A stretch of 64,000 nucleotides of DNA from Paracoccaceae bacterium (GTDB taxonomy: Bacteria; Pseudomonadota; Alphaproteobacteria; Rhodobacterales; Rhodobacteraceae). The position numbers and the translations under genes were made by a program. Of this stretch, positions 1 through 64,000 are shown piece after piece. The number at the start of each line of letters is the position of its first letter. Positions within the stretch are counted from its first letter, which is position 1. Under the pieces are notes generated by a model. That model was not told the origin of the DNA. It did not search any database and was given only the letters and a program-made list of their open reading frames with translations. The stretch lies in contig WLWX01000001.1 in assembly GCA_012103375.1 (NCBI GenBank), positions 3,514,492-3,578,491 of the forward strand, read 5' to 3'.

Positions 1-1495
1 GCTGATTCAATCCTCTCAACAAGCGGGAGGATCAGCCATGATGGGACCGAGGCAGGAAGCACAGGCGGCGCTGTTCTATGAGTTCTCGCTGGAAGACCAT
101 GTCCCGCAAGATCACCTGCTGCGATCGATTGATCGTTTCGTCGATCTGAGCAGCATCCGCGCCCATCTTGCCGATTTCTACAGCCACACCGGTCGTCCTT
201 CGATCGATCCTGAACTGCTGATCCGGATGCTGATCGTCGGTTACTGCTTCGGCATCCGGTCCGAGCGGCGGCTCTGTGAAGAGGTACACTTGAACCTCGC
301 GTACAGGTGGTTTTGTCGGCTCGACCTGGCCGATCGGGTGCCGGATCACTCGACCTTTTCAAAGAACCGGCATGGTCGGTTCCGCGAGAGTGAGCTGCTG
401 CGCCATCTCTTCGAGACCACGGTCGCGCGATGCATCGCCGAAGGTCTCGTCAGCGGTCAGCGCCTGGCCGTCGATGCCAGCTTGATCGAGGCGGATGCCA
501 ACAAGCAGTACTCTGCGCCAAAGGAAGAATGGGACATTGCGCGGATCGATGCAGACGCTGCACCCCGCGCGGTCCGCGAGTATCTCGACACTCTGGATGA
601 GGCCGCATTCGGAGCAGCGACACCGGTCGAGCCAAAGTTCACGTCCTATTCCGACCCAGCCAGCCAGTGGACGGCGGCGCGTAAGGGTCCCGCATTTTTT
701 GCCTACTCCGACAACTATCTCATCGATACCGATCATGGTGTCATCGTCGACGTGGAAGCGACACGGTCGATCCGTCAAGCCGAGGTGGGGTCAACCAAGA
801 CGATGCTGAAGCGGGCCAAAGAGCGCTTCGATCTTCATCCCGAACGGCTGATCGCCGACACCGCCTACGGATCGGGACCCATGCTCGGATGGCTGGTGGG
901 TGAAAAGATCGCACCGCACATCCCGGTCTTCGACAAAGCCGGGCGCACCGATGGCACCTGGTCCCGAGCTGACTTCGAATGGGATGCCGAGAACAATCAA
1001 TACATCTGCCCGGAAGGCGAGGCTCTGAAGCAGTTCCGCCGAAACTACTCCGACCCCAATCGCGGCCCAACCGGCAAGGGCGTGGCCAAGTACCAAGCGC
1101 TGAAGCACACCTGCCAATCCTGTCCTTCCAAGCCGAAGTGCTGCCCGAATGCCGACGCCCGTAAGATCACCCGTGAGGAACATGAGGACGCTCGCGACAT
1201 CGCCCGCGCAATCGCCAAAACGCCGCAATACAAGATCTCGGTGAAGCTCCGGAAGAAGGTCGAAATGCTCTTTGCCCACCTCAAGCGCATTCTCGGCCTG
1301 GGACGGCTCCGATTACGTGGACCATGCGGCGCAAATGACGAATTCCTGCTCGCCGCCACTGCCCAAAACCTTCGCAAACTGGCAAAGATCTTTCCTGCAC
1401 CGCAGCAAACGCGCAAAGCCTGATCAGAAAGGCGCTCGCGCTATGTTCAAATCGCTACTTTCTGCGCCCGCAACACGTTGTTTTTCCACAGAATC
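1..1495 (+). mobile_element. IS1182-type insertion sequence, right part (left end outside window)
   Basis: The window opens inside an insertion sequence. The only gene is the transposase at 38-1423. The right boundary is placed at 1495 because the sequence there ends in TTTTTCCACAGAATC, after which an unrelated oxidoreductase frame begins in mid-protein. The terminal 16 bases match the right end of the six MITEs in this window at 14 positions, and the next four bases (CGCC) match the target duplication of one MITE copy. The left terminal repeat and target duplication cannot be checked because they lie before position 1. Confidence 0.75.
38..1423 (+). CDS. IS1182 family transposase
   Basis: A 461-residue DDE-type transposase that would catalyse movement of the surrounding element. 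The N-terminal half has the DUF772-like helical region with 'PSIDPELLIRMLIVGYCFG'. It is followed by the catalytic core: first acidic residue in 'LAVDASLIEADA', second in 'LIADTAYGSG', and a C-terminal 'EMLFAHLKRILGL' carrying the final acidic residue. A Cys-rich stretch (CQSCPSKPKCCP) precedes the last block, as is usual in this family. The start ATG at 38 follows a GCGGGAGGA ribosome-binding site. The length is full for the family and no frameshift is seen, so the element may be active. Confidence 0.93.
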   Translation: MMGPRQEAQAALFYEFSLEDHVPQDHLLRSIDRFVDLSSIRAHLADFYSHTGRPSIDPELLIRMLIVGYCFGIRSERRLCEEVHLNLAYRWFCRLDLADRVPDHSTFSKNRHGRFRESELLRHLFETTVARCIAEGLVSGQRLAVDASLIEADANKQYSAPKEEWDIARIDADAAPRAVREYLDTLDEAAFGAATPVEPKFTSYSDPASQWTAARKGPAFFAYSDNYLIDTDHGVIVDVEATRSIRQAEVGSTKTMLKRAKERFDLHPERLIADTAYGSGPMLGWLVGEKIAPHIPVFDKAGRTDGTWSRADFEWDAENNQYICPEGEALKQFRRNYSDPNRGPTGKGVAKYQALKHTCQSCPSKPKCCPNADARKITREEHEDARDIARAIAKTPQYKISVKLRKKVEMLFAHLKRILGLGRLRLRGPCGANDEFLLAATAQNLRKLAKIFPAPQQTRKA

Positions 1496-2351
1496 CGCCC
1501 AAAAAGTGCAGTCGGCGCTGGGTGCCGGAACCAGATACATGACGCCGGACGACATCGCGCGGGAATATCCGTTTTATAATCTTCAGGGTATTCTTGGGGC
1601 CAACCACAATCTGATTGACGAAGGGTATTTCGACGGGAATACGCTGTTTGATTGGTGGAAACGCAAAGCGCGCGAAAACGGCGTCGAATATATCACGAAT
1701 GAAGTTGTCGGTATTACAAAAAACAAAGTCGGAGATCGCGTCGATTCGGTCACGCTGAAATCCGGAAACCGCATTTCCTGCGACACGCTGGTTAACGCAT
1801 CCGGACTGCGCGCCGCAATCACGGCGCGAATGGCCGGAATTGAAATTCCTGTGGAACCGCGTAAACGCTACACTTTCATATTCGACGCGGAAAACCCGCT
1901 TGACCGGGATTTGCCGCTGACAATTGATCCCTCCGGGGTGCACACAAGAAGCGATGGTCGGTTCTATCTGGCCGGATGCCCGCCGGATGAAGACCCGCCC
2001 GTCGAACCCGATGATTTCGAACAGGATTTTAATATCTGGGAGGATAAAGCCTGGCCCGCAATCGCCAACCGAATTCCACAGTTCGAGGCTATAAAACTCG
2101 TCAACTCCTGGGCGGGCCATTACGCATTCAACGTATTCGACCAAAACGCGATTCTGGGTCCGCATACTGAGGTTACGAATTTCATGTTCGTCAATGGTTT
2201 CTCAGGGCATGGGTTTCAGCAATCCCCTGCGATGGGTCGCGGCATGGCCGAACTTGTAATTCACGGCGAATTCCGAACCCTCGATCTGACACCATTCGGA
2301 TATGACCGTATCGCCCAGAACAAACCCTTCATTGAAAAGGCTGTGATATGA
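1496..2351 (+). pseudogene. FAD-dependent (DAO-type) oxidoreductase, 5' end removed by IS insertion
   Basis: C-terminal roughly 285 residues of a D-amino-acid-oxidase-family FAD enzyme. It retains the substrate/FAD part: a 'GILGANHNLIDEGYFDG' segment, a 'DTLVNASGLRA' FAD-contact motif, and the terminal 'NGFSGHGFQQSPAMGRGMAEL' signature typical of DAO proteins. The N-terminal Rossmann GxGxxG segment is missing because the upstream DNA is the insertion sequence ending at 1495. The frame stays open back into the element, so a long hybrid ORF from 1272 exists, but its first part is IS sequence. It overlaps the next gene by 4 bp, implying an original operon. The substrate is unknown. Confidence 0.8.
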
Positions 2352-3184
2352 AAAAAATCGTTCTGACCGGGGCCGCAGGCCGATTGGGATCTTACCTGCG
2401 CGAACCGCTGCTGACGATGGCAGATGAATTGGTATCGACGGATATCGCGGATGATATTGGAAAACTTTATCCAGGTGAATCCTACGTCCAGGCCGACCTC
2501 GCCGATTTCACGGCGATGAATAATATCCTGAAAGATGCGGATATGGTCGCCCATTTTGGCGCGTTTGTCGACGAGGGTCCGTTTGATAAGCTCCTGGGGC
2601 CGAATTTCATTGGCGCCTATAATATCTGGGAGGCTGCATATCAGAACAATGTGCGCCGCGTTATCTATGCCAGCTCCATTCACGCGGTCGGAATGCACCT
2701 GAAATCAGAGGCTATCGGAATTGATGCGCCACACAGGCCCGATACATTTTATGGGCTTGCCAAATGTTTCGCCGAAGATTTGGGCCGTATGTATTGGGAT
2801 AAACGCGGTCTGGAATCCGTTTGCCTGCGCATTCTGTCCTGCGCCCAGGTCACCAGCGCGCGGGCGCTTGGATCGTGGCTGTCCTATGACGATTTGATTC
2901 AGCTGGTCACCCGCGCGATTGATACGCCGACGACCGGGTTTTCCATCGTCTACGGTGTGTCCAACAATGACCGGTCGCCGGTGGATAATTCCGGCGCGGC
3001 CTTCCTTGGCTATCGCCCCAAGGATAACGCCGAACAATTCGCGCCCGAAATCCTTGCCGCCGAACCGCCCGCCGATCCGCAGGATCCCGGCCAGATGTAT
3101 CACGGAGGACCGTTCGCCAAGGTCGATATCGGTGAAAGCGGGCTGGCGCAGATGACGATAGTTGACGACGCGAAAAAGACCTGA
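2348..3184 (+). CDS. NAD-dependent epimerase/dehydratase, uronate-dehydrogenase-like SDR
   Basis: A 278-residue extended short-chain dehydrogenase. It has the N-terminal Rossmann motif TGAAGRLG (residues about 7-14), a Ser in 'VIYASSIHAVG', and the catalytic pair Tyr-x3-Lys in 'FYGLAKCFAE'. The layout and 'GFLGYRPKDNAEQFA' near the C-terminus resemble bacterial uronate dehydrogenases, which oxidise glucuronate or galacturonate to the aldarolactone. The ATG overlaps the stop of the truncated FAD enzyme (ATGA), so the two were translationally coupled. The IS upstream may now supply or remove its promoter. The uronate assignment is by resemblance; other sugar substrates are possible. Confidence 0.75.
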   Translation: MKKIVLTGAAGRLGSYLREPLLTMADELVSTDIADDIGKLYPGESYVQADLADFTAMNNILKDADMVAHFGAFVDEGPFDKLLGPNFIGAYNIWEAAYQNNVRRVIYASSIHAVGMHLKSEAIGIDAPHRPDTFYGLAKCFAEDLGRMYWDKRGLESVCLRILSCAQVTSARALGSWLSYDDLIQLVTRAIDTPTTGFSIVYGVSNNDRSPVDNSGAAFLGYRPKDNAEQFAPEILAAEPPADPQDPGQMYHGGPFAKVDIGESGLAQMTIVDDAKKT

Positions 3185-3245
3185 GCACGTCTTGAGGAAC
3201 CCGGCCAGCACCCCACATCACAGACATCAACAGGAGGATTCCACC

Positions 3246-3626
3246 ATGAAATCTGCACAGGACTATCTGCAATCGGCAAATGCCGACGTTCCCAAAATCA
3301 CACCTCAACAAGGGATCGAGCGGCACCAGGCTGGCGACACCGTATTCGTCGATGTGCGCGACAGCGCCGACATTGCGAAATCCGGCACCATCCAGGGCGC
3401 CCAACGCATTCCGCGTGGCTTCATCGAATTCGCCGCCGATCCGGCGATGGAAAAATTCCACAACCCCGCCATGCAGAAGGATGCGCAGATCTGCCTGGTT
3501 TGCGGTGCCGGCGGACAGGCCGCCCTGGCCGGGCAGACGCTTCAGCAGATGGGCTATCAGAACGTGTTCAACGTCGGTGCCATTGGCAGCTGGAAAGAGG
3601 CCGGCGGCCCAATGGAAGACGGCTAA
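3246..3626 (+). CDS. single-domain rhodanese-like protein
   Basis: A 126-residue rhodanese domain. The ATG at 3246 follows a strong AGGAGG at 3232-3237; a longer frame from 3162 overlaps the upstream gene and is not preferred. The domain shows 'VFVDVRDSADI' and the substrate-stabilising 'GAQRIPRGFIEF' segment. The active loop 'CLVCGAGGQAALAGQTL' provides a Cys for persulfide transfer. The protein is cytoplasmic, with no signal peptide. It follows the SDR gene by 61 bp on the same strand and may be part of the same transcript. The sulfur acceptor cannot be deduced. Confidence 0.85.
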   Translation: MKSAQDYLQSANADVPKITPQQGIERHQAGDTVFVDVRDSADIAKSGTIQGAQRIPRGFIEFAADPAMEKFHNPAMQKDAQICLVCGAGGQAALAGQTLQQMGYQNVFNVGAIGSWKEAGGPMEDG

Positions 3627-3665
3627 ATCAGTCCTCGAAAACGCCATCGGCGGCGCATTTGATCG

Positions 3666-4286
3666 TCAGGTCAGCGGAATCACCAGCCCGACGCCGATCA
3701 ACAACCAGCCTGCGATGACATTCAGCCGCCTGAGGGCGCTGGGTGTCGTCAACAGGCGGCGCGCGCGGTCGATAAACAGCGCCATGATGACATTGCCCAG
3801 CAGCGGCACCACAATGGACAGCGCGACAATGGCGGCGATATCGGGCCAGGTGATTGTCGTCAGATCGAAGAAGCCCGGCAACACGCCCATGTAGAACAGG
3901 ATCGCCTTAGGGTTGCCCAGGATGACGAGGATTCCGGCGATGAAACCGGCCCACATGCCGGGACGGGTCAGGCGGCTGTCACGGGCGATGGATTTCCCGG
4001 CGTTGCGGATCAGCAGGATGCCCATGACCAGAAAAATCGCAGATGCCCCCCAGCGCAGCACCGTCATGAAGCCGTCGAACTGATCGACAATCCAGGTGAC
4101 GCCGATAATCGCAAGCAGGGGCCACAGCGCATCGCCAATAACCACGCCCAGCGCCAGCGGCCAGGCGGCGTGGAACCCACCCGAAAGACCCCGCGCGATC
4201 AGCGCCACCCAGACCGGCCCCGGCGTCAGGAACAGGATCAGCAGCGCACCCGCATAAAGCAGAAAATCGACTGGTGTTGCGGTCAT
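3666..4286 (-). CDS. LysE family amino-acid exporter
   Basis: A 206-residue inner-membrane protein of the LysE/RhtB superfamily. The N-terminus carries the family signature in 'LILFLTPGPVWVALIARGLSGG', followed by about six hydrophobic segments and a 'LGNPKAILFYMGVLP' motif typical of the family. The start at 4286 (MTATPVDF) overlaps the stop of the DUF1697 gene as ATGA, so it is translationally coupled to DUF1697 and downstream of recF. The exported substrate (amino acid or analogue) cannot be inferred. Confidence 0.9.
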   Translation of the reverse strand: MTATPVDFLLYAGALLILFLTPGPVWVALIARGLSGGFHAAWPLALGVVIGDALWPLLAIIGVTWIVDQFDGFMTVLRWGASAIFLVMGILLIRNAGKSIARDSRLTRPGMWAGFIAGILVILGNPKAILFYMGVLPGFFDLTTITWPDIAAIVALSIVVPLLGNVIMALFIDRARRLLTTPSALRRLNVIAGWLLIGVGLVIPLT

Positions 4287-4801
4287 GACAGCCCTTGCGC
4301 CAGATCTCGGATCGCCATCACACTGCGCCAATTGCGCGCCGTCGTCGGAACACACAGCAGCCGATCCATCCGCGGCGCGATTTTCGACGCCGACATCCCC
4401 GCAGGCGTGTGCAGATAGACCACGCCGGTGCCGATCTGCGCACGCTCATCCGGGGCGGCGACTTGGTTCAGGGCATCCTGCGTCGTGTCGAATGCCCCAT
4501 GCGCAACAAACAGGTGGAGCGCTTTGGGATCATCCGTCGGAAACGGGCAGGCACGGATCGCACCAGTCCAGAACGCACGGCTGCGGATCATCACATTGGG
4601 CCGGAATCCATATTCATCTTCAATGGCTTGCGACACAGCCGCCTCGGACAGATCGCCGCGCCAGACAGCGTTTCCGCTTTGGATATAGGTCTTGCAATCC
4701 TGCGCCCCCAGCCCCGCCAGCAGGGTGCGAAATCCGGCCATGGGCAGGGTGTTGTGCCCCCCGACGTTGATACCGCGCAGCAGGGCGATTTGGATACTCA
4801 T
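4283..4801 (-). CDS. DUF1697 family protein
   Basis: A 172-residue protein recognised by the DUF1697 opening 'IALLRGINVGGHNTLPMAG' and the internal 'CKTYIQSGNAVW'. Both are diagnostic of this widely distributed, biochemically uncharacterised family. No signal peptide or membrane segment is seen. It overlaps recF by 4 bp upstream and the LysE gene by 4 bp downstream, so it is the middle gene of a tightly coupled trio. No function is assigned. Confidence 0.85.
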   Translation of the reverse strand: MSIQIALLRGINVGGHNTLPMAGFRTLLAGLGAQDCKTYIQSGNAVWRGDLSEAAVSQAIEDEYGFRPNVMIRSRAFWTGAIRACPFPTDDPKALHLFVAHGAFDTTQDALNQVAAPDERAQIGTGVVYLHTPAGMSASKIAPRMDRLLCVPTTARNWRSVMAIRDLAQGLS

Positions 4802-5889
4802 GCCTGTGCCACCTGCGATGTTCCGTCTGCATCGCTGACCGCCAGCCGCGTTGCGCGGTCGCCCAGATCATCGAATAATTCCGCCCCGGTGCCGGTCATC
4901 CAGGCCTGTGCGCCCAGCGCGACAATCTCATCATAAAGCGCGGCACGCCGGTCGGCATCCAGATGGGCTGCGACCTCGTCCAGCAGCAACAGCGGCGGCG
5001 CGCCAACCTCTTCCGTCAGGGCGCGGGCATTGGCAAGGATCAGCGAGATCAGCAGCGCCTTCTGCTCTCCGGTCGAACACTGCGCCGCCGCGACGCCCTT
5101 GTCGGCATAGATCGCGCCCAGATCGGCTCGGTGCGGACCCGTCAGCGTGCGCCCGGCGGTCATGTCGCGCGCACGGCCCCCGCGCAGCGTTTCGGCAAGC
5201 GCTTCCGCCTCAAACGGGTCGGCGGCACCATCGGGGCCGAGCATGGTCAGCGTCGCCACCGGAAAACTGCCGCCGCCCTCGGCGGCTGCCACCCGGGCCA
5301 GCGCATCCCGCCGCGACATGTCGATACGTGCACCGGCGTCGGCCATCCGTGCCTCCAGCGCGTCGTACCATCGGGCGTCGTTGACGTGATCTTTCAAAAG
5401 GCGATTGCGATCCCGCATCGCCTTTTCGTAATCCAGCACAGCCTCACCATGGCGCGGATCAAAGCTCAGCGTCATGCGGTCCAGAAACCGCCGCCGCCCC
5501 TCGGCCCCTTCGATCCACAGCCGATCCATTGCAGGCACCAGCCACAGCACCCGCGCGATCCGGCCCAGCGCGGTTTGCGTGGCCGCTTTGCCGTCGATGC
5601 GCACGCCGCGTGGCCCGCCTTCGGAAACCGTTTCAACCTCGTGCATCTGCCCCAACGAGGTTACCAGGGCGGTCACCTTCCAGCCAATCCCGCCCGGCTG
5701 ACGCGCCAGATCGCCCACCGCCGCCCGGCGCAATCCGCGCCCCGGCGACAGCATCGACACCGCTTCCAGGATGTTGGTTTTGCCCGCACCGTTAGGCCCG
5801 AATATCGCCACCGGGCGCGCATCAACAGCCAGCTCGGTGCGGCTATGCGACCGGAACTGCGACAGGGTCAGAGAGGTCAGCGCAGCCAA
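4798..5889 (-). CDS. recF: DNA replication/repair protein RecF
   Basis: A 363-residue SMC-like ATPase that loads RecA at ssDNA gaps with RecO and RecR. It has Walker A GPNGAGKTN near residues 31-39, the ABC signature 'STGEQKALLISL', and Walker B 'LLLLDEVAAHLD' followed by the D-loop. Its position directly downstream of dnaA and dnaN on the same strand is the classic arrangement and supports the call. There is a 62-bp gap to dnaN. It overlaps DUF1697 downstream. Confidence 0.97.
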   Translation of the reverse strand: MAALTSLTLSQFRSHSRTELAVDARPVAIFGPNGAGKTNILEAVSMLSPGRGLRRAAVGDLARQPGGIGWKVTALVTSLGQMHEVETVSEGGPRGVRIDGKAATQTALGRIARVLWLVPAMDRLWIEGAEGRRRFLDRMTLSFDPRHGEAVLDYEKAMRDRNRLLKDHVNDARWYDALEARMADAGARIDMSRRDALARVAAAEGGGSFPVATLTMLGPDGAADPFEAEALAETLRGGRARDMTAGRTLTGPHRADLGAIYADKGVAAAQCSTGEQKALLISLILANARALTEEVGAPPLLLLDEVAAHLDADRRAALYDEIVALGAQAWMTGTGAELFDDLGDRATRLAVSDADGTSQVAQA

Positions 5890-5951
5890 TCCTTGCCCTT
5901 CTTCTTTTCAGAAATACTCCCGCCGGAGGCATCCGTCGCCGCGAAGCGGCC

Positions 5952-7070
5952 TCAGACCCGCATCGGCATCACAACATAGACCGCCGACTGATCGTTGCCT
6001 TCGCGCATCAGCGTCGGATCGCCTGCGGTATTGAACATGAAGACCGCATTCTCACGATCCACCTGACTGGCGATTTCCAGCAGGTATTTGGCGTTAAATC
6101 CAATCTCCAGCTTTTCATCGCCGTAAGCCACGGCCAGTTCTTCTTCCGCCGCCCCTGCATCCGGCGCGTTCACCGACAGGATCAGGCGATCTTCGTCCAG
6201 CTGCATCTTGACCGCGCGCGAACGTTCGCTGCTGACCGTCGCGACACGATCTACTGCGCGGGCGAAATCAGCCGCGTCGACTTCCATCCGCCGGGTATTG
6301 GCGGTCGGGATGACGCGGCCATAGTCGGGGAAGGTGCCGTCGATGACTTTTGAGGTCAGCGTGATCTCGGGCGTGGCGAACCGCACTTTGGTTTCGCTGA
6401 CGGAAACGGCGATCGAGGCATCATCGTCATCCAGCAGCTTGCGCAATTCATTGACGGTCTTGCGCGGCACGATCACGCCGGCCATGCCCTCGGCCCCGGC
6501 AGGCAGATCGGCGTCGATGCGCGCAAGGCGGTGACCATCCGTCGCCACACAGCGCAGCACCTGCCCGCCGTCGCCATCGGCGACATGCATATAGACGCCG
6601 TTCAGGTAATACCGCGTTTCTTCGGTCGAGATCGCGAATTTCGACTTGTCGAACAGGCGCCGCAGCACCGGCGCCGGGGCCGAGAAGTTCGAGGCATACT
6701 CGGACGAGGCCATTTGCGGAAAGTCTTCTTTCGGCAGCGTTGCCAGCGCAAAGTTCGACCGGCCCGCCTCGACAGTCAGGCGACCCGCCGCGCCATCGTC
6801 GGCAAGGCTGACCAGTGCGCCGTCGGGCAGCTTCCTGACAATCTCGTGCAGGGTGACGGCGTTCACGGTGGTAGACCCGGCGCGTTCGACCTGCGCGTTC
6901 ACCTTATCGACCACCTCGATGTCCAGATCGGTGGCGCGGAAGCTGACGCTGTCGCCCTCAGCCTCGATCAGCACATTGGCCAGAATCGGGATTGTATTGC
7001 GGCGTTCGACAACCGACTGGGCCTGGCTGACGGCCCTGAGCAGGGTTGCACGTTCGATCGAGATTTTCAT
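5952..7070 (-). CDS. dnaN: DNA polymerase III beta subunit (sliding clamp)
   Basis: A 372-residue clamp that encircles DNA and tethers replicative polymerases. The N-terminal 'MKISIERATLLRAVSQAQSVVERR' pattern, the central 'RYYLNGVYMH' and the C-terminal 'AVYVVMPMRV' ending are typical of the three-domain clamp. Length is normal. It lies between dnaA (132 bp upstream) and recF, all transcribed leftwards, and is likely co-regulated with dnaA. Confidence 0.98.
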   Translation of the reverse strand: MKISIERATLLRAVSQAQSVVERRNTIPILANVLIEAEGDSVSFRATDLDIEVVDKVNAQVERAGSTTVNAVTLHEIVRKLPDGALVSLADDGAAGRLTVEAGRSNFALATLPKEDFPQMASSEYASNFSAPAPVLRRLFDKSKFAISTEETRYYLNGVYMHVADGDGGQVLRCVATDGHRLARIDADLPAGAEGMAGVIVPRKTVNELRKLLDDDDASIAVSVSETKVRFATPEITLTSKVIDGTFPDYGRVIPTANTRRMEVDAADFARAVDRVATVSSERSRAVKMQLDEDRLILSVNAPDAGAAEEELAVAYGDEKLEIGFNAKYLLEIASQVDRENAVFMFNTAGDPTLMREGNDQSAVYVVMPMRV

Positions 7071-7202
7071 GGTCCAGGCTCCATCCCCATTGCCACATCC
7101 CCAATTGCCGTCAGGCCAGTTCCACCTGGCCGGGCGGGCACCCTAACCGACAGGCCGGGGCGCGCAAGGTTTTTTGGACTGTGAGTCAGCGACTGCGGGG
7201 CG

Positions 7203-8552
7203 TCAACCCTCGAGGCTGCGGCGCAGCATTTCCAGATCATCCGCGATCTGACTGTCGGTTTCCTTCAACTGCTCGATCCGTTTGACGCCGTGCATCACCG
7301 TGGTGTGGTCCCGGCCACCAAACCGACGCCCGATTTCGGGCAAAGAGCGTGAGGTCAGCTGCTTGGCCAGATACATCGCCATCTGGCGCGGACGGGCGTA
7401 AACCCGCATCCGTTTCGGGCCGATCATATCCGACAAGCGGATGTTGTAATGGTCGGACACCTTGCGCTGGATTTCCTCGACCGTGATTTTGCGGTCCGAA
7501 GCGCGCAGAATATCGGCCAGGCAATCCTGGGTCATTTCCAGTGTGATTTCGCGGCCCACAAGCTCTCCGAAGGCGAACAGACGCATCAGCGCGCCTTCCA
7601 GCACGCGCACGTTGGTCGATATCCTGTGGGCGAGGAATTCCAGAACCCCGTCTGCGATGCCGATTTTGCCGAACTGGCTGCTGAACTGTTCGACTTTGGA
7701 TTGCAGGATGCCCAGGCGCAATTCGTAATTGGTGGGGTGCAGATCGACGACCAAACCCGATTGCAGGCGCGATTTGATGCGATCCTCGATGCCCTCCATC
7801 TCTCCGGGGGCGCGGTCGCCCGAGATGATGATCTGCCGGTTCTGATCGACCAGGGCGTTGAAAGTATGGAAGAATTCCTCCTGCGTGGATTCCTTGCCGG
7901 TGATGAACTGGACGTCGTCGATCATTAGAATATCGACCGAGCGGAACAGTTGCTTGAATTCCATCATGGCGCGGTCACGCAGGGCCTGCACGAAGCGATA
8001 CATGAACTGCTCGGCAGACAGATAGACGACGCGCGCCTCGGGGTTGCGGCGCGCCAATTCCCAGGCGATGGCATGCATCAGGTGGGTTTTTCCAAGGCCG
8101 ACACCACCGTAAAGGAACAGCGGGTTGAAGCTGACCGGCGCGCCCTCGGCCACGCGGCGCGCGGCGGCGTGGGCCAGTTCATTCGGTTTGCCGACGACAA
8201 AACTGTCGAAGGTGTGGCGCGCATCCAGCGTCGCCCCGGTGACGAAATCTTCGGGCAGTTTGGCAACGGCGGGCTTTTCGGCGGCATTCGGGCGGATCAC
8301 CCGCGCGGCCCTGGCCGAAACCTGGAACACCACGCGGCTGACAACCTCTCCGGCGGCGACCAGCGCTTGCAGGATCATATCCGAGAAATTGCGCGAGACC
8401 CAGTCGCCGATGAATTGCGTCGGCACGTGGAAGGTCGCAACGCCATCCGTCAGCCCCGCAAATTCCAGCGGTTCGATCCAGTTCGTGTAGTTGTTCTTTC
8501 CGACCGACTTTTGCAGCTTCTGCCGGATCTGTCCCCAAGTGTCTTCCGTCAT
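7203..8552 (-). CDS. dnaA: chromosomal replication initiator DnaA
   Basis: A 449-residue AAA+ initiator. Domain I begins '[17 protein letters not shown]'. The AAA+ core has Walker [10 protein letters not shown] and Walker B '[13 protein letters not shown]'. C-terminal domain IV carries the DNA-binding signature '[15 protein letters not shown]'. It binds DnaA boxes and opens oriC. Only 24 bp separate its start from the downstream end of the rhodanese gene, and no cluster of TTATCCACA-like boxes was found on either side, so oriC is probably elsewhere. Confidence 0.98.
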
Positions 8553-8576
8553 GGTTCCTCGACGTTTCTGTTCTTG

Positions 8577-9026
8577 TCAGGTCTGGCGCCAGGCCAGCCC
8601 GCGGGCTTTCCACCCGTTTATGTTACCCCGATGCCCGTTTTCGTCCATATCGCCTTCAAAACCTTCGGCGATATTCAGGCATTCCACTTCGTCGCCGAAC
8701 TGGCGAAAATACCGCATCACTGCTTCAGCCGCCATTTTTGAGCGTTGCCCCGAACGGCACAGAAACAGCAGCGTCGTGGCATTGCGCCCGTCCAGCTGTT
8801 TCTTCGCGGCCGAGGCGAAATGCGGGTTAACCGCCATGTCGGGAAAGCGTGCCCATTCGACCATGACTGGCGTGCTGCCCAAAGACCGCAAATCCGGCAT
8901 GCCGACGAACCCCCATTCGGCGCGCGTCCGGACATCAACCAGAAGCGCGTTTGGGTCATCCTCAAGCATTCGCCACGCATCATCGGGATTCACATCCCCG
9001 ACCCGCGTGCCAAAACCTGAACTCAT
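8577..9026 (-). CDS. rhodanese-like domain protein
   Basis: A 149-residue single rhodanese domain preceding dnaA. It has 'ALLVDVRTRAEWGFVGMPDL' and the active loop 'LFLCRSGQRSKMAAEA', which supplies the persulfide-forming Cys in a CRSGQRS loop. The insertion between strands is somewhat longer than in minimal rhodaneses. The protein is cytoplasmic. Its role is unassigned; the position between rpsT and dnaA is seen in related bacteria. Confidence 0.88.
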   Translation of the reverse strand: MSSGFGTRVGDVNPDDAWRMLEDDPNALLVDVRTRAEWGFVGMPDLRSLGSTPVMVEWARFPDMAVNPHFASAAKKQLDGRNATTLLFLCRSGQRSKMAAEAVMRYFRQFGDEVECLNIAEGFEGDMDENGHRGNINGWKARGLAWRQT

Positions 9027-9189
9027 CCGCTGTCCCCCCAGACAAAGTGAATCGTTTTTCTTCGTTACCCGGTCTTCGTATCAATGCCGCACGGGCGCTC
9101 GCAACAGAACTTCGCGCTTGACTCGGGCCTTGGTTGAAAGAATCCCCCTGGCCCGCCGAAAAAATTCCAATCGTGTTCGATTTGGTCAA

Positions 9190-9222
9190 CAAAAAAAGGC
9201 GCGCCCAGTGGGGTGCGCCTTT
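9190..9222 (-). terminator. rho-independent terminator after rpsT
   Basis: Read on the minus strand, an 11-position stem with one mismatch (AAGGCGCACCC pairing with GGGCGCGCCTT, loop CACT) is followed at once by a run of T residues. It lies about 45 bp beyond the rpsT stop and fits termination of that transcript. Confidence 0.8.
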
Positions 9223-9268
9223 GGGTCCGGCGGCCATTGCAGGCCAACCGGCAGGTAATCCGCAAAGA

Positions 9269-9532
9269 TCAGCCGATGGCTTTGACCCGGGCGCTCAGGC
9301 GCGACATTTTGCGCGCTACGGTGTTCTTGTGGAAGATGCCCTTGGTGACACCGCGCATCAGCTCGGGCTGGGCGGCGCGCAACGCGGCGGTTGCGGCATC
9401 CTTGTCGCCAGATGCGATCGCTTCTTCGACTTTGCGCAGCTGCGTGCGCACGCGCGAACGGCGGGCTTTGTTGATTGCAAAACGACGCTCGTTCTGGCGG
9501 GCGCGTTTCTTGGACTGGGGTGAATTGGCCAT
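9269..9532 (-). CDS. rpsT: 30S ribosomal protein S20
   Basis: An 87-residue basic protein with the S20 opening '[17 protein letters not shown]' and helical '[14 protein letters not shown]'. It is a primary 16S rRNA-binding protein of the small subunit. The placement of rpsT upstream of dnaA is common in alphaproteobacteria. A strong terminator follows. The upstream leader contains an inverted repeat (9587-9602). Confidence 0.97.
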
Positions 9533-9586
9533 GGTCGTGTCCTTCGGTATTCGGATCCAAATCTTTGCTGCACGAAGGACCCACGA

Positions 9587-9602
9587 CCGGTCAGTTGACC
9601 GG
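9587..9602. promoter_or_regulatory. inverted repeat upstream of rpsT
   Basis: CCGGTCAGTTGACCGG: 7-bp arms with a 2-bp centre, 55 bp upstream of the rpsT start and 78 bp downstream of the enoyl-CoA hydratase stop. It could be a protein-binding site or a leader hairpin of rpsT. No T-run follows on the minus strand, so it is not a standard terminator. Confidence 0.4.
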
Positions 9603-9679
9603 CAGACACATAGCCTTAAGCGGGCTCCACGCGCATGTACCGGGGCGGCATATGGGATTCGGCGCCGCTTGGAAAGACT

Positions 9680-10456
9680 TTATTTGTCGCGGAACTGCGC
9701 CTCGCGCTTTTCAACGAACGCGGCCATGCCTTCGCTTTGATCTTCGGTTGCGAACAGCGCCTGGAACATGCGGCGCTCAAACAGCAACCCCTCGGTCAGG
9801 TTGGTTTCATAGGCGCGGTTCACCGCCTCTTTCACCGCCATCGTGGCCAGCGCTGATTTCTCGACAATCTTTTCGGCCGCGGCCATCGCTTCATCCATCA
9901 GCTTCTTGGCCGGAACCACGCGACTGACAAGACCGGCGCGTTCGGCTTCCTCGGCACCCATGAAGCGGCCGGTCAGATGCATCTCCATCGACTTCGACTT
10001 GCCCACAAAATGGGTCAGCCGCTGGGTGCCGCCAATCCCGGCGATGACGCCCAGGTTGATCTCGGGCTGGCCGAATTTGGCCGTGTCCGCGGCGATGATG
10101 AAATCGCACATCATCGCCAGTTCACAGCCGCCGCCCAGCGCATAACCTGCGACGGCAGCGATAATCGGCTTGCGAGGTTTGGAGATTCGCGCGACCTCAT
10201 CCGCGAACATGTCGGACTTATAGACATCGACGAAGGATTTCTCGGCCATTTCGGTGATGTCGGCCCCGGCGGCAAAGGCTTTTTCGGACCCGGTCAGTAT
10301 GATGCAGCGGACCTTCTTGTCGGCTTCGGCCTCGTCCAAGGCCTGCGCCAGCTCGCCCAGCAACTTGGCGTTCAGTGCATTCAGGGCATCGGGGCGGTTC
10401 AGGCGGATCACCGCGACATGTTCGGTGACGTCGGAAATAATCGTGGTGAAGGCCAT
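9680..10456 (-). CDS. enoyl-CoA hydratase
   Basis: A 258-residue crotonase-fold enzyme that hydrates 2-enoyl-CoA to 3-hydroxyacyl-CoA. The oxyanion-hole segments '[12 protein letters not shown]' and '[18 protein letters not shown]' are present, as is the catalytic-Glu region '[20 protein letters not shown]'. Length is standard for short-chain enoyl-CoA hydratase (EchA/FadB1 type). It lies between mutM and rpsT on the same strand, 147 bp before rpsT. No other beta-oxidation gene is adjacent. Confidence 0.92.
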
Positions 10457-10518
10457 TCGGAAGCTCCGGTTGGGGCGATCAGGTCTATCTTGGTAGCACT
10501 CCGCGCGCGGTGATCAAG

Positions 10519-11370
10519 TCATCTCTGACACCGCGGGCAATAGAAAGACGACCGCCCCGACTGTGTGATCCGGGCGATGGCGCCGGTGCAATCCGGGGTC
10601 GGGCAGGGCTGATCTTCGCGGTCATAGACCCTGAAATTATGCTGGAAATACCCCAATTCCCCGTCCGCCCGGCGGTGATCCCGCAAGGAGGAGCCGCCCG
10701 CCTCAATCGCCTCACCCAATACATCGCGGATCAGCGGCACCAGGGATGCAACGCGTGATTTGCCAAGTTGCCCGGTCAACCGCTTGGGAGAGATTCGTGC
10801 CCGATAAAGCACCTCGCAGACATAGATATTGCCCAGCCCCGCAACGATCCGCTGGTCCAGAAGCGCCGATTTGACCGGGGTGCGGCGGCCCTTGAACGCG
10901 CTGATCAGATGATCGGCGTGAAACGCATTGCCCAGCGGTTCCGGGCCCAGCTTGTCCAGCAGCCAATGCGAGTCGACCGCCCCGGTCGCGATCAGATCCA
11001 TCGCCCCAAAGCGGCGGGCGTCGTTGAAGGTGACGCGCGCGCCGCCCTCTATATGCAGCACAACATGGTCGTGTTTTGCAGGCGCGGGGTGGTCGTAGTG
11101 GAAATCGCCGATTGTTAGGCCAGAGACCTGCATTCGCCCCGACATCCCCAGATGCACGATCAGCGTCTCGCCCGTGTCCAGATCAACCAGCAGGTATTTC
11201 GACCGCCGCCCAAGCCGCACCACCCGCGCCCCGCTCAGCCGATCCGCCATGCCCGGCGGGAACGGCCAGCGTAGATCGGGGCGGTTCACCTGAGCCCGCG
11301 CAATCACGGCCCCTTCCATCGCAGGGATCAGGCCACGGCGGACGGTTTCAACCTCGGGCAGTTCAGGCAT
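10519..11370 (-). CDS. mutM: formamidopyrimidine-DNA glycosylase
   Basis: A 283-residue bifunctional DNA glycosylase/AP lyase removing 8-oxoguanine and FapyG. The N-terminus '[14 protein letters not shown]' supplies the catalytic Pro2 and Glu3. The conserved 'VHLGMSGRM' is present, and the C-terminal zinc finger is intact (CPTPDC ... CPRC). It is transcribed divergently from ubiE with 95 bp between, an arrangement widespread in alphaproteobacteria. Confidence 0.96.
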
Positions 11371-11465
11371 GGCGACTCCGGTCAGGACGCCGCATTGCAG
11401 CGCGGCGGTTGCACCCTATAAGAAGGGTGAGTTTTCAAGGGATCACAAGGGCGATCAGTAGGGCG

Positions 11466-12212
11466 ATGAGCGACGACAAGACGACTCATTTCGGCGCAAA
11501 GACCGTGGCCGAAGGCGACAAGGCCGGGCTGGTCCACGGGGTCTTTACCAATGTTGCGTCGAAATATGACGTGATGAACGACGTGATGAGCCTGGGCATC
11601 CATCGGCTGTGGAAAGACGCGATGATGGACTGGCTGGCGCCGCGCGCGGGTCAGCGGCTGCTGGATGTTGCGGGCGGCACCGGCGACATCGCCTTCCGGT
11701 TCCTCAAACGCGCCGGCATGGCCGAGGCGGTCGTGCTGGACATGACCGAGAGCATGCTGATCGAAGGGCGCAAACGGGCCGAGGCCGAAGCCCTGGCCGA
11801 CCGTCTGGACTGGATCGTCGGCGATGCCATGGCCCTGCCGTTCGAGGATGCCAGCTTCGACCGCTATACAATCAGCTTCGGCATCCGCAACGTCACCCGG
11901 ATCGGCGATGCGCTGGCCGAGGCATTCCGCGTCCTGCGCCCCGGTGGGCGGCTGGTCGTTCTGGAATTCTCTCAACTGCCAGTGCCGGGCCTGCAAAAGG
12001 CCTATGACGCCTATTCCTACAACGTCATCCCCCGGATGGGGCAGCTGGTGGCGGGGGATCGCGACAGCTATCAGTATCTGGTCGAAAGCATCCGCAAATT
12101 CCCGGATCAGGAGGCGTTCACCGCAATGATCCGCGACGCGGGGTTTGACAACGTCAGCTATCGCAACCTGTCCATGGGCATCGCAGCGCTGCATTCGGGC
12201 TGGAAAATCTGA
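11466..12212 (+). CDS. ubiE: bifunctional demethylmenaquinone/2-polyprenyl-benzoquinol C-methyltransferase
   Basis: A 248-residue SAM-dependent methyltransferase of ubiquinone synthesis. The ATG at 11466 ([10 protein letters not shown]) is chosen over an upstream in-frame extension that runs into the mutM promoter region. Motif I '[15 protein letters not shown]' and the family-specific '[11 protein letters not shown]' are clear. The stop is one base before the ubiB start codon, so the two genes form an operon. Confidence 0.96.
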
Positions 12213-12213
12213 C

Positions 12214-13743
12214 ATGCGCGGGCCCCACAACATCTGGCGGCTGATCCGCACCGGGGCGACCTTCCAGCGCACCGGGGCGATGGGCGTCGTGCTGGACGCG
12301 ATGGAGGCTCCGGCCCCGATCCGGATGGCGGCACGGGTGCTGGGGCTGCCATTTGCCTGGCTGGGGCTGAAAGGCGATCCGTCGCTGCCGCCGGTGACGC
12401 GCGCACTGACCGCGCTGGGCCCGGCCTATATCAAGTTCGGTCAGATCCTGTCGACACGTCCCGATGTGGTCGGCGACGATCTGGCCCTGCAATTGCAGGT
12501 GCTGCAGGACAAGTTGGCCCCGTTTTCGACCGCCGAAGCCCGGGCCGAGGTGGAACGCGAATTGGGCGAACCGGTCGAGGCGCTGTTCTCTGACTTTTCC
12601 GATTCCGTCGCCGCAGCCTCCATCGCGCAGGTCCACCGGGCGCATCGCGCTGATACGGGCGCGCGGGTTGCCGTCAAAGTTCTGCGCCCCGGCATCGAAA
12701 AGGCGTTCCGCAAGGATATCAACGCCTTCTATTTCGTTGCTCGCGTGGTCGAGGTTCTGTCGCCCTCGTCCCGCCGCCTGCACCCCACGGACGTGATCGC
12801 CCATTTCGAAGGCGTCGTGATGGGAGAGCTGGACCTCAGGCTGGAAAGCGCCAGCGCCTCGGAATTCGCCGACAATACCGAAGGCGATGATCATTTCGTC
12901 GTGCCGCGCGTTATCTGGGGTCTGTCGGCGCGCCGGGTGATGACCCTGGACTGGGCCGAGGGGATCGCGGCCAATGATCTGGCCGCCATCGACGCGGCCG
13001 GTCATGATCGCGCGGCCCTGGCCGAGCGTATCCTGCGGATGTTCCTGCAACACGCCCTGCGCGACGGGTTCTTCCACGCCGACATGCATCAGGGGAACCT
13101 GAAGGTTGCCGAAAACGGCGACGTGATCGCGCTGGACTTTGGGATCATGGGGCGGATCGACGATTATACCCGCCGGGTCTATGCCGAGATCCTGTTCGGC
13201 TTCATCCGCCGCGATTACCGCCGCGTCGCCGAGGTGCATTTTGAGGCTGGCTATGTCCCCGCAGACCGCGACATCGACGAATTCGCGCGCGCACTCAGGG
13301 CAGTGGGAGAGCCGATTTTCGGCATGGATGCCACCCGGATCTCGATGGTGCATCTTTTGACCTATCTCTTTGAAGTCACGGAACGTTTCGGCATGGAAAC
13401 CCGGACCGAGCTGATTTTGCTGCAGCGCACCATGGTGGTTGTCGAAGGGGTGGCACGCTCGCTGGATCCGCATATCAACATCTGGGATGTCGCCCGGCCC
13501 GTGGTTGAAGGCTATATCGCTGACAACATCGGCCCCAAGGCGGCGATCCGCGATCTGGGGCGGACCCTGCAGGTGCTGGGCCGGTTCGGGCCAAGGCTGC
13601 CGCAGGTGGTGGAAGCCGCCCTGATCCGGCAGACGAAAGAACCGCCCGAACCGGCGCGCCCATCACCCTGGCGCGCTGTGGGCTGGGCCGCGCTGGGCGG
13701 GGCGATCGCGCTGGGCGCGGTCTGGATCGCAACCGCGCTCTGA
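12214..13743 (+). CDS. ubiB: ubiquinone biosynthesis regulatory protein kinase UbiB
   Basis: A 509-residue ABC1/ADCK atypical kinase-like ATPase required for ubiquinone synthesis. It has the hallmark 'YIKFGQILSTRPD' (KxGQ motif), 'VAVKVLRPGIEKAF', the catalytic-loop equivalent 'HADMHQGNL' and 'ALDFGIMG'. A single hydrophobic C-terminal segment (WAALGGAIALGAVWIATAL) anchors it to the inner membrane. It follows ubiE directly. Start MRGPHNIW at 12214. Confidence 0.95.
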   Translation: MRGPHNIWRLIRTGATFQRTGAMGVVLDAMEAPAPIRMAARVLGLPFAWLGLKGDPSLPPVTRALTALGPAYIKFGQILSTRPDVVGDDLALQLQVLQDKLAPFSTAEARAEVERELGEPVEALFSDFSDSVAAASIAQVHRAHRADTGARVAVKVLRPGIEKAFRKDINAFYFVARVVEVLSPSSRRLHPTDVIAHFEGVVMGELDLRLESASASEFADNTEGDDHFVVPRVIWGLSARRVMTLDWAEGIAANDLAAIDAAGHDRAALAERILRMFLQHALRDGFFHADMHQGNLKVAENGDVIALDFGIMGRIDDYTRRVYAEILFGFIRRDYRRVAEVHFEAGYVPADRDIDEFARALRAVGEPIFGMDATRISMVHLLTYLFEVTERFGMETRTELILLQRTMVVVEGVARSLDPHINIWDVARPVVEGYIADNIGPKAAIRDLGRTLQVLGRFGPRLPQVVEAALIRQTKEPPEPARPSPWRAVGWAALGGAIALGAVWIATAL

Positions 13744-13853
13744 TAATCCAGGGAACCCGGGCGCGCGCCTTGTTGGCCTGAACCCGATGGGCCACAAAAT
13801 ATAGTGTCCATCGCGTGACAATCCCCTGCAAAAACGGTAGAAATCGCGCGTGA

Positions 13854-16289
<2,436 letters not shown>

Positions 16290-16409
16290 GGGGGGTCATA
16301 CCCCTGTCTGGATTATCGCTTTGGCGCATGTCTCGACGGGCGGTTCCACAGCGGCCCGCGATTGGCGAAACGCAGTGGAATAGGGTCTAATTACCGGGAT
16401 CGCCCCGCA

Positions 16410-17384
16410 TCAGGCAGCGATCTGGCGCGCCTTTTCTACCAGAACCTCGGCCTGACGTATCGACGCATAGTCGATAAGGCGACCGTCCAGCGATACGGCG
16501 CCTTTGCCCTCGGCCTCGGCTGCGGCCATGGCCTCCAGAATGCGGTTGGCCTTGGTGACTTCTGCGTCCGAGGGGCTCATCACTTCATTGGCCAGGGCAA
16601 TCTGGCTGGGGTGAATGGCCCATTTCCCCTCACACCCCAGAACCGCAGCGCGATAGGCGGCGGCCCGGTATCCTTCGGGGTCTGAAAAATCACCGAATGG
16701 GCCGTCGATCGGGCGCAGTCCGTTGGCACGCGCCGCGACCACCATATTGGCGATGGCCGAATGCCACATGTCGCCCCAGTGCACCTGCCGTGCGCCGTCT
16801 TCGGCGGGGTCAGTCAGGACGGCATAGTTTTCGTTCACCCCGCCGATCACCGTGGTCCGCGCGCGCATGCTGGCGGCATAATCGGCCACGCCGAAATGCA
16901 GGCTTTCGTTGCGGGCCGAGGCACCGGCAATCTCACTGACATTCTGCATGCCCAATGCGGTCTCGATGATGTGTTCGAACCCGATCCGTTTGCGCAGGCC
17001 CACGGCGTCTTCGATCTGGGTCACCAGCATGTCGACGGCATAGACATCGGCGGCGGTTCCGACCTTGGGGAACATGATCAGATCCAGACGCTCGCCCGCC
17101 TGTTCGACGATGTCGACCACGTCGCGGTACATGAAGTGGGTGTCCAATCCGTTGATTCGAATCGACATCGTCTTGGTGTTCCAGTCGACCTGGTTCAACG
17201 CCTTGATGATGTTCTTGCGCGCGCCTTCCTTCTCATCCGGTGCAACCGCGTCTTCAAGGTCAAGGAAGATCACGTCGACGTCGGATTGCGCCGCTTTTTC
17301 AAACAGTTGCGGCTGGCTTCCCGGAACGGCAAGTTCGCTGCGATTCAGCCGTGCGGGGGCTAGTTGGATGGGATAAAAACTCAT
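16410..17384 (-). CDS. mclA: L-malyl-CoA lyase (serine-cycle MclA type)
   Basis: A 324-residue HpcH/HpaI aldolase that cleaves L-malyl-CoA to acetyl-CoA and glyoxylate. Recognisable segments are 'RLNRSELAVPGSQPQLFEKAA', 'VIFLDLEDAVAPDEKE', 'IETALGMQNVSEIA' and 'RPIDGPFGDFSDPEGY'. These follow the methylotroph MclA pattern more closely than the ethylmalonyl-pathway Mcl1 pattern. The start MSFYPIQ at 17384 is chosen over 17456, which adds 24 atypical residues. It lies downstream of the LuxR-type regulator and faces away from sga-mtkAB. Confidence 0.9.
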   Translation of the reverse strand: MSFYPIQLAPARLNRSELAVPGSQPQLFEKAAQSDVDVIFLDLEDAVAPDEKEGARKNIIKALNQVDWNTKTMSIRINGLDTHFMYRDVVDIVEQAGERLDLIMFPKVGTAADVYAVDMLVTQIEDAVGLRKRIGFEHIIETALGMQNVSEIAGASARNESLHFGVADYAASMRARTTVIGGVNENYAVLTDPAEDGARQVHWGDMWHSAIANMVVAARANGLRPIDGPFGDFSDPEGYRAAAYRAAVLGCEGKWAIHPSQIALANEVMSPSDAEVTKANRILEAMAAAEAEGKGAVSLDGRLIDYASIRQAEVLVEKARQIAA

Positions 17385-17496
17385 GTCTGACCGCTCCTGT
17401 GTGTCTGGTCGATTGGCATGGCGCTCAGACAAATGGCGGAAAATCTGATCTGTCAAGAAATTTTATTGCGTACAGTCGCATGCAAACGAAACAAGA

Positions 17497-18117
17497 TTAC
17501 AGGTCGCTTTGCCCGCCCGGAACCCGGTTCGAATAGTAAAACGCAATCGCCTGCGCACGGTTGCGAACCGACAGTTTCTCGTAAAGATTCGACAGGTGGA
17601 ATTTCACCGTGTTGGTCGAGATTCCAAGCTCTTTCGCAAGCTCTCGGTTGGTCAGCCCCTTGGACAGCGCTTCAAGCGTCGCGCGTTCCTTGCGCGACAG
17701 GCTGTGGATCGGATCGTTCTGCAATTCGCGCACATCGATGAAGGGAAAGACCATCTTGCCGCTGGCCACCTCGGCGCAGCACTTCAGCAGGTCGTCAACC
17801 TCATCCCCGCGCGCGGCAAACCCGGCCGCCCCCGCCGTCATGGCCAGCCGGGGCAGATCGCGCGCGTCATCGCCATAGACGACCAGGCGCGGCGCGTTCT
17901 CCTGTTCGCGCAACACCTCGATCAGTTTCGCACCGCCCAGAACCGGCAAGTTCCAGTCGATCACGCCGATCTGAACCGGGACGCGCATGACCGTGCCCAG
18001 AAACCCCTCGGCCGTGGCCGAGGTGGCCACCAGCGAAAACCGCGGGTCACGCTCAAACAGTTCGGACATGGCCGACAGAACCAGGGGATTGCTGTCCGCC
18101 AGCATGACGTCAATCAA
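17497..18117 (-). CDS. LuxR/NarL-type response regulator with degenerate receiver
   Basis: A 206-residue protein with an N-terminal receiver-like domain and a C-terminal LuxR helix-turn-helix ('LSRKERATLEALSKGLTNREL ' region through 'NTVKFHLSNLYEKLSVRNR'). The phospho-acceptor-type Asp is in 'GVIDWNLPVLGG'. The usual acidic pair reads 'ADS', and the conserved Lys is replaced in 'GFAARGD', so classical phosphorylation is doubtful. No histidine kinase is nearby. It sits between mclA (112 bp downstream, same strand) and the divergent sga-mtkAB-hpr operon, so it probably controls both. The intergenic region holds three inverted repeats. Confidence 0.85.
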   Translation of the reverse strand: MIDVMLADSNPLVLSAMSELFERDPRFSLVATSATAEGFLGTVMRVPVQIGVIDWNLPVLGGAKLIEVLREQENAPRLVVYGDDARDLPRLAMTAGAAGFAARGDEVDDLLKCCAEVASGKMVFPFIDVRELQNDPIHSLSRKERATLEALSKGLTNRELAKELGISTNTVKFHLSNLYEKLSVRNRAQAIAFYYSNRVPGGQSDL

Positions 18118-18188
18118 GGTGCGTAACTCCTACCATGCTGATAAACAACGGATAATCTCAACTAACTACCTATTCAGGCAGGGTCAAT

Positions 18189-18235
18189 TTCGGTATACAA
18201 CCGAATACTTACCCATATGGGTGGGATCTTTCCCA
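18189..18235. promoter_or_regulatory. cluster of inverted repeats in divergent promoter region (candidate operator)
   Basis: Three adjacent inverted repeats lie between the LuxR-type regulator and the aminotransferase gene. TTCGGT-ATACA-ACCGAA is at 18189-18205. The 12-bp palindrome ACCCATATGGGT is at 18211-18222. TGGGA-TCTT-TCCCA is at 18222-18235. The spacing and location suggest binding by the adjacent regulator, autoregulating it and controlling the serine-cycle genes on both sides. This is inference; the symmetry itself is directly visible. Confidence 0.5.
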
Positions 18236-18340
18236 TCCTATTAGATACCCAAAAGCAGGAGTATCCTACGTTGCGCCATCGCTCAACTGCGGATTTCCTG
18301 AACCCAGGACGCAACCGCTGAACCTGACAAGGATGTACGC

Positions 18341-19594
18341 ATGTCGGCTGAAATCTTTCCAAAGCTGGAAATCCCCAACACGATCGCCGCCGGCCCCGGC
18401 CCCGGAAACACGGATCCGCGCGTCCTGTCTGCCTTTGCAGGCGCGGGCGTTGCCGACCACATGCAGGGCGACGTTCTGCGCGGGATGGTCGAATGCAAGC
18501 ATATGCTGCGTCAGATCTGGGGCACCGACAACACCCACACCTTCGGGGTTGCCGGAACCGGGTGGAGCGGTCTGGACATGATGTTCGCGGCAATCCGCCC
18601 CGGTGACACCGTGGTTGCATTCGCCAATGGCACGTTCTCGGGCATTGACGCCCTGACCCTGCGGATGAAGGCAGCGACGGGCGAAGAACTGGCCGCCAAC
18701 AGCCTGAACCCCGATGCGGCCAGCGTCGCGGTGGTCGACGTGCCCAACGGCACCTCTGTCACGGGGGCTGACGTCGACGCGGCCCTTGCCGAACACAAAC
18801 CGAAATGGGCGTTCATGGCCCATTGGGAAACCGGATCAGGCCGGATCAACGACATCAGGGGCTTTTCAGACGCCTGCGAGCGCCACGGCGTCATGGGTCT
18901 GGTCGACGCCGTATCCTCGCTGGGGGTGGAGGATTTCCGCATCGACGATCTGCCCGGCGTCGCAGCCTGGGCATCCTGTCCGCAAAAGGGCATCTGCTGC
19001 CTGCCGCTGACATATGCGCCGGTCAGTTTCACCGACGCCTATATCGAGGAACTGCAAGCCTCTGGCACCCGCAGCTTTGTGCACCACCCAATATTGGAAG
19101 CTCGTCACTGGGGCATTATTGATGGCCAGAATGTGGAAAAGGGCACTTATCACCGGACGCACTCCCCCTATGCCGTTTCAGCCTTTCACGAAGCCTTGCG
19201 GATCACGCTGGAACAGACGATCCCGCAACGTGCCGCTGACTACGCGTTCCACGAAAAGGTTCTGCGCGAAGCGGTGGTTGCCATGGGCTGCAAGGTCACC
19301 TCGAACATGACCAGTCTGGTGGTGCTGAACCTGCCGGACGATCTGGCCGGGCAAGAGATGGCGCTGGTACAAACCTGCCGCGCCGCTGGCTTTGGTATCT
19401 GGCCGACACTGTCCGCCCCGGTTCAGATCCGCATCGGCATCCTGAATCTTCTGACGCCTGCCGCGATAACCGACATCGTCACGCGCTTTGCCGATGCGAT
19501 CCGCGCGCAGGGCGGAACCGTCGATCAGGATGCAGTCGACACGGTTCTGAACCACCATTACGCCGCAGCAATCGCAGCAATCGCAGCAGAATAG
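18341..19594 (+). CDS. class V PLP aminotransferase, probable serine-glyoxylate aminotransferase
   Basis: A 417-residue alanine-glyoxylate/serine-glyoxylate-type aminotransferase. '[12 protein letters not shown]' (residues about 18-29) is the substrate-binding loop, Asp189 lies in '[10 protein letters not shown]', and the PLP lysine is Lys216 in 'SCPQKGICC'. In the serine cycle this activity converts serine plus glyoxylate to hydroxypyruvate plus glycine, which fits the downstream malate thiokinase and hydroxypyruvate reductase and the divergent mclA. The sequence is not a close match to the methylotroph enzyme I recall, so an aspartate-glyoxylate or 2-aminoethylphosphonate-like substrate remains possible. 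A GACAAGGATG ribosome-binding region precedes the ATG. Confidence 0.78.
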
Positions 19595-19607
19595 AGGGGC
19601 GCGGCCA

Positions 19608-20807
19608 ATGGATATCCACGAATATCAGGCCAAGGAAATCCTGTCGAACTTCGGCGTCGATGTCCCGGGCGGCGCCCTGGCCTACAGCCCCGAACAAGCC
19701 GCCTATCGGGCGCGCGAACTGGGGGGCGATAAATGGATCGTCAAGGCGCAGGTCCACGCCGGCGGGCGTGGCAAAGCCGGTGGCGTCAAGCTGTGTTCCA
19801 GTGAAAGCGAAATCCAGGAAGCCTGCGAAGGCATGTTCGGCAAGAAACTGGTGACCCATCAGACCGGCCCCGAAGGCAAGGGAATCTACCGCGTCTATGT
19901 CGAAGCCGCCGTGCCGATTGACCGCGAAATCTACCTCGGGTTCGTTCTGGACCGCACCAGCCAGCGGGTGATGATCGTCGCCAGCCGCGAAGGCGGCATG
20001 GAGATCGAGGAGATCTCGGCAGAAAAACCCGACAGCATCGTGCGCTCAACCGTTGAACCCGCCGTGGGCCTGCAGGATTTCCAATGCCGCGAGATTGCGT
20101 TCAAGCTGGGCCTGGAACCGGCCCTGACCGCGCAGATGGTGCGCACGCTCAAGGGTTGTTACCGGGCCTTCACCGAGCACGACGCCACGATGGTCGAGAT
20201 TAACCCCCTGGTTGTGACCGGCGACAGTCGCATCCTGGCGCTTGATGCCAAGATGACCTTTGACGACAACGCGCTGTTTCGCCATCCTCAGATTTCGGAA
20301 CTGCGCGACAAATCCCAGGAAGACCCGCGCGAAAGCCGCGCCGCCGATCGCGGGCTGTCCTATGTCGGGCTGGAAGGCAACATCGGCTGTATCGTCAACG
20401 GTGCCGGTCTGGCCATGGCCACAATGGACACCATCAAACTGGCAGGCGGCGAACCGGCCAACTTCCTGGACATCGGCGGCGGCGCCACGCCCGAACGCGT
20501 GGCCAAAGCCTTCCGCCTGGTGATGTCCGACAACAATGTCGAGGCGATCCTCGTCAACATATTCGCCGGGATAAACCGCTGCGACTGGGTCGCCGAAGGT
20601 GTTGTTCAGGCCCTGAGAGAGGTTCAGGTCGACGTGCCGGTCATCGTGCGCTTGGCGGGCACCAATGTGAAAGAGGGTCAGAAGATCCTCGCCGGGTCCG
20701 GCCTGCCCATCATCCGCGCCAACACGCTGATGGAAGCGGCCGAACGGGCCGTCGGCGCCTGGCGCAACGATCTTGATCAAGCCACACGGGTAAGGGCCGT
20801 CACATGA
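19608..20807 (+). CDS. mtkA: malate-CoA ligase (malate thiokinase) beta subunit
   Basis: A 399-residue ATP-grasp subunit related to succinyl-CoA synthetase beta. It begins '[17 protein letters not shown]' and contains '[18 protein letters not shown]', 'MVEINPLVV', '[19 protein letters not shown]' and '[17 protein letters not shown]'. The [11 protein letters not shown] segment resembles malate thiokinase rather than SucC. With mtkB it makes malyl-CoA from malate, CoA and ATP, the substrate of mclA. It starts 13 bp after the aminotransferase stop and overlaps mtkB by 4 bp. Confidence 0.92.
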
Positions 20808-21694
20808 GCATCTTTCTTGACCGCGACACCAAGGTAATCGTGCAGGGCATCACGGGACGCATGGCCCGGTTTCACACCAAGGATATGCTCGATTATGGCA
20901 CAAACCTTGTCGGTGGCGTGGTGCCGGGCAAGGCGGGTGAGCGTGTCGAGGGCGTTCCGGTTTTTGACACGGTCAAGGACGCTGTCGCCAAAACCGGGGC
21001 CGAAGCCTCGCTTGTTTTCGTGCCGCCGCCTTTCGCAGCGGATTCGATCATGGAGGCCGCCGACGGCGGTATCCGCTTTTGCGTCTGCATCACCGACGGA
21101 ATTCCCGCGCAGGACATGATCCGGGTCAAGCGCTATATGAAGCGCTATCCCAAAGATCGCCGCATGGTGCTGACCGGCCCGAACTGCGCCGGCACGATCA
21201 GCCCCGGCAAGGCACTTCTGGGCATCATGCCCGGTCATATCTATCTGCCCGGCAATGTCGGCATCATCGGACGCTCGGGCACATTGGGGTACGAGGCTGC
21301 CGCCCAGCTGAAGGAACGCGGCATCGGCGTGTCGACCAGCGTGGGCATTGGCGGCGATCCGATCAACGGATCCTCTTTCAAGGATATCCTTGAACGCTTC
21401 GAACAGGACGACGACACCCATGTCATCGCGATGATCGGCGAAATCGGTGGCCCGCAGGAAGCCGAAGCGGCCGGGTTCATCCGCAACAGAATCACCAAGC
21501 CCGTCGTCGCCTATGTGGCCGGCCTGACCGCACCGAAGGGGCGCACCATGGGGCATGCGGGCGCGATCATCTCGGCCTTTGGGGAAAGCGCTTCGGAAAA
21601 GGTCGAGATCCTGTCAGCCGCCGGGGTGACCGTGGCCGAAAACCCCGCCGTCATCGGCGAAACGATTGCGACCGTCATGGGTCAGGCCGCGTGA
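20804..21694 (+). CDS. mtkB: malate-CoA ligase (malate thiokinase) alpha subunit
   Basis: A 296-residue CoA-binding subunit related to succinyl-CoA synthetase alpha. It shows '[19 protein letters not shown]', the CoA-binding '[14 protein letters not shown]', and the phosphohistidine site in '[12 protein letters not shown]'. The ATG overlaps the mtkA stop, and the stop TGA overlaps the ATG of the interrupted hydroxypyruvate reductase gene (TGATG), showing one tightly coupled operon. The pairing with mtkA and mclA defines a malyl-CoA route. Confidence 0.93.
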
Positions 21695-22887
21695 TGGCCA
21701 AACCCTCGGTCTTTGTGACACGTCGCTGGCCGATTGTGTTGAAAAACTCCGTTTTAGGGCCTGAACGATGATTTTTCTTTCCATGCAGCCCGATCCTAAA
21801 TTTTTGGCGCGGGGGTCGGCCCAAATCGCCTACATGCGCTCACGCGCAGCCATGCGCTGTCTCGTGGTCAAAGCTTTCCGACTATTTCGCTTCATAGGTT
21901 TTCGCAAGAAATCCGCGACGCTCTGATTTCGGAGTTTTTCAACACAATCGGCCCAAAGCGGTCGAGGCGCAGCTGGCCTGCGAATTCGACACGGTGCTGA
22001 ACACCGGCGACACACCGCTGAACCCGGCAGAAATGCGCGAAGCGCTGAAATCCTTCGATGCGGTGCTGCCCACGGTCACCGACAGGCTTGGCCCGGAAAC
22101 GCTTGATGTGCCCAAGGCACGCGCCAGGATTCTGGGCAACTATGGTGTCGGATACAGCCACATCTGCGAACCCTCGGCGCAGCGGCTGGGGGTCACCGTC
22201 ACCAACACGCCCGATGTTCTGTCAGAATGCACTGCCGACATCGCCATGACGTTGCTGCTGATAGCTGCGCGCCGCGCCGGTGAAGGCGAACGCGAGGTTC
22301 GCGCCGGGCGCTGGACGGGTTGGCGGCCAACCCATCTGATCGGAACCCGTGTCAGCGGCAAGACTTTGGGCATCATCGGCTTTGGCCGCATTGGCCGCGA
22401 AATGGCCAGACGCGCGCACCATGGGTTCGGCATGAAGATCCTTGTGCAGAACCGCAGTCCGGTTGCGCCCGACCTGTTGGCCTACTGCGACGCCACACAG
22501 GTCGATACGGTCGATGACCTGTTGCCCCAATGCGATTTCGTCTCGCTCCACTGCCCCGGCGGCACGGCGAACCGGCATCTGATCGACGCGCGCAGGCTGG
22601 ATCTGATGCGGCCCGACGCTTTCCTGATCAACACCGCGCGCGGCGAGGTTATCGACGAATGCGCCCTTGCCCAGGCGCTGATGTTCGACACCATCGGCGG
22701 TGCGGGGCTGGATGTCTTCGAAGCCGAACCACGCATCGCGCCCGAGCTTTTGCAATGTGACAACCTCGTCCTGTTGCCCCATCTGGGCAGCGCAACACGC
22801 GAAGCCCGCGAGGCGATGGGATTTCGCGTGTTGGACAACCTGCGGGATTTCTTCGACGGGCGCGAACCGCGCGATCGCGTGATCTGA
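21694..22887 (+). pseudogene. hprA: hydroxypyruvate reductase / D-glycerate dehydrogenase, interrupted by MITE copy 1
   Basis: A D-isomer-specific 2-hydroxyacid dehydrogenase. The ATG at 21694 starts [13 protein letters not shown], then the frame is cut by a 218-bp MITE (21732-21949) and its GGCC duplication. Joining 21694-21731 to 21954-22887 gives a perfect 323-codon frame (...RRWPKAVEAQLACEF...). The remaining part shows the NAD motif 'GIIGFGRIG' and catalytic Arg ('NTARGEV'), Glu ('FEAEP') and His ('LPHLGSAT'). With the MITE in place, translation from the native start ends at a TGA inside the element. A GTG at 21994 could give a product lacking about 26 native residues. It originally completed the sga-mtkAB-hpr operon. 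Confidence 0.9.
21732..21949 (+). mobile_element. MITE copy 1 (in hydroxypyruvate reductase)
   Basis: A 218-bp non-autonomous element with perfect 20-bp terminal inverted repeats GATTGTGTTGAAAAACTCCG, flanked by the duplicated target GGCC (21728-21731 and 21950-21953). The forward orientation is defined by the repeat followed by TTTTAGGGCC. It carries no transposase; the longest internal frames are about 40 codons. Total insertion is 222 bp, a multiple of three, but the host frame meets a TGA inside it. Confidence 0.95.
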
Positions 22888-23004
22888 CGAACCCCGGCAA
22901 CAGGTCCGCCAAGCGGCCAAATCCGAATGCCGCGGCACCGGCTGGTCTCTGTCCGCAGTTCCCCTATAGTGCGATCAGCCTCCCCAAATCCGTCGGACCC
23001 GTTC

Positions 23005-23811
23005 ATGCCCAACCTTTTGCGCCGCCCCACTGCCACAACTGGTCTTGTCCACGATATCACCCCGGCATCGGCCAACTGGTCCTACGTCGGGTTCGCCCTT
23101 CACCGCCTGGCGGCGGGCGAAGCCGTCACCGCATCCACCGGCGATACCGAGGTCATCCTGGTTCTTGTCGAAGGACACGCGACGATCAGCGGTGCAGGGC
23201 AGGTGTTTGGCACGCTGGGCGACCGGATGGACGTGTTCGAACGCACGCCCCCGCATGCCGTCTATATCCCGAACACTGCTGAATGGTCCGCCACCGCCAC
23301 GACCGATTGCACGCTGGCCGTTTGTTCCGCACCCGGCAAATCCGGCCACCACGCGCAGATCATCGGCCCCGCCGGGATCGCACTTGAAGACCGCGGCAAA
23401 GGGACAAACACGCGCCATATCCACAACATCGCGATGGAAAACCGCGACGTCGCCGACAGCCTGTTGGTGACCGAGGTGTTCACCCCTTCGGGCCATTGGT
23501 CGTCCTATCCGCCGCACCGCCATGACGAGGATAACTTCCCCGACATGACCTACCTTGAAGAGACCTATTATCACCGCCTGAATCCCGCGCAGGGCTTTGG
23601 CGTCCAGCGGGTGTTTACCGAGGATGGCACGCTTGACGAAACCATGGCCGTCGCCAATCACGACGTTGTGCTGGTCCCACGCGGCCACCACCCCTGCGCC
23701 GCCCCCTATGGGTACGAGATGTACTATCTGAACGTCATGGCCGGACCCCTGCGCAAATGGCGCTTCGCCAACCACCCCGATCACGACTGGATCGCGCAGC
23801 GGGACGCCTGA
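23005..23811 (+). CDS. iolB: 5-deoxy-glucuronate isomerase (canonical IolB)
   Basis: A 268-residue bicupin of the KduI/IolB family that converts 5-deoxy-glucuronate to 2-deoxy-5-keto-gluconate in myo-inositol catabolism. The canonical opening 'NLLRRPTATTGLVHDITP' and metal-site region 'SSYPPHRHDEDNFPDMTYLEETYYH' match classical IolB. The end 'YYLNVMAGPLRKWRFANHPDH' also fits. Start at 23005; the longer frame from 22927 lacks family similarity. It is isolated from the iol cluster 32 kb away, which carries a second, divergent iolB-like gene. Confidence 0.9.
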   Translation: MPNLLRRPTATTGLVHDITPASANWSYVGFALHRLAAGEAVTASTGDTEVILVLVEGHATISGAGQVFGTLGDRMDVFERTPPHAVYIPNTAEWSATATTDCTLAVCSAPGKSGHHAQIIGPAGIALEDRGKGTNTRHIHNIAMENRDVADSLLVTEVFTPSGHWSSYPPHRHDEDNFPDMTYLEETYYHRLNPAQGFGVQRVFTEDGTLDETMAVANHDVVLVPRGHHPCAAPYGYEMYYLNVMAGPLRKWRFANHPDHDWIAQRDA

Positions 23812-23980
23812 AGGCACCATTCAATCGCCACGACATCCAGCGCGGATTGCGCCGGGATCATGCGGGTGGCCCGTTCGGGCCAGTTCCTGCAACCGACCTC
23901 ACCGCCACCGCACCCGCAAAACTTGACGCAACCCGCGGCCGCGCCTAGCCAAGAGAAGCCAGTCAAGAAGGGCCCATCCA

Positions 23981-24586
23981 ATGCACCCCGACACATCCGC
24001 CATCATCGTCATCGACATCCAGAATGATTTCTGCCCCGGCGGCGCCCTTGCTGTGGCGGACGGCGATGCGATCGTCGGTCCGGTCAACGCCTTGGTCCGC
24101 GACTTTCCGGTCCGTGTTTTCACGCAAGACTGGCATCCGGCGGGCCATTCCAGTTTCGCCAGCAGCCATGACGGGCAAGACCCGTTCAGCCTTATCGACA
24201 TGCCCTACGGCCCGCAGGTCCTGTGGCCCGATCATTGCATTATCGGCACCGGCGGGGCCGCCTTTCATGCGGATCTGGACACGGATCCCGCCGACCTGAT
24301 CATCCGCAAAGGGTTTCGCCGCGCCATCGACAGCTATTCCGCCTTTTTCGAGAATGACCACAAAACCCCGACCGGTCTGGAAGGGTATCTGCGCACACGC
24401 GGTGTTACCGATCTGACCCTTGTCGGGCTGGCCACTGATTTCTGTGTAAACTTCTCAGCCGTTGACGCCGCCAATCTTGGCTTCACCGTCACTGTGCGCG
24501 AGGATTTGTGCCGCGCCATCGACCTTGACGGTTCACTGGCCACCGCCCGCGACGGCATGCGCGCAGCAGGGGTCACTCTGGGCTGA
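23981..24586 (+). CDS. pncA: nicotinamidase
   Basis: A 201-residue isochorismatase-fold hydrolase converting nicotinamide to nicotinate for NAD salvage. The catalytic triad is Asp12 (in 'VIDIQNDFCPGGAL'), Lys110 ('IIRKGF') and Cys155 ('ATDFCVNF'). Metal-binding residues lie in 'QDWHPAGHSSF'. Length matches PncA. Together with pncB at 25986 it completes nicotinamide-to-NaMN salvage; the two flank an unusual LuxR-type regulator on the opposite strand. Confidence 0.95.
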   Translation: MHPDTSAIIVIDIQNDFCPGGALAVADGDAIVGPVNALVRDFPVRVFTQDWHPAGHSSFASSHDGQDPFSLIDMPYGPQVLWPDHCIIGTGGAAFHADLDTDPADLIIRKGFRRAIDSYSAFFENDHKTPTGLEGYLRTRGVTDLTLVGLATDFCVNFSAVDAANLGFTVTVREDLCRAIDLDGSLATARDGMRAAGVTLG

Positions 24587-24592
24587 CCCCGA

Positions 24593-25621
24593 TCAGGCCA
24601 GCGGCGGGTCGACTTTCAGCAACGCACTGATCAGCGCAACCTGGCTGTTGGTGCCGGTTTTTTCGAACATCCGCTTCAGATGCGTGCGCGCCGTGTTGAC
24701 GGTAACGCCCAAAACCTCGGCCGCCGCATTCAGATCATGCTGTTGCAACAGCAGTGCTGCCAGTCGCGCCTGCGCCGTGCTCAGCCCGTAAATCTGCCGC
24801 GCCGCCGCAAGCCTTCGGTCGACCCGTTCGCCCTCTCCCAATGTCAGGAAAAACTTTCTGTCATCAACCACGATCCAACAGATGCTCAATGCATCCTCAG
24901 ACTCCAGCACGACCGGCTCTGAAAAGCCGAAACTGGCATTGAAACCCTGAATTGCATGCGTGCTGCGCGCGTTGCGACGCTGGGCCGCGCGTTCGGCAGC
25001 ATCCCGCAGCTTCTGCGTTTCACGCGCAATGCCCGCGTGCAGCCGTCCGCCGGAAATCTTCAGGACCGATTGATTGGCAAGCGCAAGCTCCGCAGCCTCC
25101 GTCATTGACAGAACCCGCAGCCGTTCGTCGATTTCAATCCAGGGATTTGCGACATCCTGCGACCGGGCGCACATGCAGGCGACCGACAGGATTTTCCAGG
25201 CACCCGCAATCCGGCGCAACACCCGCATCTGAAATTCGCTTCCCGGAACGTCGAACGAATCGCCGGTGACCGGCGCCGTCTGCATATTGGTCACCCAGGC
25301 CATATCCTGACCAACCTCGATGCGAATGTCCTCCAGCGCGACCGCCCCGGCCGAGGCGTTCGGATCGGGTGATTTGATCATGCTGCGGCGCATTTCCTGC
25401 GCGATATCGTCCCAGCCAAACAGGCGGAACACACCGCCATCGGGGAACGAGACGCAGCGCACCGCCTGCGGGCTGTGGACCCAGCACGCCGCCCAACCTT
25501 CATGATCCTTGCGGAAGTAACAGGCCGTTTCAGCCCGAATGACCGCCAGAATCTCTGCGTGTTCAGGATCGGTTGCCACTGCTTGCCCGCCGTTCGCCCG
25601 TTGAATGCGCTGAACATTCAT
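24593..25621 (-). CDS. LuxR-type transcription factor with SnoaL/NTF2-like N-terminal domain
   Basis: A 342-residue protein. Residues about 10-145 form a SnoaL/NTF2-like fold ('YFRKDHEGWAACWVHSPQ', 'GWDDIAQEMRRSM', 'AWKILSVACM'). After a linker with a predicted helical stretch ('ARETQKLRDAAERAAQRR') and a PAS-like middle region, the C-terminus is a LuxR helix-turn-helix ('GLSTAQARLAALLLQQHDLN' and 'TVNTARTHLKRMFEKTGTNS'). The start at 25621 overlaps the stop of a 69-codon ORF (ATGA). It is convergent with pncA (6 bp apart) and divergent from pncB, suggesting a role in NAD salvage or sensing of a small ligand. No known named family is claimed. Confidence 0.75.
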   Translation of the reverse strand: MNVQRIQRANGGQAVATDPEHAEILAVIRAETACYFRKDHEGWAACWVHSPQAVRCVSFPDGGVFRLFGWDDIAQEMRRSMIKSPDPNASAGAVALEDIRIEVGQDMAWVTNMQTAPVTGDSFDVPGSEFQMRVLRRIAGAWKILSVACMCARSQDVANPWIEIDERLRVLSMTEAAELALANQSVLKISGGRLHAGIARETQKLRDAAERAAQRRNARSTHAIQGFNASFGFSEPVVLESEDALSICWIVVDDRKFFLTLGEGERVDRRLAAARQIYGLSTAQARLAALLLQQHDLNAAAEVLGVTVNTARTHLKRMFEKTGTNSQVALISALLKVDPPLA

Positions 25622-25827
25622 AGGCGACGCCGAGGCATGACGGCAATCGGGCTGCGGATCGACGAAACCCAGCCGATCACGATCCGGACGGCGGCCATCA
25701 CACGCCTGCGCCTCTGCCCCTGGCGTGCAACGCGGCTGTCCAGCTCGGCCACGATGGCCGTTTTCGCGCCATCCGACTGCCGCCCCTGGCGAAAATGCAC
25801 CACCGCCAACCCGTTGATATCGATCAT
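25618..25827 (-). CDS. small hypothetical protein translationally coupled to SnoaL-LuxR regulator
   Basis: A 69-codon ORF starting at 25827 (MIDINGLAVVHFRQGR) behind a strong GGAGGAACGG ribosome-binding site; its stop overlaps the regulator start as ATGA. The product is basic, with a hydrophobic patch 'VMAAVRIVIGWVSSI' and an Arg-rich end. It may be a genuine small protein or a leader whose translation controls the regulator. No family is recognised. Confidence 0.5.
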   Translation of the reverse strand: MIDINGLAVVHFRQGRQSDGAKTAIVAELDSRVARQGQRRRRVMAAVRIVIGWVSSIRSPIAVMPRRRL

Positions 25828-25985
25828 GATCCGTTCCTCCTGCCCGCCACAATAGCCTTGGCCAGATGCGCCCCGCGTCACCCAAACGAATGACAAACCT
25901 GAAAAAACTGGCCCAGCGGCTGCGATCCGCTGGACTTCCCGGGGGCCAGTTGCTTCAACAGGGAACCATTAATCGGAGCGCTCAG

Positions 25986-27275
25986 ATGGACATCGCCACC
26001 CGCGTCTGGAACCACAAGTGGAAGATCGACCCGATCGTCCGGTCCCTGATCGACACCGATTTCTACAAATTGCTGATGTGCCAATCGGTGTTCCGCAACA
26101 AACCCGACGTCCGCGTCACATTCAGCCTGATCAACCGCACCAAGACCCTGCCGCTGGCCGATCTGGTGGACGAGGGCGAGTTGCGTGAACAACTCGACCA
26201 CGTCCGCACGCTGTCGCTGTCACGCGGCGAATCCACCTGGCTGCGCGGCAACACCTTCTACGGCAAACGCGCGATGTTCAGCCCGGAGTTCATGGAGTGG
26301 TTCGAAGGACTTCGCCTGCCCCCCTACCACCTGGAACGGGTCGGCGATCAATACGAACTGACCTTCGAAGGCTCCTGGCCCGAAGTTATGATGTGGGAAA
26401 TCCCCGCGCTGGCGATCATCATGGAGCTCCGCTCCCGCGCCGTCCTCGGCTCCATGGGCAAGTTCGAACTGCAAGTCCTTTATGCCCGCGCCATGACCAA
26501 ACTGTGGGAAAAGGTCGAGGCCCTGCGCGCTGTCCCCGACCTGCGTATCGCCGATTTCGGCACCCGCCGCCGCCATTCCTTCCTGTGGCAGGACTGGTGC
26601 GTGCAGGCCATGCGTGAGGGGGTCGGCGACGCATTCGTCGGCACCTCAAACTGCAAGATCGCCATGGGGCGCGAGTTGGAGGCGATCGGCACCAACGCCC
26701 ATGAACTGCCCATGGTCTATGCCGCACTCGCCGATAGTGACGCCGCGCTGAAGGCCGCCCCGTATGAGGTTCTGGCCGACTGGCACGAAGAACACGACGG
26801 CAACCTGCGCATCATCCTGCCCGACACCTATGGCACGGTCGGCTTCCTGAACGACGCCCCCGACTGGCTGGCGGGGTGGACGGGGATTCGGATTGACTCA
26901 GGCGACCCGGCAACCGGGGCCGAGGTGGCGATCAACTGGTGGAAGGACCGGGGTGAGGATCCGGCCGAGAAGCTGGTGATCTTCTCCGACGGGCTGGACG
27001 TCGACAAGATCATCGACCTGCACCGCCAATTCGCCGGCCGGGTGCGGGTCAGCTTCGGCTGGGGCACCCTGCTGACCAACGATTTCCGAGGGCTGACCAA
27101 AGGCGACGCCCTGTCCCCCTTCAGCCTGGTTTGCAAAGCGGTCGAGGCGGATGGACGCCCAACCGTCAAGCTGAGCGACAATCCCAACAAGGCCATGGGG
27201 CCGGAGGCAGAGATTGCCCGGTATAAGAGGGTGTTCGGGGTGGGCGAGCAGGTTGGGGTGGAGGTTGTGGTTTAG
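25986..27275 (+). CDS. pncB: nicotinate phosphoribosyltransferase
   Basis: A 429-residue enzyme forming nicotinate mononucleotide from nicotinate and PRPP. It shows '[16 protein letters not shown]', '[15 protein letters not shown]' with the characteristic Arg/His region, '[11 protein letters not shown]', '[15 protein letters not shown]' and '[14 protein letters not shown]'. The start MDIATRVW at 25986 is preferred over a 40-residue upstream extension. The stop overlaps by a few bases the native stop of the convergent accessory ATPase gene, which marks the edge of the accessory patch. Confidence 0.95.
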
Positions 27276-27505
27276 GGCGGAAGGCCTTGGGATAAATTCT
27301 TGCCGACCTGATAGCAATGTAGCGCACATGGGAAATGACGAATTCGAACACCATCTACTTCAGATGTGCCCTGTTTTGTTTTCGTTATCGCACCGGCTGG
27401 GATTCCATGGTCAGACTTTTTAGATAGCTCAATTAAGCCGCGAAGTTCACCCGGTTGATCAACATAGCGATCAGACCACTTCACTTCGTAAGCCCATATT
27501 GGGCG

Positions 27506-27723
27506 GATTGTGTTGAAAAACTCCGAAATCAGAGCGTCGCGGATTTCTTGCGAAAACCTATGAAGCGAAATAGTCGGAAAGCTTTGACCACGAGACAGCG
27601 CATGGCTGCGCGTGAGCGCATGTAGGCGATTTGGGCCGACCCCCGCGCCAAAAATTTAGGATCGGGCTGCATGGAAAGAAAAATCATCGTTCAGGCCCTA
27701 AAACGGAGTTTTTCAACACAATC
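27506..27723 (-). mobile_element. MITE copy 2 (in ATPase 3' part)
   Basis: Same 218-bp element in reverse orientation, target duplication GGCG (27502-27505 and 27724-27727). It separates the ATPase codons for '...DRSMER' from 'PIWAYEVKW...'. Confidence 0.95.
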
Positions 27724-27835
27724 GGCGCTCCATCGAACGATCGAGTTTTACTAAGTCGACCTCAAGAAATTCCCGCCCTTTCTTCCACCTAGCATAGTGC
27801 AATGTTCGAATTTCATCTGAATGGGACCATTGGCT

Positions 27836-28053
27836 GATTGTGTTGAAAAACTCCGTTTTAGGGCCTGAACGATGATTTTTCTTTCCATGCAGCCCGATCC
27901 TAAATTTTTGGCGCGGGGGTCGGCCCAAATCGCCTACATGCGCTCACGCGCAGCCATGCGCTGTCTCGTGGTCAAAGCTTTCCGACTATTTCGCTTCATA
28001 GGTTTTCGCAAGAAATCCGCGACGCTCTGATTTCGGAGTTTTTCAACACAATC
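27836..28053 (+). mobile_element. MITE copy 3 (in ATPase)
   Basis: Same 218-bp element, forward orientation, target duplication GGCT (27832-27835 and 28054-28057). It interrupts the ATPase frame between 'AETAIFS' and 'QWSHSDEIRT' and introduces a stop four codons later on the minus strand. Only 112 bp separate it from copy 2. Confidence 0.95.
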
Positions 28054-29034
28054 GGCTAAAAATAGCAGTTTCCGCCATACTTCCCATCTGTTCGTCATTC
28101 TGATCGAGTGGAGCAAATAGCGCGGCACGCATTGAAGGGTTTGTTAAATAAACTTTGAAGTTGCGCTCTCGTTGAAAAGTGCGTCCTGAATCATCAACTC
28201 GGCGAACTCGTGATATTAAAAAAGCCGCTTCAAGGTACTCTAAGTACTTCTTAATAGTGTTTTTTGCTATACCAGAACTATTCGATAAGCCTTCGAGGCT
28301 TATTTCTTGCCCCGAATGATACGCAATCTTCATGAAAAGCCTGTTTAGCTCAGGAATATCCTGAATCCCATAAAGGCTTGGCAAGTCTCTTAGCAGAACC
28401 TTATCAACAATGTCCCGGCCTAAATATCTTGGTGCATTCGCTTGTAACTCACTACTCAGTACAGCCTCTGGATATCCTCCGAAATTTAGGTAATCCAAAA
28501 AGTACTTATTGAGAATTTCGATTTGATCTGTTTCGTACCTTTTGGTTGTGCCGTGTGTCACTTCGTTGATGAGTTTTCGCTCCATATCGACAAAATCAAG
28601 AAATTCAGAGAATGTTAACGGCGGAAGATAGAATTCCGTAAACCGACCTGCGCCTGACTCTTGGCTTTTCAAGCGGAGAGCGGCGGCGGCTGATCCCGAG
28701 GCGATAAACCTAGTATTTGGGTATTTATCTGTGAGGACCTTTAGGTGCACCTCCCAATTTTTCAAATATTGAATCTCATCAAAAATTACAATCCGCCGAC
28801 CTTTCGGATCATGTTCAGAATTATCCTCGAACAGTGAAACCAATTCATCGAGGCGCATATCGCTGTACAAGGGTGTATCAATTGAACAGAAGAACACAGC
28901 GTCACTGGGAAAGCCGTCTTCGACTATCGAGTTGATCAGTTGCTTTAGTAGAACTGTTTTGCCTACTCGCCGTGGGCCCATCAATATGACACTACGATTC
29001 ACTGCCCAGTTTTCAACCAGTGCACGGAATGGCT

Positions 29035-29252
29035 GATTGTGTTGAAAAACTCCGAAATCAGAGCGTCGCGGATTTCTTGCGAAAACCTATGAAGCGAAAT
29101 AGTCGGAAAGCTTTGACCACGAGACAGCGCATGGCTGCGCGTGAGCGCATGTAGGCGATTTGGGCCGACCCCCGCGCCAAAAATTTAGGATCGGGCTGCA
29201 TGGAAAGAAAAATCATCGTTCAGGCCCTAAAACGGAGTTTTTCAACACAATC
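29035..29252 (-). mobile_element. MITE copy 4 (in ATPase 5' part)
   Basis: Same 218-bp element, reverse orientation, target duplication GGCT (29031-29034 and 29253-29256). It separates the ATPase N-terminal 'NKRRAYFE' from 'PFRALVENWAV'. Copies 3 and 4 are in opposite orientation and share the same target tetramer. Confidence 0.95.
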
Positions 29253-29515
29253 GGCTCAAAATAGGCGCGCCTTTTGTTGAATTTTTGTACGCCCGCTGAC
29301 GCTGCATTTGACCACCAAGGGTTGTCCTGCTGGAGGCTTGCGACGACATGATGATGCGCTACTTCTAAAGTCATGTGTAACTTTTAGATCACGACCGTGA
29401 CGCTAAGCAAGAAGAAATATGTAAATCATTGTAATATATGATAATAACACCGCCTAGTAGGCAACACCCTCACCCCACCCGTCCCCTCTTAACCTCCCCC
29501 CGCACCTTCTTCGCC

Positions 29516-29733
29516 GATTGTGTTGAAAAACTCCGTTTTAGGGCCTGAACGATGATTTTTCTTTCCATGCAGCCCGATCCTAAATTTTTGGCGCGGGGGT
29601 CGGCCCAAATCGCCTACATGCGCTCACGCGCAGCCATGCGCTGTCTCGTGGTCAAAGCTTTCCGACTATTTCGCTTCATAGGTTTTCGCAAGAAATCCGC
29701 GACGCTCTGATTTCGGAGTTTTTCAACACAATC
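29516..29733 (+). mobile_element. MITE copy 5 (in arfB 3' end)
   Basis: Same 218-bp element, forward orientation, target duplication CGCC (29512-29515 and 29734-29737). It lies inside the arfB coding region on the opposite strand, replacing the native C-terminal 15 codons (native stop at 29470-29472) with element-encoded sequence. Confidence 0.95.
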
Positions 29734-30102
29734 CGCCTTCAGCCGCCGTTCCACCGATCCCTTCGTGGGCCGCGTCGGTCTGCGCTTCTTCGGCACCACC
29801 GTCGCCCGCTGCACCAGTTCCGCCAGCCGATCACGCGCGATCTCTCGGTTGCGGGCCTGGCTGCGAGTGTCCTGCACGAAGATCACCACCTCCCCGGCCT
29901 CCGTCCACTTCTGCCCCGCCAGTCGCCGCAGCCGCTTCTTCACCGGGTCCGGCAGGTTGGGTGAGCCGAGCGCGGAAAACCGCAGCTCCACCGCCGTCGA
30001 CACCTTGTTGACGTTCTGCCCACCGGGGCCGGAGGCGCGGACGAATTGCTCCGTCAGCTCCCACTCCTCTATCCCGATATTGTCGTTTACCCGCAGAACC
30101 AT
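29614..30102 (-). CDS. arfB: alternative ribosome-rescue factor ArfB, C-terminus replaced by MITE sequence
   Basis: A peptidyl-tRNA hydrolase related to class I release factors. It carries the GGQ motif in 'RASGPGGQNVNKVSTAVELRF' region at residues about 23-31. The present ORF is 162 residues: about 122 native residues followed by a roughly 40-residue tail read from the MITE (DCVEKLRNQSV...MAARERM). Without the MITE the frame would run ...RRLKAKKVRGEVKRG... to a stop at 29470, giving 136 residues, the usual ArfB size. The native basic tail is known in this family to sit in the empty mRNA channel. The new tail is also rich in Arg/Lys, so activity may or may not survive. Confidence 0.88.
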   Translation of the reverse strand: MVLRVNDNIGIEEWELTEQFVRASGPGGQNVNKVSTAVELRFSALGSPNLPDPVKKRLRRLAGQKWTEAGEVVIFVQDTRSQARNREIARDRLAELVQRATVVPKKRRPTRPTKGSVERRLKADCVEKLRNQSVADFLRKPMKRNSRKALTTRQRMAARERM

Positions 30103-30126
30103 CGCACCCGTCCGTCACATGAATCC

Positions 30127-30167
30127 TCATATGCTAGTCATATGCCGGTCATACGCAATTCATACGC
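30127..30167. repeat. four direct repeats phased at 11 bp upstream of arfB
   Basis: TCATATGC, TCATATGC, TCATACGC and TCATACGC start at 30127, 30138, 30149 and 30160, exactly 11 bp apart. A weaker TCACATGA is at 30115. They lie 25-65 bp upstream of the arfB start on the minus strand. One-helical-turn phasing suggests cooperative protein binding on one DNA face. The rest of the 303-bp arfB-to-transporter gap holds only the hairpin at 30182-30210. Confidence 0.6.
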
Positions 30168-30181
30168 CAGAATCGGCAACG

Positions 30182-30210
30182 AAAAGGGCCGCCGGATAAC
30201 GGCGACCCTT
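30182..30210 (-). terminator. candidate rho-independent terminator
   Basis: On the minus strand, a 9-position stem with one mismatch (GGGTCGCCG / CGGCGGCCC, loop TTATC) is followed by TTTTC. It lies about 200 bp downstream of the VUT-family transporter gene and 80 bp upstream of arfB, and could end the transporter transcript. Confidence 0.55.
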
Positions 30211-30405
30211 CGAGTTATTGAGAGATGGGCCAGTTAGGGCTGGGCCCAATCAGAAGTGTTTATCCCCGGCTTCTACCCCGGCGAAACGGTCCCTCTGACT
30301 GTCCTCACACGCATCTCCAAAGTCACTCTTGACACTGGACCACCTCCTTTCAGTTGTTACCGATAAGCGAAGGTTGTCCCCAGATGTTGCGTTTGTCAAA
30401 GATTT

Positions 30406-31026
30406 TTACGCAACACGTGCGGTCAATATCCCGACAATGATGCGGAACGGTATCAGCGCCGCCAGCGCCAGCGCCAGCTTCACACCCCAGTCCGCCACGG
30501 CGAGGCTGACCCAAAGCGGGGCGTCGGGGCCAACGCCCAGCAACGGTAAAACCTCCCCCGCCCAGGACACATCATTGCCCGGTTCAAGGACCGTCAGCGC
30601 GGCGGAAAAAGCAATCGTAAAGAAGATCGCGGTATCAAGGGCTGAGCCAATCAGAGTCGACACCAAAGGCGCCCGCCACCACGCACCACCACGTAACCCA
30701 TTGAAAACAATCACATCGACCAGTTGCGCGGTCAGGAACGCCAAGCCCGAACCCAGTGCGATACGCCAGGTCACCAGCGGCCCGAACTCCCCCGAAATCT
30801 GCGTGCCGATCAGGGAACAGATGATCCCCACACCGAACCCCGCCAGCACCACACGGCGTGCATTGGCGGCCCCGTAAACCCGGTTGGTGATGTCTGTCAC
30901 CAGGAACGCCAACGGATACGTGAACGCTCCCCAGGTCAGCCATTGGCCGAACAGAAACTGGACGAGGATGTTAGAGGCCACAACAACGGCGGCCATGGCA
31001 AAAATGCCGGGCAGAAGGCGGGTCAT
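30406..31026 (-). CDS. VUT family (YhhQ-like) queuosine-precursor transporter
   Basis: A 206-residue inner-membrane protein with about six hydrophobic segments. The family hallmark 'YPLAFLVTDITNRVYGAANAR' is present near residues 38-58, followed by 'LAFLTAQLVDVIVFNGLR' and 'SALDTAIFF'. YhhQ homologues import queuosine precursors (preQ0/preQ1 or queuine). The start at 31026 (MTRLLPG) is chosen because the 63-residue upstream extension is Arg/Cys-rich and unrelated. No preQ1 riboswitch was recognised in the 90-bp leader. Confidence 0.88.
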   Translation of the reverse strand: MTRLLPGIFAMAAVVVASNILVQFLFGQWLTWGAFTYPLAFLVTDITNRVYGAANARRVVLAGFGVGIICSLIGTQISGEFGPLVTWRIALGSGLAFLTAQLVDVIVFNGLRGGAWWRAPLVSTLIGSALDTAIFFTIAFSAALTVLEPGNDVSWAGEVLPLLGVGPDAPLWVSLAVADWGVKLALALAALIPFRIIVGILTARVA

Positions 31027-31112
31027 GTCGATGTTCCGTTTTGACAAGGTCGCGGATACTTGGCCCCTTCGGGACGCCGCGTGATAGCCGCCGCAACCGG
31101 GTCGATCAACCC

Positions 31113-31997
31113 CTATTGATCCAACACATACTCGACAAACTCGGTGCGCTGGAACCAGTTGAAATTGTTGTCTGAAACCATGGTTAAGCGGATCGCACCG
31201 GCATCGTCCCGCCACACTGCCAGCCCTTCCAGATTGTCATGCGCCCGCACCCGGCTGGTGAAATGCACCCGCTCATCCACCGGCTGCCCGCCCGAGATGT
31301 CAAAGCTTCGCACCCGGCTGGCCAGCCCGAAGGGGCTGCGCACTTCGCGCTCCAGCAGATAGAACCGCCCGTCCGGCCCGATGTCGGCCCCCACCGCCAG
31401 AAACGCCCCGCGCCGCGGCAGCGAAAACGGCTGATCCCACGTGCCGCTGCGATACCGATAGATCGGAAACGGTCGCCTGAGCCGGCCCGAGCGTTCCGGC
31501 AGAGTATAAAGCACCCCGTCGACATCGATTGCCAGCGCTTCCAGCGACGAATTATCCTGCATCCCGGAAAAGTCTTCGTGGCGCGGGATCCAGGCAGCTT
31601 CCGAACCCGGCGAAGAATAGGTCCAGACCCGGTGAAACCGTTCAAAAGACACGAAAATCCGACCGTCAGCGCGAATCGCCAGCCCTTCGGCATCCCGGTT
31701 GAAAGCGGTGATCGGCCCACCATCCGTGGCCTTCATCTCGCGCCGCTCAACCTCGATCACGCCGGTGATCCGGCCCCCGTCGCGTTCAAACCGGCCGCTG
31801 ACCATCGTGGCGCGATCCGTCATCGCGGTGAAATTCAGCCCGTCATCGGAAATTTCCAGCCCGGAATACCCGCCATGACTTTCGACATCGCTGGTCCAGG
31901 TGAACTGAGACTCCAAACGCGCCTCTTGCGCCCCGGCGAACTGGCCAAGGCAACAGAATACGGCGGCGGCAATCAGTTCTGCAGGACGGATTCGCAT
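31113..31997 (-). CDS. exported esterase-like/phytase-like beta-propeller protein
   Basis: A 294-residue protein with a signal peptide (MRIRPAELIAAAVFCCLGQ, probable cleavage after AGA). The mature part matches the 'esterase-like activity of phytase' family: 'SGLEISDDGLNFTAMTDRATMV', 'NRDAEGLAIRADGRIFVSFE', 'LEALAIDVDG' and 'HDNLEGLAVWRDDAG' are repeated propeller-type motifs. It is secreted to the periplasm. The start lies 25 bp inside the mepA 3' end, so it is coupled to mepA. Substrate unknown. Confidence 0.8.
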   Translation of the reverse strand: MRIRPAELIAAAVFCCLGQFAGAQEARLESQFTWTSDVESHGGYSGLEISDDGLNFTAMTDRATMVSGRFERDGGRITGVIEVERREMKATDGGPITAFNRDAEGLAIRADGRIFVSFERFHRVWTYSSPGSEAAWIPRHEDFSGMQDNSSLEALAIDVDGVLYTLPERSGRLRRPFPIYRYRSGTWDQPFSLPRRGAFLAVGADIGPDGRFYLLEREVRSPFGLASRVRSFDISGGQPVDERVHFTSRVRAHDNLEGLAVWRDDAGAIRLTMVSDNNFNWFQRTEFVEYVLDQ

Positions 31998-32839
31998 TGC
32001 CCCGGCAGATCGGCCAGCATCAGTTCTTTGCGGGGCTTGGGAGGTTTGGCATTCGGGTCCGGCGGCGGTGGGTTCAGGATATTGCGCACCCATTCTTCAG
32101 CATCCGCACAGCCATCGCCAACGGGCGGCGCGGCCTGATTTTCGCAGTTTTTCGCGCCACGCGGACAGGACAGGCGCACATGGAAATGATAGTGGTGCCC
32201 CCACCAGGGGCGGATCTTGCGCAGCCACGACCGGTCGCCTTTTTCATCCTTGCACATCTGCACTTTGGCACCGGGAAAGATGAAAATCCGCGCCACGGCG
32301 GGATCACTGGCGGCCGCTTTCAGCAGTGCATGATGCTGAGGTGTCCAGTTGCCGTTCACATAGGCCCCGTTGGAGCGCCGCAGAGAAATCGACGACAGGT
32401 TCTCGCGGTCCTGACGGCTCAGCCCCAGGTCATTGGCCGGGCGCAGCCAGATGTCGATGTCCGGCCCGATCTGATGGCTGCGATGCCCGGTCAGCATCGG
32501 TCCGCCACGCGGTTGCGACATATCGCCGATATATAGGCCCTTCCACCCTTTCAGGCGGCTGGCCTTGCGGGACAGCTTCTGGATGTATTTCACCGTATTC
32601 GGGTGGCCCCAGTTGCGGTTGCGCGACAGGCGCATCGCCTGCCAGGTTGCCCCGGATTCGGGCAGTTGCACAGCCCCGTTGACGCAGCCTTTGGCATAGC
32701 TGCCAAAGGGCTGCGCATTTCGTTGTGAGCCATAGGGCATGCCGCCAAACAATTCCTTGGCAAGCGGTTCGGCCGTCACAGGCGCGGCAAGGCCGCAGAT
32801 CAGGGCCAGCCCAAGCAGGGCGCGGGGAAGGGTTGTCAT
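31973..32839 (-). CDS. mepA: penicillin-insensitive murein endopeptidase MepA
   Basis: A 288-residue periplasmic metallopeptidase cutting D-Ala-meso-DAP cross-links in peptidoglycan. It has a signal peptide (TTLPRALLGLALICGLAAPV). The zinc-binding motif is 'GHRSHQIGPDIDIWLRP' and the second motif is HxH in 'WGHHYHFHVRLSC'. It starts at 32839, overlapping the upstream MFS gene by 4 bp. A long in-frame extension upstream belongs to the MFS gene in another frame. The Pro-rich tail (NPPPPDPNAKPPKP) is a variable linker. Confidence 0.93.
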   Translation of the reverse strand: MTTLPRALLGLALICGLAAPVTAEPLAKELFGGMPYGSQRNAQPFGSYAKGCVNGAVQLPESGATWQAMRLSRNRNWGHPNTVKYIQKLSRKASRLKGWKGLYIGDMSQPRGGPMLTGHRSHQIGPDIDIWLRPANDLGLSRQDRENLSSISLRRSNGAYVNGNWTPQHHALLKAAASDPAVARIFIFPGAKVQMCKDEKGDRSWLRKIRPWWGHHYHFHVRLSCPRGAKNCENQAAPPVGDGCADAEEWVRNILNPPPPDPNAKPPKPRKELMLADLPGQCESVLQN

Positions 32840-34203
32840 TCGGTATCTCCCAACGGGTTGACCCAGACTAGCAGGATCAGGCCGATCAGGAAAAGCAGGA
32901 TCAGCGGCGATACGCCAAGCCTTGCCGATCCGGTGATATAGGTTGCCAGCCCGATCAGCGCGGGCGCCAGGAATGCCGTCGCCTTGCCCGACAGCGCATA
33001 AAGGCCAAACGCCTCGGTCGGGCGGGCCGGATCGGCGTGGCGCACCATCATCGAACGTGACGCCGCCTGAAGCGCCCCGCCCGCGCCGCCAATGACCGCG
33101 CCGCAGATATAGAACAACGTATCGGGCAGGCCGGATCCGGGCGGCAGCGGGATACCGAACAGCGCCTCTCGGGTCATGCCGACGATGATCGTGCAGACCG
33201 CGATCAGCACCAGAATGCAGGTCAGGATCACCGGTTTCGGCCCGAACGCCCGGTCGGCCCGCCCGCCGATCCAGCTGACAATCGCAGCTGTGATCGCCCC
33301 GACGATCCCGAATATGCCGATCTGGGTGATGCTCCAATCCAGCACCAGCGTCGCATAGACACCGCCGAACCCGTAAAGCCCGTTCAGCGCATCCCGGTAC
33401 ATCAGGGAAGAGCCGAGGTAGGCAGCCAGGCTCCGGCGCGCCTTCAGTGAAAATAGGGTCTGTTTCAGCCCGAGAAGCGCGCTGCGAATGGTGACCCGCT
33501 TGTTCGCGGGGGTCGCAGGTTCCCGCACCCAGGCGAAGAAGAAAGCCATGAACAAGACGAACCAGATCGCGGTGAATGGGCCGACAAAACGCGTGCCCTC
33601 GCGCGCAGCAGGGTCCAGCCCGAACAGCGGTGCCAGCCCGATTAGGGTGGTTCCGCTGGCCTGTTCAACGAATAGCAACAGCATGATCACCAATGAAACG
33701 ACACCACCCGCATAGCCCAGCGCAAAGCCCGAACCGGATATCGCCCCAACCTCATCCCGCGCGCCCAGATCCGGCAGAAGGGCATTGGTGAATATCGTCG
33801 TGAACTCCAACCCGATGAACCCGATCCCGAACGCCACTAACATCAGCGTCGCGGTCGACGCATCCGGATAGGTCCACCAAAGCGCGCCCGCGCCAATCAC
33901 ATAAAGCGCCGAGAACGCCCAGATCCACGGCATCCGCCGCCCGGATACGTCGGCAATTGCCCCAAGGAAGGGCGCGGAAAAGGCGACGATCAACCCGGCG
34001 ATTGTCTGACCCAGCGACCACATCGTCTGGGCGCGGGCGTCGGCGGCCCCCTCGGCCACCCCACCGGCCATCAGGCTGTCGGCAACGATGGCCGCGAAAT
34101 AGGGGCCGAAGATGAAGGTTAGCAACAGCGTCGCATAGGGCTGACTGGCCCAGTCGAACATCATCCATCCGAAGATGCGTTTTCGCTCGGAAATCTCTGC
34201 CAC
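32836..34203 (-). CDS. MFS transporter, UMF1/Atg22-like family
   Basis: A 455-residue membrane protein with about 12 hydrophobic helices. The opening 'FGWMMFDWASQPYATLLLTFIF' and 'LGAIADVSGRRMPWI' are typical of UMF1-family MFS proteins (Atg22-like). The UMF1 family includes amino-acid effluxers but no substrate can be given. It is the first gene of the MFS-mepA-phytase-like operon, with 4-bp and 25-bp overlaps, and diverges from yggT. Confidence 0.88.
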   Translation of the reverse strand: MAEISERKRIFGWMMFDWASQPYATLLLTFIFGPYFAAIVADSLMAGGVAEGAADARAQTMWSLGQTIAGLIVAFSAPFLGAIADVSGRRMPWIWAFSALYVIGAGALWWTYPDASTATLMLVAFGIGFIGLEFTTIFTNALLPDLGARDEVGAISGSGFALGYAGGVVSLVIMLLLFVEQASGTTLIGLAPLFGLDPAAREGTRFVGPFTAIWFVLFMAFFFAWVREPATPANKRVTIRSALLGLKQTLFSLKARRSLAAYLGSSLMYRDALNGLYGFGGVYATLVLDWSITQIGIFGIVGAITAAIVSWIGGRADRAFGPKPVILTCILVLIAVCTIIVGMTREALFGIPLPPGSGLPDTLFYICGAVIGGAGGALQAASRSMMVRHADPARPTEAFGLYALSGKATAFLAPALIGLATYITGSARLGVSPLILLFLIGLILLVWVNPLGDTE

Positions 34204-34322
34204 GCGCTGCCCCTTTGCCCCTGACTAACGTTGAACCAACCCGGTCGGCAATCACCGATCCGCTTGTCAGGACGCGCCGGGCTGCTTAGATGGCGGGGGA
34301 CGTTGATAAGGAAGCCCTGCGT

Positions 34323-34613
34323 ATGCTCTCGATCCTGCAAATCTTGTTGCTGATCCTCGACATTGTCTGGTTCATCATGATTGCCCATATCATCATGAGC
34401 TGGCTGATCAGTTTTCAGGTCCTGAACCTGCGCCAGCCGATCGTCGCGCAAATCTGGTACGGGCTGAACCGTTTGCTGGATCCGATCTATGCGCCGATCC
34501 GCCGGTTCCTGCCGGATATGGGCGTGCTGGATCTGGCCCCTTTGGTGGCGCTGGTCGCGGTTTATGCGGCGCGGATCATCATCACCAACAATATGGTGGC
34601 ACTGGCCTTCTGA
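34323..34613 (+). CDS. YggT family membrane protein
   Basis: A 96-residue protein with two hydrophobic segments ('ILQILLLILDIVWFIMIAHI' region and 'LAPLVALVAVYAARIII') flanking 'LNRLLDPIYAPIRRFLPDMG', the YggT signature. The start is taken at the ATG 34323; a longer frame from 34290 adds 11 residues. YggT proteins are linked to osmotic adaptation and cell division/septum functions in various bacteria, but the molecular role is unclear. It is divergent from the MFS gene. Confidence 0.88.
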   Translation: MLSILQILLLILDIVWFIMIAHIIMSWLISFQVLNLRQPIVAQIWYGLNRLLDPIYAPIRRFLPDMGVLDLAPLVALVAVYAARIIITNNMVALAF

Positions 34614-34720
34614 TCTGCGCAACGCCCGCGCAGAATTTCTGACCAAACTCCCCGCATCCGGTTGTCCCCGGAATCCGCATCTGCGATGATTCCGGCAAAA
34701 CAAGATGCAGGCCCCGTTTG

Positions 34721-36763
34721 ATGCCCTCGCCACAGGCGCTTTTATCCTCCGTTTTCGGCTTTGACGCCTTCCGCCCCGGGCAGGAGGAGATTGTGGAGGC
34801 CGTCACCGCAGGTCGCGATGTCCTTGCCATCATGCCGACGGGGGGCGGCAAAAGCCTGTGCTTCCAGCTGCCCGCCCTGCTGCGCGACGGGGTGACGGTC
34901 GTGATCTCGCCCCTGATTGCCCTGATGCGCGATCAGGTGTGCGCGCTGACACAAGCCGGGGTGCAGGCCGGGGCGCTGACCTCGGGCAATACCCCGGAAG
35001 AGGTTGACGCCGTGTTTGATGCCCTCAACTCCGGGTCGTTGAAGCTGCTTTATATTGCGCCGGAACGTCTGGCCAATGACGGCACGGTGCGGATGCTGAA
35101 GCGTGTCGGCGTCAGCCTGATCGCGGTGGATGAGGCGCATTGCGTCTCCCAATGGGGTCATGATTTCCGCCCTGACTATCTGCGCATTGGCCAGTTGCGC
35201 GAAACCTTGGGCGTGCCGCTGGCCGCCTTCACCGCGACCGCAGATGCCGAAACCCGCGATGAGATCGTCGCCCGCCTGTTCGCCGCACCGCCGCAGGTCT
35301 TTCTGCACGGCTTCGACCGCCCCAATATCCACCTGGGCTTTTCGGCCAAGAACAAACCACGCGAACAGATCCTGGGCTTCGCCGCCGCCCGCAAAGGGCA
35401 ATCCGGCATCGTCTATTGCGGCACCCGCGCCAAGACCGAAACCCTGGCCGCCGCACTGAGCGCTGACGGCCACACCGCCATCGCCTATCACGCCGGGCTG
35501 GAGGCCGAGGATCGCCGCATTGTCGAGACCCGGTTTCAGCGCGAAGACGGGTTGATCGTCTGCGCCACGGTTGCCTTCGGGATGGGCATCGACAAGCCCG
35601 ACATCCGCTGGGTCGCCCACGCCGACCTGCCGAAATCCATCGAAAGCTATTATCAGGAGATTGGCCGCGCTGGCCGCGACGGTGCGCCGGCCGAAACACT
35701 GACCCTATATGGCCCCGACGATATTCGCCTGCGCCGCGCACAGATCGACGAAGGCATGGCCCCGGCCGATCGTAAGACTGCTGACCACGGGCGCCTCAAC
35801 ACGCTGCTGGGCCTGGCCGAGGCGCTGGGCTGTCGGCGTCAACAGCTTCTGCGGTACTTCGGCGAAGATCCCGAACCTTGCGGCAATTGCGATCTGTGCG
35901 ACCGACCGGCGGATACCTTCGACGGGACGGTGGCGGTCAGGAAAGCGCTTTCGGCCATCCTGCGCACCGACGAACGGTTTGGTGCCGGGCACCTGATCGA
36001 CATCCTGCTGGGAACCGCGACCGATAAGGTCCGCCAATGGAACCACGATGACCTGTCGACATTTGGCATCGGCACAGAATACAGCCGCCCCCAGTGGCAG
36101 GCGATATTCCGGCAGATGATGGGCCATGATCTGGTCCGCCCGAACCCCGAAAAATTCGGCGCATTGCAGATGACCCACGCCGCCCGCCCGATCTTGAAAG
36201 GCGAAGATACGATCACCCTGCGCGCGGATTCTGTCGCACGACCGGTGCGCAAACCTGCCCCGAAAGCGCTGGTTGCCGAAGAAGACGCGCCGCTGTTGGC
36301 CGCGCTGAAAGCGCAGCGCCGCGCCCTGGCCGAGGCGCAGAAAGTTCCCGCCTATATCATTTTCACCGACCGTACCCTGATCGAAATGGCCGAAAAGCGC
36401 CCTGAAACCATGGACCAGATGGCACGGGTCGGCGGCATCGGCGCGAAAAAGCTGGAGCGCTATGGCGCGACATTCCTCGAAGTGATTTCGGGCCAGGCAC
36501 CGGCACCGCAGCACCCGGCCCGACGGGCGCTGAACGGGCGGGACTCCGGCGCGCTGTTTGATCGGCTTCAGGCAGCGCAGGTCGATCTGGCGCGCGGCAT
36601 GAACGGCACCGAAAAACCGCTCAGCTGTACGCATACGACATTGCGGAAAATCGCTGAATCGCGCCCTGACACGCTTGAGGCGCTGGCCCGGGTGCCGGGG
36701 ATGGGCGACCTCAAGGCGGACCGCTTTGGCGACGCGTTTCTGGCCGTGCTGGACGAGGTCTGA
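34721..36763 (+). CDS. recQ: ATP-dependent DNA helicase RecQ with two HRDC domains
   Basis: A 680-residue SF2 helicase. Motif I is PTGGGKSLCFQLPAL, motif II 'VDEAHCVSQWGHDFRP', motif VI 'EIGRAGRDG'. The RQC zinc cysteines are in 'CGNCDLCD'. The C-terminus contains two tandem HRDC repeats: residues about 525-590 ('KVPAYIIFTDRTLIEMAE') and about 605-675 ('EKPLSCTHTTLRKIAE'). Most RecQ proteins carry one. It acts in DNA repair and in processing stalled forks. ATG at 34721; a TTG one codon earlier is less likely. Confidence 0.95.
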   Translation: MPSPQALLSSVFGFDAFRPGQEEIVEAVTAGRDVLAIMPTGGGKSLCFQLPALLRDGVTVVISPLIALMRDQVCALTQAGVQAGALTSGNTPEEVDAVFDALNSGSLKLLYIAPERLANDGTVRMLKRVGVSLIAVDEAHCVSQWGHDFRPDYLRIGQLRETLGVPLAAFTATADAETRDEIVARLFAAPPQVFLHGFDRPNIHLGFSAKNKPREQILGFAAARKGQSGIVYCGTRAKTETLAAALSADGHTAIAYHAGLEAEDRRIVETRFQREDGLIVCATVAFGMGIDKPDIRWVAHADLPKSIESYYQEIGRAGRDGAPAETLTLYGPDDIRLRRAQIDEGMAPADRKTADHGRLNTLLGLAEALGCRRQQLLRYFGEDPEPCGNCDLCDRPADTFDGTVAVRKALSAILRTDERFGAGHLIDILLGTATDKVRQWNHDDLSTFGIGTEYSRPQWQAIFRQMMGHDLVRPNPEKFGALQMTHAARPILKGEDTITLRADSVARPVRKPAPKALVAEEDAPLLAALKAQRRALAEAQKVPAYIIFTDRTLIEMAEKRPETMDQMARVGGIGAKKLERYGATFLEVISGQAPAPQHPARRALNGRDSGALFDRLQAAQVDLARGMNGTEKPLSCTHTTLRKIAESRPDTLEALARVPGMGDLKADRFGDAFLAVLDEV

Positions 36764-36889
36764 GGCCCCCATCTCTGGCGGCAAGATGACAAATCCGGCG
36801 ATGCTGCGACTGCGCAATTGTCAGCGCCGCCCCGGCTGTGTCAGCATGCCCCCTGCGCCCAAATTGTCATTCCAGTTCGGAGTTTCGCC

Positions 36890-39800
36890 ATGTTCCCCCG
36901 CGTAATAGCCCTGATTTCATTGATGCTTTTCCCAATCTCCGCGATTGCCGATACCTGGCTGCCGGACCAACGCCTGGTCATCACCCGCGATCAGGATTTT
37001 GCCGGACGCGACATCCAGCAGATATTCGACACCACATATCAGGCCTGCCGCAATGCCTGCACGGCGGATGCGAACTGCGTTGCATTTACCTACAACACCC
37101 GTTCAAACGCATGCTTTCCAAAGTCCGAACTGACCGGAACCACGCCCTATGTCGGGGCCATCTCGGCCGAGGTGTTTGGCTATTCCGAAAATGTGATCAC
37201 AAACGCGGATGCCCGCGGTGCGGCTTTGGACTTCCTGTCCGAAGGGGATCGCAGCGCCGCGATCGAGGAGGTGCGCGCAGTTGCCGAACGGCACCCCTCA
37301 GGCCGTGCCAGCGTGCCGGAGCTTTTGCAGGGCGCACGGGATGCCCGCGCGCGCGGCGACCTGCCCGCGGCACTGCGGCTCACGGGTGCAGCGCTGGCGC
37401 AAAGCGATGCGCCGGACATCTGGGCCGATTATGCGCAGGTGCAGTTGATCCAGCCGACCAAAAACCGATCCGAACGCTTCAGCCTCAACCGGCGCGCACA
37501 GGCCGCGTCGATCAATGCCTATCTGCGGGCACCATCTGATCCGATGCAGGCCAATGCGCTGCTGACCCTGGCCACAGCGCTGGAAGCCAACGAACGGGGC
37601 CGTGACGCCCTGTTCGCACTGCGATTGGCGGCAGAGATCCAGCCGCGAGACGATATCGCCGAAGCGCTGGACGCGGCGATTGCGAAATACGGATTCCGGG
37701 TGACCGAAACGCGGGTGGACAGCGACAGCGCCGCGCCGCGCATCTGCGCCGAGTTTTCGGAACCGCTGGTACAGGCGGGCATCGACTATACCCCTTTCGT
37801 CGCGGGTGAGGTTGACGGCCTTGCCGTGCAGGCCGAGGGACGTCAGATCTGCCTCGACGGGGTCAGCCATGGCAGCCGCTATCGCGTGACGTTCCGCGCC
37901 GGAATGCCCGCCGCATCGGGCGAAGCGCTTATCAAGCCTGTGCAATTGTCCCTTTACGTCCGCGACCGCACGCCCACGGTCCGCTTTCAGGGCCGGGCCT
38001 ATGTCCTGCCCGCATCCGGGCCTGCCGCCGTGCCGGTGGAAACGGTCAACGCCTCGCAGGTGGATCTGACCCTGTTCCGGGTGTCTGATCGCAATCTGGT
38101 CCGGTCGGTCCAGAACGACCTGTTCGCCCGCCAGATCGTGCAATGGGAACAGCGCCTGTTTGCCGGTGAAATTGCCGAGGAAATCTGGAACGGCACCGGC
38201 CTGACCGAGAATGAGCTGAACCGCGATATGACCACGCGCCTGCCGGTCTCGGACATCGCCGGTGCGCTGGAACCCGGCATCTACGTGCTGCAGGCGGCGA
38301 TCCCGAAGTCCGACCCATACGACAGCCCGGCGGCAAGCCAGTGGTTCGTGGTGTCCGACCTTGGCCTGTCCACGATGAACGGTGTCGACGGGCTGCACGT
38401 TTTCGTACGCTCATTGGCGACGGCAAAGGCAAAACCCGGTGCAACAGTGACGCTTTTGTCCCGCGCCAACGCCGTTCTGGGGACAGCGGCGAGCGATGAT
38501 CAGGGCTATGCCCGCTTCGCACCTGCATTGTCGTCAGGCAACGGCGCTGCAGCCCCCGCCATGCTGACGGTCGAATCTGGCGACGATCTTGCCTTTCTTC
38601 CGCTGACCGACCCGGAGTTCGATCTGTCCGACCGCGGGGTAGAGGGTCGCGACCCTGCCGGACCGATTGACGTGTTTCTGGCCACCGATCGCGGCGCCTA
38701 TCGCGCCGGAGAGGTCATCAACCTGACCGCTTTGGCTCGCGACGGACAGGCCGAGGCCATCGCGGGCCTGCCGCTGACCGCGATCCTGAAGCGGCCCGAC
38801 GGGGTCGAATTCAGCCGCCACCTGTCGATGGATGGCAAGGCGGGCGGTCATGTCTTTCATCTGCCCACCACAGCCTCGGCGCCGCGCGGTGTCTGGCGAG
38901 TCGATGTGATGGGCGATGTCGACGCCGCACCGCTGTCCACGACCACGGTATTGGTCGAGGATTTTCTGCCCGAACGCATCGACTTCGACCTCGCGCTGCC
39001 CGGTGTGCCTTTGCGCGCGTCGGACGAGCCCCCGCTGAACGTCAGTGCAAGGTATCTGTTCGGCGCACCGGGTGCTGATCTGGCGGTGGAAGGCTTCGTG
39101 CGTCTTGGACCGGTGCGCGAACTGCCTGACCATCCCGGCTATGTTTTCGGACGACATGATGAACGCGCCAATGCGCAGCTCCAGTATTTCGACCAGGTCC
39201 GTACCAACGCTGCGGGCAATGCGATCCTGCCGGTGGTGTTCCCCGATGTTGATGCGGCGGGACGCCCATTGGACGCGCGCTTTACAGTGACAGTGTCCGA
39301 AGGCTCTGGCCGACCGGTTGAACGGGAAATTTCGACCCTGATTCAGCCGGAAACACCGTTGATTGGGATCAAGCCGCTGTTCGAAGACACGTTGCCCGAA
39401 GGCTCGGACGCTGCCTTCAACCTGATCGCTCTGGCCCCCGACGGCGGGGCGCAGGCCCTGCCGGTCCGCTGGACCCTGAACCGCGTTGAACGCCGCTATC
39501 AATGGTACAGTCTTTACGGAAATTGGGAGTGGGAGCCGATCACCACCCGCACCCGCATTTCCACGGGCGAGGTGGTATTGGGCGCCGATCCCGTCACGGT
39601 GACCGCGCCCATTGACTGGGGCGCCTATGAGCTGCGGGTCGAGGCACTGGCCGGGCCCTATGTTGCCAGTTCCACCGACTTCTGGACCGGGTGGTACGCG
39701 GCTGCCGATGCCTCGGCGACGCCCGACACGGCCGAGGTGTCGTTGGATGCCGCCGCCTATCGCCCCGGCGACACGGCGACCCTGCGGATTGTGCCGCGTT

Positions 39801-42325
39801 TTGCCGGCACGGCATTGATCAGCGTCGTCTCGAACCGTCTGATCGACATGAAGACCGTTGCAGTCAGCGAAGGCGAAAATCTGATCGAATTGCCCGTGAC
39901 GGATGACTGGGGCGCGGGCGCCTATGTGACCGCCACGATCATCCGGCCACTGGGCGACGCAGATAACCCCGGTCCCGCGCGCCAGCTTGGGCTTGCCTAT
40001 GCGCCGGTCGACCCCGGCGCACATCAGCTCAACGCGGCGTTTGAGACTCCGGAAACCGCAGATCCGCGCGGCCCGCTGGAGGTTGCGCTGCGTGTTGACG
40101 GATTGACCGAGGGTGAGGCCGCCTGGGCCACAATCGCAGCCGTCGATCTGGGCATCCTGAACCTGACCGGTTTCGAAACACCCGACCCATCGGGCCATTA
40201 CTTCGGCCAGCGCAAACTGGGCGTCGGAATTCGCGACCTCTATGGGCGTCTGATTGACGGATCCTCGGGGGCGATGGGTGCGGTGCGCTCAGGCGGCGAT
40301 GCCGCCGGCAATCAGCGCCTGCAGGCCCCGCCGCCCGAAGATCTGGTCGCCTATTTCAGCGGTCCGGTGCAGGTTGGTGCCGATGGGCTGGCGCGCGCCA
40401 GTTTTGATCTGCCGTCATTTAACGGCACGCTGCGCCTGATGGCCGTCGCCTGGTCGCCAACCGGCGTCGCCAGTGCCGAAGCCGAGGTTCTGGTGCGCGA
40501 TCCCATTGTTGTCACCGCCAGCCTGCCACGCTTCCTGTCGCCGGGCGATTCGGCGCGCATGCTGCTGGAAATCGTGCACGCCAGCGGCCCCGCGGGTGAG
40601 GTCGCGCTGGCTCTGACCAGTGATGGTGTGACGTTGCAAACAGGCTCTGTTCCGGCGAAATTCCGGCTGGCAGAAGGCGCAACCACCCGCATTTCAGTTC
40701 CGATCACGGGCACCGAGGTCGGGCTGGCAGATATCAATGTCACCCTGACGACACCCGATGGAAAAACCCTCAGCAAACCGCTGGTCCTTCCAATCCGGCG
40801 CCTTGATCCCGAGGTGACGCGCCGCAGCCGGTTCACACTGGCGTCGGGCGCGACATTCGATTTCAACCGCGATGTGTTTTCCGGGTTCGTCCCGGGAAGC
40901 GGCTCGGCCACGCTGGCCGCTGGTCCTATCGCGCGGCTGGATGCGCCGGGTCTGCTGGCGGCGCTGGACCGCTATCCCTACGGCTGTACCGAGCAGATCA
41001 CGTCGCGCGCACTGCCGTTGCTTTATCTGAACCAGGTCGCAACCGCGATGGGTCTGGTTGAACGCAATCAGATTGCCACCCGCATCGATCAGGCCGTGGC
41101 CGAGGTTTTGGGCAATCAGGCCGGGAACGGGGCCTTCGGGCTGTGGCGGCCGTCTTCGGGGGATTTCTGGCTGGACGCCTATGTCACCGATTTTCTGTCG
41201 CGTGCGCGGGATCGCGGCTTCGATGTGCCTCAGGTCGGATTTACCGCAGCGCTGGATAATCTGCGCAACCGGATCAACTTTGCGCCCGACTTTGACAATG
41301 GCGGAGAAGATATCGCCTATGCCCTTTATGTGCTGGCGCGCGAAGGCGCGGCGGCGATTGGTGACTTGCGTTATTACGCCGATGAAAAAGCCACCGCATT
41401 GGCGACCCCATTGGCCAAGGCGCAGTTGGGCGCCGCGCTGGCCGCCTACGGCGACCCGCGGCGCGCTGACGCCCTGTTTGCCGCCGCGGCCGCGGATCTG
41501 ACCCGCCCACCGCAATCCGACGCGCGTTACTGGCGCAGCGATTACGGCACCCATTTGCGCGACAGTGCGGCGGTTCTGACGCTGGCTGTCGAATCGGGCA
41601 GCAACGCGGTCAATCGCGACCGTCTGGCCGACGCCATCGCGCCGCTGCAAGGCGGGCACGCACGCTCAACGCAAGAGGCGACGTGGTCCCTGCTGGCCGC
41701 CCACGCGCTGGTTGGTGATGCGAATGGTGGCAAACTGACACTGGATGGCGCGCCGATTGACGGACCACTTGTCCGTCTGTTGGAGGATGCGACCGATGGC
41801 GGTGCGGTTCAGATCGCGAATACAGGTGAGTCAGAGGCTGTCATGACACTCACCACCTTCGGCGTTCCCGAGGTTCCCGAACCGAAAGGCGGCAACGGTT
41901 ATGCCATCGGGCGGATGTATTTGACGCTGGATGGTGCGCCGGTTGATCCGTCAACGGTTACCTCGGGCACGCGTTTGGTCACGGTGCTGACTGTGCAACC
42001 CTTCGGCGGCGGAGAGGCGCGCCTGATGGTCAATGATCCGCTGCCCGCCGGGTTCGAGATCGACAATCCGAATCTCCTGCGCTCGGGCGATAGCTCGGCG
42101 CTGGAATTCCTCGACGTGCTGGAAGACACCGAAACGACCGAATTCCGCGAAGACCGCTTCCTGGCCGCTGTTGACTGGCGATCGGATGAGCGGTTCCAGC
42201 TTGCCTATCTGGTGCGCGCCGTCACACCGGGCGATTATCATCACCCGGCGGCGAGTGTTGAGGACATGTACCGCCCTGAGTTCCGCGCCCATACCGACGC
42301 GGGCCGGGTTGTGGTGATGGAATAG
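36890..42325 (+). CDS. alpha-2-macroglobulin family protein with N-terminal PAN domain
   Basis: A giant 1,811-residue periplasmic protease-trap protein. It has a signal peptide (FPRVIALISLMLFPISAIA) followed by a PAN/apple-like Cys-rich domain, residues about 26-100 ('CRNACTADANCVAFTYN'). A long series of macroglobulin and bait regions follows, then the thioester domain with Cys1366 and Gln1369 in 'YPYGCTEQIT', so the protease-capturing thioester is present. The last part is the receptor-like region ('YLVRAVTPGDYHHPAAS'). The gene ends one base before pbpC, the classic yfhM-pbpC pairing in which A2M guards peptidoglycan repair by PBP1c. Start MFPRV at 36890. Confidence 0.94.
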   Translation: MFPRVIALISLMLFPISAIADTWLPDQRLVITRDQDFAGRDIQQIFDTTYQACRNACTADANCVAFTYNTRSNACFPKSELTGTTPYVGAISAEVFGYSENVITNADARGAALDFLSEGDRSAAIEEVRAVAERHPSGRASVPELLQGARDARARGDLPAALRLTGAALAQSDAPDIWADYAQVQLIQPTKNRSERFSLNRRAQAASINAYLRAPSDPMQANALLTLATALEANERGRDALFALRLAAEIQPRDDIAEALDAAIAKYGFRVTETRVDSDSAAPRICAEFSEPLVQAGIDYTPFVAGEVDGLAVQAEGRQICLDGVSHGSRYRVTFRAGMPAASGEALIKPVQLSLYVRDRTPTVRFQGRAYVLPASGPAAVPVETVNASQVDLTLFRVSDRNLVRSVQNDLFARQIVQWEQRLFAGEIAEEIWNGTGLTENELNRDMTTRLPVSDIAGALEPGIYVLQAAIPKSDPYDSPAASQWFVVSDLGLSTMNGVDGLHVFVRSLATAKAKPGATVTLLSRANAVLGTAASDDQGYARFAPALSSGNGAAAPAMLTVESGDDLAFLPLTDPEFDLSDRGVEGRDPAGPIDVFLATDRGAYRAGEVINLTALARDGQAEAIAGLPLTAILKRPDGVEFSRHLSMDGKAGGHVFHLPTTASAPRGVWRVDVMGDVDAAPLSTTTVLVEDFLPERIDFDLALPGVPLRASDEPPLNVSARYLFGAPGADLAVEGFVRLGPVRELPDHPGYVFGRHDERANAQLQYFDQVRTNAAGNAILPVVFPDVDAAGRPLDARFTVTVSEGSGRPVEREISTLIQPETPLIGIKPLFEDTLPEGSDAAFNLIALAPDGGAQALPVRWTLNRVERRYQWYSLYGNWEWEPITTRTRISTGEVVLGADPVTVTAPIDWGAYELRVEALAGPYVASSTDFWTGWYAAADASATPDTAEVSLDAAAYRPGDTATLRIVPRFAGTALISVVSNRLIDMKTVAVSEGENLIELPVTDDWGAGAYVTATIIRPLGDADNPGPARQLGLAYAPVDPGAHQLNAAFETPETADPRGPLEVALRVDGLTEGEAAWATIAAVDLGILNLTGFETPDPSGHYFGQRKLGVGIRDLYGRLIDGSSGAMGAVRSGGDAAGNQRLQAPPPEDLVAYFSGPVQVGADGLARASFDLPSFNGTLRLMAVAWSPTGVASAEAEVLVRDPIVVTASLPRFLSPGDSARMLLEIVHASGPAGEVALALTSDGVTLQTGSVPAKFRLAEGATTRISVPITGTEVGLADINVTLTTPDGKTLSKPLVLPIRRLDPEVTRRSRFTLASGATFDFNRDVFSGFVPGSGSATLAAGPIARLDAPGLLAALDRYPYGCTEQITSRALPLLYLNQVATAMGLVERNQIATRIDQAVAEVLGNQAGNGAFGLWRPSSGDFWLDAYVTDFLSRARDRGFDVPQVGFTAALDNLRNRINFAPDFDNGGEDIAYALYVLAREGAAAIGDLRYYADEKATALATPLAKAQLGAALAAYGDPRRADALFAAAAADLTRPPQSDARYWRSDYGTHLRDSAAVLTLAVESGSNAVNRDRLADAIAPLQGGHARSTQEATWSLLAAHALVGDANGGKLTLDGAPIDGPLVRLLEDATDGGAVQIANTGESEAVMTLTTFGVPEVPEPKGGNGYAIGRMYLTLDGAPVDPSTVTSGTRLVTVLTVQPFGGGEARLMVNDPLPAGFEIDNPNLLRSGDSSALEFLDVLEDTETTEFREDRFLAAVDWRSDERFQLAYLVRAVTPGDYHHPAASVEDMYRPEFRAHTDAGRVVVME

Positions 42326-42326
42326 C

Positions 42327-44363
42327 ATGCGCCGCTACGGCCTGTTCTTCCTCTCGGCGCTGCTGTTCGGCGCAGGCCTTGCGCGGGATCGCTTGGACGC
42401 ATGGGTGGCGACGACCGATCTGCCGGTTCTGGTCACGCAGACCGGAATCGAAGTGCGCGACCGCAATGATCACCTGCTGCGCGCCTACACCGTTGCCGAT
42501 GGGCGCTGGCGTCTGGCGATCACGCAGGACGCGGTCGATCCGCTGTTCCTGCAAATGTTGGTCGCCTACGAGGATAAGCGGTTTTTCAGCCACAATGGGG
42601 TCGATCTTCGCGCCGCATCACGCGCCGCCGGTCAGGCGCTGCTGAATGGGCGTGTCGTCTCGGGCGGGTCGACCCTGACGATGCAGGTGGCGCGGTTGCT
42701 GCAAGATGGCAGCACCGGGCGTTGGGCCGGAAAGCTGCGGCAGGCGCGGCTGGCACTGGCGCTGGAGCGACAGCTGAGCAAGGAACAGATACTGGCGCTT
42801 TATCTGCATCGCGCGCCCTATGGTGGTAATCTGGAAGGGGTGCGCGCAGCATCACTTGCCTGGTTCGGCAAGGAAGCAAAGCGCCTGACCCCGGCACAGG
42901 TCGCCCTGCTGGTCGCCCTGCCGCAATCCCCGGAACGGCGACGGCCCGATCAGGACGCATCGGCAGCACAGGCGGCGCGGGATCGGGTGTTGGCGCGGAT
43001 GCAGGACGCTGGTGTCATTGATCGCAGCACTGCACAGGCCGCCCTGCGCGAACCCTTGCAAACCCGCCGCCAACCCTTCCCGGCGCTGGCCCCGCATGCC
43101 GCCGACCGGGCGCTTGCGGGCGATCCGGGGCTTGGCCTGCATCGCCTGACACTCGACGCATCGCTTCAACACCGGCTTGAGCAGCTTGGCGCAGACGCCG
43201 CCGCCCGGGCGGAGCGCGACCTGTCGGTCGCTCTGGTCGTCGCAGATCATCGCAGCGCTGAAATCCTCGCCTCGGTCGGCTCTGCCGGGTTTGCGGATGA
43301 CGGGCGGCAAGGGTTTGTCGATATGACACGCGCGCTGCGCTCACCCGGTTCGACGCTGAAACCGCTGGTCTATGGGCTTGCCTTCGACGCCGGGCTTGCG
43401 CATCCCGAAACGCTGATCGACGACCGGCCCACCGCTTTCGGAACCTATGCGCCGCAAAACTTCGACGGCGAGTTTCGCGGCACCGTCAAGGTCCGGGACG
43501 CGCTGCAATTGTCGCTGAACCTGCCGGTTGTCGCGCTGACCGAAGCGCTGGGACCAGCCAAGCTGATGGCGGGTCTGCGGCGCGCCGGGGTTTCGGCGCA
43601 GGTGCCGGGCGGCAAGGCAGGCCTGGCCGTGGCCTTGGGGGGACTGGGTGTCAGTCTTGAGGATCTGGTCGGACTTTATGCCGGGTTTGCCAACGCAGGG
43701 GTGGCCGTGCCTCTGCAGATGCGCATTGGGGCAGAGGTCTCGCAATCCACCACCATCATCCCGCCCGAGGCTGCATGGCACCTGGGTGAAATCCTGTCCG
43801 ACATCACGCCGCCTGGCGGCGGTGCCACCGGAGAGATCGCCTGGAAGACCGGCACCAGTTACGGCCACCGCGATGCCTGGGCGCTGGGCTGGGACGGGGC
43901 GCATGTGGTGGGGGTTTGGATTGGACGGCCCGATGGAACACCGGTTCCGGGCGCTTTCGGCGCTGACCTTGCCGCGCCGCTGCTGTTTGACGCATTCGCG
44001 CGGATCGGGCGCAACCGTCAGCCCTTGCCGCCACCGCCACCGGCGACCCTTGTCACCAGCACCGCCAAATTGCCCGCACCGCTGCAACGGTTTCAGCGAA
44101 AAGGCAGCCGCGCCGCAGACCCGAATGCGCCCGCCGTCGCCTTTCCGCCCAGCGGTGCCCGGCTCAGCGCGCGCGCAGGCGCGTTGACCGTGAAGGTCCG
44201 CGATGGCCGCCCGCCGTTCCTCTGGCTCAGCAACGGGGCGGTGGTGTCCCCACGGGTGCAAGAGCGCGAGGTCGCCCTGCGGATCGCCGAGCCTGGTTTT
44301 TACAGGCTGACCGTCATCGACGCCGATGGCCGGGCCGCCCGCAGTGACGTGCGACTGGATTGA
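42327..44363 (+). CDS. pbpC: penicillin-binding protein 1C
   Basis: A 678-residue bifunctional peptidoglycan synthase. It has an N-terminal membrane anchor. The GT51 glycosyltransferase domain has Glu82 in 'YEDKRFFSHNGVDLRA' and 'SGGSTLTMQVARLL'. The transpeptidase domain has the SxxK motif in 'SPGSTLKPLVYGLAFD' and 'WKTGTSYGHRDAWA'. The C-terminal BiPBP_C domain begins near 'FPPSGARLSARAG'. It is co-transcribed with the A2M gene one base upstream, which supports a role in damage repair of the wall rather than bulk synthesis. Confidence 0.95.
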   Translation: MRRYGLFFLSALLFGAGLARDRLDAWVATTDLPVLVTQTGIEVRDRNDHLLRAYTVADGRWRLAITQDAVDPLFLQMLVAYEDKRFFSHNGVDLRAASRAAGQALLNGRVVSGGSTLTMQVARLLQDGSTGRWAGKLRQARLALALERQLSKEQILALYLHRAPYGGNLEGVRAASLAWFGKEAKRLTPAQVALLVALPQSPERRRPDQDASAAQAARDRVLARMQDAGVIDRSTAQAALREPLQTRRQPFPALAPHAADRALAGDPGLGLHRLTLDASLQHRLEQLGADAAARAERDLSVALVVADHRSAEILASVGSAGFADDGRQGFVDMTRALRSPGSTLKPLVYGLAFDAGLAHPETLIDDRPTAFGTYAPQNFDGEFRGTVKVRDALQLSLNLPVVALTEALGPAKLMAGLRRAGVSAQVPGGKAGLAVALGGLGVSLEDLVGLYAGFANAGVAVPLQMRIGAEVSQSTTIIPPEAAWHLGEILSDITPPGGGATGEIAWKTGTSYGHRDAWALGWDGAHVVGVWIGRPDGTPVPGAFGADLAAPLLFDAFARIGRNRQPLPPPPPATLVTSTAKLPAPLQRFQRKGSRAADPNAPAVAFPPSGARLSARAGALTVKVRDGRPPFLWLSNGAVVSPRVQEREVALRIAEPGFYRLTVIDADGRAARSDVRLD

Positions 44364-44521
44364 TACAGGCGCAAATCACCCGGCGGTTGGGGCCCGCTGC
44401 GCGCAAGGCTGCTGGAAAGGAACTGTCTTGGCCGGGGCAAAACCCGGCCCGCAATTCCGGTTAGACGGCGCGCCGGATTCCAAATAAGTTTTGCGAAATT
44501 GAAACGTAACCGGGGGCACAA

Positions 44522-45472
44522 ATGGCCAAGGCATTCGCAAGCGCTGGCGATCTGATCGAAAAGACGACCAGCTTCACCGAAATCGGCGACGGCCTTTATG
44601 CCTTCACCGCCGAGGGCGACCCGAATTCAGGCGTCATCATCGGTGACGATTCGGTGATGGTGATCGAAGCGCAGGCGACACCGCGTCTGGCCAACAAAGT
44701 GATCGAGTGCATTCGCGGCGTCACCGACAAGCCGATCACCCATCTGGTGTTGACCCATTACCACGCGGTGCGCGTGCTGGGTGCCTCGGCCTTTGCGGCG
44801 CCACAGGTCATCATGTCTGAAAAGGCCCGCGCCATGGTGGTCGAGCGTGGCCAGGAAGACTGGGACAGTGAATTTGCCCGCTTCCCACGCCTGTTTCAGG
44901 GGCACGAGGATATCCCCGGCCTGACCTGGCCGACGACGACGTTTCAGGGCCGGATGTCGGTTTATCTGGGCAACAGGCGGGTTGATCTGATGCAACTTGG
45001 GCGCGCCCATACCTCTGGCGATATCGTCGCCTATGTCGGCGATGCCAATGTGATGTTCACCGGCGATATCGTCGAATATAAATCCGCCTGCTATTGCGGC
45101 GACGGCCATTTCCATGACTGGCCCGGCACGCTGGACGCGGTGCGCGCCTGGGATGTCGACGCCATCGCGCCGGGGCGCGGTGATGCACTTGTCGGCAAGG
45201 CGATGGTGAATGAGGCGCTGGACCTGACGGCGGATTTCATCCGCTCGACCTATGCGCCCGCCGCCCGCGTTGCCCTGAAGGGCGGCAGCCTGAAGGATGC
45301 CTGGGATGCGGTGCGCGCCGAATGCGACCCCAAGTTCAATGACTACGCCATCTATGAACACTGCCTGCCGTTCAACGTCGCCCGCGCCTATGACGAAGCC
45401 CGCGACATCGACACGCCCCGCATCTGGACGGCCGAGCGTGACGCCGAGATGTGGGAAGCCCTGCAGGGGTGA
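44522..45472 (+). CDS. MBL-fold metallo-hydrolase with altered HxHxDH motif
   Basis: A 316-residue metallo-beta-lactamase-fold protein. The fold is clear ('GVIIGDDSVMVIEAQATP', 'GRAHTSGDIVAYVGDANVMFTGDIVEY'). The metal motif reads H79-Y-H81-A-V-R instead of HxHxDH, so the Asp and His of the second metal site are missing. The other metal-site residues (His in 'RAHTSGD', Asp in 'FTGDIV') are kept. It may bind one metal or have a changed reaction. Its stop overlaps a 34-codon membrane ORF (GTGA). No signal peptide. Substrate unknown. Confidence 0.85.
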   Translation: MAKAFASAGDLIEKTTSFTEIGDGLYAFTAEGDPNSGVIIGDDSVMVIEAQATPRLANKVIECIRGVTDKPITHLVLTHYHAVRVLGASAFAAPQVIMSEKARAMVVERGQEDWDSEFARFPRLFQGHEDIPGLTWPTTTFQGRMSVYLGNRRVDLMQLGRAHTSGDIVAYVGDANVMFTGDIVEYKSACYCGDGHFHDWPGTLDAVRAWDVDAIAPGRGDALVGKAMVNEALDLTADFIRSTYAPAARVALKGGSLKDAWDAVRAECDPKFNDYAIYEHCLPFNVARAYDEARDIDTPRIWTAERDAEMWEALQG

Positions 45473-45573
45473 AGAACACGCTGCGCATGATCCGCCTGAC
45501 CGCAATATGGTATCTTATCGGTTCCATCGCGCCCATGGTGGCACTTGTTTTGGTCGAGGTTGTTGCAGGATGA
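45469..45573 (+). CDS. 34-residue predicted membrane peptide
   Basis: A short ORF starting GTG at 45469, overlapping the MBL stop (GTGA) and ending in an ATGA overlap with the next ORF. The product has a basic N-terminus (MKNTLRMIR) and one hydrophobic helix ('AIWYLIGSIAPMVALVLVEV'). The double overlap suggests translational coupling and a real small membrane protein, possibly a partner of the following 88-residue protein. No family recognised. Confidence 0.5.
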   Translation: MKNTLRMIRLTAIWYLIGSIAPMVALVLVEVVAG

Positions 45574-45836
45574 GTGGTTCTTCCGCCGTCATACTGGTGA
45601 TTCAGGGTCTGGTTTTCGCCGCCTGGGCCTTCGTGGCATTCCGAACCCTGTTCGATATCTCAGGGCGGGCACGACGCCTCAGCGGGAAACTACTCCCCGG
45701 CCCGGGATGGGCCGTGCATGCCTGGGCCAACTGGTGGCGTGATCGCCGGGTCCGCCATCACCGGCTGCAACTGGTCGGACTGACCATCGCGATGTTCGTC
45801 CTGATTGTGGTTTTCGCCGTAATTCAGCGCACCTAG
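45570..45836 (+). CDS. small membrane protein of unknown function
   Basis: An 88-residue ORF (MSGSSAVILVIQ) with two hydrophobic segments, 'AVILVIQGLVFAAWAFVAF' and 'LVGLTIAMFVLIVVFAVI', separated by a basic, Trp-rich loop ('AWANWWRDRRVRHHR'). It overlaps the 34-residue peptide gene at its start and the convergent phosphatase gene by 4 bp at its end. No family is recognised. A longer frame from 45297 overlaps the MBL gene and is not preferred. Confidence 0.6.
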   Translation: MSGSSAVILVIQGLVFAAWAFVAFRTLFDISGRARRLSGKLLPGPGWAVHAWANWWRDRRVRHHRLQLVGLTIAMFVLIVVFAVIQRT

Positions 45837-46576
45837 GCAGGGCGCAGCGGAACCCGCCCCTCGTCCGTCAGCGTCCAAACCTGCCGGCCTTCGAACACTG
45901 CCGGGACCAATGGGCGGCCATAGGCCGCGCCGCCGTCCAGATTGACCCGGTTGCCGTAATGCGTCGGCGCCTCGATCACCGTATGGCCATGCACAACCAA
46001 CACCCCGTGGTCCCGCGTGTCATCGACAAAGTTGTTGCGGATCCAGACCAGATCATCCTCGACCTGATCGGACAGCGCCACGCCAGGGCGGATACCAGCA
46101 TGGGCGAAGAACAGGTCGCCAAACCGGTGCGTCAGCGGCAACGCCCTGAGGTATGCCAGATGATCCGGGATCACCGCGTCCACAGCGCGCCGGTGAACGG
46201 CTTCGGCATCATCCTCTACCGCGCCAGAAACGCCATAAGACGCCAGCGTCGTCGCCCCACCCAGGCGCTGGTTCAGCCAGTGCAGCCCGGATTTGATCGC
46301 CGGGTCATGCCACGTCGGGTCATCCATAAAGCGATAGAACAGCCGGTCGTGATTGCCTTTCAGAACCACCCAAGGCTTGCCCGCCGCCTGCCCGGCAATC
46401 AGCGCCTCCAGCACCCCGCGCGAATCTGGCCCCCTGTCGGTCAGGTCGCCCACATGGACAACCTGCGCCGCCAGATCCCCAACCCGCGCCCGGTCCTCAG
46501 CGATCAGCCGGTGCGCGTTGTGGAACTGGTCAAGCTGGCCGTGAATGTCGCCGAGGGCATAAATGCGGTCCGTCAC
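45833..46576 (-). CDS. metallophosphoesterase (PrpA/ApaH-like serine/threonine phosphatase family)
   Basis: A 247-residue calcineurin-like phosphatase. All metal motifs are present: 'YALGDIHGQLDQF' (D-x-H), 'VVHVGDLTDRGPDSRGVL' (GDxxDRG), 'VLKGNHDRLFY' (GNHD) and 'VVHGHTVIEAP' (GHT). The small size matches PrpA-like protein phosphatases or symmetrical diadenosine tetraphosphatases; the sequence alone does not decide. It overlaps serA by 4 bp, so it is coupled to the serine operon. Confidence 0.9.
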   Translation of the reverse strand: MTDRIYALGDIHGQLDQFHNAHRLIAEDRARVGDLAAQVVHVGDLTDRGPDSRGVLEALIAGQAAGKPWVVLKGNHDRLFYRFMDDPTWHDPAIKSGLHWLNQRLGGATTLASYGVSGAVEDDAEAVHRRAVDAVIPDHLAYLRALPLTHRFGDLFFAHAGIRPGVALSDQVEDDLVWIRNNFVDDTRDHGVLVVHGHTVIEAPTHYGNRVNLDGGAAYGRPLVPAVFEGRQVWTLTDEGRVPLRPA

Positions 46577-48174
46577 GCGACGTCGAATTCCAGCGGGGTC
46601 ACCGACTGGAACATCCCCGTTGCGCGCAACTTGCCCAGCACCGGCTCCGGGATCGGATCGTCCACATACAGCAGTGCGATCGCCTCGGTCCCGCGATCCG
46701 CCCGCCCAAGGGTGAAGTTGGCGATGTTCACGCCATTCTCACCCATCGTCTGTCCCAATGTTCCGATGATCCCCGGCACGTCCTGGTTGGTGGTATACAG
46801 CATATGCTGCCCGATCTCTGCGTCGATATTGATGCCCTTGATCTGGATGAAACGCGGCTTGCCGTCTGAAAACACCGTTCCCGCGATTGAACGCTCGCGC
46901 ATCGCCGTGCGCACGGTCAGCTTGATATAACCATCGAAAACTCCGGTCTTTTCCTGCGTCGTGGTGGAACAATCAATGCCGCGATCCCGCGCGATGACGG
47001 GGGCCGAGACCATGTTGACGTCCGGGTTGGTCACCCGCATCAGCCCCGCGACCGAAGATGCGTTCAGCGCCGCGGTATTCATCCCCGCAACGATGCCATC
47101 ATAAAGGATGTTGATCGCCTTGACCGGTTCATCCGTCATCTGGCCAACAAAGGCCCCCAGATGCCCGGCAAGCTTTAGCCACGGGCCCATCACGGCGGCT
47201 TCCTCTGCCGTGACCGATGGCATGTTGAGCGCGTTCTGAACCGCGCCGGTCAGCAGGTAATCCGACATCTGTTCGGCCACTTGCAGGGCGACGTTTTCCT
47301 GCGCCTCGGTTGTCGCCGCGCCCAGATGCGGGGTGACGACGACGTTTGGCAGGTTGAACAGCGGGCTGGCGGTTGCGGGTTCCTCGGCAAAGACGTCAAA
47401 GGCGGCGCCCGCGACACGACCGTCTTTCAGCGCTTCCGCCAAGGCGCCCTCATCCACCAGGCCGCCGCGGGCGCAATTCACGATCCGCACACCGGGTTTC
47501 AGCTTTGCGATCGCCTCGGCCGACAGGATGTTGCGGGTTTTGTCGGTCAGCGGCACATGCATCGTGATGAAGTCGGACTTCGCCAGCAATTCGTCCAGTT
47601 CAACCTTGCGCACACCCAGCTTGGCGGCGCGTTCCTCGCTCAGGAACGGATCATAGGCGATGACTTTCATCTTCAGCCCCAGCGCGCGGTCGCAGACAAT
47701 CGCGCCGATATTCCCGGCCCCGATCACACCCAGGGTTTTTGCCGTCAGCTCGACCCCCATGAAGCGTGACTTTTCCCACTTGCCTGCGTGGGTGCTGGCA
47801 TTGGCCTCGGGAATTTGCCGCGCCACCGCCATCATCATCGAAATCGCGTGTTCCGCCGTGGTGATCGAATTGCCGAACGGCGTGTTCATCACGATCACCC
47901 CTTTCTTCGAGGCGGCCGGAATCTCAACATTGTCGACCCCGATCCCGGCACGCCCGATAACCCTGAGGTTTGTCGCGGCCTTGAGAAGCTTTTCGGTGAC
48001 TTTGGTGGACGAGCGGATGGCAAGCCCGTCATAATCGCCGATGACACCCAGCAGTTTTTCTTTGTCCTTGCCGAGCGTCGGATCAAAGGTGACGTCAATG
48101 CCGCGATCCCGGAAGATCTGCACAGCGGTTTCAGAGAGTTTGTCAGAGACAAGAACTTTTGGCGCGGTCGTCAT
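46573..48174 (-). CDS. serA: D-3-phosphoglycerate dehydrogenase
   Basis: A 533-residue enzyme for the first step of serine synthesis, oxidising 3-phosphoglycerate to 3-phosphohydroxypyruvate. Features are 'GLAIRSSTKVTEKLL', the NAD motif 'LGVIGAGNIGAIV', catalytic Arg in 'NCARGGLVDEGAL', Glu in 'FAEEP' and His in 'TPHLGAAT'. An intervening ASB domain and a C-terminal ACT domain ('HMLYTTNQDVPGIIGTLGQ') follow, giving the long form typical of alphaproteobacteria and implying serine feedback. It is downstream of serC by 79 bp. Confidence 0.97.
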   Translation of the reverse strand: MTTAPKVLVSDKLSETAVQIFRDRGIDVTFDPTLGKDKEKLLGVIGDYDGLAIRSSTKVTEKLLKAATNLRVIGRAGIGVDNVEIPAASKKGVIVMNTPFGNSITTAEHAISMMMAVARQIPEANASTHAGKWEKSRFMGVELTAKTLGVIGAGNIGAIVCDRALGLKMKVIAYDPFLSEERAAKLGVRKVELDELLAKSDFITMHVPLTDKTRNILSAEAIAKLKPGVRIVNCARGGLVDEGALAEALKDGRVAGAAFDVFAEEPATASPLFNLPNVVVTPHLGAATTEAQENVALQVAEQMSDYLLTGAVQNALNMPSVTAEEAAVMGPWLKLAGHLGAFVGQMTDEPVKAINILYDGIVAGMNTAALNASSVAGLMRVTNPDVNMVSAPVIARDRGIDCSTTTQEKTGVFDGYIKLTVRTAMRERSIAGTVFSDGKPRFIQIKGINIDAEIGQHMLYTTNQDVPGIIGTLGQTMGENGVNIANFTLGRADRGTEAIALLYVDDPIPEPVLGKLRATGMFQSVTPLEFDVA

Positions 48175-48253
48175 GAGTTTATTCCTTCAAGCAGGGTGCC
48201 ATACGTTTTGCCGACGCTTTGCCGACGCATTGCAGACACCAAAAAAATGGGGA

Positions 48254-49432
48254 TCAGGCGGCGTTTTCCTGCGCCGCGATTTCAGCTTCGAACGCCCAGC
48301 CGATCCACGGCATCAGGGCTTCGATATCGCTGGCCTCGACCGTACCGCCGCACCAGATGCGCAAGCCTGGCGGCGCATCGCGATAGCCGCCGATGTCAAA
48401 GGCCACGACTTCATCCGCCAGCCGCTTGGCAACCGATTTGGCGAAGCTGGCCCCGTCAGAAATCCGCGAATCGGTAAACCTGAGGCAGACCGAGGTGGTC
48501 GACCTGGTCGCCGGATCAGAGGCAAGGTTTTCGATCCAATCGTGGCGGTCAACGAAGGCCTGAACCGCCGCTGCATTGGCCGTGGCGCGGCCAATCAAAC
48601 CCGCCAACCCACCAACCGAGCGTGCCCAGTCGAGCGAGACGAGGTAATCCTCAACCGCCAGCATGGACGGCGTGTTGATCGTCTCGCCCCGGAAAATACC
48701 TTCAATCAGTTTTCCGCCTTTGGTCAGCCGGAAAATCTTCGGCAGCGGCCAGGGCGGCGTGTGGTTTTCGAGGCGTTCAACGGCGCGGGGGCTGAGGACG
48801 ATCATCCCATGCGCCGCTTCTCCGCCGAGTACTTTTTGCCAGCTGAACGTTGTGACATCCAGCTTATCCCACTGTAATTCCATCGCAAATGCGGCGCTGG
48901 TGGCATCACAGATCGTCAGGCCCGCGCGGTCTGGCGCGATCCAATCCGCATCTGGAACCCGCACGCCCGAGGTGGTGCCGTTATAGGTGAAGACCACATC
49001 ATGATCCGGGTTGACGGCGCCAAGATCCGGCAGTTCGCCGTATCCCGCCTCGACCACCGTCGCATCCAGCTTCAATTGTTTGGCCACATCCGTGACCCAC
49101 CCGGCGCCGAAACTTTCCCACGCCAGCATGGTCACCGGGCGCGCGCCCAGCAGGTTCCACATCGCCATCTCGACCGCGCCGGTGTCCGAGGCGGGCACGA
49201 TGCCAATGCGATAGTCATCGGGGATGCCCAACATCGCGCGCGTGGCGTCGATAGCCTCGGCCAGTTTGGCCTTGCCACCCGCCGCACGATGCGACCGACC
49301 CAGCCAGGCATGGCCGAGTTTGTCTAATGTCCATGTCGGGGGTTTGGCGCAGGGGCCTGACGAAAAACGCGGATTCGTCGGATTTGCCACAGGTTTAGGT
49401 GTCGGCCGCAGGGCCGAAGTTTTCGTGTCCAT
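48254..49432 (-). CDS. serC: phosphoserine aminotransferase
   Basis: A 392-residue PLP enzyme making phosphoserine from phosphohydroxypyruvate and glutamate. The opening '[18 protein letters not shown]' and '[22 protein letters not shown]' are typical of the long alphaproteobacterial SerC. The PLP lysine lies in '[19 protein letters not shown]'. ATG at 49432 is favoured over the GTG immediately before it. It is the first gene of serC-serA-phosphatase, and the leader may contain the alphaproteobacterial serC RNA motif. Confidence 0.96.
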
Positions 49433-49560
49433 CACTGGATATCCTCACAGATATATGCCCCTCGTTGGGGAGGGGTGTCCCACAGACGCGTTTATGAGAA
49501 GCCTGGCGAAAGAACAATAGTGGTTGGCGTTCTCGCGAAAAGACCTCGGATCAGAAAGCC
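49433..49560 (-). promoter_or_regulatory. serC leader, candidate serC RNA motif
   Basis: The serC 5' region (minus strand) contains a perfect 6-bp hairpin with 6-base loop (CCCCTC-CCCAAC-GAGGGG, 49458-49475) just upstream of the ribosome-binding site GTGAGGA. A conserved 'serC motif' leader RNA is described upstream of serC in Alphaproteobacteria. I assign it here by position and one visible stem only. A second inverted repeat (CCTGCCC/GGGCAGG, 49580-49609) lies closer to the divergent gene. Confidence 0.35.
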
Positions 49561-49629
49561 TGATTTAGGGGTAGACAAACCTGCCCTGAACGAAATTGAC
49601 ATGGGCAGGTAAAGGCGAAACGATTGGGA

Positions 49630-50775
49630 ATGATGACACCGAACCCCGACGATTTTGACGCAGATGCGGCCGCGACTTACAAACCGGCATTCATTGCACC
49701 GCTGAAGCGCGACAAAAAGACGAATGGTGTCTGGGATGCCGGTCTGTTCGACGCATCGGGCGCACCGATACCGCACGCGCATCTGAACCTTCACAAACTG
49801 ACGTCGCAGGCAACGCCGGACGTGTTCAAGCAATCGACCGTAGCGGCCAAGGACATCCCCGGAGAGTGGCTGTTTGCCGGGGTGCTTCCAAGGAAAACCG
49901 GGCATATCATCTTAAACGCCCTCGGACGGTTGTGGATGACGGATCACTTGCCCCAGAGCGTCGGCCTGCTGTTCGTGCCGCATCTTTACGACCCCCCCGA
50001 GCATCCGTTTCTAAGCCAATTGTTGACGACTCTCGGGTTGGATCGGCGTTGTAGGCTGGTGACGGTGCCTGCCCGCGTCGAGTGTCTGCATGTCGGCCCC
50101 GACGGATTCAGCAGTGCGTTGCAGGGGCAAGCTGCGCCCGAAGTGGTACAATGGATCAGGAGGCGCGCAAATCCTAACGCAGGGAAGATTGGTTCGCGGA
50201 AGCTGTATATTACGCGCGGACGGTTATCGCCTTTGGTTGGCCGGCATGTTTGTGAGGATATCCTTGAAGAAAATCTCGCGCAGGCAGGGTATGAAATTAT
50301 CGTTCCGGAATCGATGAGCCTGCGCGATCAGTTTGACCTCTATTCCGAGGCGACCGAGGTGATCGCCGCTGAAGGAACGGCCCTGCACATCGCCGCACTT
50401 GCCTTGCCGGACGCAGCCCGGCTTGTCGTGATCCAAAGACGGCATGACGTGCCTGACCTGATCCGCAACCACCTCGACTGTTTCTTGGCGAACCCGGTGG
50501 TGTATCTGGATGCCATTGATGTGATGCATTGGCCCGAGGAACGCGCCGTCAACGTCGCACTCACTACCCTTGATTTCGCACGGCTTCGGATCGGCTTGAT
50601 CGAGAAAGATCTGATAAGCCCTTCGGACGCGTGGCGGATTCCGACAGATACCGAAATACTAGAGAGCCGTGCCAAGGGGCGCGGGCAAGACGCGCGGTTT
50701 CTGACACTCGAAGACCGCGAAAAGTTTCTAAAAGCGTTTCGCCGTCGACGCAGACAAAAGCGAAGAATGAAGTAA
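49630..50775 (+). CDS. glycosyltransferase family 61 protein
   Basis: A 381-residue protein with the GT61/DUF563 signature: 'RKLYITRGRLSPLVGRHV', 'LEENLAQAGYEIIVPESMSLRDQ' and 'ATEVIAAEGTALHIAALALP'. It probably transfers a sugar during surface polysaccharide synthesis; no polysaccharide genes adjoin. The C-terminus is strongly basic (KAFRRRRRQKRRMK). It lies between the divergent serC and serB, starting ATG 49630 after a weak ribosome-binding site, and ends 2 bp before the serB start. Confidence 0.8.
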   Translation: MMTPNPDDFDADAAATYKPAFIAPLKRDKKTNGVWDAGLFDASGAPIPHAHLNLHKLTSQATPDVFKQSTVAAKDIPGEWLFAGVLPRKTGHIILNALGRLWMTDHLPQSVGLLFVPHLYDPPEHPFLSQLLTTLGLDRRCRLVTVPARVECLHVGPDGFSSALQGQAAPEVVQWIRRRANPNAGKIGSRKLYITRGRLSPLVGRHVCEDILEENLAQAGYEIIVPESMSLRDQFDLYSEATEVIAAEGTALHIAALALPDAARLVVIQRRHDVPDLIRNHLDCFLANPVVYLDAIDVMHWPEERAVNVALTTLDFARLRIGLIEKDLISPSDAWRIPTDTEILESRAKGRGQDARFLTLEDREKFLKAFRRRRRQKRRMK

Positions 50776-50777
50776 GA

Positions 50778-51658
50778 ATGTTCACAGTCACTCTTCTGGT
50801 CGACCCGAAATCGCCAACGCTTGATCCGGCATTGGTTGAGAACCTGCGCAATGCCTGGGGTGGGGGGATGCGATCTGGCTGGCCCCCGATGAAGCGGCGG
50901 AGTTTGACGTGCCGCTGCGTCCGGATACGTTTGCGACGACACATATCGGCCTTCTGGCGATGGGCGTTGATCTGGCAATCCAGCCGAAACAGGGTCGAAA
51001 GAAGCGTCTTTTGCTGGCCGATATGGACAGCACGATGATCGGGCAGGAATGTATCGACGAACTGGCAGCCGAGGCTGGGTTCGGGGAACGTGTCGCGGCG
51101 ATCACGGCGCGGGCCATGAACGGAGAACTGGACTTCGAAGCGGCATTGATCGAACGGGTCGGGTTGCTGAAAGGCCTCGAACTGTTGGTCATCGACCGGG
51201 TGCTGGATCAGCGCATCACCATGGCGCCGGGCGGCGCGTCGCTGGTGGCAACGATGAAGGCCAATGGCGGTCACGCGGCTTTGGTATCGGGTGGGTTCAC
51301 GGCGTTTACCGAAGCGGTCGCCAGGCAATTGGGCTTTGATGAGGATCGCGCGAACACACTCCTGCATTCCGATGGCAAGCTGACCGGGGATGTCGCGCGA
51401 CCGATTCTGGGGCGCGACGCAAAGGTGGCGGCCCTGGCCGAGATCTGTCAGCGCCTTGGCATATCGCCCGATCAGGCAATGGCCGTGGGCGACGGCGCGA
51501 ATGATCTGGGGATGCTGCAAGCCGCCGGGGCAGGGGTTGCGCTGCATGCCAAGCCGGTCGTGGCAGAACAGGCGGCAATCCGCATTGATCACGGTGACCT
51601 GACCGCGCTGCTGTATCTGCAAGGCTATTCCAGGGCGGAATTTCAGCAGCTGGCATGA
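50778..51658 (+). CDS. serB: phosphoserine phosphatase SerB with apparent -1 frameshift
   Basis: A HAD-family phosphatase for the last step of serine synthesis. The N-terminal part starts at ATG 50778 (MFTVTLLVDPKSPTLDPALV). The frame is lost in a run of six G at about 50862-50867; with seven G it would continue ...AWGGGDAIWLAPDEAAEFDV... and give a 293-residue protein. The catalytic region lies wholly in the second frame: 'LLADMDSTMIGQECIDELA' (DxDST nucleophile), 'ALVSGGFTAF' and 'AVGDGANDLGML'. A GTG at 50909 could start a 249-residue product holding the complete HAD domain. It is either a real lesion or a homopolymer sequencing error. Confidence 0.88.
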
Positions 51659-51733
51659 GGGTGGCCCTGGCCCCGTTGACTCTCTAATTCGCATATGTGT
51701 TAATTAACTAAATGCGGAATCAACGGAGCCGAG

Positions 51734-52057
51734 ATGCCATCGCTTCCCGAAACCTTTGCGGCCCTGTCGGATGCCACGCGCTTCGCAATTGTCGAGCGTT
51801 TGTTGGACGAAGGTGAGCTGCCCGCCGGTGATCTTGCCGCCGCGACGGACCTGTCTGCCCCGGCGGTGTCGCGCCATCTGAAGGTTCTGCGTAACGCCGG
51901 GATCGTGGCCCAGCGGGTTGAGGGGACGCGGCGCTATTACCGGGCCGAACCGGAACCGCTGAGGGCGATTTCCGCCTGGACAGGCTCTCATCGGGCATTC
52001 TGGGAGGCCAGCCTCGACCGGCTGGAAAAGATACTAAACAACAGCGGGTGGACCTGA
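51734..52057 (+). CDS. ArsR family transcriptional regulator
   Basis: A 107-residue winged-helix repressor: 'LSDATRFAIVERLLDEGELPA', recognition helix 'LSAPAVSRHLKVLRNAGIV', and wing 'VEGTRRYYRAEPEPL'. No metal-binding Cys pair is visible, so it is not a classic arsenic sensor. It starts a three-gene run with an SRPBCC protein (2 bp downstream) and a YCII protein; ArsR-SRPBCC pairs are common. An AT-rich promoter-like stretch (TGTGTTAATTAACTAAATG) precedes it. Confidence 0.9.
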   Translation: MPSLPETFAALSDATRFAIVERLLDEGELPAGDLAAATDLSAPAVSRHLKVLRNAGIVAQRVEGTRRYYRAEPEPLRAISAWTGSHRAFWEASLDRLEKILNNSGWT

Positions 52058-52059
52058 CC

Positions 52060-52491
52060 ATGGCAGATGTAACGTTAGAGCGTGACTTCGCGGTCACCCC
52101 GGAAAAATTGTTCGCGGCGGTCAGTACACCGGAGGGGCTGGCCAGCTGGTGGGGGCCGGAAAACGTAACGCTTGACGATCTTCAGCTGGATTTCACCCGC
52201 ACCGGACCTTGGCGATCGACGATGATCGGCACCGATGGACAGCGCTACAAGGTGACTGGGCAGGTCACCCATGTGGATCCACCAAAGTCTGTCGGGCTGA
52301 CCTGGGCCTGGCACGACGATGCAGACGACCGTGGCCCCGAAAGCCATGTCACCTTCACGGTTCAGGCGCACCCCGGCGGTGCACGTCTGATCGTGGATCA
52401 CCGCGGCCTTGCCGACGAAGACCAGGCAGGGCGGCACACCGAAGGCTGGACCTCGTCGCTTCGCAAGATCGCGGCGGCCCTGGCCGGATAA
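52060..52491 (+). CDS. SRPBCC/AHSA1 domain protein
   Basis: A 143-residue START-like hydrophobic-ligand-binding fold. Typical elements are 'LERDFAVTPEKLFAAVSTPEGLASWWGPE', 'YKVTGQVTHVDPPKSVGLTW' and a C-terminal helix 'HTEGWTSSLRKIAAAL'. ATG at 52060 lies 2 bp after the ArsR stop, so the two are coupled; it probably binds or processes a small hydrophobic molecule sensed by the regulon. No catalytic function can be assigned. Confidence 0.88.
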   Translation: MADVTLERDFAVTPEKLFAAVSTPEGLASWWGPENVTLDDLQLDFTRTGPWRSTMIGTDGQRYKVTGQVTHVDPPKSVGLTWAWHDDADDRGPESHVTFTVQAHPGGARLIVDHRGLADEDQAGRHTEGWTSSLRKIAAALAG

Positions 52492-52509
52492 CCGAAAGGG
52501 AAAGACACG

Positions 52510-52821
52510 ATGCCAAAGTATATTTTTGCCTATCACGGCGGCGCATTGCCAGAGACACCAGAGGAAGGTCAGAAAGTCATGGCCGCTTGGGGCGCCTGGA
52601 TGGAGGGGTTAGGCTCTGCCATCGCGGACGGCGGCAACCCGGCAGGCATGTCGAAAACCGTCAGCGCGGCTGGTGTGGCGGACGATGGCGGCTCGAACCC
52701 GATCTCGGGGTACACACTGGTGAATGCCGACACCATCGAAAGCGCCTGCGAGATGGCCAAGGGCTGCCCGATCATCGACGCTGGCGGCTCGGTCGAAGTG
52801 GCCGAAGCGGTCGAAATGTGA
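52510..52821 (+). CDS. YCII-related domain protein
   Basis: A 103-residue alpha-beta barrel protein of the YCII/DGPF type: 'YIFAYHGGALPETPEEGQ', 'WMEGLGSAIADGG', and 'CPIIDAGGSVEVAEAVEM' at the end. It is third in the ArsR-SRPBCC-YCII run, 18 bp after the SRPBCC gene behind a GAAAGGGAAAG ribosome-binding site. The biochemical role is unknown. A strong inverted repeat follows its stop. Confidence 0.85.
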   Translation: MPKYIFAYHGGALPETPEEGQKVMAAWGAWMEGLGSAIADGGNPAGMSKTVSAAGVADDGGSNPISGYTLVNADTIESACEMAKGCPIIDAGGSVEVAEAVEM

Positions 52822-52828
52822 TCCCGCG

Positions 52829-52861
52829 CCGGCGCAGACCTTAAATCAAGGTCTGCGCCGG
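52829..52861. terminator. perfect 14-bp inverted repeat, probable bidirectional terminator
   Basis: CCGGCGCAGACCTT - AAATC - AAGGTCTGCGCCGG. It sits between the convergent YCII gene (ending 52821) and the asparaginase gene. The asparaginase stop codon TAA lies at the loop edge, and its last codons form one arm of the stem. No T-run follows on either strand. Confidence 0.65.
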
Positions 52862-53833
52862 GCGAATATGCCCGGTGACGATGCCCCGGCGGTTTGTGAC
52901 GGGCACATTCAACAGCCCTTCAGCAACCGGATTCACGGGGTCAAGCGCTCCGAATTTCACCAACAATGCGGTAATCGCCGTTTCCGCCGCGCGCGTCGCC
53001 CCATCGGCGATCTTGATCGCGATCCCCAACTTCCGTTCTGGCAGAATCGCGATGAAAACCCCTTCGGCCCCGGTCTTGATCGCGGCACGACCCGCGCAGG
53101 CACGCATCAGTTTGGTGCAGGCGCGCCCTTCACCCGCTACCAGATCGGGGTGGGCCATCATCGCCTGGCGCAACCGCATCTTGGCATCAGAGAGTGTGTC
53201 GCCCCCGCCAGCGGACGCAAACCCCGCCATGGCGCGGGCCAGACCTGTCAGGGTGCAGGCAAAATTCGGGGCCGAGCAGCCGTCGATGCCGTGCCCGGGG
53301 CTGGTTTCGCTGGTCGCGGCCTCGAACGCCTCAAGCGTGGCCTGCTGAACCGGGTGATCCAGCGCAAGATACCCGGGGCCCGCTTTCAGATGCCGCGTCA
53401 GGGTCAGGAATCCGGTGTGCTTGCCGGAACAGTTGTTATGCGTCTGATCTGGCACAATCTGGTCGCGGATCATCGCGTGGCGCAGGTCTTTGTCGCGCGA
53501 TGGCTCGGACCCGCAGCGCAGATCACGCTCACTCAGCGATAAATCGCTTAGCCAGGAACGGACGTGATCGACATGCAGTGGCGCACCATTGTGGGACGAA
53601 CAGGCCAGGGCCAGCCGCTGGGGTGAAAGACCGGCGGCATCCGCCGCGCCCGAGGTCACAAGCGGCAACGCCTGCACCATCTTGCAGGAAGATCGGGGCA
53701 GGATCGTGGTGGTTGGATCGCCCCACTCAGCCACGGTTTCGCCGGTTTCATCGACCACAGCCACATGCCCTGCATGAATGGATTCCAGGATTGGCCCGCG
53801 CCAGACTTCGACCAAAGTTTCGGCTTGTGCCAC
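52841..53833 (-). CDS. asparaginase (AnsA/asparaginase II family, rhizobial type)
   Basis: A protein of about 330 residues hydrolysing L-asparagine to aspartate. The family signatures are 'ILPRSSCKMVQALPLVTSGAAD', 'LACSSHNGAPLHVDHV', 'NNCSGKHTGFLTL', 'HPVQQATLEAF' and 'GIDGCSAPNFACTLTGLARA', matching the Rhizobium-type asparaginase class rather than the E. coli AnsA/AnsB fold. The start is uncertain: GTG at 53833 (VAQAETLVEVWRG) fits family starts; an upstream TTG at 53881 adds 16 residues. No signal peptide. Confidence 0.88.
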   Translation of the reverse strand: MAQAETLVEVWRGPILESIHAGHVAVVDETGETVAEWGDPTTTILPRSSCKMVQALPLVTSGAADAAGLSPQRLALACSSHNGAPLHVDHVRSWLSDLSLSERDLRCGSEPSRDKDLRHAMIRDQIVPDQTHNNCSGKHTGFLTLTRHLKAGPGYLALDHPVQQATLEAFEAATSETSPGHGIDGCSAPNFACTLTGLARAMAGFASAGGGDTLSDAKMRLRQAMMAHPDLVAGEGRACTKLMRACAGRAAIKTGAEGVFIAILPERKLGIAIKIADGATRAAETAITALLVKFGALDPVNPVAEGLLNVPVTNRRGIVTGHIRPAQTLI

Positions 53834-54003
53834 TGTAAAGCCCTCGCTATCGCCGATTTTCCAAGAACGGGGCTTTTCCAAGTGGTTGTCATCCCCTAAA
53901 AACCCGATCTAGGGTAAACAGGCCGGTGCGGGCAAGCGACCTCTGCCAGACAGGGACGTTGGAGACCGACCAAGAGGCAAATGACAGTCCGGAGGCTGTA
54001 TCG

Positions 54004-54528
54004 ATGATCCGTAACACCATTATTGGACTGACTGGCGCTTTGATGCTGGGCACCGCACCCGCCATTGCGCAGGAGTCGGACAACCAAGTCGCCCAGCGGA
54101 CAGACTGGAGCGTTTTTGTCGAAGAAGAACCCAAGGAGTGCTGGAGTGTGTCCAGCCCCAAGGAAACCGTGAACAGCCGCGATGGCCGTGTCGTGGCGGT
54201 GCGTCGCGGCGACATCCTGTTGTTCGTCACCTACCGCCCCGGCAGCGACGTCACCGGAGAGCTGAGCTTTACCGGCGGCTACCCCTTTGCCAGCGGATCG
54301 AACGTCACGATGGAAATCGGCGGTGCGACCTTCCAGATGTTCACTGAAGGCGAATGGGCCTGGCCGGGATCGGCAGAAGAAGATGCCAAGATCGTCGCGG
54401 CCATGAAGCGCGGCGCGCAGGCTGTTCTGACCGGTCGTTCCGCGCGTGGCACGGTGACGAAGGACACTTTCAGCTTGCTGGGATTCACCGCTGCCGAAGA
54501 CGAAGCCGCCAAGCGCTGCGCCGGATAA
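54004..54528 (+). CDS. invasion-associated locus B (IalB) family protein
   Basis: A 174-residue exported protein. Signal peptide 'MIRNTIIGLTGALMLGTAPAIA' with cleavage before QESD. The mature domain has 'WSVFVEEEPKECWSVSSPKET', 'RGDILLFVTYRPG' and 'SFTGGYPFASGSNVTMEIGG', the IalB pattern common in Alphaproteobacteria including free-living ones. A paired Cys (CW...RCAG) may form a disulfide. ATG 54004 is chosen over an upstream in-frame start because the signal peptide begins there. A hairpin follows the stop. Confidence 0.87.
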   Translation: MIRNTIIGLTGALMLGTAPAIAQESDNQVAQRTDWSVFVEEEPKECWSVSSPKETVNSRDGRVVAVRRGDILLFVTYRPGSDVTGELSFTGGYPFASGSNVTMEIGGATFQMFTEGEWAWPGSAEEDAKIVAAMKRGAQAVLTGRSARGTVTKDTFSLLGFTAAEDEAAKRCAG

Positions 54529-54549
54529 ACCATATTTCGATATTTTGAC

Positions 54550-54580
54550 GAGGGGGCGCAGGTGTTTATCTGCGCCCCTC
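54550..54580 (+). terminator. hairpin after ialB, candidate terminator
   Basis: GAGGGGGCGCAG / CTGCGCCCCTC with a short loop and one bulged G, 22 bp after the IalB stop. It is GC-rich and stable but lacks a T-run, so it may act as a rho-dependent or mRNA-end hairpin. Confidence 0.55.
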
Positions 54581-54625
54581 GGTGCTATATGCCCTGCATC
54601 CCAAGTTTGATGGACTGAGCCCGAC

Positions 54626-55807
54626 ATGACCCCCGCAACGCCCATTACCCAGGACGTGATGACCATTCCGCGCAAGGCTGTTGATGGTCCGGTCAATCTG
54701 ATTGGCCTGACCCGTGACCAATTGCGCGATGTTCTGGTTGAGGCTGGCACGCCCGAAAAACAGGCAAAGATGCGTGTTGGGCAAATCTGGCAGTGGCTCT
54801 ATCAGAAGGGCGTGCGTGACTTTGACGCGATGACGAATCTTGCCAAGGGATACCGTGCCGATCTGGCCGAACGGTTTGTGATCGAACTTCCCGAAGTGGT
54901 CACCCGCCAGATCAGCGACGATGGCACCCGCAAGTATCTGGTGCGGATCGCGGGCGGGCACGAGGTTGAGACGGTTTACATCCCCGAAGAGGGGCGCGGG
55001 ACGCTGTGCGTCTCGTCCCAGGTCGGCTGCACGCTGACCTGTTCATTCTGCCACACCGGCACGCAAAAACTTGTGCGCAACCTGACCGCCGGAGAGATCA
55101 TCGGCCAGGTGATGCTGGCGCGCGACGATCTGGGCGAATGGCCCGAGCCGGGCCACAATCCGCATGATGAAACCCGGCTGCTGTCCAACATCGTTCTGAT
55201 GGGCATGGGGGAACCGCTGTATAATTTCGAAGCCGTGCGTGACGCGATGAAAATCGCGATGGACCCGGAAGGCATCAGCCTGTCCCGTCGCCGGATCACT
55301 CTGTCGACTTCGGGTGTCGTGCCCGAAATTGCGCGTACAGCGACCGAGATCGGCTGCCTGCTGGCCGTCAGTTTTCACGGCACCACGGATGAGATTCGCG
55401 ACAAGCTGGTCCCGATCAACAAGAAATGGAATATCGAGGCGCTGTTGGACGCGCTGCGCGCCTATCCCAAGCTGTCGAATTCCGAACGGATCACCTTTGA
55501 GTACGTGATGCTGAAGGACGTGAACGACAGTGACGAAGATGCCCGCCGTTTGATCCAGCTGATCAAGGGCATCCCGGCCAAGATCAACCTGATCCCGTTC
55601 AACGAATGGCCCGGCGCACCTTACGAGCGGTCTTCCAACAACCGCATCCGTGCCTTCGCCGACATCATCTACAAGGCCGGATACGCCAGCCCGATCCGCA
55701 CGCCGCGGGGCGAGGATATCATGGCCGCCTGCGGCCAGCTGAAGTCCGCGACCGAACGGGCACGCAAAAGCCGGGCGGCGATCGCGGCCGAGGTGTCTGG
55801 CGGCTAA
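54626..55807 (+). CDS. rlmN: dual-specificity 23S rRNA A2503 / tRNA A37 C2-methyltransferase RlmN
   Basis: A 393-residue radical SAM enzyme. The iron-sulfur cluster motif CxxxCxxC is in '[15 protein letters not shown]', preceded by 'LCVSSQVG'. The conserved '[15 protein letters not shown]' and '[16 protein letters not shown]' are present, and the C-terminal methyl-carrying Cys lies in 'ACGQLKS'. The protein is full length. It is a single-gene unit convergent with the inositol cluster's leftward arm. Confidence 0.96.
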
Positions 55808-55814
55808 CTGTCGG

Positions 55815-56975
55815 TCAGTCCCGGAACATCGGCGGGCGCGCATCAACCCAGGCACCGCCGTCCCGCGCCGAGGCCACGGCCTGATGCACCGCAGCCATGG
55901 ATCGCAGGCCATCTTCGGCACGCGGGTACAGGTCTGCCGCCGGATCAGGCGCGCGCCCGTCTTTCTGGGCGCGGATCGCCTCGGCCAGGTCAGTGTAGAT
56001 GTTGGCGAAGGCCAGCGGCATCCCCTCGGCGTGGCCGATGGTCACCCGGCTTGATCGGTCGGCTTCGGGGGACAAGCCTGCCTCGCCACGTTCGATGATC
56101 TGGTTGCGCCCGCCAGTCGGGGTCCAGATCAGCTGATTGGGCTGTTCCTGCGCCCAGCGCAGCCCGCCCTTTTCGCCGAAGACCTGGATCGTCAGCCCGT
56201 GCATGCGCCCAACTGCGACGGATGAGGTCCACAGGCGTCCGACAGCACCGCCGTCCATGCGGAAATTCACCATCGCGTCGTCTTCCAGCGTGCGGCTTGG
56301 GATCGTGCTGGCGAAGTCGGCGCTGAGCTTCGCAACCTCCTGCCCGGTCACGAAACTCGCCATGTGCAGCGCGTGAATGCCGCAGTCCGCGAATTGCGCC
56401 GAGACTCCCGCCTGCGCCGGATCGTAGCGCCAGCGGACGCGCGGATTATCCGCGTCCGCCGCATCGGCGTGGTGGCCATGGGCGAATTCGGCGACGACGA
56501 CACGCACCGCGCCAAGATCGCCCCGCGCGACCATGGCGCGCATGTGGCGGACCAGTGAATAGCCGGTATAGCCATAGTTTACGGCGCAGATTCGACCCGA
56601 TTGCTGCGCGATGCGCACAATCTCTTCGCCCTCGTCCACCGTCATGGTCATCGGCTTTTCACACAGCACGTTGAACCCGGCGGCAAGGAATTCGCGCGTA
56701 ATCTCGAAATGCGTGGCGTTGGGCGTCGCCACGGTGACCAGATCGATCCGGTCGTCCCGCGCGCTTTCACCGGCCAGCATCTCGCGCCAATCGCCATAGG
56801 CACGGTCCGGCGCGATGCCCAGCGATTGCGAATAGGCGCGGCCTGCGTCCGGGTTGTGGCCCAACGCACCGGCGACGAAGCCGAAGTCGCCGTCCAACCC
56901 GCTTCCCAGACGGTGCGCCGGGCCGATTTGGCTGCCTTTGCCACCACCGATCATGCCCCAGTTCAGTTTTGCCAT
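55815..56975 (-). CDS. Gfo/Idh/MocA family oxidoreductase
   Basis: A 386-residue NAD(P)-dependent dehydrogenase. N-terminal Rossmann 'WGMIGGGKGSQIGPAHR', then 'VTVATPNATHFEI' and catalytic-Lys motif 'NVLCEKPMTM'; His in 'FADCGIHALHMASF'. It is the last gene of a three-gene leftward operon beside iolD, so inositol, scyllo-inositol or a methylated inositol is the likely substrate. Convergent with rlmN, 7 bp apart. Confidence 0.85.
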   Translation of the reverse strand: MAKLNWGMIGGGKGSQIGPAHRLGSGLDGDFGFVAGALGHNPDAGRAYSQSLGIAPDRAYGDWREMLAGESARDDRIDLVTVATPNATHFEITREFLAAGFNVLCEKPMTMTVDEGEEIVRIAQQSGRICAVNYGYTGYSLVRHMRAMVARGDLGAVRVVVAEFAHGHHADAADADNPRVRWRYDPAQAGVSAQFADCGIHALHMASFVTGQEVAKLSADFASTIPSRTLEDDAMVNFRMDGGAVGRLWTSSVAVGRMHGLTIQVFGEKGGLRWAQEQPNQLIWTPTGGRNQIIERGEAGLSPEADRSSRVTIGHAEGMPLAFANIYTDLAEAIRAQKDGRAPDPAADLYPRAEDGLRSMAAVHQAVASARDGGAWVDARPPMFRD

Positions 56976-56978
56976 TTT

Positions 56979-57869
56979 TCAGAATCCGATCGACTGGAGG
57001 TATTCGCGATTTGCCCGCGCGTCATCGACGGGCGAGGTGTGGCCAAGCGGGTCGCAGTCCTGCTCGACCGTGCACCAACCCTCGAACCCCGCATCCAACA
57101 GCATCTGGCGCACGGCGGGGAAATCAACATCGCCATCGCCCAGGTTGCAGAAAATCCCCTGACCGCAGGCGTCGTAAAAGCCGGTGCGCTTTTCAATCAC
57201 ATCGGCTTTCACCACAGGATCAATGTCCTTGAAATGCATATAGCTGATGCGCCCGATGTGGCGTTGCATGAAGGCGACGGGGTCGAACCCGGCATAAGAA
57301 TGGTGGCCGGTGTCAAAACAGATTTTCAGATGCTCTTCTGGCACCTCGTCCAGCAGGCGCTCTAACTCAGGCTCAAAGTCGATGAAGCCGCCGGCGTGGG
57401 CGTGCATGCCCACCGTCAACCCGTAATCCTCGGCCCCCATGCGTGCCACATGGGCGATCCGGTCGCGATAGGCGGCCCATTCATCGGCGTCCATCTGTTC
57501 AGCCTCGGCGGCGCGCCCGGCGGTGGGCGCACGGCGTGGCGAGATCGAATCGATCAGCACCAGATGCTGCGCGCCATGGGCGGTCAGCGCCTCGCAAGTG
57601 CGCACGGACCCGTCGAGCACGTCATCCCAGGCGTCCGGCTCGTGGAACGGGCGGAACACGACGCCGCCAATCAGGGTCAGCCCGTTTTCGGCCAGCGCCT
57701 CGGCCACTTGCGGCGGGTCTTCGGGCATGAAGCCAACAGGCCCAAGCTCGATCCCTTTGTACCCGGCCTCGGCGTTCTGTTTTAACACGGTTCTCCAGTC
57801 TGGATTGCGTGGATCATTTGCGAATTCCACGCCCCAGGAACAGGGGGCATTGCCGATTCTGATTGTCAT
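56979..57869 (-). CDS. TIM-barrel sugar isomerase/epimerase or inosose dehydratase (IolE/IolI-like)
   Basis: A 296-residue xylose-isomerase-like TIM barrel. It has 'APCSWGVEF', 'AGYKGIELGPVGFMPEDP', and metal-binding acidic/His positions in 'GMHAHAGGFIDFEPE', 'ICFDTGHHSYAGFDP', 'YMHFKDID' and 'GWCTVEQDCDP'. Between two dehydrogenases in an inositol cluster it should act on 2-keto-myo-inositol (dehydration, IolE) or isomerise it (IolI). The sequence does not let me choose. The start MTIRIGNAP at 57869 is favoured over 57989. Confidence 0.8.
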   Translation of the reverse strand: MTIRIGNAPCSWGVEFANDPRNPDWRTVLKQNAEAGYKGIELGPVGFMPEDPPQVAEALAENGLTLIGGVVFRPFHEPDAWDDVLDGSVRTCEALTAHGAQHLVLIDSISPRRAPTAGRAAEAEQMDADEWAAYRDRIAHVARMGAEDYGLTVGMHAHAGGFIDFEPELERLLDEVPEEHLKICFDTGHHSYAGFDPVAFMQRHIGRISYMHFKDIDPVVKADVIEKRTGFYDACGQGIFCNLGDGDVDFPAVRQMLLDAGFEGWCTVEQDCDPLGHTSPVDDARANREYLQSIGF

Positions 57870-57889
57870 TTTGGGGCTCCCCTTCCGGG

Positions 57890-58990
57890 CTAAAAATCGC
57901 TGACGGTTTGCCAGCTTCGTGATGCATGTGACGCACGGGTTGCCGCGACGACCTGTTGAACTTCCAGACCAGCCCGGAACGTGGGCCAAATCGCCTGCCC
58001 GGTGTCGATGGCACGCAGAAAGTCATGCGCCTCGATTATGATCTGATCCTGATAACCGGTGCCATGCCCCGGCCCCTTGCAGAACGGCAGGTAATCCGGG
58101 TGCGCCGGGCCGGTCAGGATCTTGCGGAACCCGCGTTGTTCGGGCGGCGCATCGGCGTGGTACAGCCACAATGCGTTCTGATCTTCCTGATCAAAGCGGA
58201 TCGCGCCCTCGGTTCCAAACACCTCATAGGCATAGCCCATCTTGCGCCCGGTCGCGACCCGGCTGGCGGTGATGTGACCGCCGACGCCACTGGCAAAACG
58301 CACCATCATTTGTACCTGATCGTCATTCGTCACCGGGATGCCGCCGCGCGTTGGATGCACCGTTTCCATCACCGCGTTCAGCTCGGCAATCGGTCCCATC
58401 AGGGCCAGTGCGGCGTTGATTGCGTGGGGCGCCAGATCGCCAAGACACCCGTTCGCCTCGCCCGAGTATCGCCAGGCGGCGATGCCGGTGTCGTTGTGAA
58501 AATCTTCGGTGTGTTCGCCGCGAAAATGGGTGATCTGCCCCAGTGCGCCATCCGCGATAAGCTGGCGCGCGTATTGCGTCGCCGGCGTGCGGGCGTAGTT
58601 ATAAGCGACCTGGTTGGCGACCCCGGCCTTGTCGGCGGCGGCCACCATTGCGCGGGCATCTTCAACGTGCAGGCCCATCGGCTTTTCGCACAGAACAGGT
58701 TTGCCAAGGGCCAGCGCAGCCTCGGCGATGTCACGATGGGTGCTTTGCGGTGAGGCGATGACCACCGCTTCGACCGAAGGATCATTCACCAGATCGGCCC
58801 AATCCGCCGCACCGCGCGCGAATCCATAGGCTTTGGCATAGCGTGCGCTGCTGCCCGGGCCAGAGCCGCAGATCGCGGCAAGTCGCGGCTTCAGGCGGGT
58901 CTCGAAGATGGTGCCGACACTGGCAAATGCAGCCGAATGGGCCTTGCCCATATAGCCACCGCCCACGATACCTATGCCGATTTCGGCCAT
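57890..58990 (-). CDS. Gfo/Idh/MocA family oxidoreductase (inositol-type dehydrogenase)
   Basis: A 366-residue dehydrogenase: 'GIGIVGGGYMGKAHSAAF', 'VVIASPQSTHRDI', 'PVLCEKPMGLHVEDA', and 'GCLGDLAPHAINAAL' with the conserved Asp/His pair. It is the first gene of the leftward arm, divergent from iolD, with a palindromic operator between them. It probably oxidises an inositol isomer to an inosose for the adjacent TIM-barrel enzyme. The start MAEIGIG at 58990 omits a 10-residue extension. Confidence 0.85.
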   Translation of the reverse strand: MAEIGIGIVGGGYMGKAHSAAFASVGTIFETRLKPRLAAICGSGPGSSARYAKAYGFARGAADWADLVNDPSVEAVVIASPQSTHRDIAEAALALGKPVLCEKPMGLHVEDARAMVAAADKAGVANQVAYNYARTPATQYARQLIADGALGQITHFRGEHTEDFHNDTGIAAWRYSGEANGCLGDLAPHAINAALALMGPIAELNAVMETVHPTRGGIPVTNDDQVQMMVRFASGVGGHITASRVATGRKMGYAYEVFGTEGAIRFDQEDQNALWLYHADAPPEQRGFRKILTGPAHPDYLPFCKGPGHGTGYQDQIIIEAHDFLRAIDTGQAIWPTFRAGLEVQQVVAATRASHASRSWQTVSDF

Positions 58991-59013
58991 GAAGCGCCTC
59001 CCACCAAAAACCG

Positions 59014-59031
59014 TTTGCAACCGGTTGCAAA
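59014..59031. promoter_or_regulatory. 18-bp perfect palindrome, candidate LacI-family operator
   Basis: TTTGCAACCGGTTGCAAA lies in the 96-bp divergent region between the Gfo/Idh gene and iolD. Perfect symmetry with a central CG step is typical of LacI/GalR-family operators. It would co-regulate both arms of the inositol cluster. No LacI-type gene is in the window. Confidence 0.7.
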
Positions 59032-59086
59032 ACGAGTATCTTCAATCGCGCCCTGTGGTCAATGGGCCATTTTCGATGAGGACACC

Positions 59087-60946
59087 ATGAGCACTGTCAC
59101 CCTGACCACCGCGCAGGCCATCGTCCGCTATCTGGCGGCACAGTTTATCGAGATCGACGGCGAAAAGACCCGCGTTTGCGGCGGCGGCTTCGGCATATTC
59201 GGCCATGGCAACGTGCCTTGCCTGGGTGAAGCGCTGTGGGATCACCGCGATATCCTGCCGCTTTACAGGGGCCAGAACGAACAGAGCATGGGCTTTGCGG
59301 CGGCGGCTTATGCTAAGTACCACCTGCGCCAGCGCTTCATGCTGTGCACGGCCAGCGCCGGACCGGGGACGGCGAACCTCTATACCGCCAGCGCGCTGGC
59401 CCATGCCAACCGCCTGCCGATGCTGATGCTGTGCGGTGACGCCTATCAGACCCGGCTGCCGGATCCGGTTCTGCAACAGTTGGAGCATTACGGGAACCCC
59501 GCGCTGGGTCTGAATGACGGCTTCCAGACGGTCACCCGATACTGGGATCGGATCACCCATCCCGCACAGGTGGTTCAGAGCCTTCCCGCCGCCCTTGCCA
59601 CGATGCTGGACCCGGCTGATTGCGGCCCGGCGTTCATCGCGCTGCCACAGGATGTGCAGGGCTGGACCTATGACTATCCGGTGGAGTTTTTCGCCGAACG
59701 GACGCACCGGATTCGTCGTCAGGCACCTGATCAGTCCGAGGTTGCCGAGGCTGCGGCGCTGCTGAAAACGGCCGAACGTCCGATGATCATCGCCGGAGGT
59801 GGCGTTCAGTATTCGCGCGCTGTGGCCGAACTGACCGCCTTTGCCGAAGGGTTGAATATTCCCGTGGTCGAAACCATCGCCGGGCGGGCGAATATGGTGG
59901 CAGGCCATCCACTGAATATCGGGCCGATCGGCGTCACGGGGTCGAATTCCGCGAATGCGATTGCCGAACGCGCAGATGTCATCGTTTCGGTCGGAAGCCG
60001 CCTTCAGGACTTCACCACCGGGTCCTGGACAGCGTTTGCGGGGGACGCAAAGTTTATCTCGATCAATGCAGCACGCCACGATGCGGGCAAGCATATGGCG
60101 CTGCCGGTGGTCGGGGACGCGAAACTGGGGCTGGAGGCGCTGGGCAAAGCGACGGCAATGTATTCCGCGCCCGACGGCTGGACAGTGCGCGCCCAGGCCG
60201 AGCGGGCGAAATGGGACGCCTATGTCGCCGAGAACGTGACGCCCGGGAATCGCCCGAATTCCTATGCGCAGGCCATCGGCGTGGTGAATGAATTGATGGG
60301 CAAGCGTGACCGGGTGGTCACCGCCGCCGGGGGGCTGCCTGCCGAAGTCACCGCCAACTGGCGCACGCTGGATATCGGCACCGTGGACGTGGAGTTCGGC
60401 TTTTCCTGCATGGGGTACGAGATTGCCGGCGCCTGGGGCGCGCGGATTGCCCAGGCGGAGAAAGAGCCTGAGGCCGACGTCGTCTCGCTGGTCGGGGACG
60501 GGGCCTATCTGCTGATGAACTCGGACATTTATTCGTCGGTTCTGACACAGAAGAAAATGATCGTTGTCGTGCTGGACAATGGCGGATTCGCGGTGATCAA
60601 CAAGCTGCAAAACAACACCGGGCAGGAAAGCTTCAACAACCTGATCGCCGATTGCCCGACGGTGCCGGACCCCTTCGCAGTGGATTTTGAAAGCCATGCA
60701 CGGGCGATAGGGGCGAATGCCGAAACAGTCTCGAACCCCGCTGAACTCGCCGAGGCGTTCAAGCGCGCCCAGGCTGCCGACAAGACCAGCGTGATTGTCA
60801 TGCAGGTGGACCCCTATGAGGGTTGGACAACAGAAGGTCACACCTGGTGGGAGGTTGGAACGCCCCACATCAGCGACAAGCCGGGCATCAATGCGGCACA
60901 TGCCGAAATCGAAGCTGCGCGCAGCCGCCAGCGAAAAGGAATCTGA
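59087..60946 (+). CDS. iolD: 3D-(3,5/4)-trihydroxycyclohexane-1,2-dione hydrolase
   Basis: A 619-residue thiamine-diphosphate enzyme that opens the inositol ring to give 5-deoxy-glucuronate. N-terminal 'MSTVTLTTAQAIVRYLAAQ' and 'GHGNVPCLGEAL' with 'YRGQNEQSMGFAAAAYAK' (catalytic Glu region) are IolD hallmarks. The ThDP/Mg motif is 'LVGDGAYLLMNSDIYSSV' through 'VLDNGGFAVINKLQ'. It heads the rightward operon iolD-phyH-iolC-(MITE)-iolB-aldolase; the next gene starts 3 bp after its stop. Confidence 0.96.
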   Translation: MSTVTLTTAQAIVRYLAAQFIEIDGEKTRVCGGGFGIFGHGNVPCLGEALWDHRDILPLYRGQNEQSMGFAAAAYAKYHLRQRFMLCTASAGPGTANLYTASALAHANRLPMLMLCGDAYQTRLPDPVLQQLEHYGNPALGLNDGFQTVTRYWDRITHPAQVVQSLPAALATMLDPADCGPAFIALPQDVQGWTYDYPVEFFAERTHRIRRQAPDQSEVAEAAALLKTAERPMIIAGGGVQYSRAVAELTAFAEGLNIPVVETIAGRANMVAGHPLNIGPIGVTGSNSANAIAERADVIVSVGSRLQDFTTGSWTAFAGDAKFISINAARHDAGKHMALPVVGDAKLGLEALGKATAMYSAPDGWTVRAQAERAKWDAYVAENVTPGNRPNSYAQAIGVVNELMGKRDRVVTAAGGLPAEVTANWRTLDIGTVDVEFGFSCMGYEIAGAWGARIAQAEKEPEADVVSLVGDGAYLLMNSDIYSSVLTQKKMIVVVLDNGGFAVINKLQNNTGQESFNNLIADCPTVPDPFAVDFESHARAIGANAETVSNPAELAEAFKRAQAADKTSVIVMQVDPYEGWTTEGHTWWEVGTPHISDKPGINAAHAEIEAARSRQRKGI

Positions 60947-60949
60947 GCG

Positions 60950-61795
60950 ATGAAGACCTATACCGCCGCAACCGCCGATCCGGTTGAGATCTGTGATGAG
61001 TTGATGAACGGCGCCGGAGCGGTGAAACTGAAAGGCCTGTTTTCAGACGCCGACATCGCCGAGGCGCGCCAGATCATCATGGAGTATTCCGATGCGGATG
61101 CGGTGAAGGTCACGCATTTTCAGGGGGCAGCAGCAGATGACGGCAAACTGAACCTGCAACGCCGGGTCTGGAACCTGCTGGCCAAGGGCGATGTCTTTTC
61201 CCGCATGGCCGAAGAACCAACCGTGATGAAGATCCTGTCGCGGTTTCTGGGGAACGAATTCATCATGGGCTCGATCGCGGCAAACCGTATCCTGCCGGGT
61301 GGGCCGGGGCAGGAACCCCATGTGGACTTCCCCTATTGGGACTTTCACAAACCAGATTCGCACCCGATGGGGTTGAACGCGTCCTTCCCGATGAACGCGC
61401 AGATCTCGATCATTTTGGACCCGTTCACCGACGAAAGCGGCGCGACGGCCTATTTGCCCGGCACGCAAAAAGACCTGCGTTATCCGACCCCGGAGGAACA
61501 GGCGGATTTCTACAAGAATTGCGCCCGGATGACCGGGGAACCGGGCGACACGGTGCTGTTTTTCGGGGCCGCCTGGCATTGCGCGATGCCCAATAACTCG
61601 GATCACGAACGCAATGCGGTGCTGATCAACTATGTCCCGAAATTCGTCGCCCCGCTGGAAGATATGCCCGGCGCCTTGGCGCAAAGCTTCATGGATGCTG
61701 CCAGCCCGCAGATGCGGCAATTGCTGGGTCTGAACTATAAATACCCCGAGGTTCTGGACACCGCAGACGCTGTGAACGCCGAGGGCCGCAAGTGA
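60950..61795 (+). CDS. phytanoyl-CoA dioxygenase (PhyH) family protein in the inositol operon
   Basis: A 281-residue Fe(II)/2-oxoglutarate-type dioxygenase. The iron ligands are visible as His124 and Asp126 ('EPHVDFPYW') and His210 ('AAWHCAMPNN'), with Arg221 ('HERNAV') placed to bind 2-oxoglutarate. It lies 3 bp after iolD and overlaps iolC by 4 bp, so it is firmly part of the operon although not a standard inositol enzyme. A role in hydroxylating or O-demethylating an inositol derivative such as a methyl-inositol is plausible but unproven. Confidence 0.85.
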   Translation: MKTYTAATADPVEICDELMNGAGAVKLKGLFSDADIAEARQIIMEYSDADAVKVTHFQGAAADDGKLNLQRRVWNLLAKGDVFSRMAEEPTVMKILSRFLGNEFIMGSIAANRILPGGPGQEPHVDFPYWDFHKPDSHPMGLNASFPMNAQISIILDPFTDESGATAYLPGTQKDLRYPTPEEQADFYKNCARMTGEPGDTVLFFGAAWHCAMPNNSDHERNAVLINYVPKFVAPLEDMPGALAQSFMDAASPQMRQLLGLNYKYPEVLDTADAVNAEGRK

Positions 61796-62775
61796 GCGAT
61801 CTGTTAGCGGGAATCGCCCGCAACGACTTTCTGGTGATTGGACGCGCGGGAATGGATTTCTCGCCACATCCGGCTGGCACCAGGACCGAAGATGCGACCG
61901 AATTTGTCGCGGGCCTTGGCGGGTCGTCGGCCAATATCGCCGCAGGAATTTGCAAGTTCGGCGGCAAGGCGGCTCTGGTGACCTGTGTATCGGACGATTC
62001 CATCGGGCGGTATTGCGTCAATCAGTTGCAGCACTATGGCGTTGATGCCGCGCATGTGCGCGCCGTTGGCGGGGAATACCGCAATTCGCTCGCCGTTTAT
62101 GAAAGCCGGGTCGAGGACCACCAGACTGTGATCTATCGCAACGGCGCGGCAGATTTTCAGATGTCCGAAGCGGATGTGGAAGCGGTGGATTACGCGCGCT
62201 TTGGCGCGTTAATCACGGCCGGCACGGTATTCGCTGCCGAACCGTCGCGCAGCGCCACGTTCCGCGCGTTTGAATTGGCGAAAGCCGCAGGCGTGCCGAT
62301 CATTTTTGATGTCGATTATCGACCCTATTCCTGGCCATCTGCACAGGTTGCCGCAGATGTCCTGTCCCGCGCCGGGGCTTTGTCGGACATGATCGTCGGC
62401 AATGACGAAGAATTTGGTTTCATGGCCGGGGATATCTCAGAAGGTCTGGCCAAGGCGCGTGAACTGGCGGGTACGACGGCCAGCATCGTGATCTATAAAA
62501 TGGGTGAAAAAGGCGCGATCACCTTCGCGGATAATGCAGAGATTCGCACCGGGATTTATCCGGCCACGGCCCTTAAACCCACCGGTGCAGGCGACAGTTT
62601 CATGGCCGGGCTGATGGCCGGTCTTGCCGCTGGGTTCCCGCTGCGCGAGGCGATTCTGCGCGGTTCGGCCTGTGCATCCATCGTCGTGGCGAAACCGGGT
62701 TGCGCGCCCGCGATGCCAAATACGGAACAATTGGAAGACTTCCTGGCCGCTCATCCCGGCCCAACCGAGGCTTAG
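61792..62775 (+). CDS. iolC: 5-dehydro-2-deoxygluconokinase
   Basis: A 327-residue PfkB/ribokinase-family sugar kinase: 'AGLGGSSANIAAGICKFGGKAALV' region near the N-terminus, 'GVPIIFDVDYRPYSWPS' typical of IolC, and the catalytic 'KPTGAGDSFMAGLMAG' near the C-terminus. It phosphorylates 2-deoxy-5-keto-gluconate before aldol cleavage. Start overlaps the dioxygenase stop (ATGA-type). The stop codon TAG at 62773-62775 is kept although a MITE is inserted directly at it. Confidence 0.94.
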   Translation: MSDLLAGIARNDFLVIGRAGMDFSPHPAGTRTEDATEFVAGLGGSSANIAAGICKFGGKAALVTCVSDDSIGRYCVNQLQHYGVDAAHVRAVGGEYRNSLAVYESRVEDHQTVIYRNGAADFQMSEADVEAVDYARFGALITAGTVFAAEPSRSATFRAFELAKAAGVPIIFDVDYRPYSWPSAQVAADVLSRAGALSDMIVGNDEEFGFMAGDISEGLAKARELAGTTASIVIYKMGEKGAITFADNAEIRTGIYPATALKPTGAGDSFMAGLMAGLAAGFPLREAILRGSACASIVVAKPGCAPAMPNTEQLEDFLAAHPGPTEA

Positions 62776-62777
62776 CC

Positions 62778-62995
62778 GATTGTGTTGAAAAACTCCGTTT
62801 TAGGGCCTGAACGATGATTTTTCTTTCCATGCAGCCCGATCCTAAATTTTTGGCGCGGGGGTCGGCCCAAATCGCCTACATGCGCTCACGCGCAGCCATG
62901 CGCTGTCTCGTGGTCAAAGCTTTCCGACTATTTCGCTTCATAGGTTTTCGCAAGAAATCCGCGACGCTCTGATTTCGGAGTTTTTCAACACAATC
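62778..62995 (+). mobile_element. MITE copy 6 (between iolC and iolB-like gene)
   Basis: Same 218-bp element, forward orientation, target duplication AGCC (62774-62777 and 62996-62999). It sits exactly at the iolC stop codon and moves the GAGG ribosome-binding sequence (62767-62770), natively 8 bp from the next ATG, 230 bp upstream of it. Confidence 0.95.
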
Positions 62996-63000
62996 AGCCC

Positions 63001-63843
63001 ATGCACATCGCCCCTTTCGACAATCAGAACAAACCCATTGTGGATGCGGGCGACACAACCGTTCCGCTGAACTATTTCAACATCGTCAAGCTGACCAAGG
63101 ACCAGGCGTTCGACTATCAGGTGCCGGGGTTTGAAACCTGCATCGTGCCCGCAACCGGAACGGTCGATGTTGAGGTTGAGGGGTTCACCGCCAAAGCGCT
63201 CGGCGGGCGCGGCGTGGATGTCTGGGATGGTGAGCCCGAAGGCGTCTATGTCCCCTCGGGCGCCAAGGCGCGCATGATCTGCACGTCCGACGCTGCCGAG
63301 GTTTTCGTCGCCGGTGCGAAATACGACGAAGTTCTGGAGCCTTTCGCAGTGCGCGCGGACCAGTTGGACCTGGTGCAATACGGCAGCGACGACACCAAAA
63401 CACATCGGAAAATCAAGCATATTCTGGGCCAGAAACAGCACGACAAGGTCGGGCGGCTTCTGGTGAGTGAGCTGTTCACCGTGGGTCAGGGCGGCTGGTC
63501 CGGTTTCCCCAGCCACAAGCACGACACCAACCGCCTCCCCGACGAAACCCGCCATGATGAGACCTATAACTTCCGCTTCCGCCCCAATCACGGGTCTGGC
63601 GTGCAGATGCTTCAGCGCGAGGATGGCAAATCGGGCGACGCCTATCACATTGTCGATGGCTCCACGATCTGTATCGACAACGGCTATCACCCATGTGCGG
63701 TTCTGCCGGGGTACGAAATGTATTATTTCACCATCCTTGGCGGGCTAAGCCAGCGGTCACTGGTTCAGTATTTCCAGCCAAGCCACGCCTATCAGATCGA
63801 GACTATTCCAGGCATCAAGGACATGATTGCGAAGTTCAAATGA
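63001..63843 (+). CDS. divergent IolB-like 5-deoxy-glucuronate isomerase family protein
   Basis: A 280-residue bicupin. The C-terminal cupin carries 'GWSGFPSHKHDTNRLPDETRHDETY' (metal His residues) and ends 'HPCAVLPGYEMYYFTILGGLSQ', clearly IolB-superfamily. The N-terminal half diverges from canonical IolB, of which the window has another copy at 23005. Within the iolD-phyH-iolC operon it should isomerise 5-deoxy-glucuronate or a derivative. The MITE just upstream has removed its native ribosome-binding site, so translation may be impaired. Confidence 0.82.
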   Translation: MHIAPFDNQNKPIVDAGDTTVPLNYFNIVKLTKDQAFDYQVPGFETCIVPATGTVDVEVEGFTAKALGGRGVDVWDGEPEGVYVPSGAKARMICTSDAAEVFVAGAKYDEVLEPFAVRADQLDLVQYGSDDTKTHRKIKHILGQKQHDKVGRLLVSELFTVGQGGWSGFPSHKHDTNRLPDETRHDETYNFRFRPNHGSGVQMLQREDGKSGDAYHIVDGSTICIDNGYHPCAVLPGYEMYYFTILGGLSQRSLVQYFQPSHAYQIETIPGIKDMIAKFK

Positions 63844-64000
63844 CGCTTGCGACCCTCGCCGAGGTTCTGCAGCCCGCGTTGAAAGGCAACTATGCCGTTG
63901 GCGGGCTGGTCACCCTTGGTTGGGAGGATATGCGCGCCTATGTGGCAGCGGCCGAGGCTGCGGATTGCCCCGTCATCCTGCAGGCCGGGCCGTCCTGTCG
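63840..64000 (+). CDS. class II aldolase (probable IolJ-type), 5' part only
   Basis: The first 53 codons of a gene running off the window, overlapping the iolB-like stop as ATGA. The N-terminus 'LATLAEVLQPALKGNYAVGG' followed by 'WEDMRAYVAAAEAADCPVILQ' matches class II fructose/tagatose-bisphosphate aldolases. In this operon it would cleave 2-deoxy-5-keto-gluconate-6-phosphate to malonic semialdehyde and dihydroxyacetone phosphate. Its metal ligands lie beyond the window. Confidence 0.78.
   Translation, partial: MTLATLAEVLQPALKGNYAVGGLVTLGWEDMRAYVAAAEAADCPVILQAGPSC

Follow-up and report, generated by a model that had tools for sequence, protein, structure and literature searches.

The stretch of DNA analyzed here (the window, 64,000 nucleotides of a Paracoccaceae bacterium) begins inside an insertion sequence of the IS1182 family, here called IS-A, and carries six copies of a 218-bp repeat, here called the MITE. 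The IS-A copy fills positions 1 to 1495 of the plus strand and lacks only its first 40 bp. Recovery of the left end and target duplication of this IS, a check proposed in an earlier sequence-only reading of the window, was completed from the genome sequence and gave a 1535-bp element (G000:C1:3514452-3515986) flanked by CGCC on both sides. The right terminal repeat, reading inward GATTCTGTGGAAAAACAAC, lies at 1477 to 1495 on the minus strand; the right end GTTTTTCCACAGAATC and the following CGCC described in that reading are at 1480 to 1495 and 1496 to 1499 of the plus strand. As CGCC also stands immediately left of the element, just upstream and outside the window, it is a real 4-bp duplication. 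An intact transposase of 461 amino acids is encoded at 38 to 1423 (plus strand), with the Pfam domains DUF772, DDE_Tnp_1_6, and DDE_Tnp_1 and a score of 428 bits against NF033551, transpos_IS1182 (cutoff, 270), over positions 2 to 488 of 488. Transposase type, terminal inverted repeats common to its relatives, and a short target duplication all place IS-A in the IS1182 family. The genome has 24 full-length, near-identical copies plus fragments, and among 80 IS-A relatives in which the ends were scored, most had an xATTxTGTTGAAAAACTC-type left end and about 1535 bp between ends.

The six MITE copies of the window are identical, with perfect 20-bp terminal inverted repeats that read GTTTTTCAACACAATC at both ends (20-mer form, GATTGTGTTGAAAAACTCCG), and at 218 bp they have no room for a transposase gene. 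With plus orientation defined by the CTCCGTTTTAGGG arm coming first, they occupy 21732 to 21949 (copy 1, plus, target duplication GGCC), 27506 to 27723 (copy 2, minus, GGCG), 27836 to 28053 (copy 3, plus, GGCT), 29035 to 29252 (copy 4, minus, GGCT), 29516 to 29733 (copy 5, plus, CGCC), and 62778 to 62995 (copy 6, plus, AGCC). The earlier reading had noted that CGCC, the quartet at the window IS-A copy, is also the duplication of copy 5, and had counted 14 of 16 identical positions between the IS right end and the MITE ends; both statements hold. The two ends of IS-A are unequal, and the left (AATTTTGTTGAAAAACTCC, 17/19) is closer to the MITE end than the right, which that comparison had used (15/19). 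MITE-type ends with up to three mismatches number 13 in the window against 1.12 expected in shuffles, none of 100 of which reached 13. Copy 5 occupies the 3' end of a release-factor-like gene, a GGQ-containing open reading frame (29614 to 30102, minus strand), and supplies the codons for its C-terminal ~39 residues, which form a basic tail with RKALTTRQRMAARERM at its end. An ATPase-like open reading frame (28043 to 29002, minus strand) likewise ends inside copy 3, which lies at its 3' end.

Across the genome the 40-mer of the MITE left arm occurs 186 times. The copies read were identical, and the burst, which produced about 186 copies that are identical or nearly so, is therefore recent. An apparent run of plus-strand copies along the chromosome was an artifact of listing order, the totals being 102 versus 84, and a search of plasmid records with the MITE gave no match. 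The repeat has the properties of a MITE: it is short and bounded by terminal inverted repeats, it lacks a transposase gene, it occurs in many near-identical copies with target duplications, and it has a resident autonomous partner, IS-A, with matching ends (17/19 and 15/19), quartet, and extended target. Its interior is unrelated to IS-A or to the second IS1182-type element described below; the match to IS-A is limited to the terminal 14 to 16 bp, and derivation of the MITE from IS-A by internal deletion was rejected for that reason. A conserved RNA structure of the interior was also rejected, as consistent pairing was limited to the terminal repeats (covariation term, -0.6); a single MITE sequence folds well (z -4.3) because of its repeats. 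A match to the Rfam family bicoid_3 was far under the gathering score and was dismissed.

Target sites of the MITE, IS-A, and IS-B

Site statistics for the MITE rest on the 121 sites, of about 186, that were read with the exact 218-bp sequence. Exact 4-bp duplications were present at 98 of them, and 80 of these 98 had a GC core (GGCC at 28, AGCC at 15, CGCC at 11, GGCT at 9, and others), whereas the dinucleotide GC has a frequency of 0.108 in the window; about 18% of the exact duplications had no GC core. The same core was found at 18 of 21 IS-A sites, making the NGCN duplication common to the MITE and IS-A, and duplications of IS-A relatives in other genomes follow the rule too. Beyond the quartet, the MITE sites define a symmetric target of about 28 bp, with G at -10, C at -8, G at -6, T at -4, W at -3, T at -2, and the mirror image. 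When a matrix built on MITE flanks with the quartet left out was scored against a GC-core background, IS-A flanks reached an AUC of 0.97 (p 1e-11) and the MITE itself, by leave-one-out, an AUC of 0.96. Five IS-A flanks, from four copies, adjoin a MITE across one shared quartet, a further point in favor of IS-A as mobilizer.

The second IS1182-type element, IS-B, is 1516 bp long and about 65% identical to IS-A in DNA sequence, and 19 full copies were read. Its ends, GATACTGTTGAAAAAGTCC, match the MITE end at 16 of 19 positions and are about as MITE-like as those of IS-A, so end similarity alone cannot choose between the two. Duplications were exact at 16 of the 19 copies, with TCCG/CGGA preferred and a GC core at none of the 16, and the IS-B flanks fitted the MITE extended-target matrix partially (AUC, 0.89). 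Two MITEs lie inside IS-B copies with non-GC duplications (L311 and L312), one apparently of 5 bp. The IS inventory of the genome, confined to IS1182 types, contained no third intact type beyond IS-A and IS-B. A single degenerate third IS1182-type element was seen at G000:C1:2708144-2709378, with ends GATAGTGTTGAAAAAGTCC and TCCG flanks.

Mismatches at the junctions

Exact duplications flank 10 of the 21 full IS-A copies. In nine of the 21 the sole mismatch is at position 4, the base that adjoins the left end, and in no copy is the sole mismatch at position 1. Among relatives of IS-A in other genomes, 12 cases have the mismatch at position 4 only and 2 at position 1 only. The MITE, which has two left-type ends, shows mismatches at position 1 in 11 sites, at position 4 in 7, and at both in 2, with the GC core kept. 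No single junction-base mismatch was found in the 19 IS-B copies.

Empty sites, with the flanks joined, were sought in ten related genomes for some of the mismatched sites, and three were clean. A MITE flanked by TGCT and GGCT has the empty site TGCT in four related genomes, a MITE flanked by AGCC and CGCC has AGCC in three, and an IS-A copy flanked by GGCC and GGCA has GGCA in two. All three have contiguous flanks, with the odd base always next to the element, which excludes recombination between copies for those sites. The mismatch there fits a donor base retained beside the element; mutation at the junction is formally possible. Partial or weak orthologues were found at three further mismatched MITE sites (L210, L035, and L240) and three IS-A sites (L018, L004, and L010). 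Reading-frame continuity across the joined flanks did not discriminate between recombination and insertion.

Distribution of the MITE and of its ends

Among 397 genomes of the bacterial family searched for the exact 19-mer of the MITE end, 13 contained it. The 218-bp type, recognized by its terminal repeat and internal motif pattern, occurs in 12 genomes of 12 genera, with one to three copies each and 185 here. Ten elements picked by their ends alone align at 216 to 218 bp, with internal identity down to 41% (median, 49%), and their duplications mostly have a GC core. An internal block, GGGGTCGGCCAA (also written GGGGTCGGCC), is conserved in L084 to L100 at columns 80 to 92 of alignment A1 while the rest has diverged; of the internal columns, 18 are invariant, and eight of these fall within 11 positions (hypergeometric 4e-7, uncorrected for the choice of block). 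The lineage to which the MITE belongs is old and family-wide, with elements of 216 to 218 bp; it is present at one to three copies in 11 other genera and has burst in this genome. A second size class of 166 to 168 bp with the identical end type was seen in other genera (L085, L086, and L093). An IS1182 relative from another genus (L190, genome G006) starts with the exact MITE 20-mer.

Within the genome under study, the exact 19-mer occurs 374 times, and only once without the G that follows it in the MITE. That one occurrence is the left end of an IS-A copy (L005, G000:C1:3260623-3262165); the end of an inverted MITE stands 4 bp away, and together they read as a perfect palindrome. The copy was considered as parent of the MITE and rejected; the palindrome makes quasi-palindrome correction beside the neighboring MITE likelier, and its exact MITE end probably arose in that way. 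The genome-wide 19-mer search found no other element bounded on both sides by the exact MITE end. The earlier reading had named as fatal to its proposal a different full-length IS family with the exact MITE ends and internal sequence; no full-length element of another family with these ends was found in this genome.

Discussion

The 218-bp repeats are very probably non-autonomous elements that the IS1182-family transposase of IS-A mobilizes in trans. At the level of sequence, IS-A and the MITE have similar ends, a common quartet, a common extended target, and a common infidelity at the junction base. The sequence-only reading had pointed to an IS1182-family transposase as the mobilizer of the MITEs, a proposal now strengthened by a GC-core quartet that IS-B does not use, by the extended target, by the junction mismatches, and by the relative in another genus. 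Against IS-A stand its ends, which are not identical to those of the MITE (17/19 and 15/19), and the lack of internal similarity; the MITE is therefore not simply a shortened IS-A.

In the mechanism that we propose, the IS-A transposase would recognize GATTGTGTTGAAAAACTCC-type ends, of which the MITE has two, both like the left end of IS-A. Insertion would take place at a 2-fold symmetric target centered on NGCN, a 4-bp staggered cut would yield the target duplication, and one donor-side nucleotide would often be left at a left-type end. The IS-A protein itself would bind the MITE ends and cut them, and the odd junction base would come from the donor site by a cut of the 5' strand about one nucleotide outside the left-type end. 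Whether IS1182-type transposition generally carries one donor nucleotide beside the left-type end into the new site, the duplication then recording a junction heteroduplex that the MITE displays on both sides, is a matter on which we consider the chances about even.

The burst might instead have been driven by a transposase since lost, a parent or sister IS1182 element with exact MITE ends, with IS-A merely sharing the target rule of its family. The imperfect match of the ends and the unrelated interior favor such an element, other IS1182 elements do have near or exact MITE-like left ends (L190, 20/20; L167 and L168, 18/19), and GC-core duplications are the rule across IS-A relatives. However, the burst is recent, IS-A copies are near-identical, intact, and numerous, and IS-A sites match both the target and the junction signature of the MITE. 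We regard a lost driver as unlikely; most of the burst is presumably the work of IS-A and not of a lost sister.

A separate doubt concerns the mismatched duplications, which would say nothing about the enzyme if they had arisen by homologous recombination between copies. The many identical copies and the difference of quartets between sites speak for such exchange, but at each of the three mismatched sites that could be tested cleanly the flanks adjoin in related genomes and the odd base touches the element, and IS-A relatives of other genomes show the same excess at position 4 (12 versus 2), which makes recombination quite improbable as the source. IS-B as the main mobilizer is very improbable: it too is an IS1182 element with 19 full copies, MITE-like ends (16/19), a partial extended-target fit, and quartets that recur among MITE duplications (CGGA twice, CGGG twice, and CAAG), but none of its 16 exact duplications has a GC core, whereas 80 of 98 do in the MITE (Fisher 3e-7 on the first 10 IS-B copies alone), and it lacks the single junction-base mismatch of IS-A and the MITE. 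As a few MITE sites have IS-B-type quartets, IS-B may move some copies in a minor role beside IS-A.

IS1182-linked MITEs with 4-bp repeats are already known in this bacterial family. MITEPye1 of Paracoccus yeei, reported in 2024, is an intergenic, IS1182-related MITE of 159 bp with one to three copies per chromosome; its 18-bp terminal repeats are similar to those of ISPye18 (IS1182), it has 4-bp direct repeats, and mobilization in trans by an IS1182 transposase was proposed (PMC11578231). It resembles the present MITE in occurring at the same bacterial family level, in having no genes, and in its IS1182-like terminal repeats and 4-bp repeats, and, compared by its published description, it differs in length and number (159 bp and one to three copies versus 218 bp and about 186). 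Its length is close to that of the 166- to 168-bp class. A literature search, with subscription journals and ISfinder outside it, found no description of this MITE or its burst. IS-A is one member, 1535 bp long and with unequal ends, of a wider group of Rhodobacterales IS1182 sequences (L110 to L189, and ISPse1 of Paracoccus seriniphilus, an IS1182-family element with a 4-bp repeat [PMC3281130]), which it resembles in transposase, TGTTGAAAAACTC-type ends, 4-bp duplications, and use of the GC-core quartet. In contrast, IS1272 of Staphylococcus, also of the IS1182 family, replaces stem-loops without duplication (PMC5678879), a mode so different that the 4-bp GC-core duplication of IS-A is worth recording. 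The proposed carryover of a donor nucleotide loosely recalls the coupling bases of Tn916-type elements.

These findings describe a recent autonomous and non-autonomous pair within one genome, in which about 186 MITE copies make up about 1% of the chromosome and mobilization is directly testable. Sequence-level predictions for the poorly studied mechanism of IS1182 come from the signature at the junction base and from the symmetric extended target, and, if the carryover of a donor nucleotide is true, an excision intermediate with a 1-nucleotide flank would follow. Where end similarity alone is not enough, fingerprints of target and error can link a MITE to the transposase that moves it.
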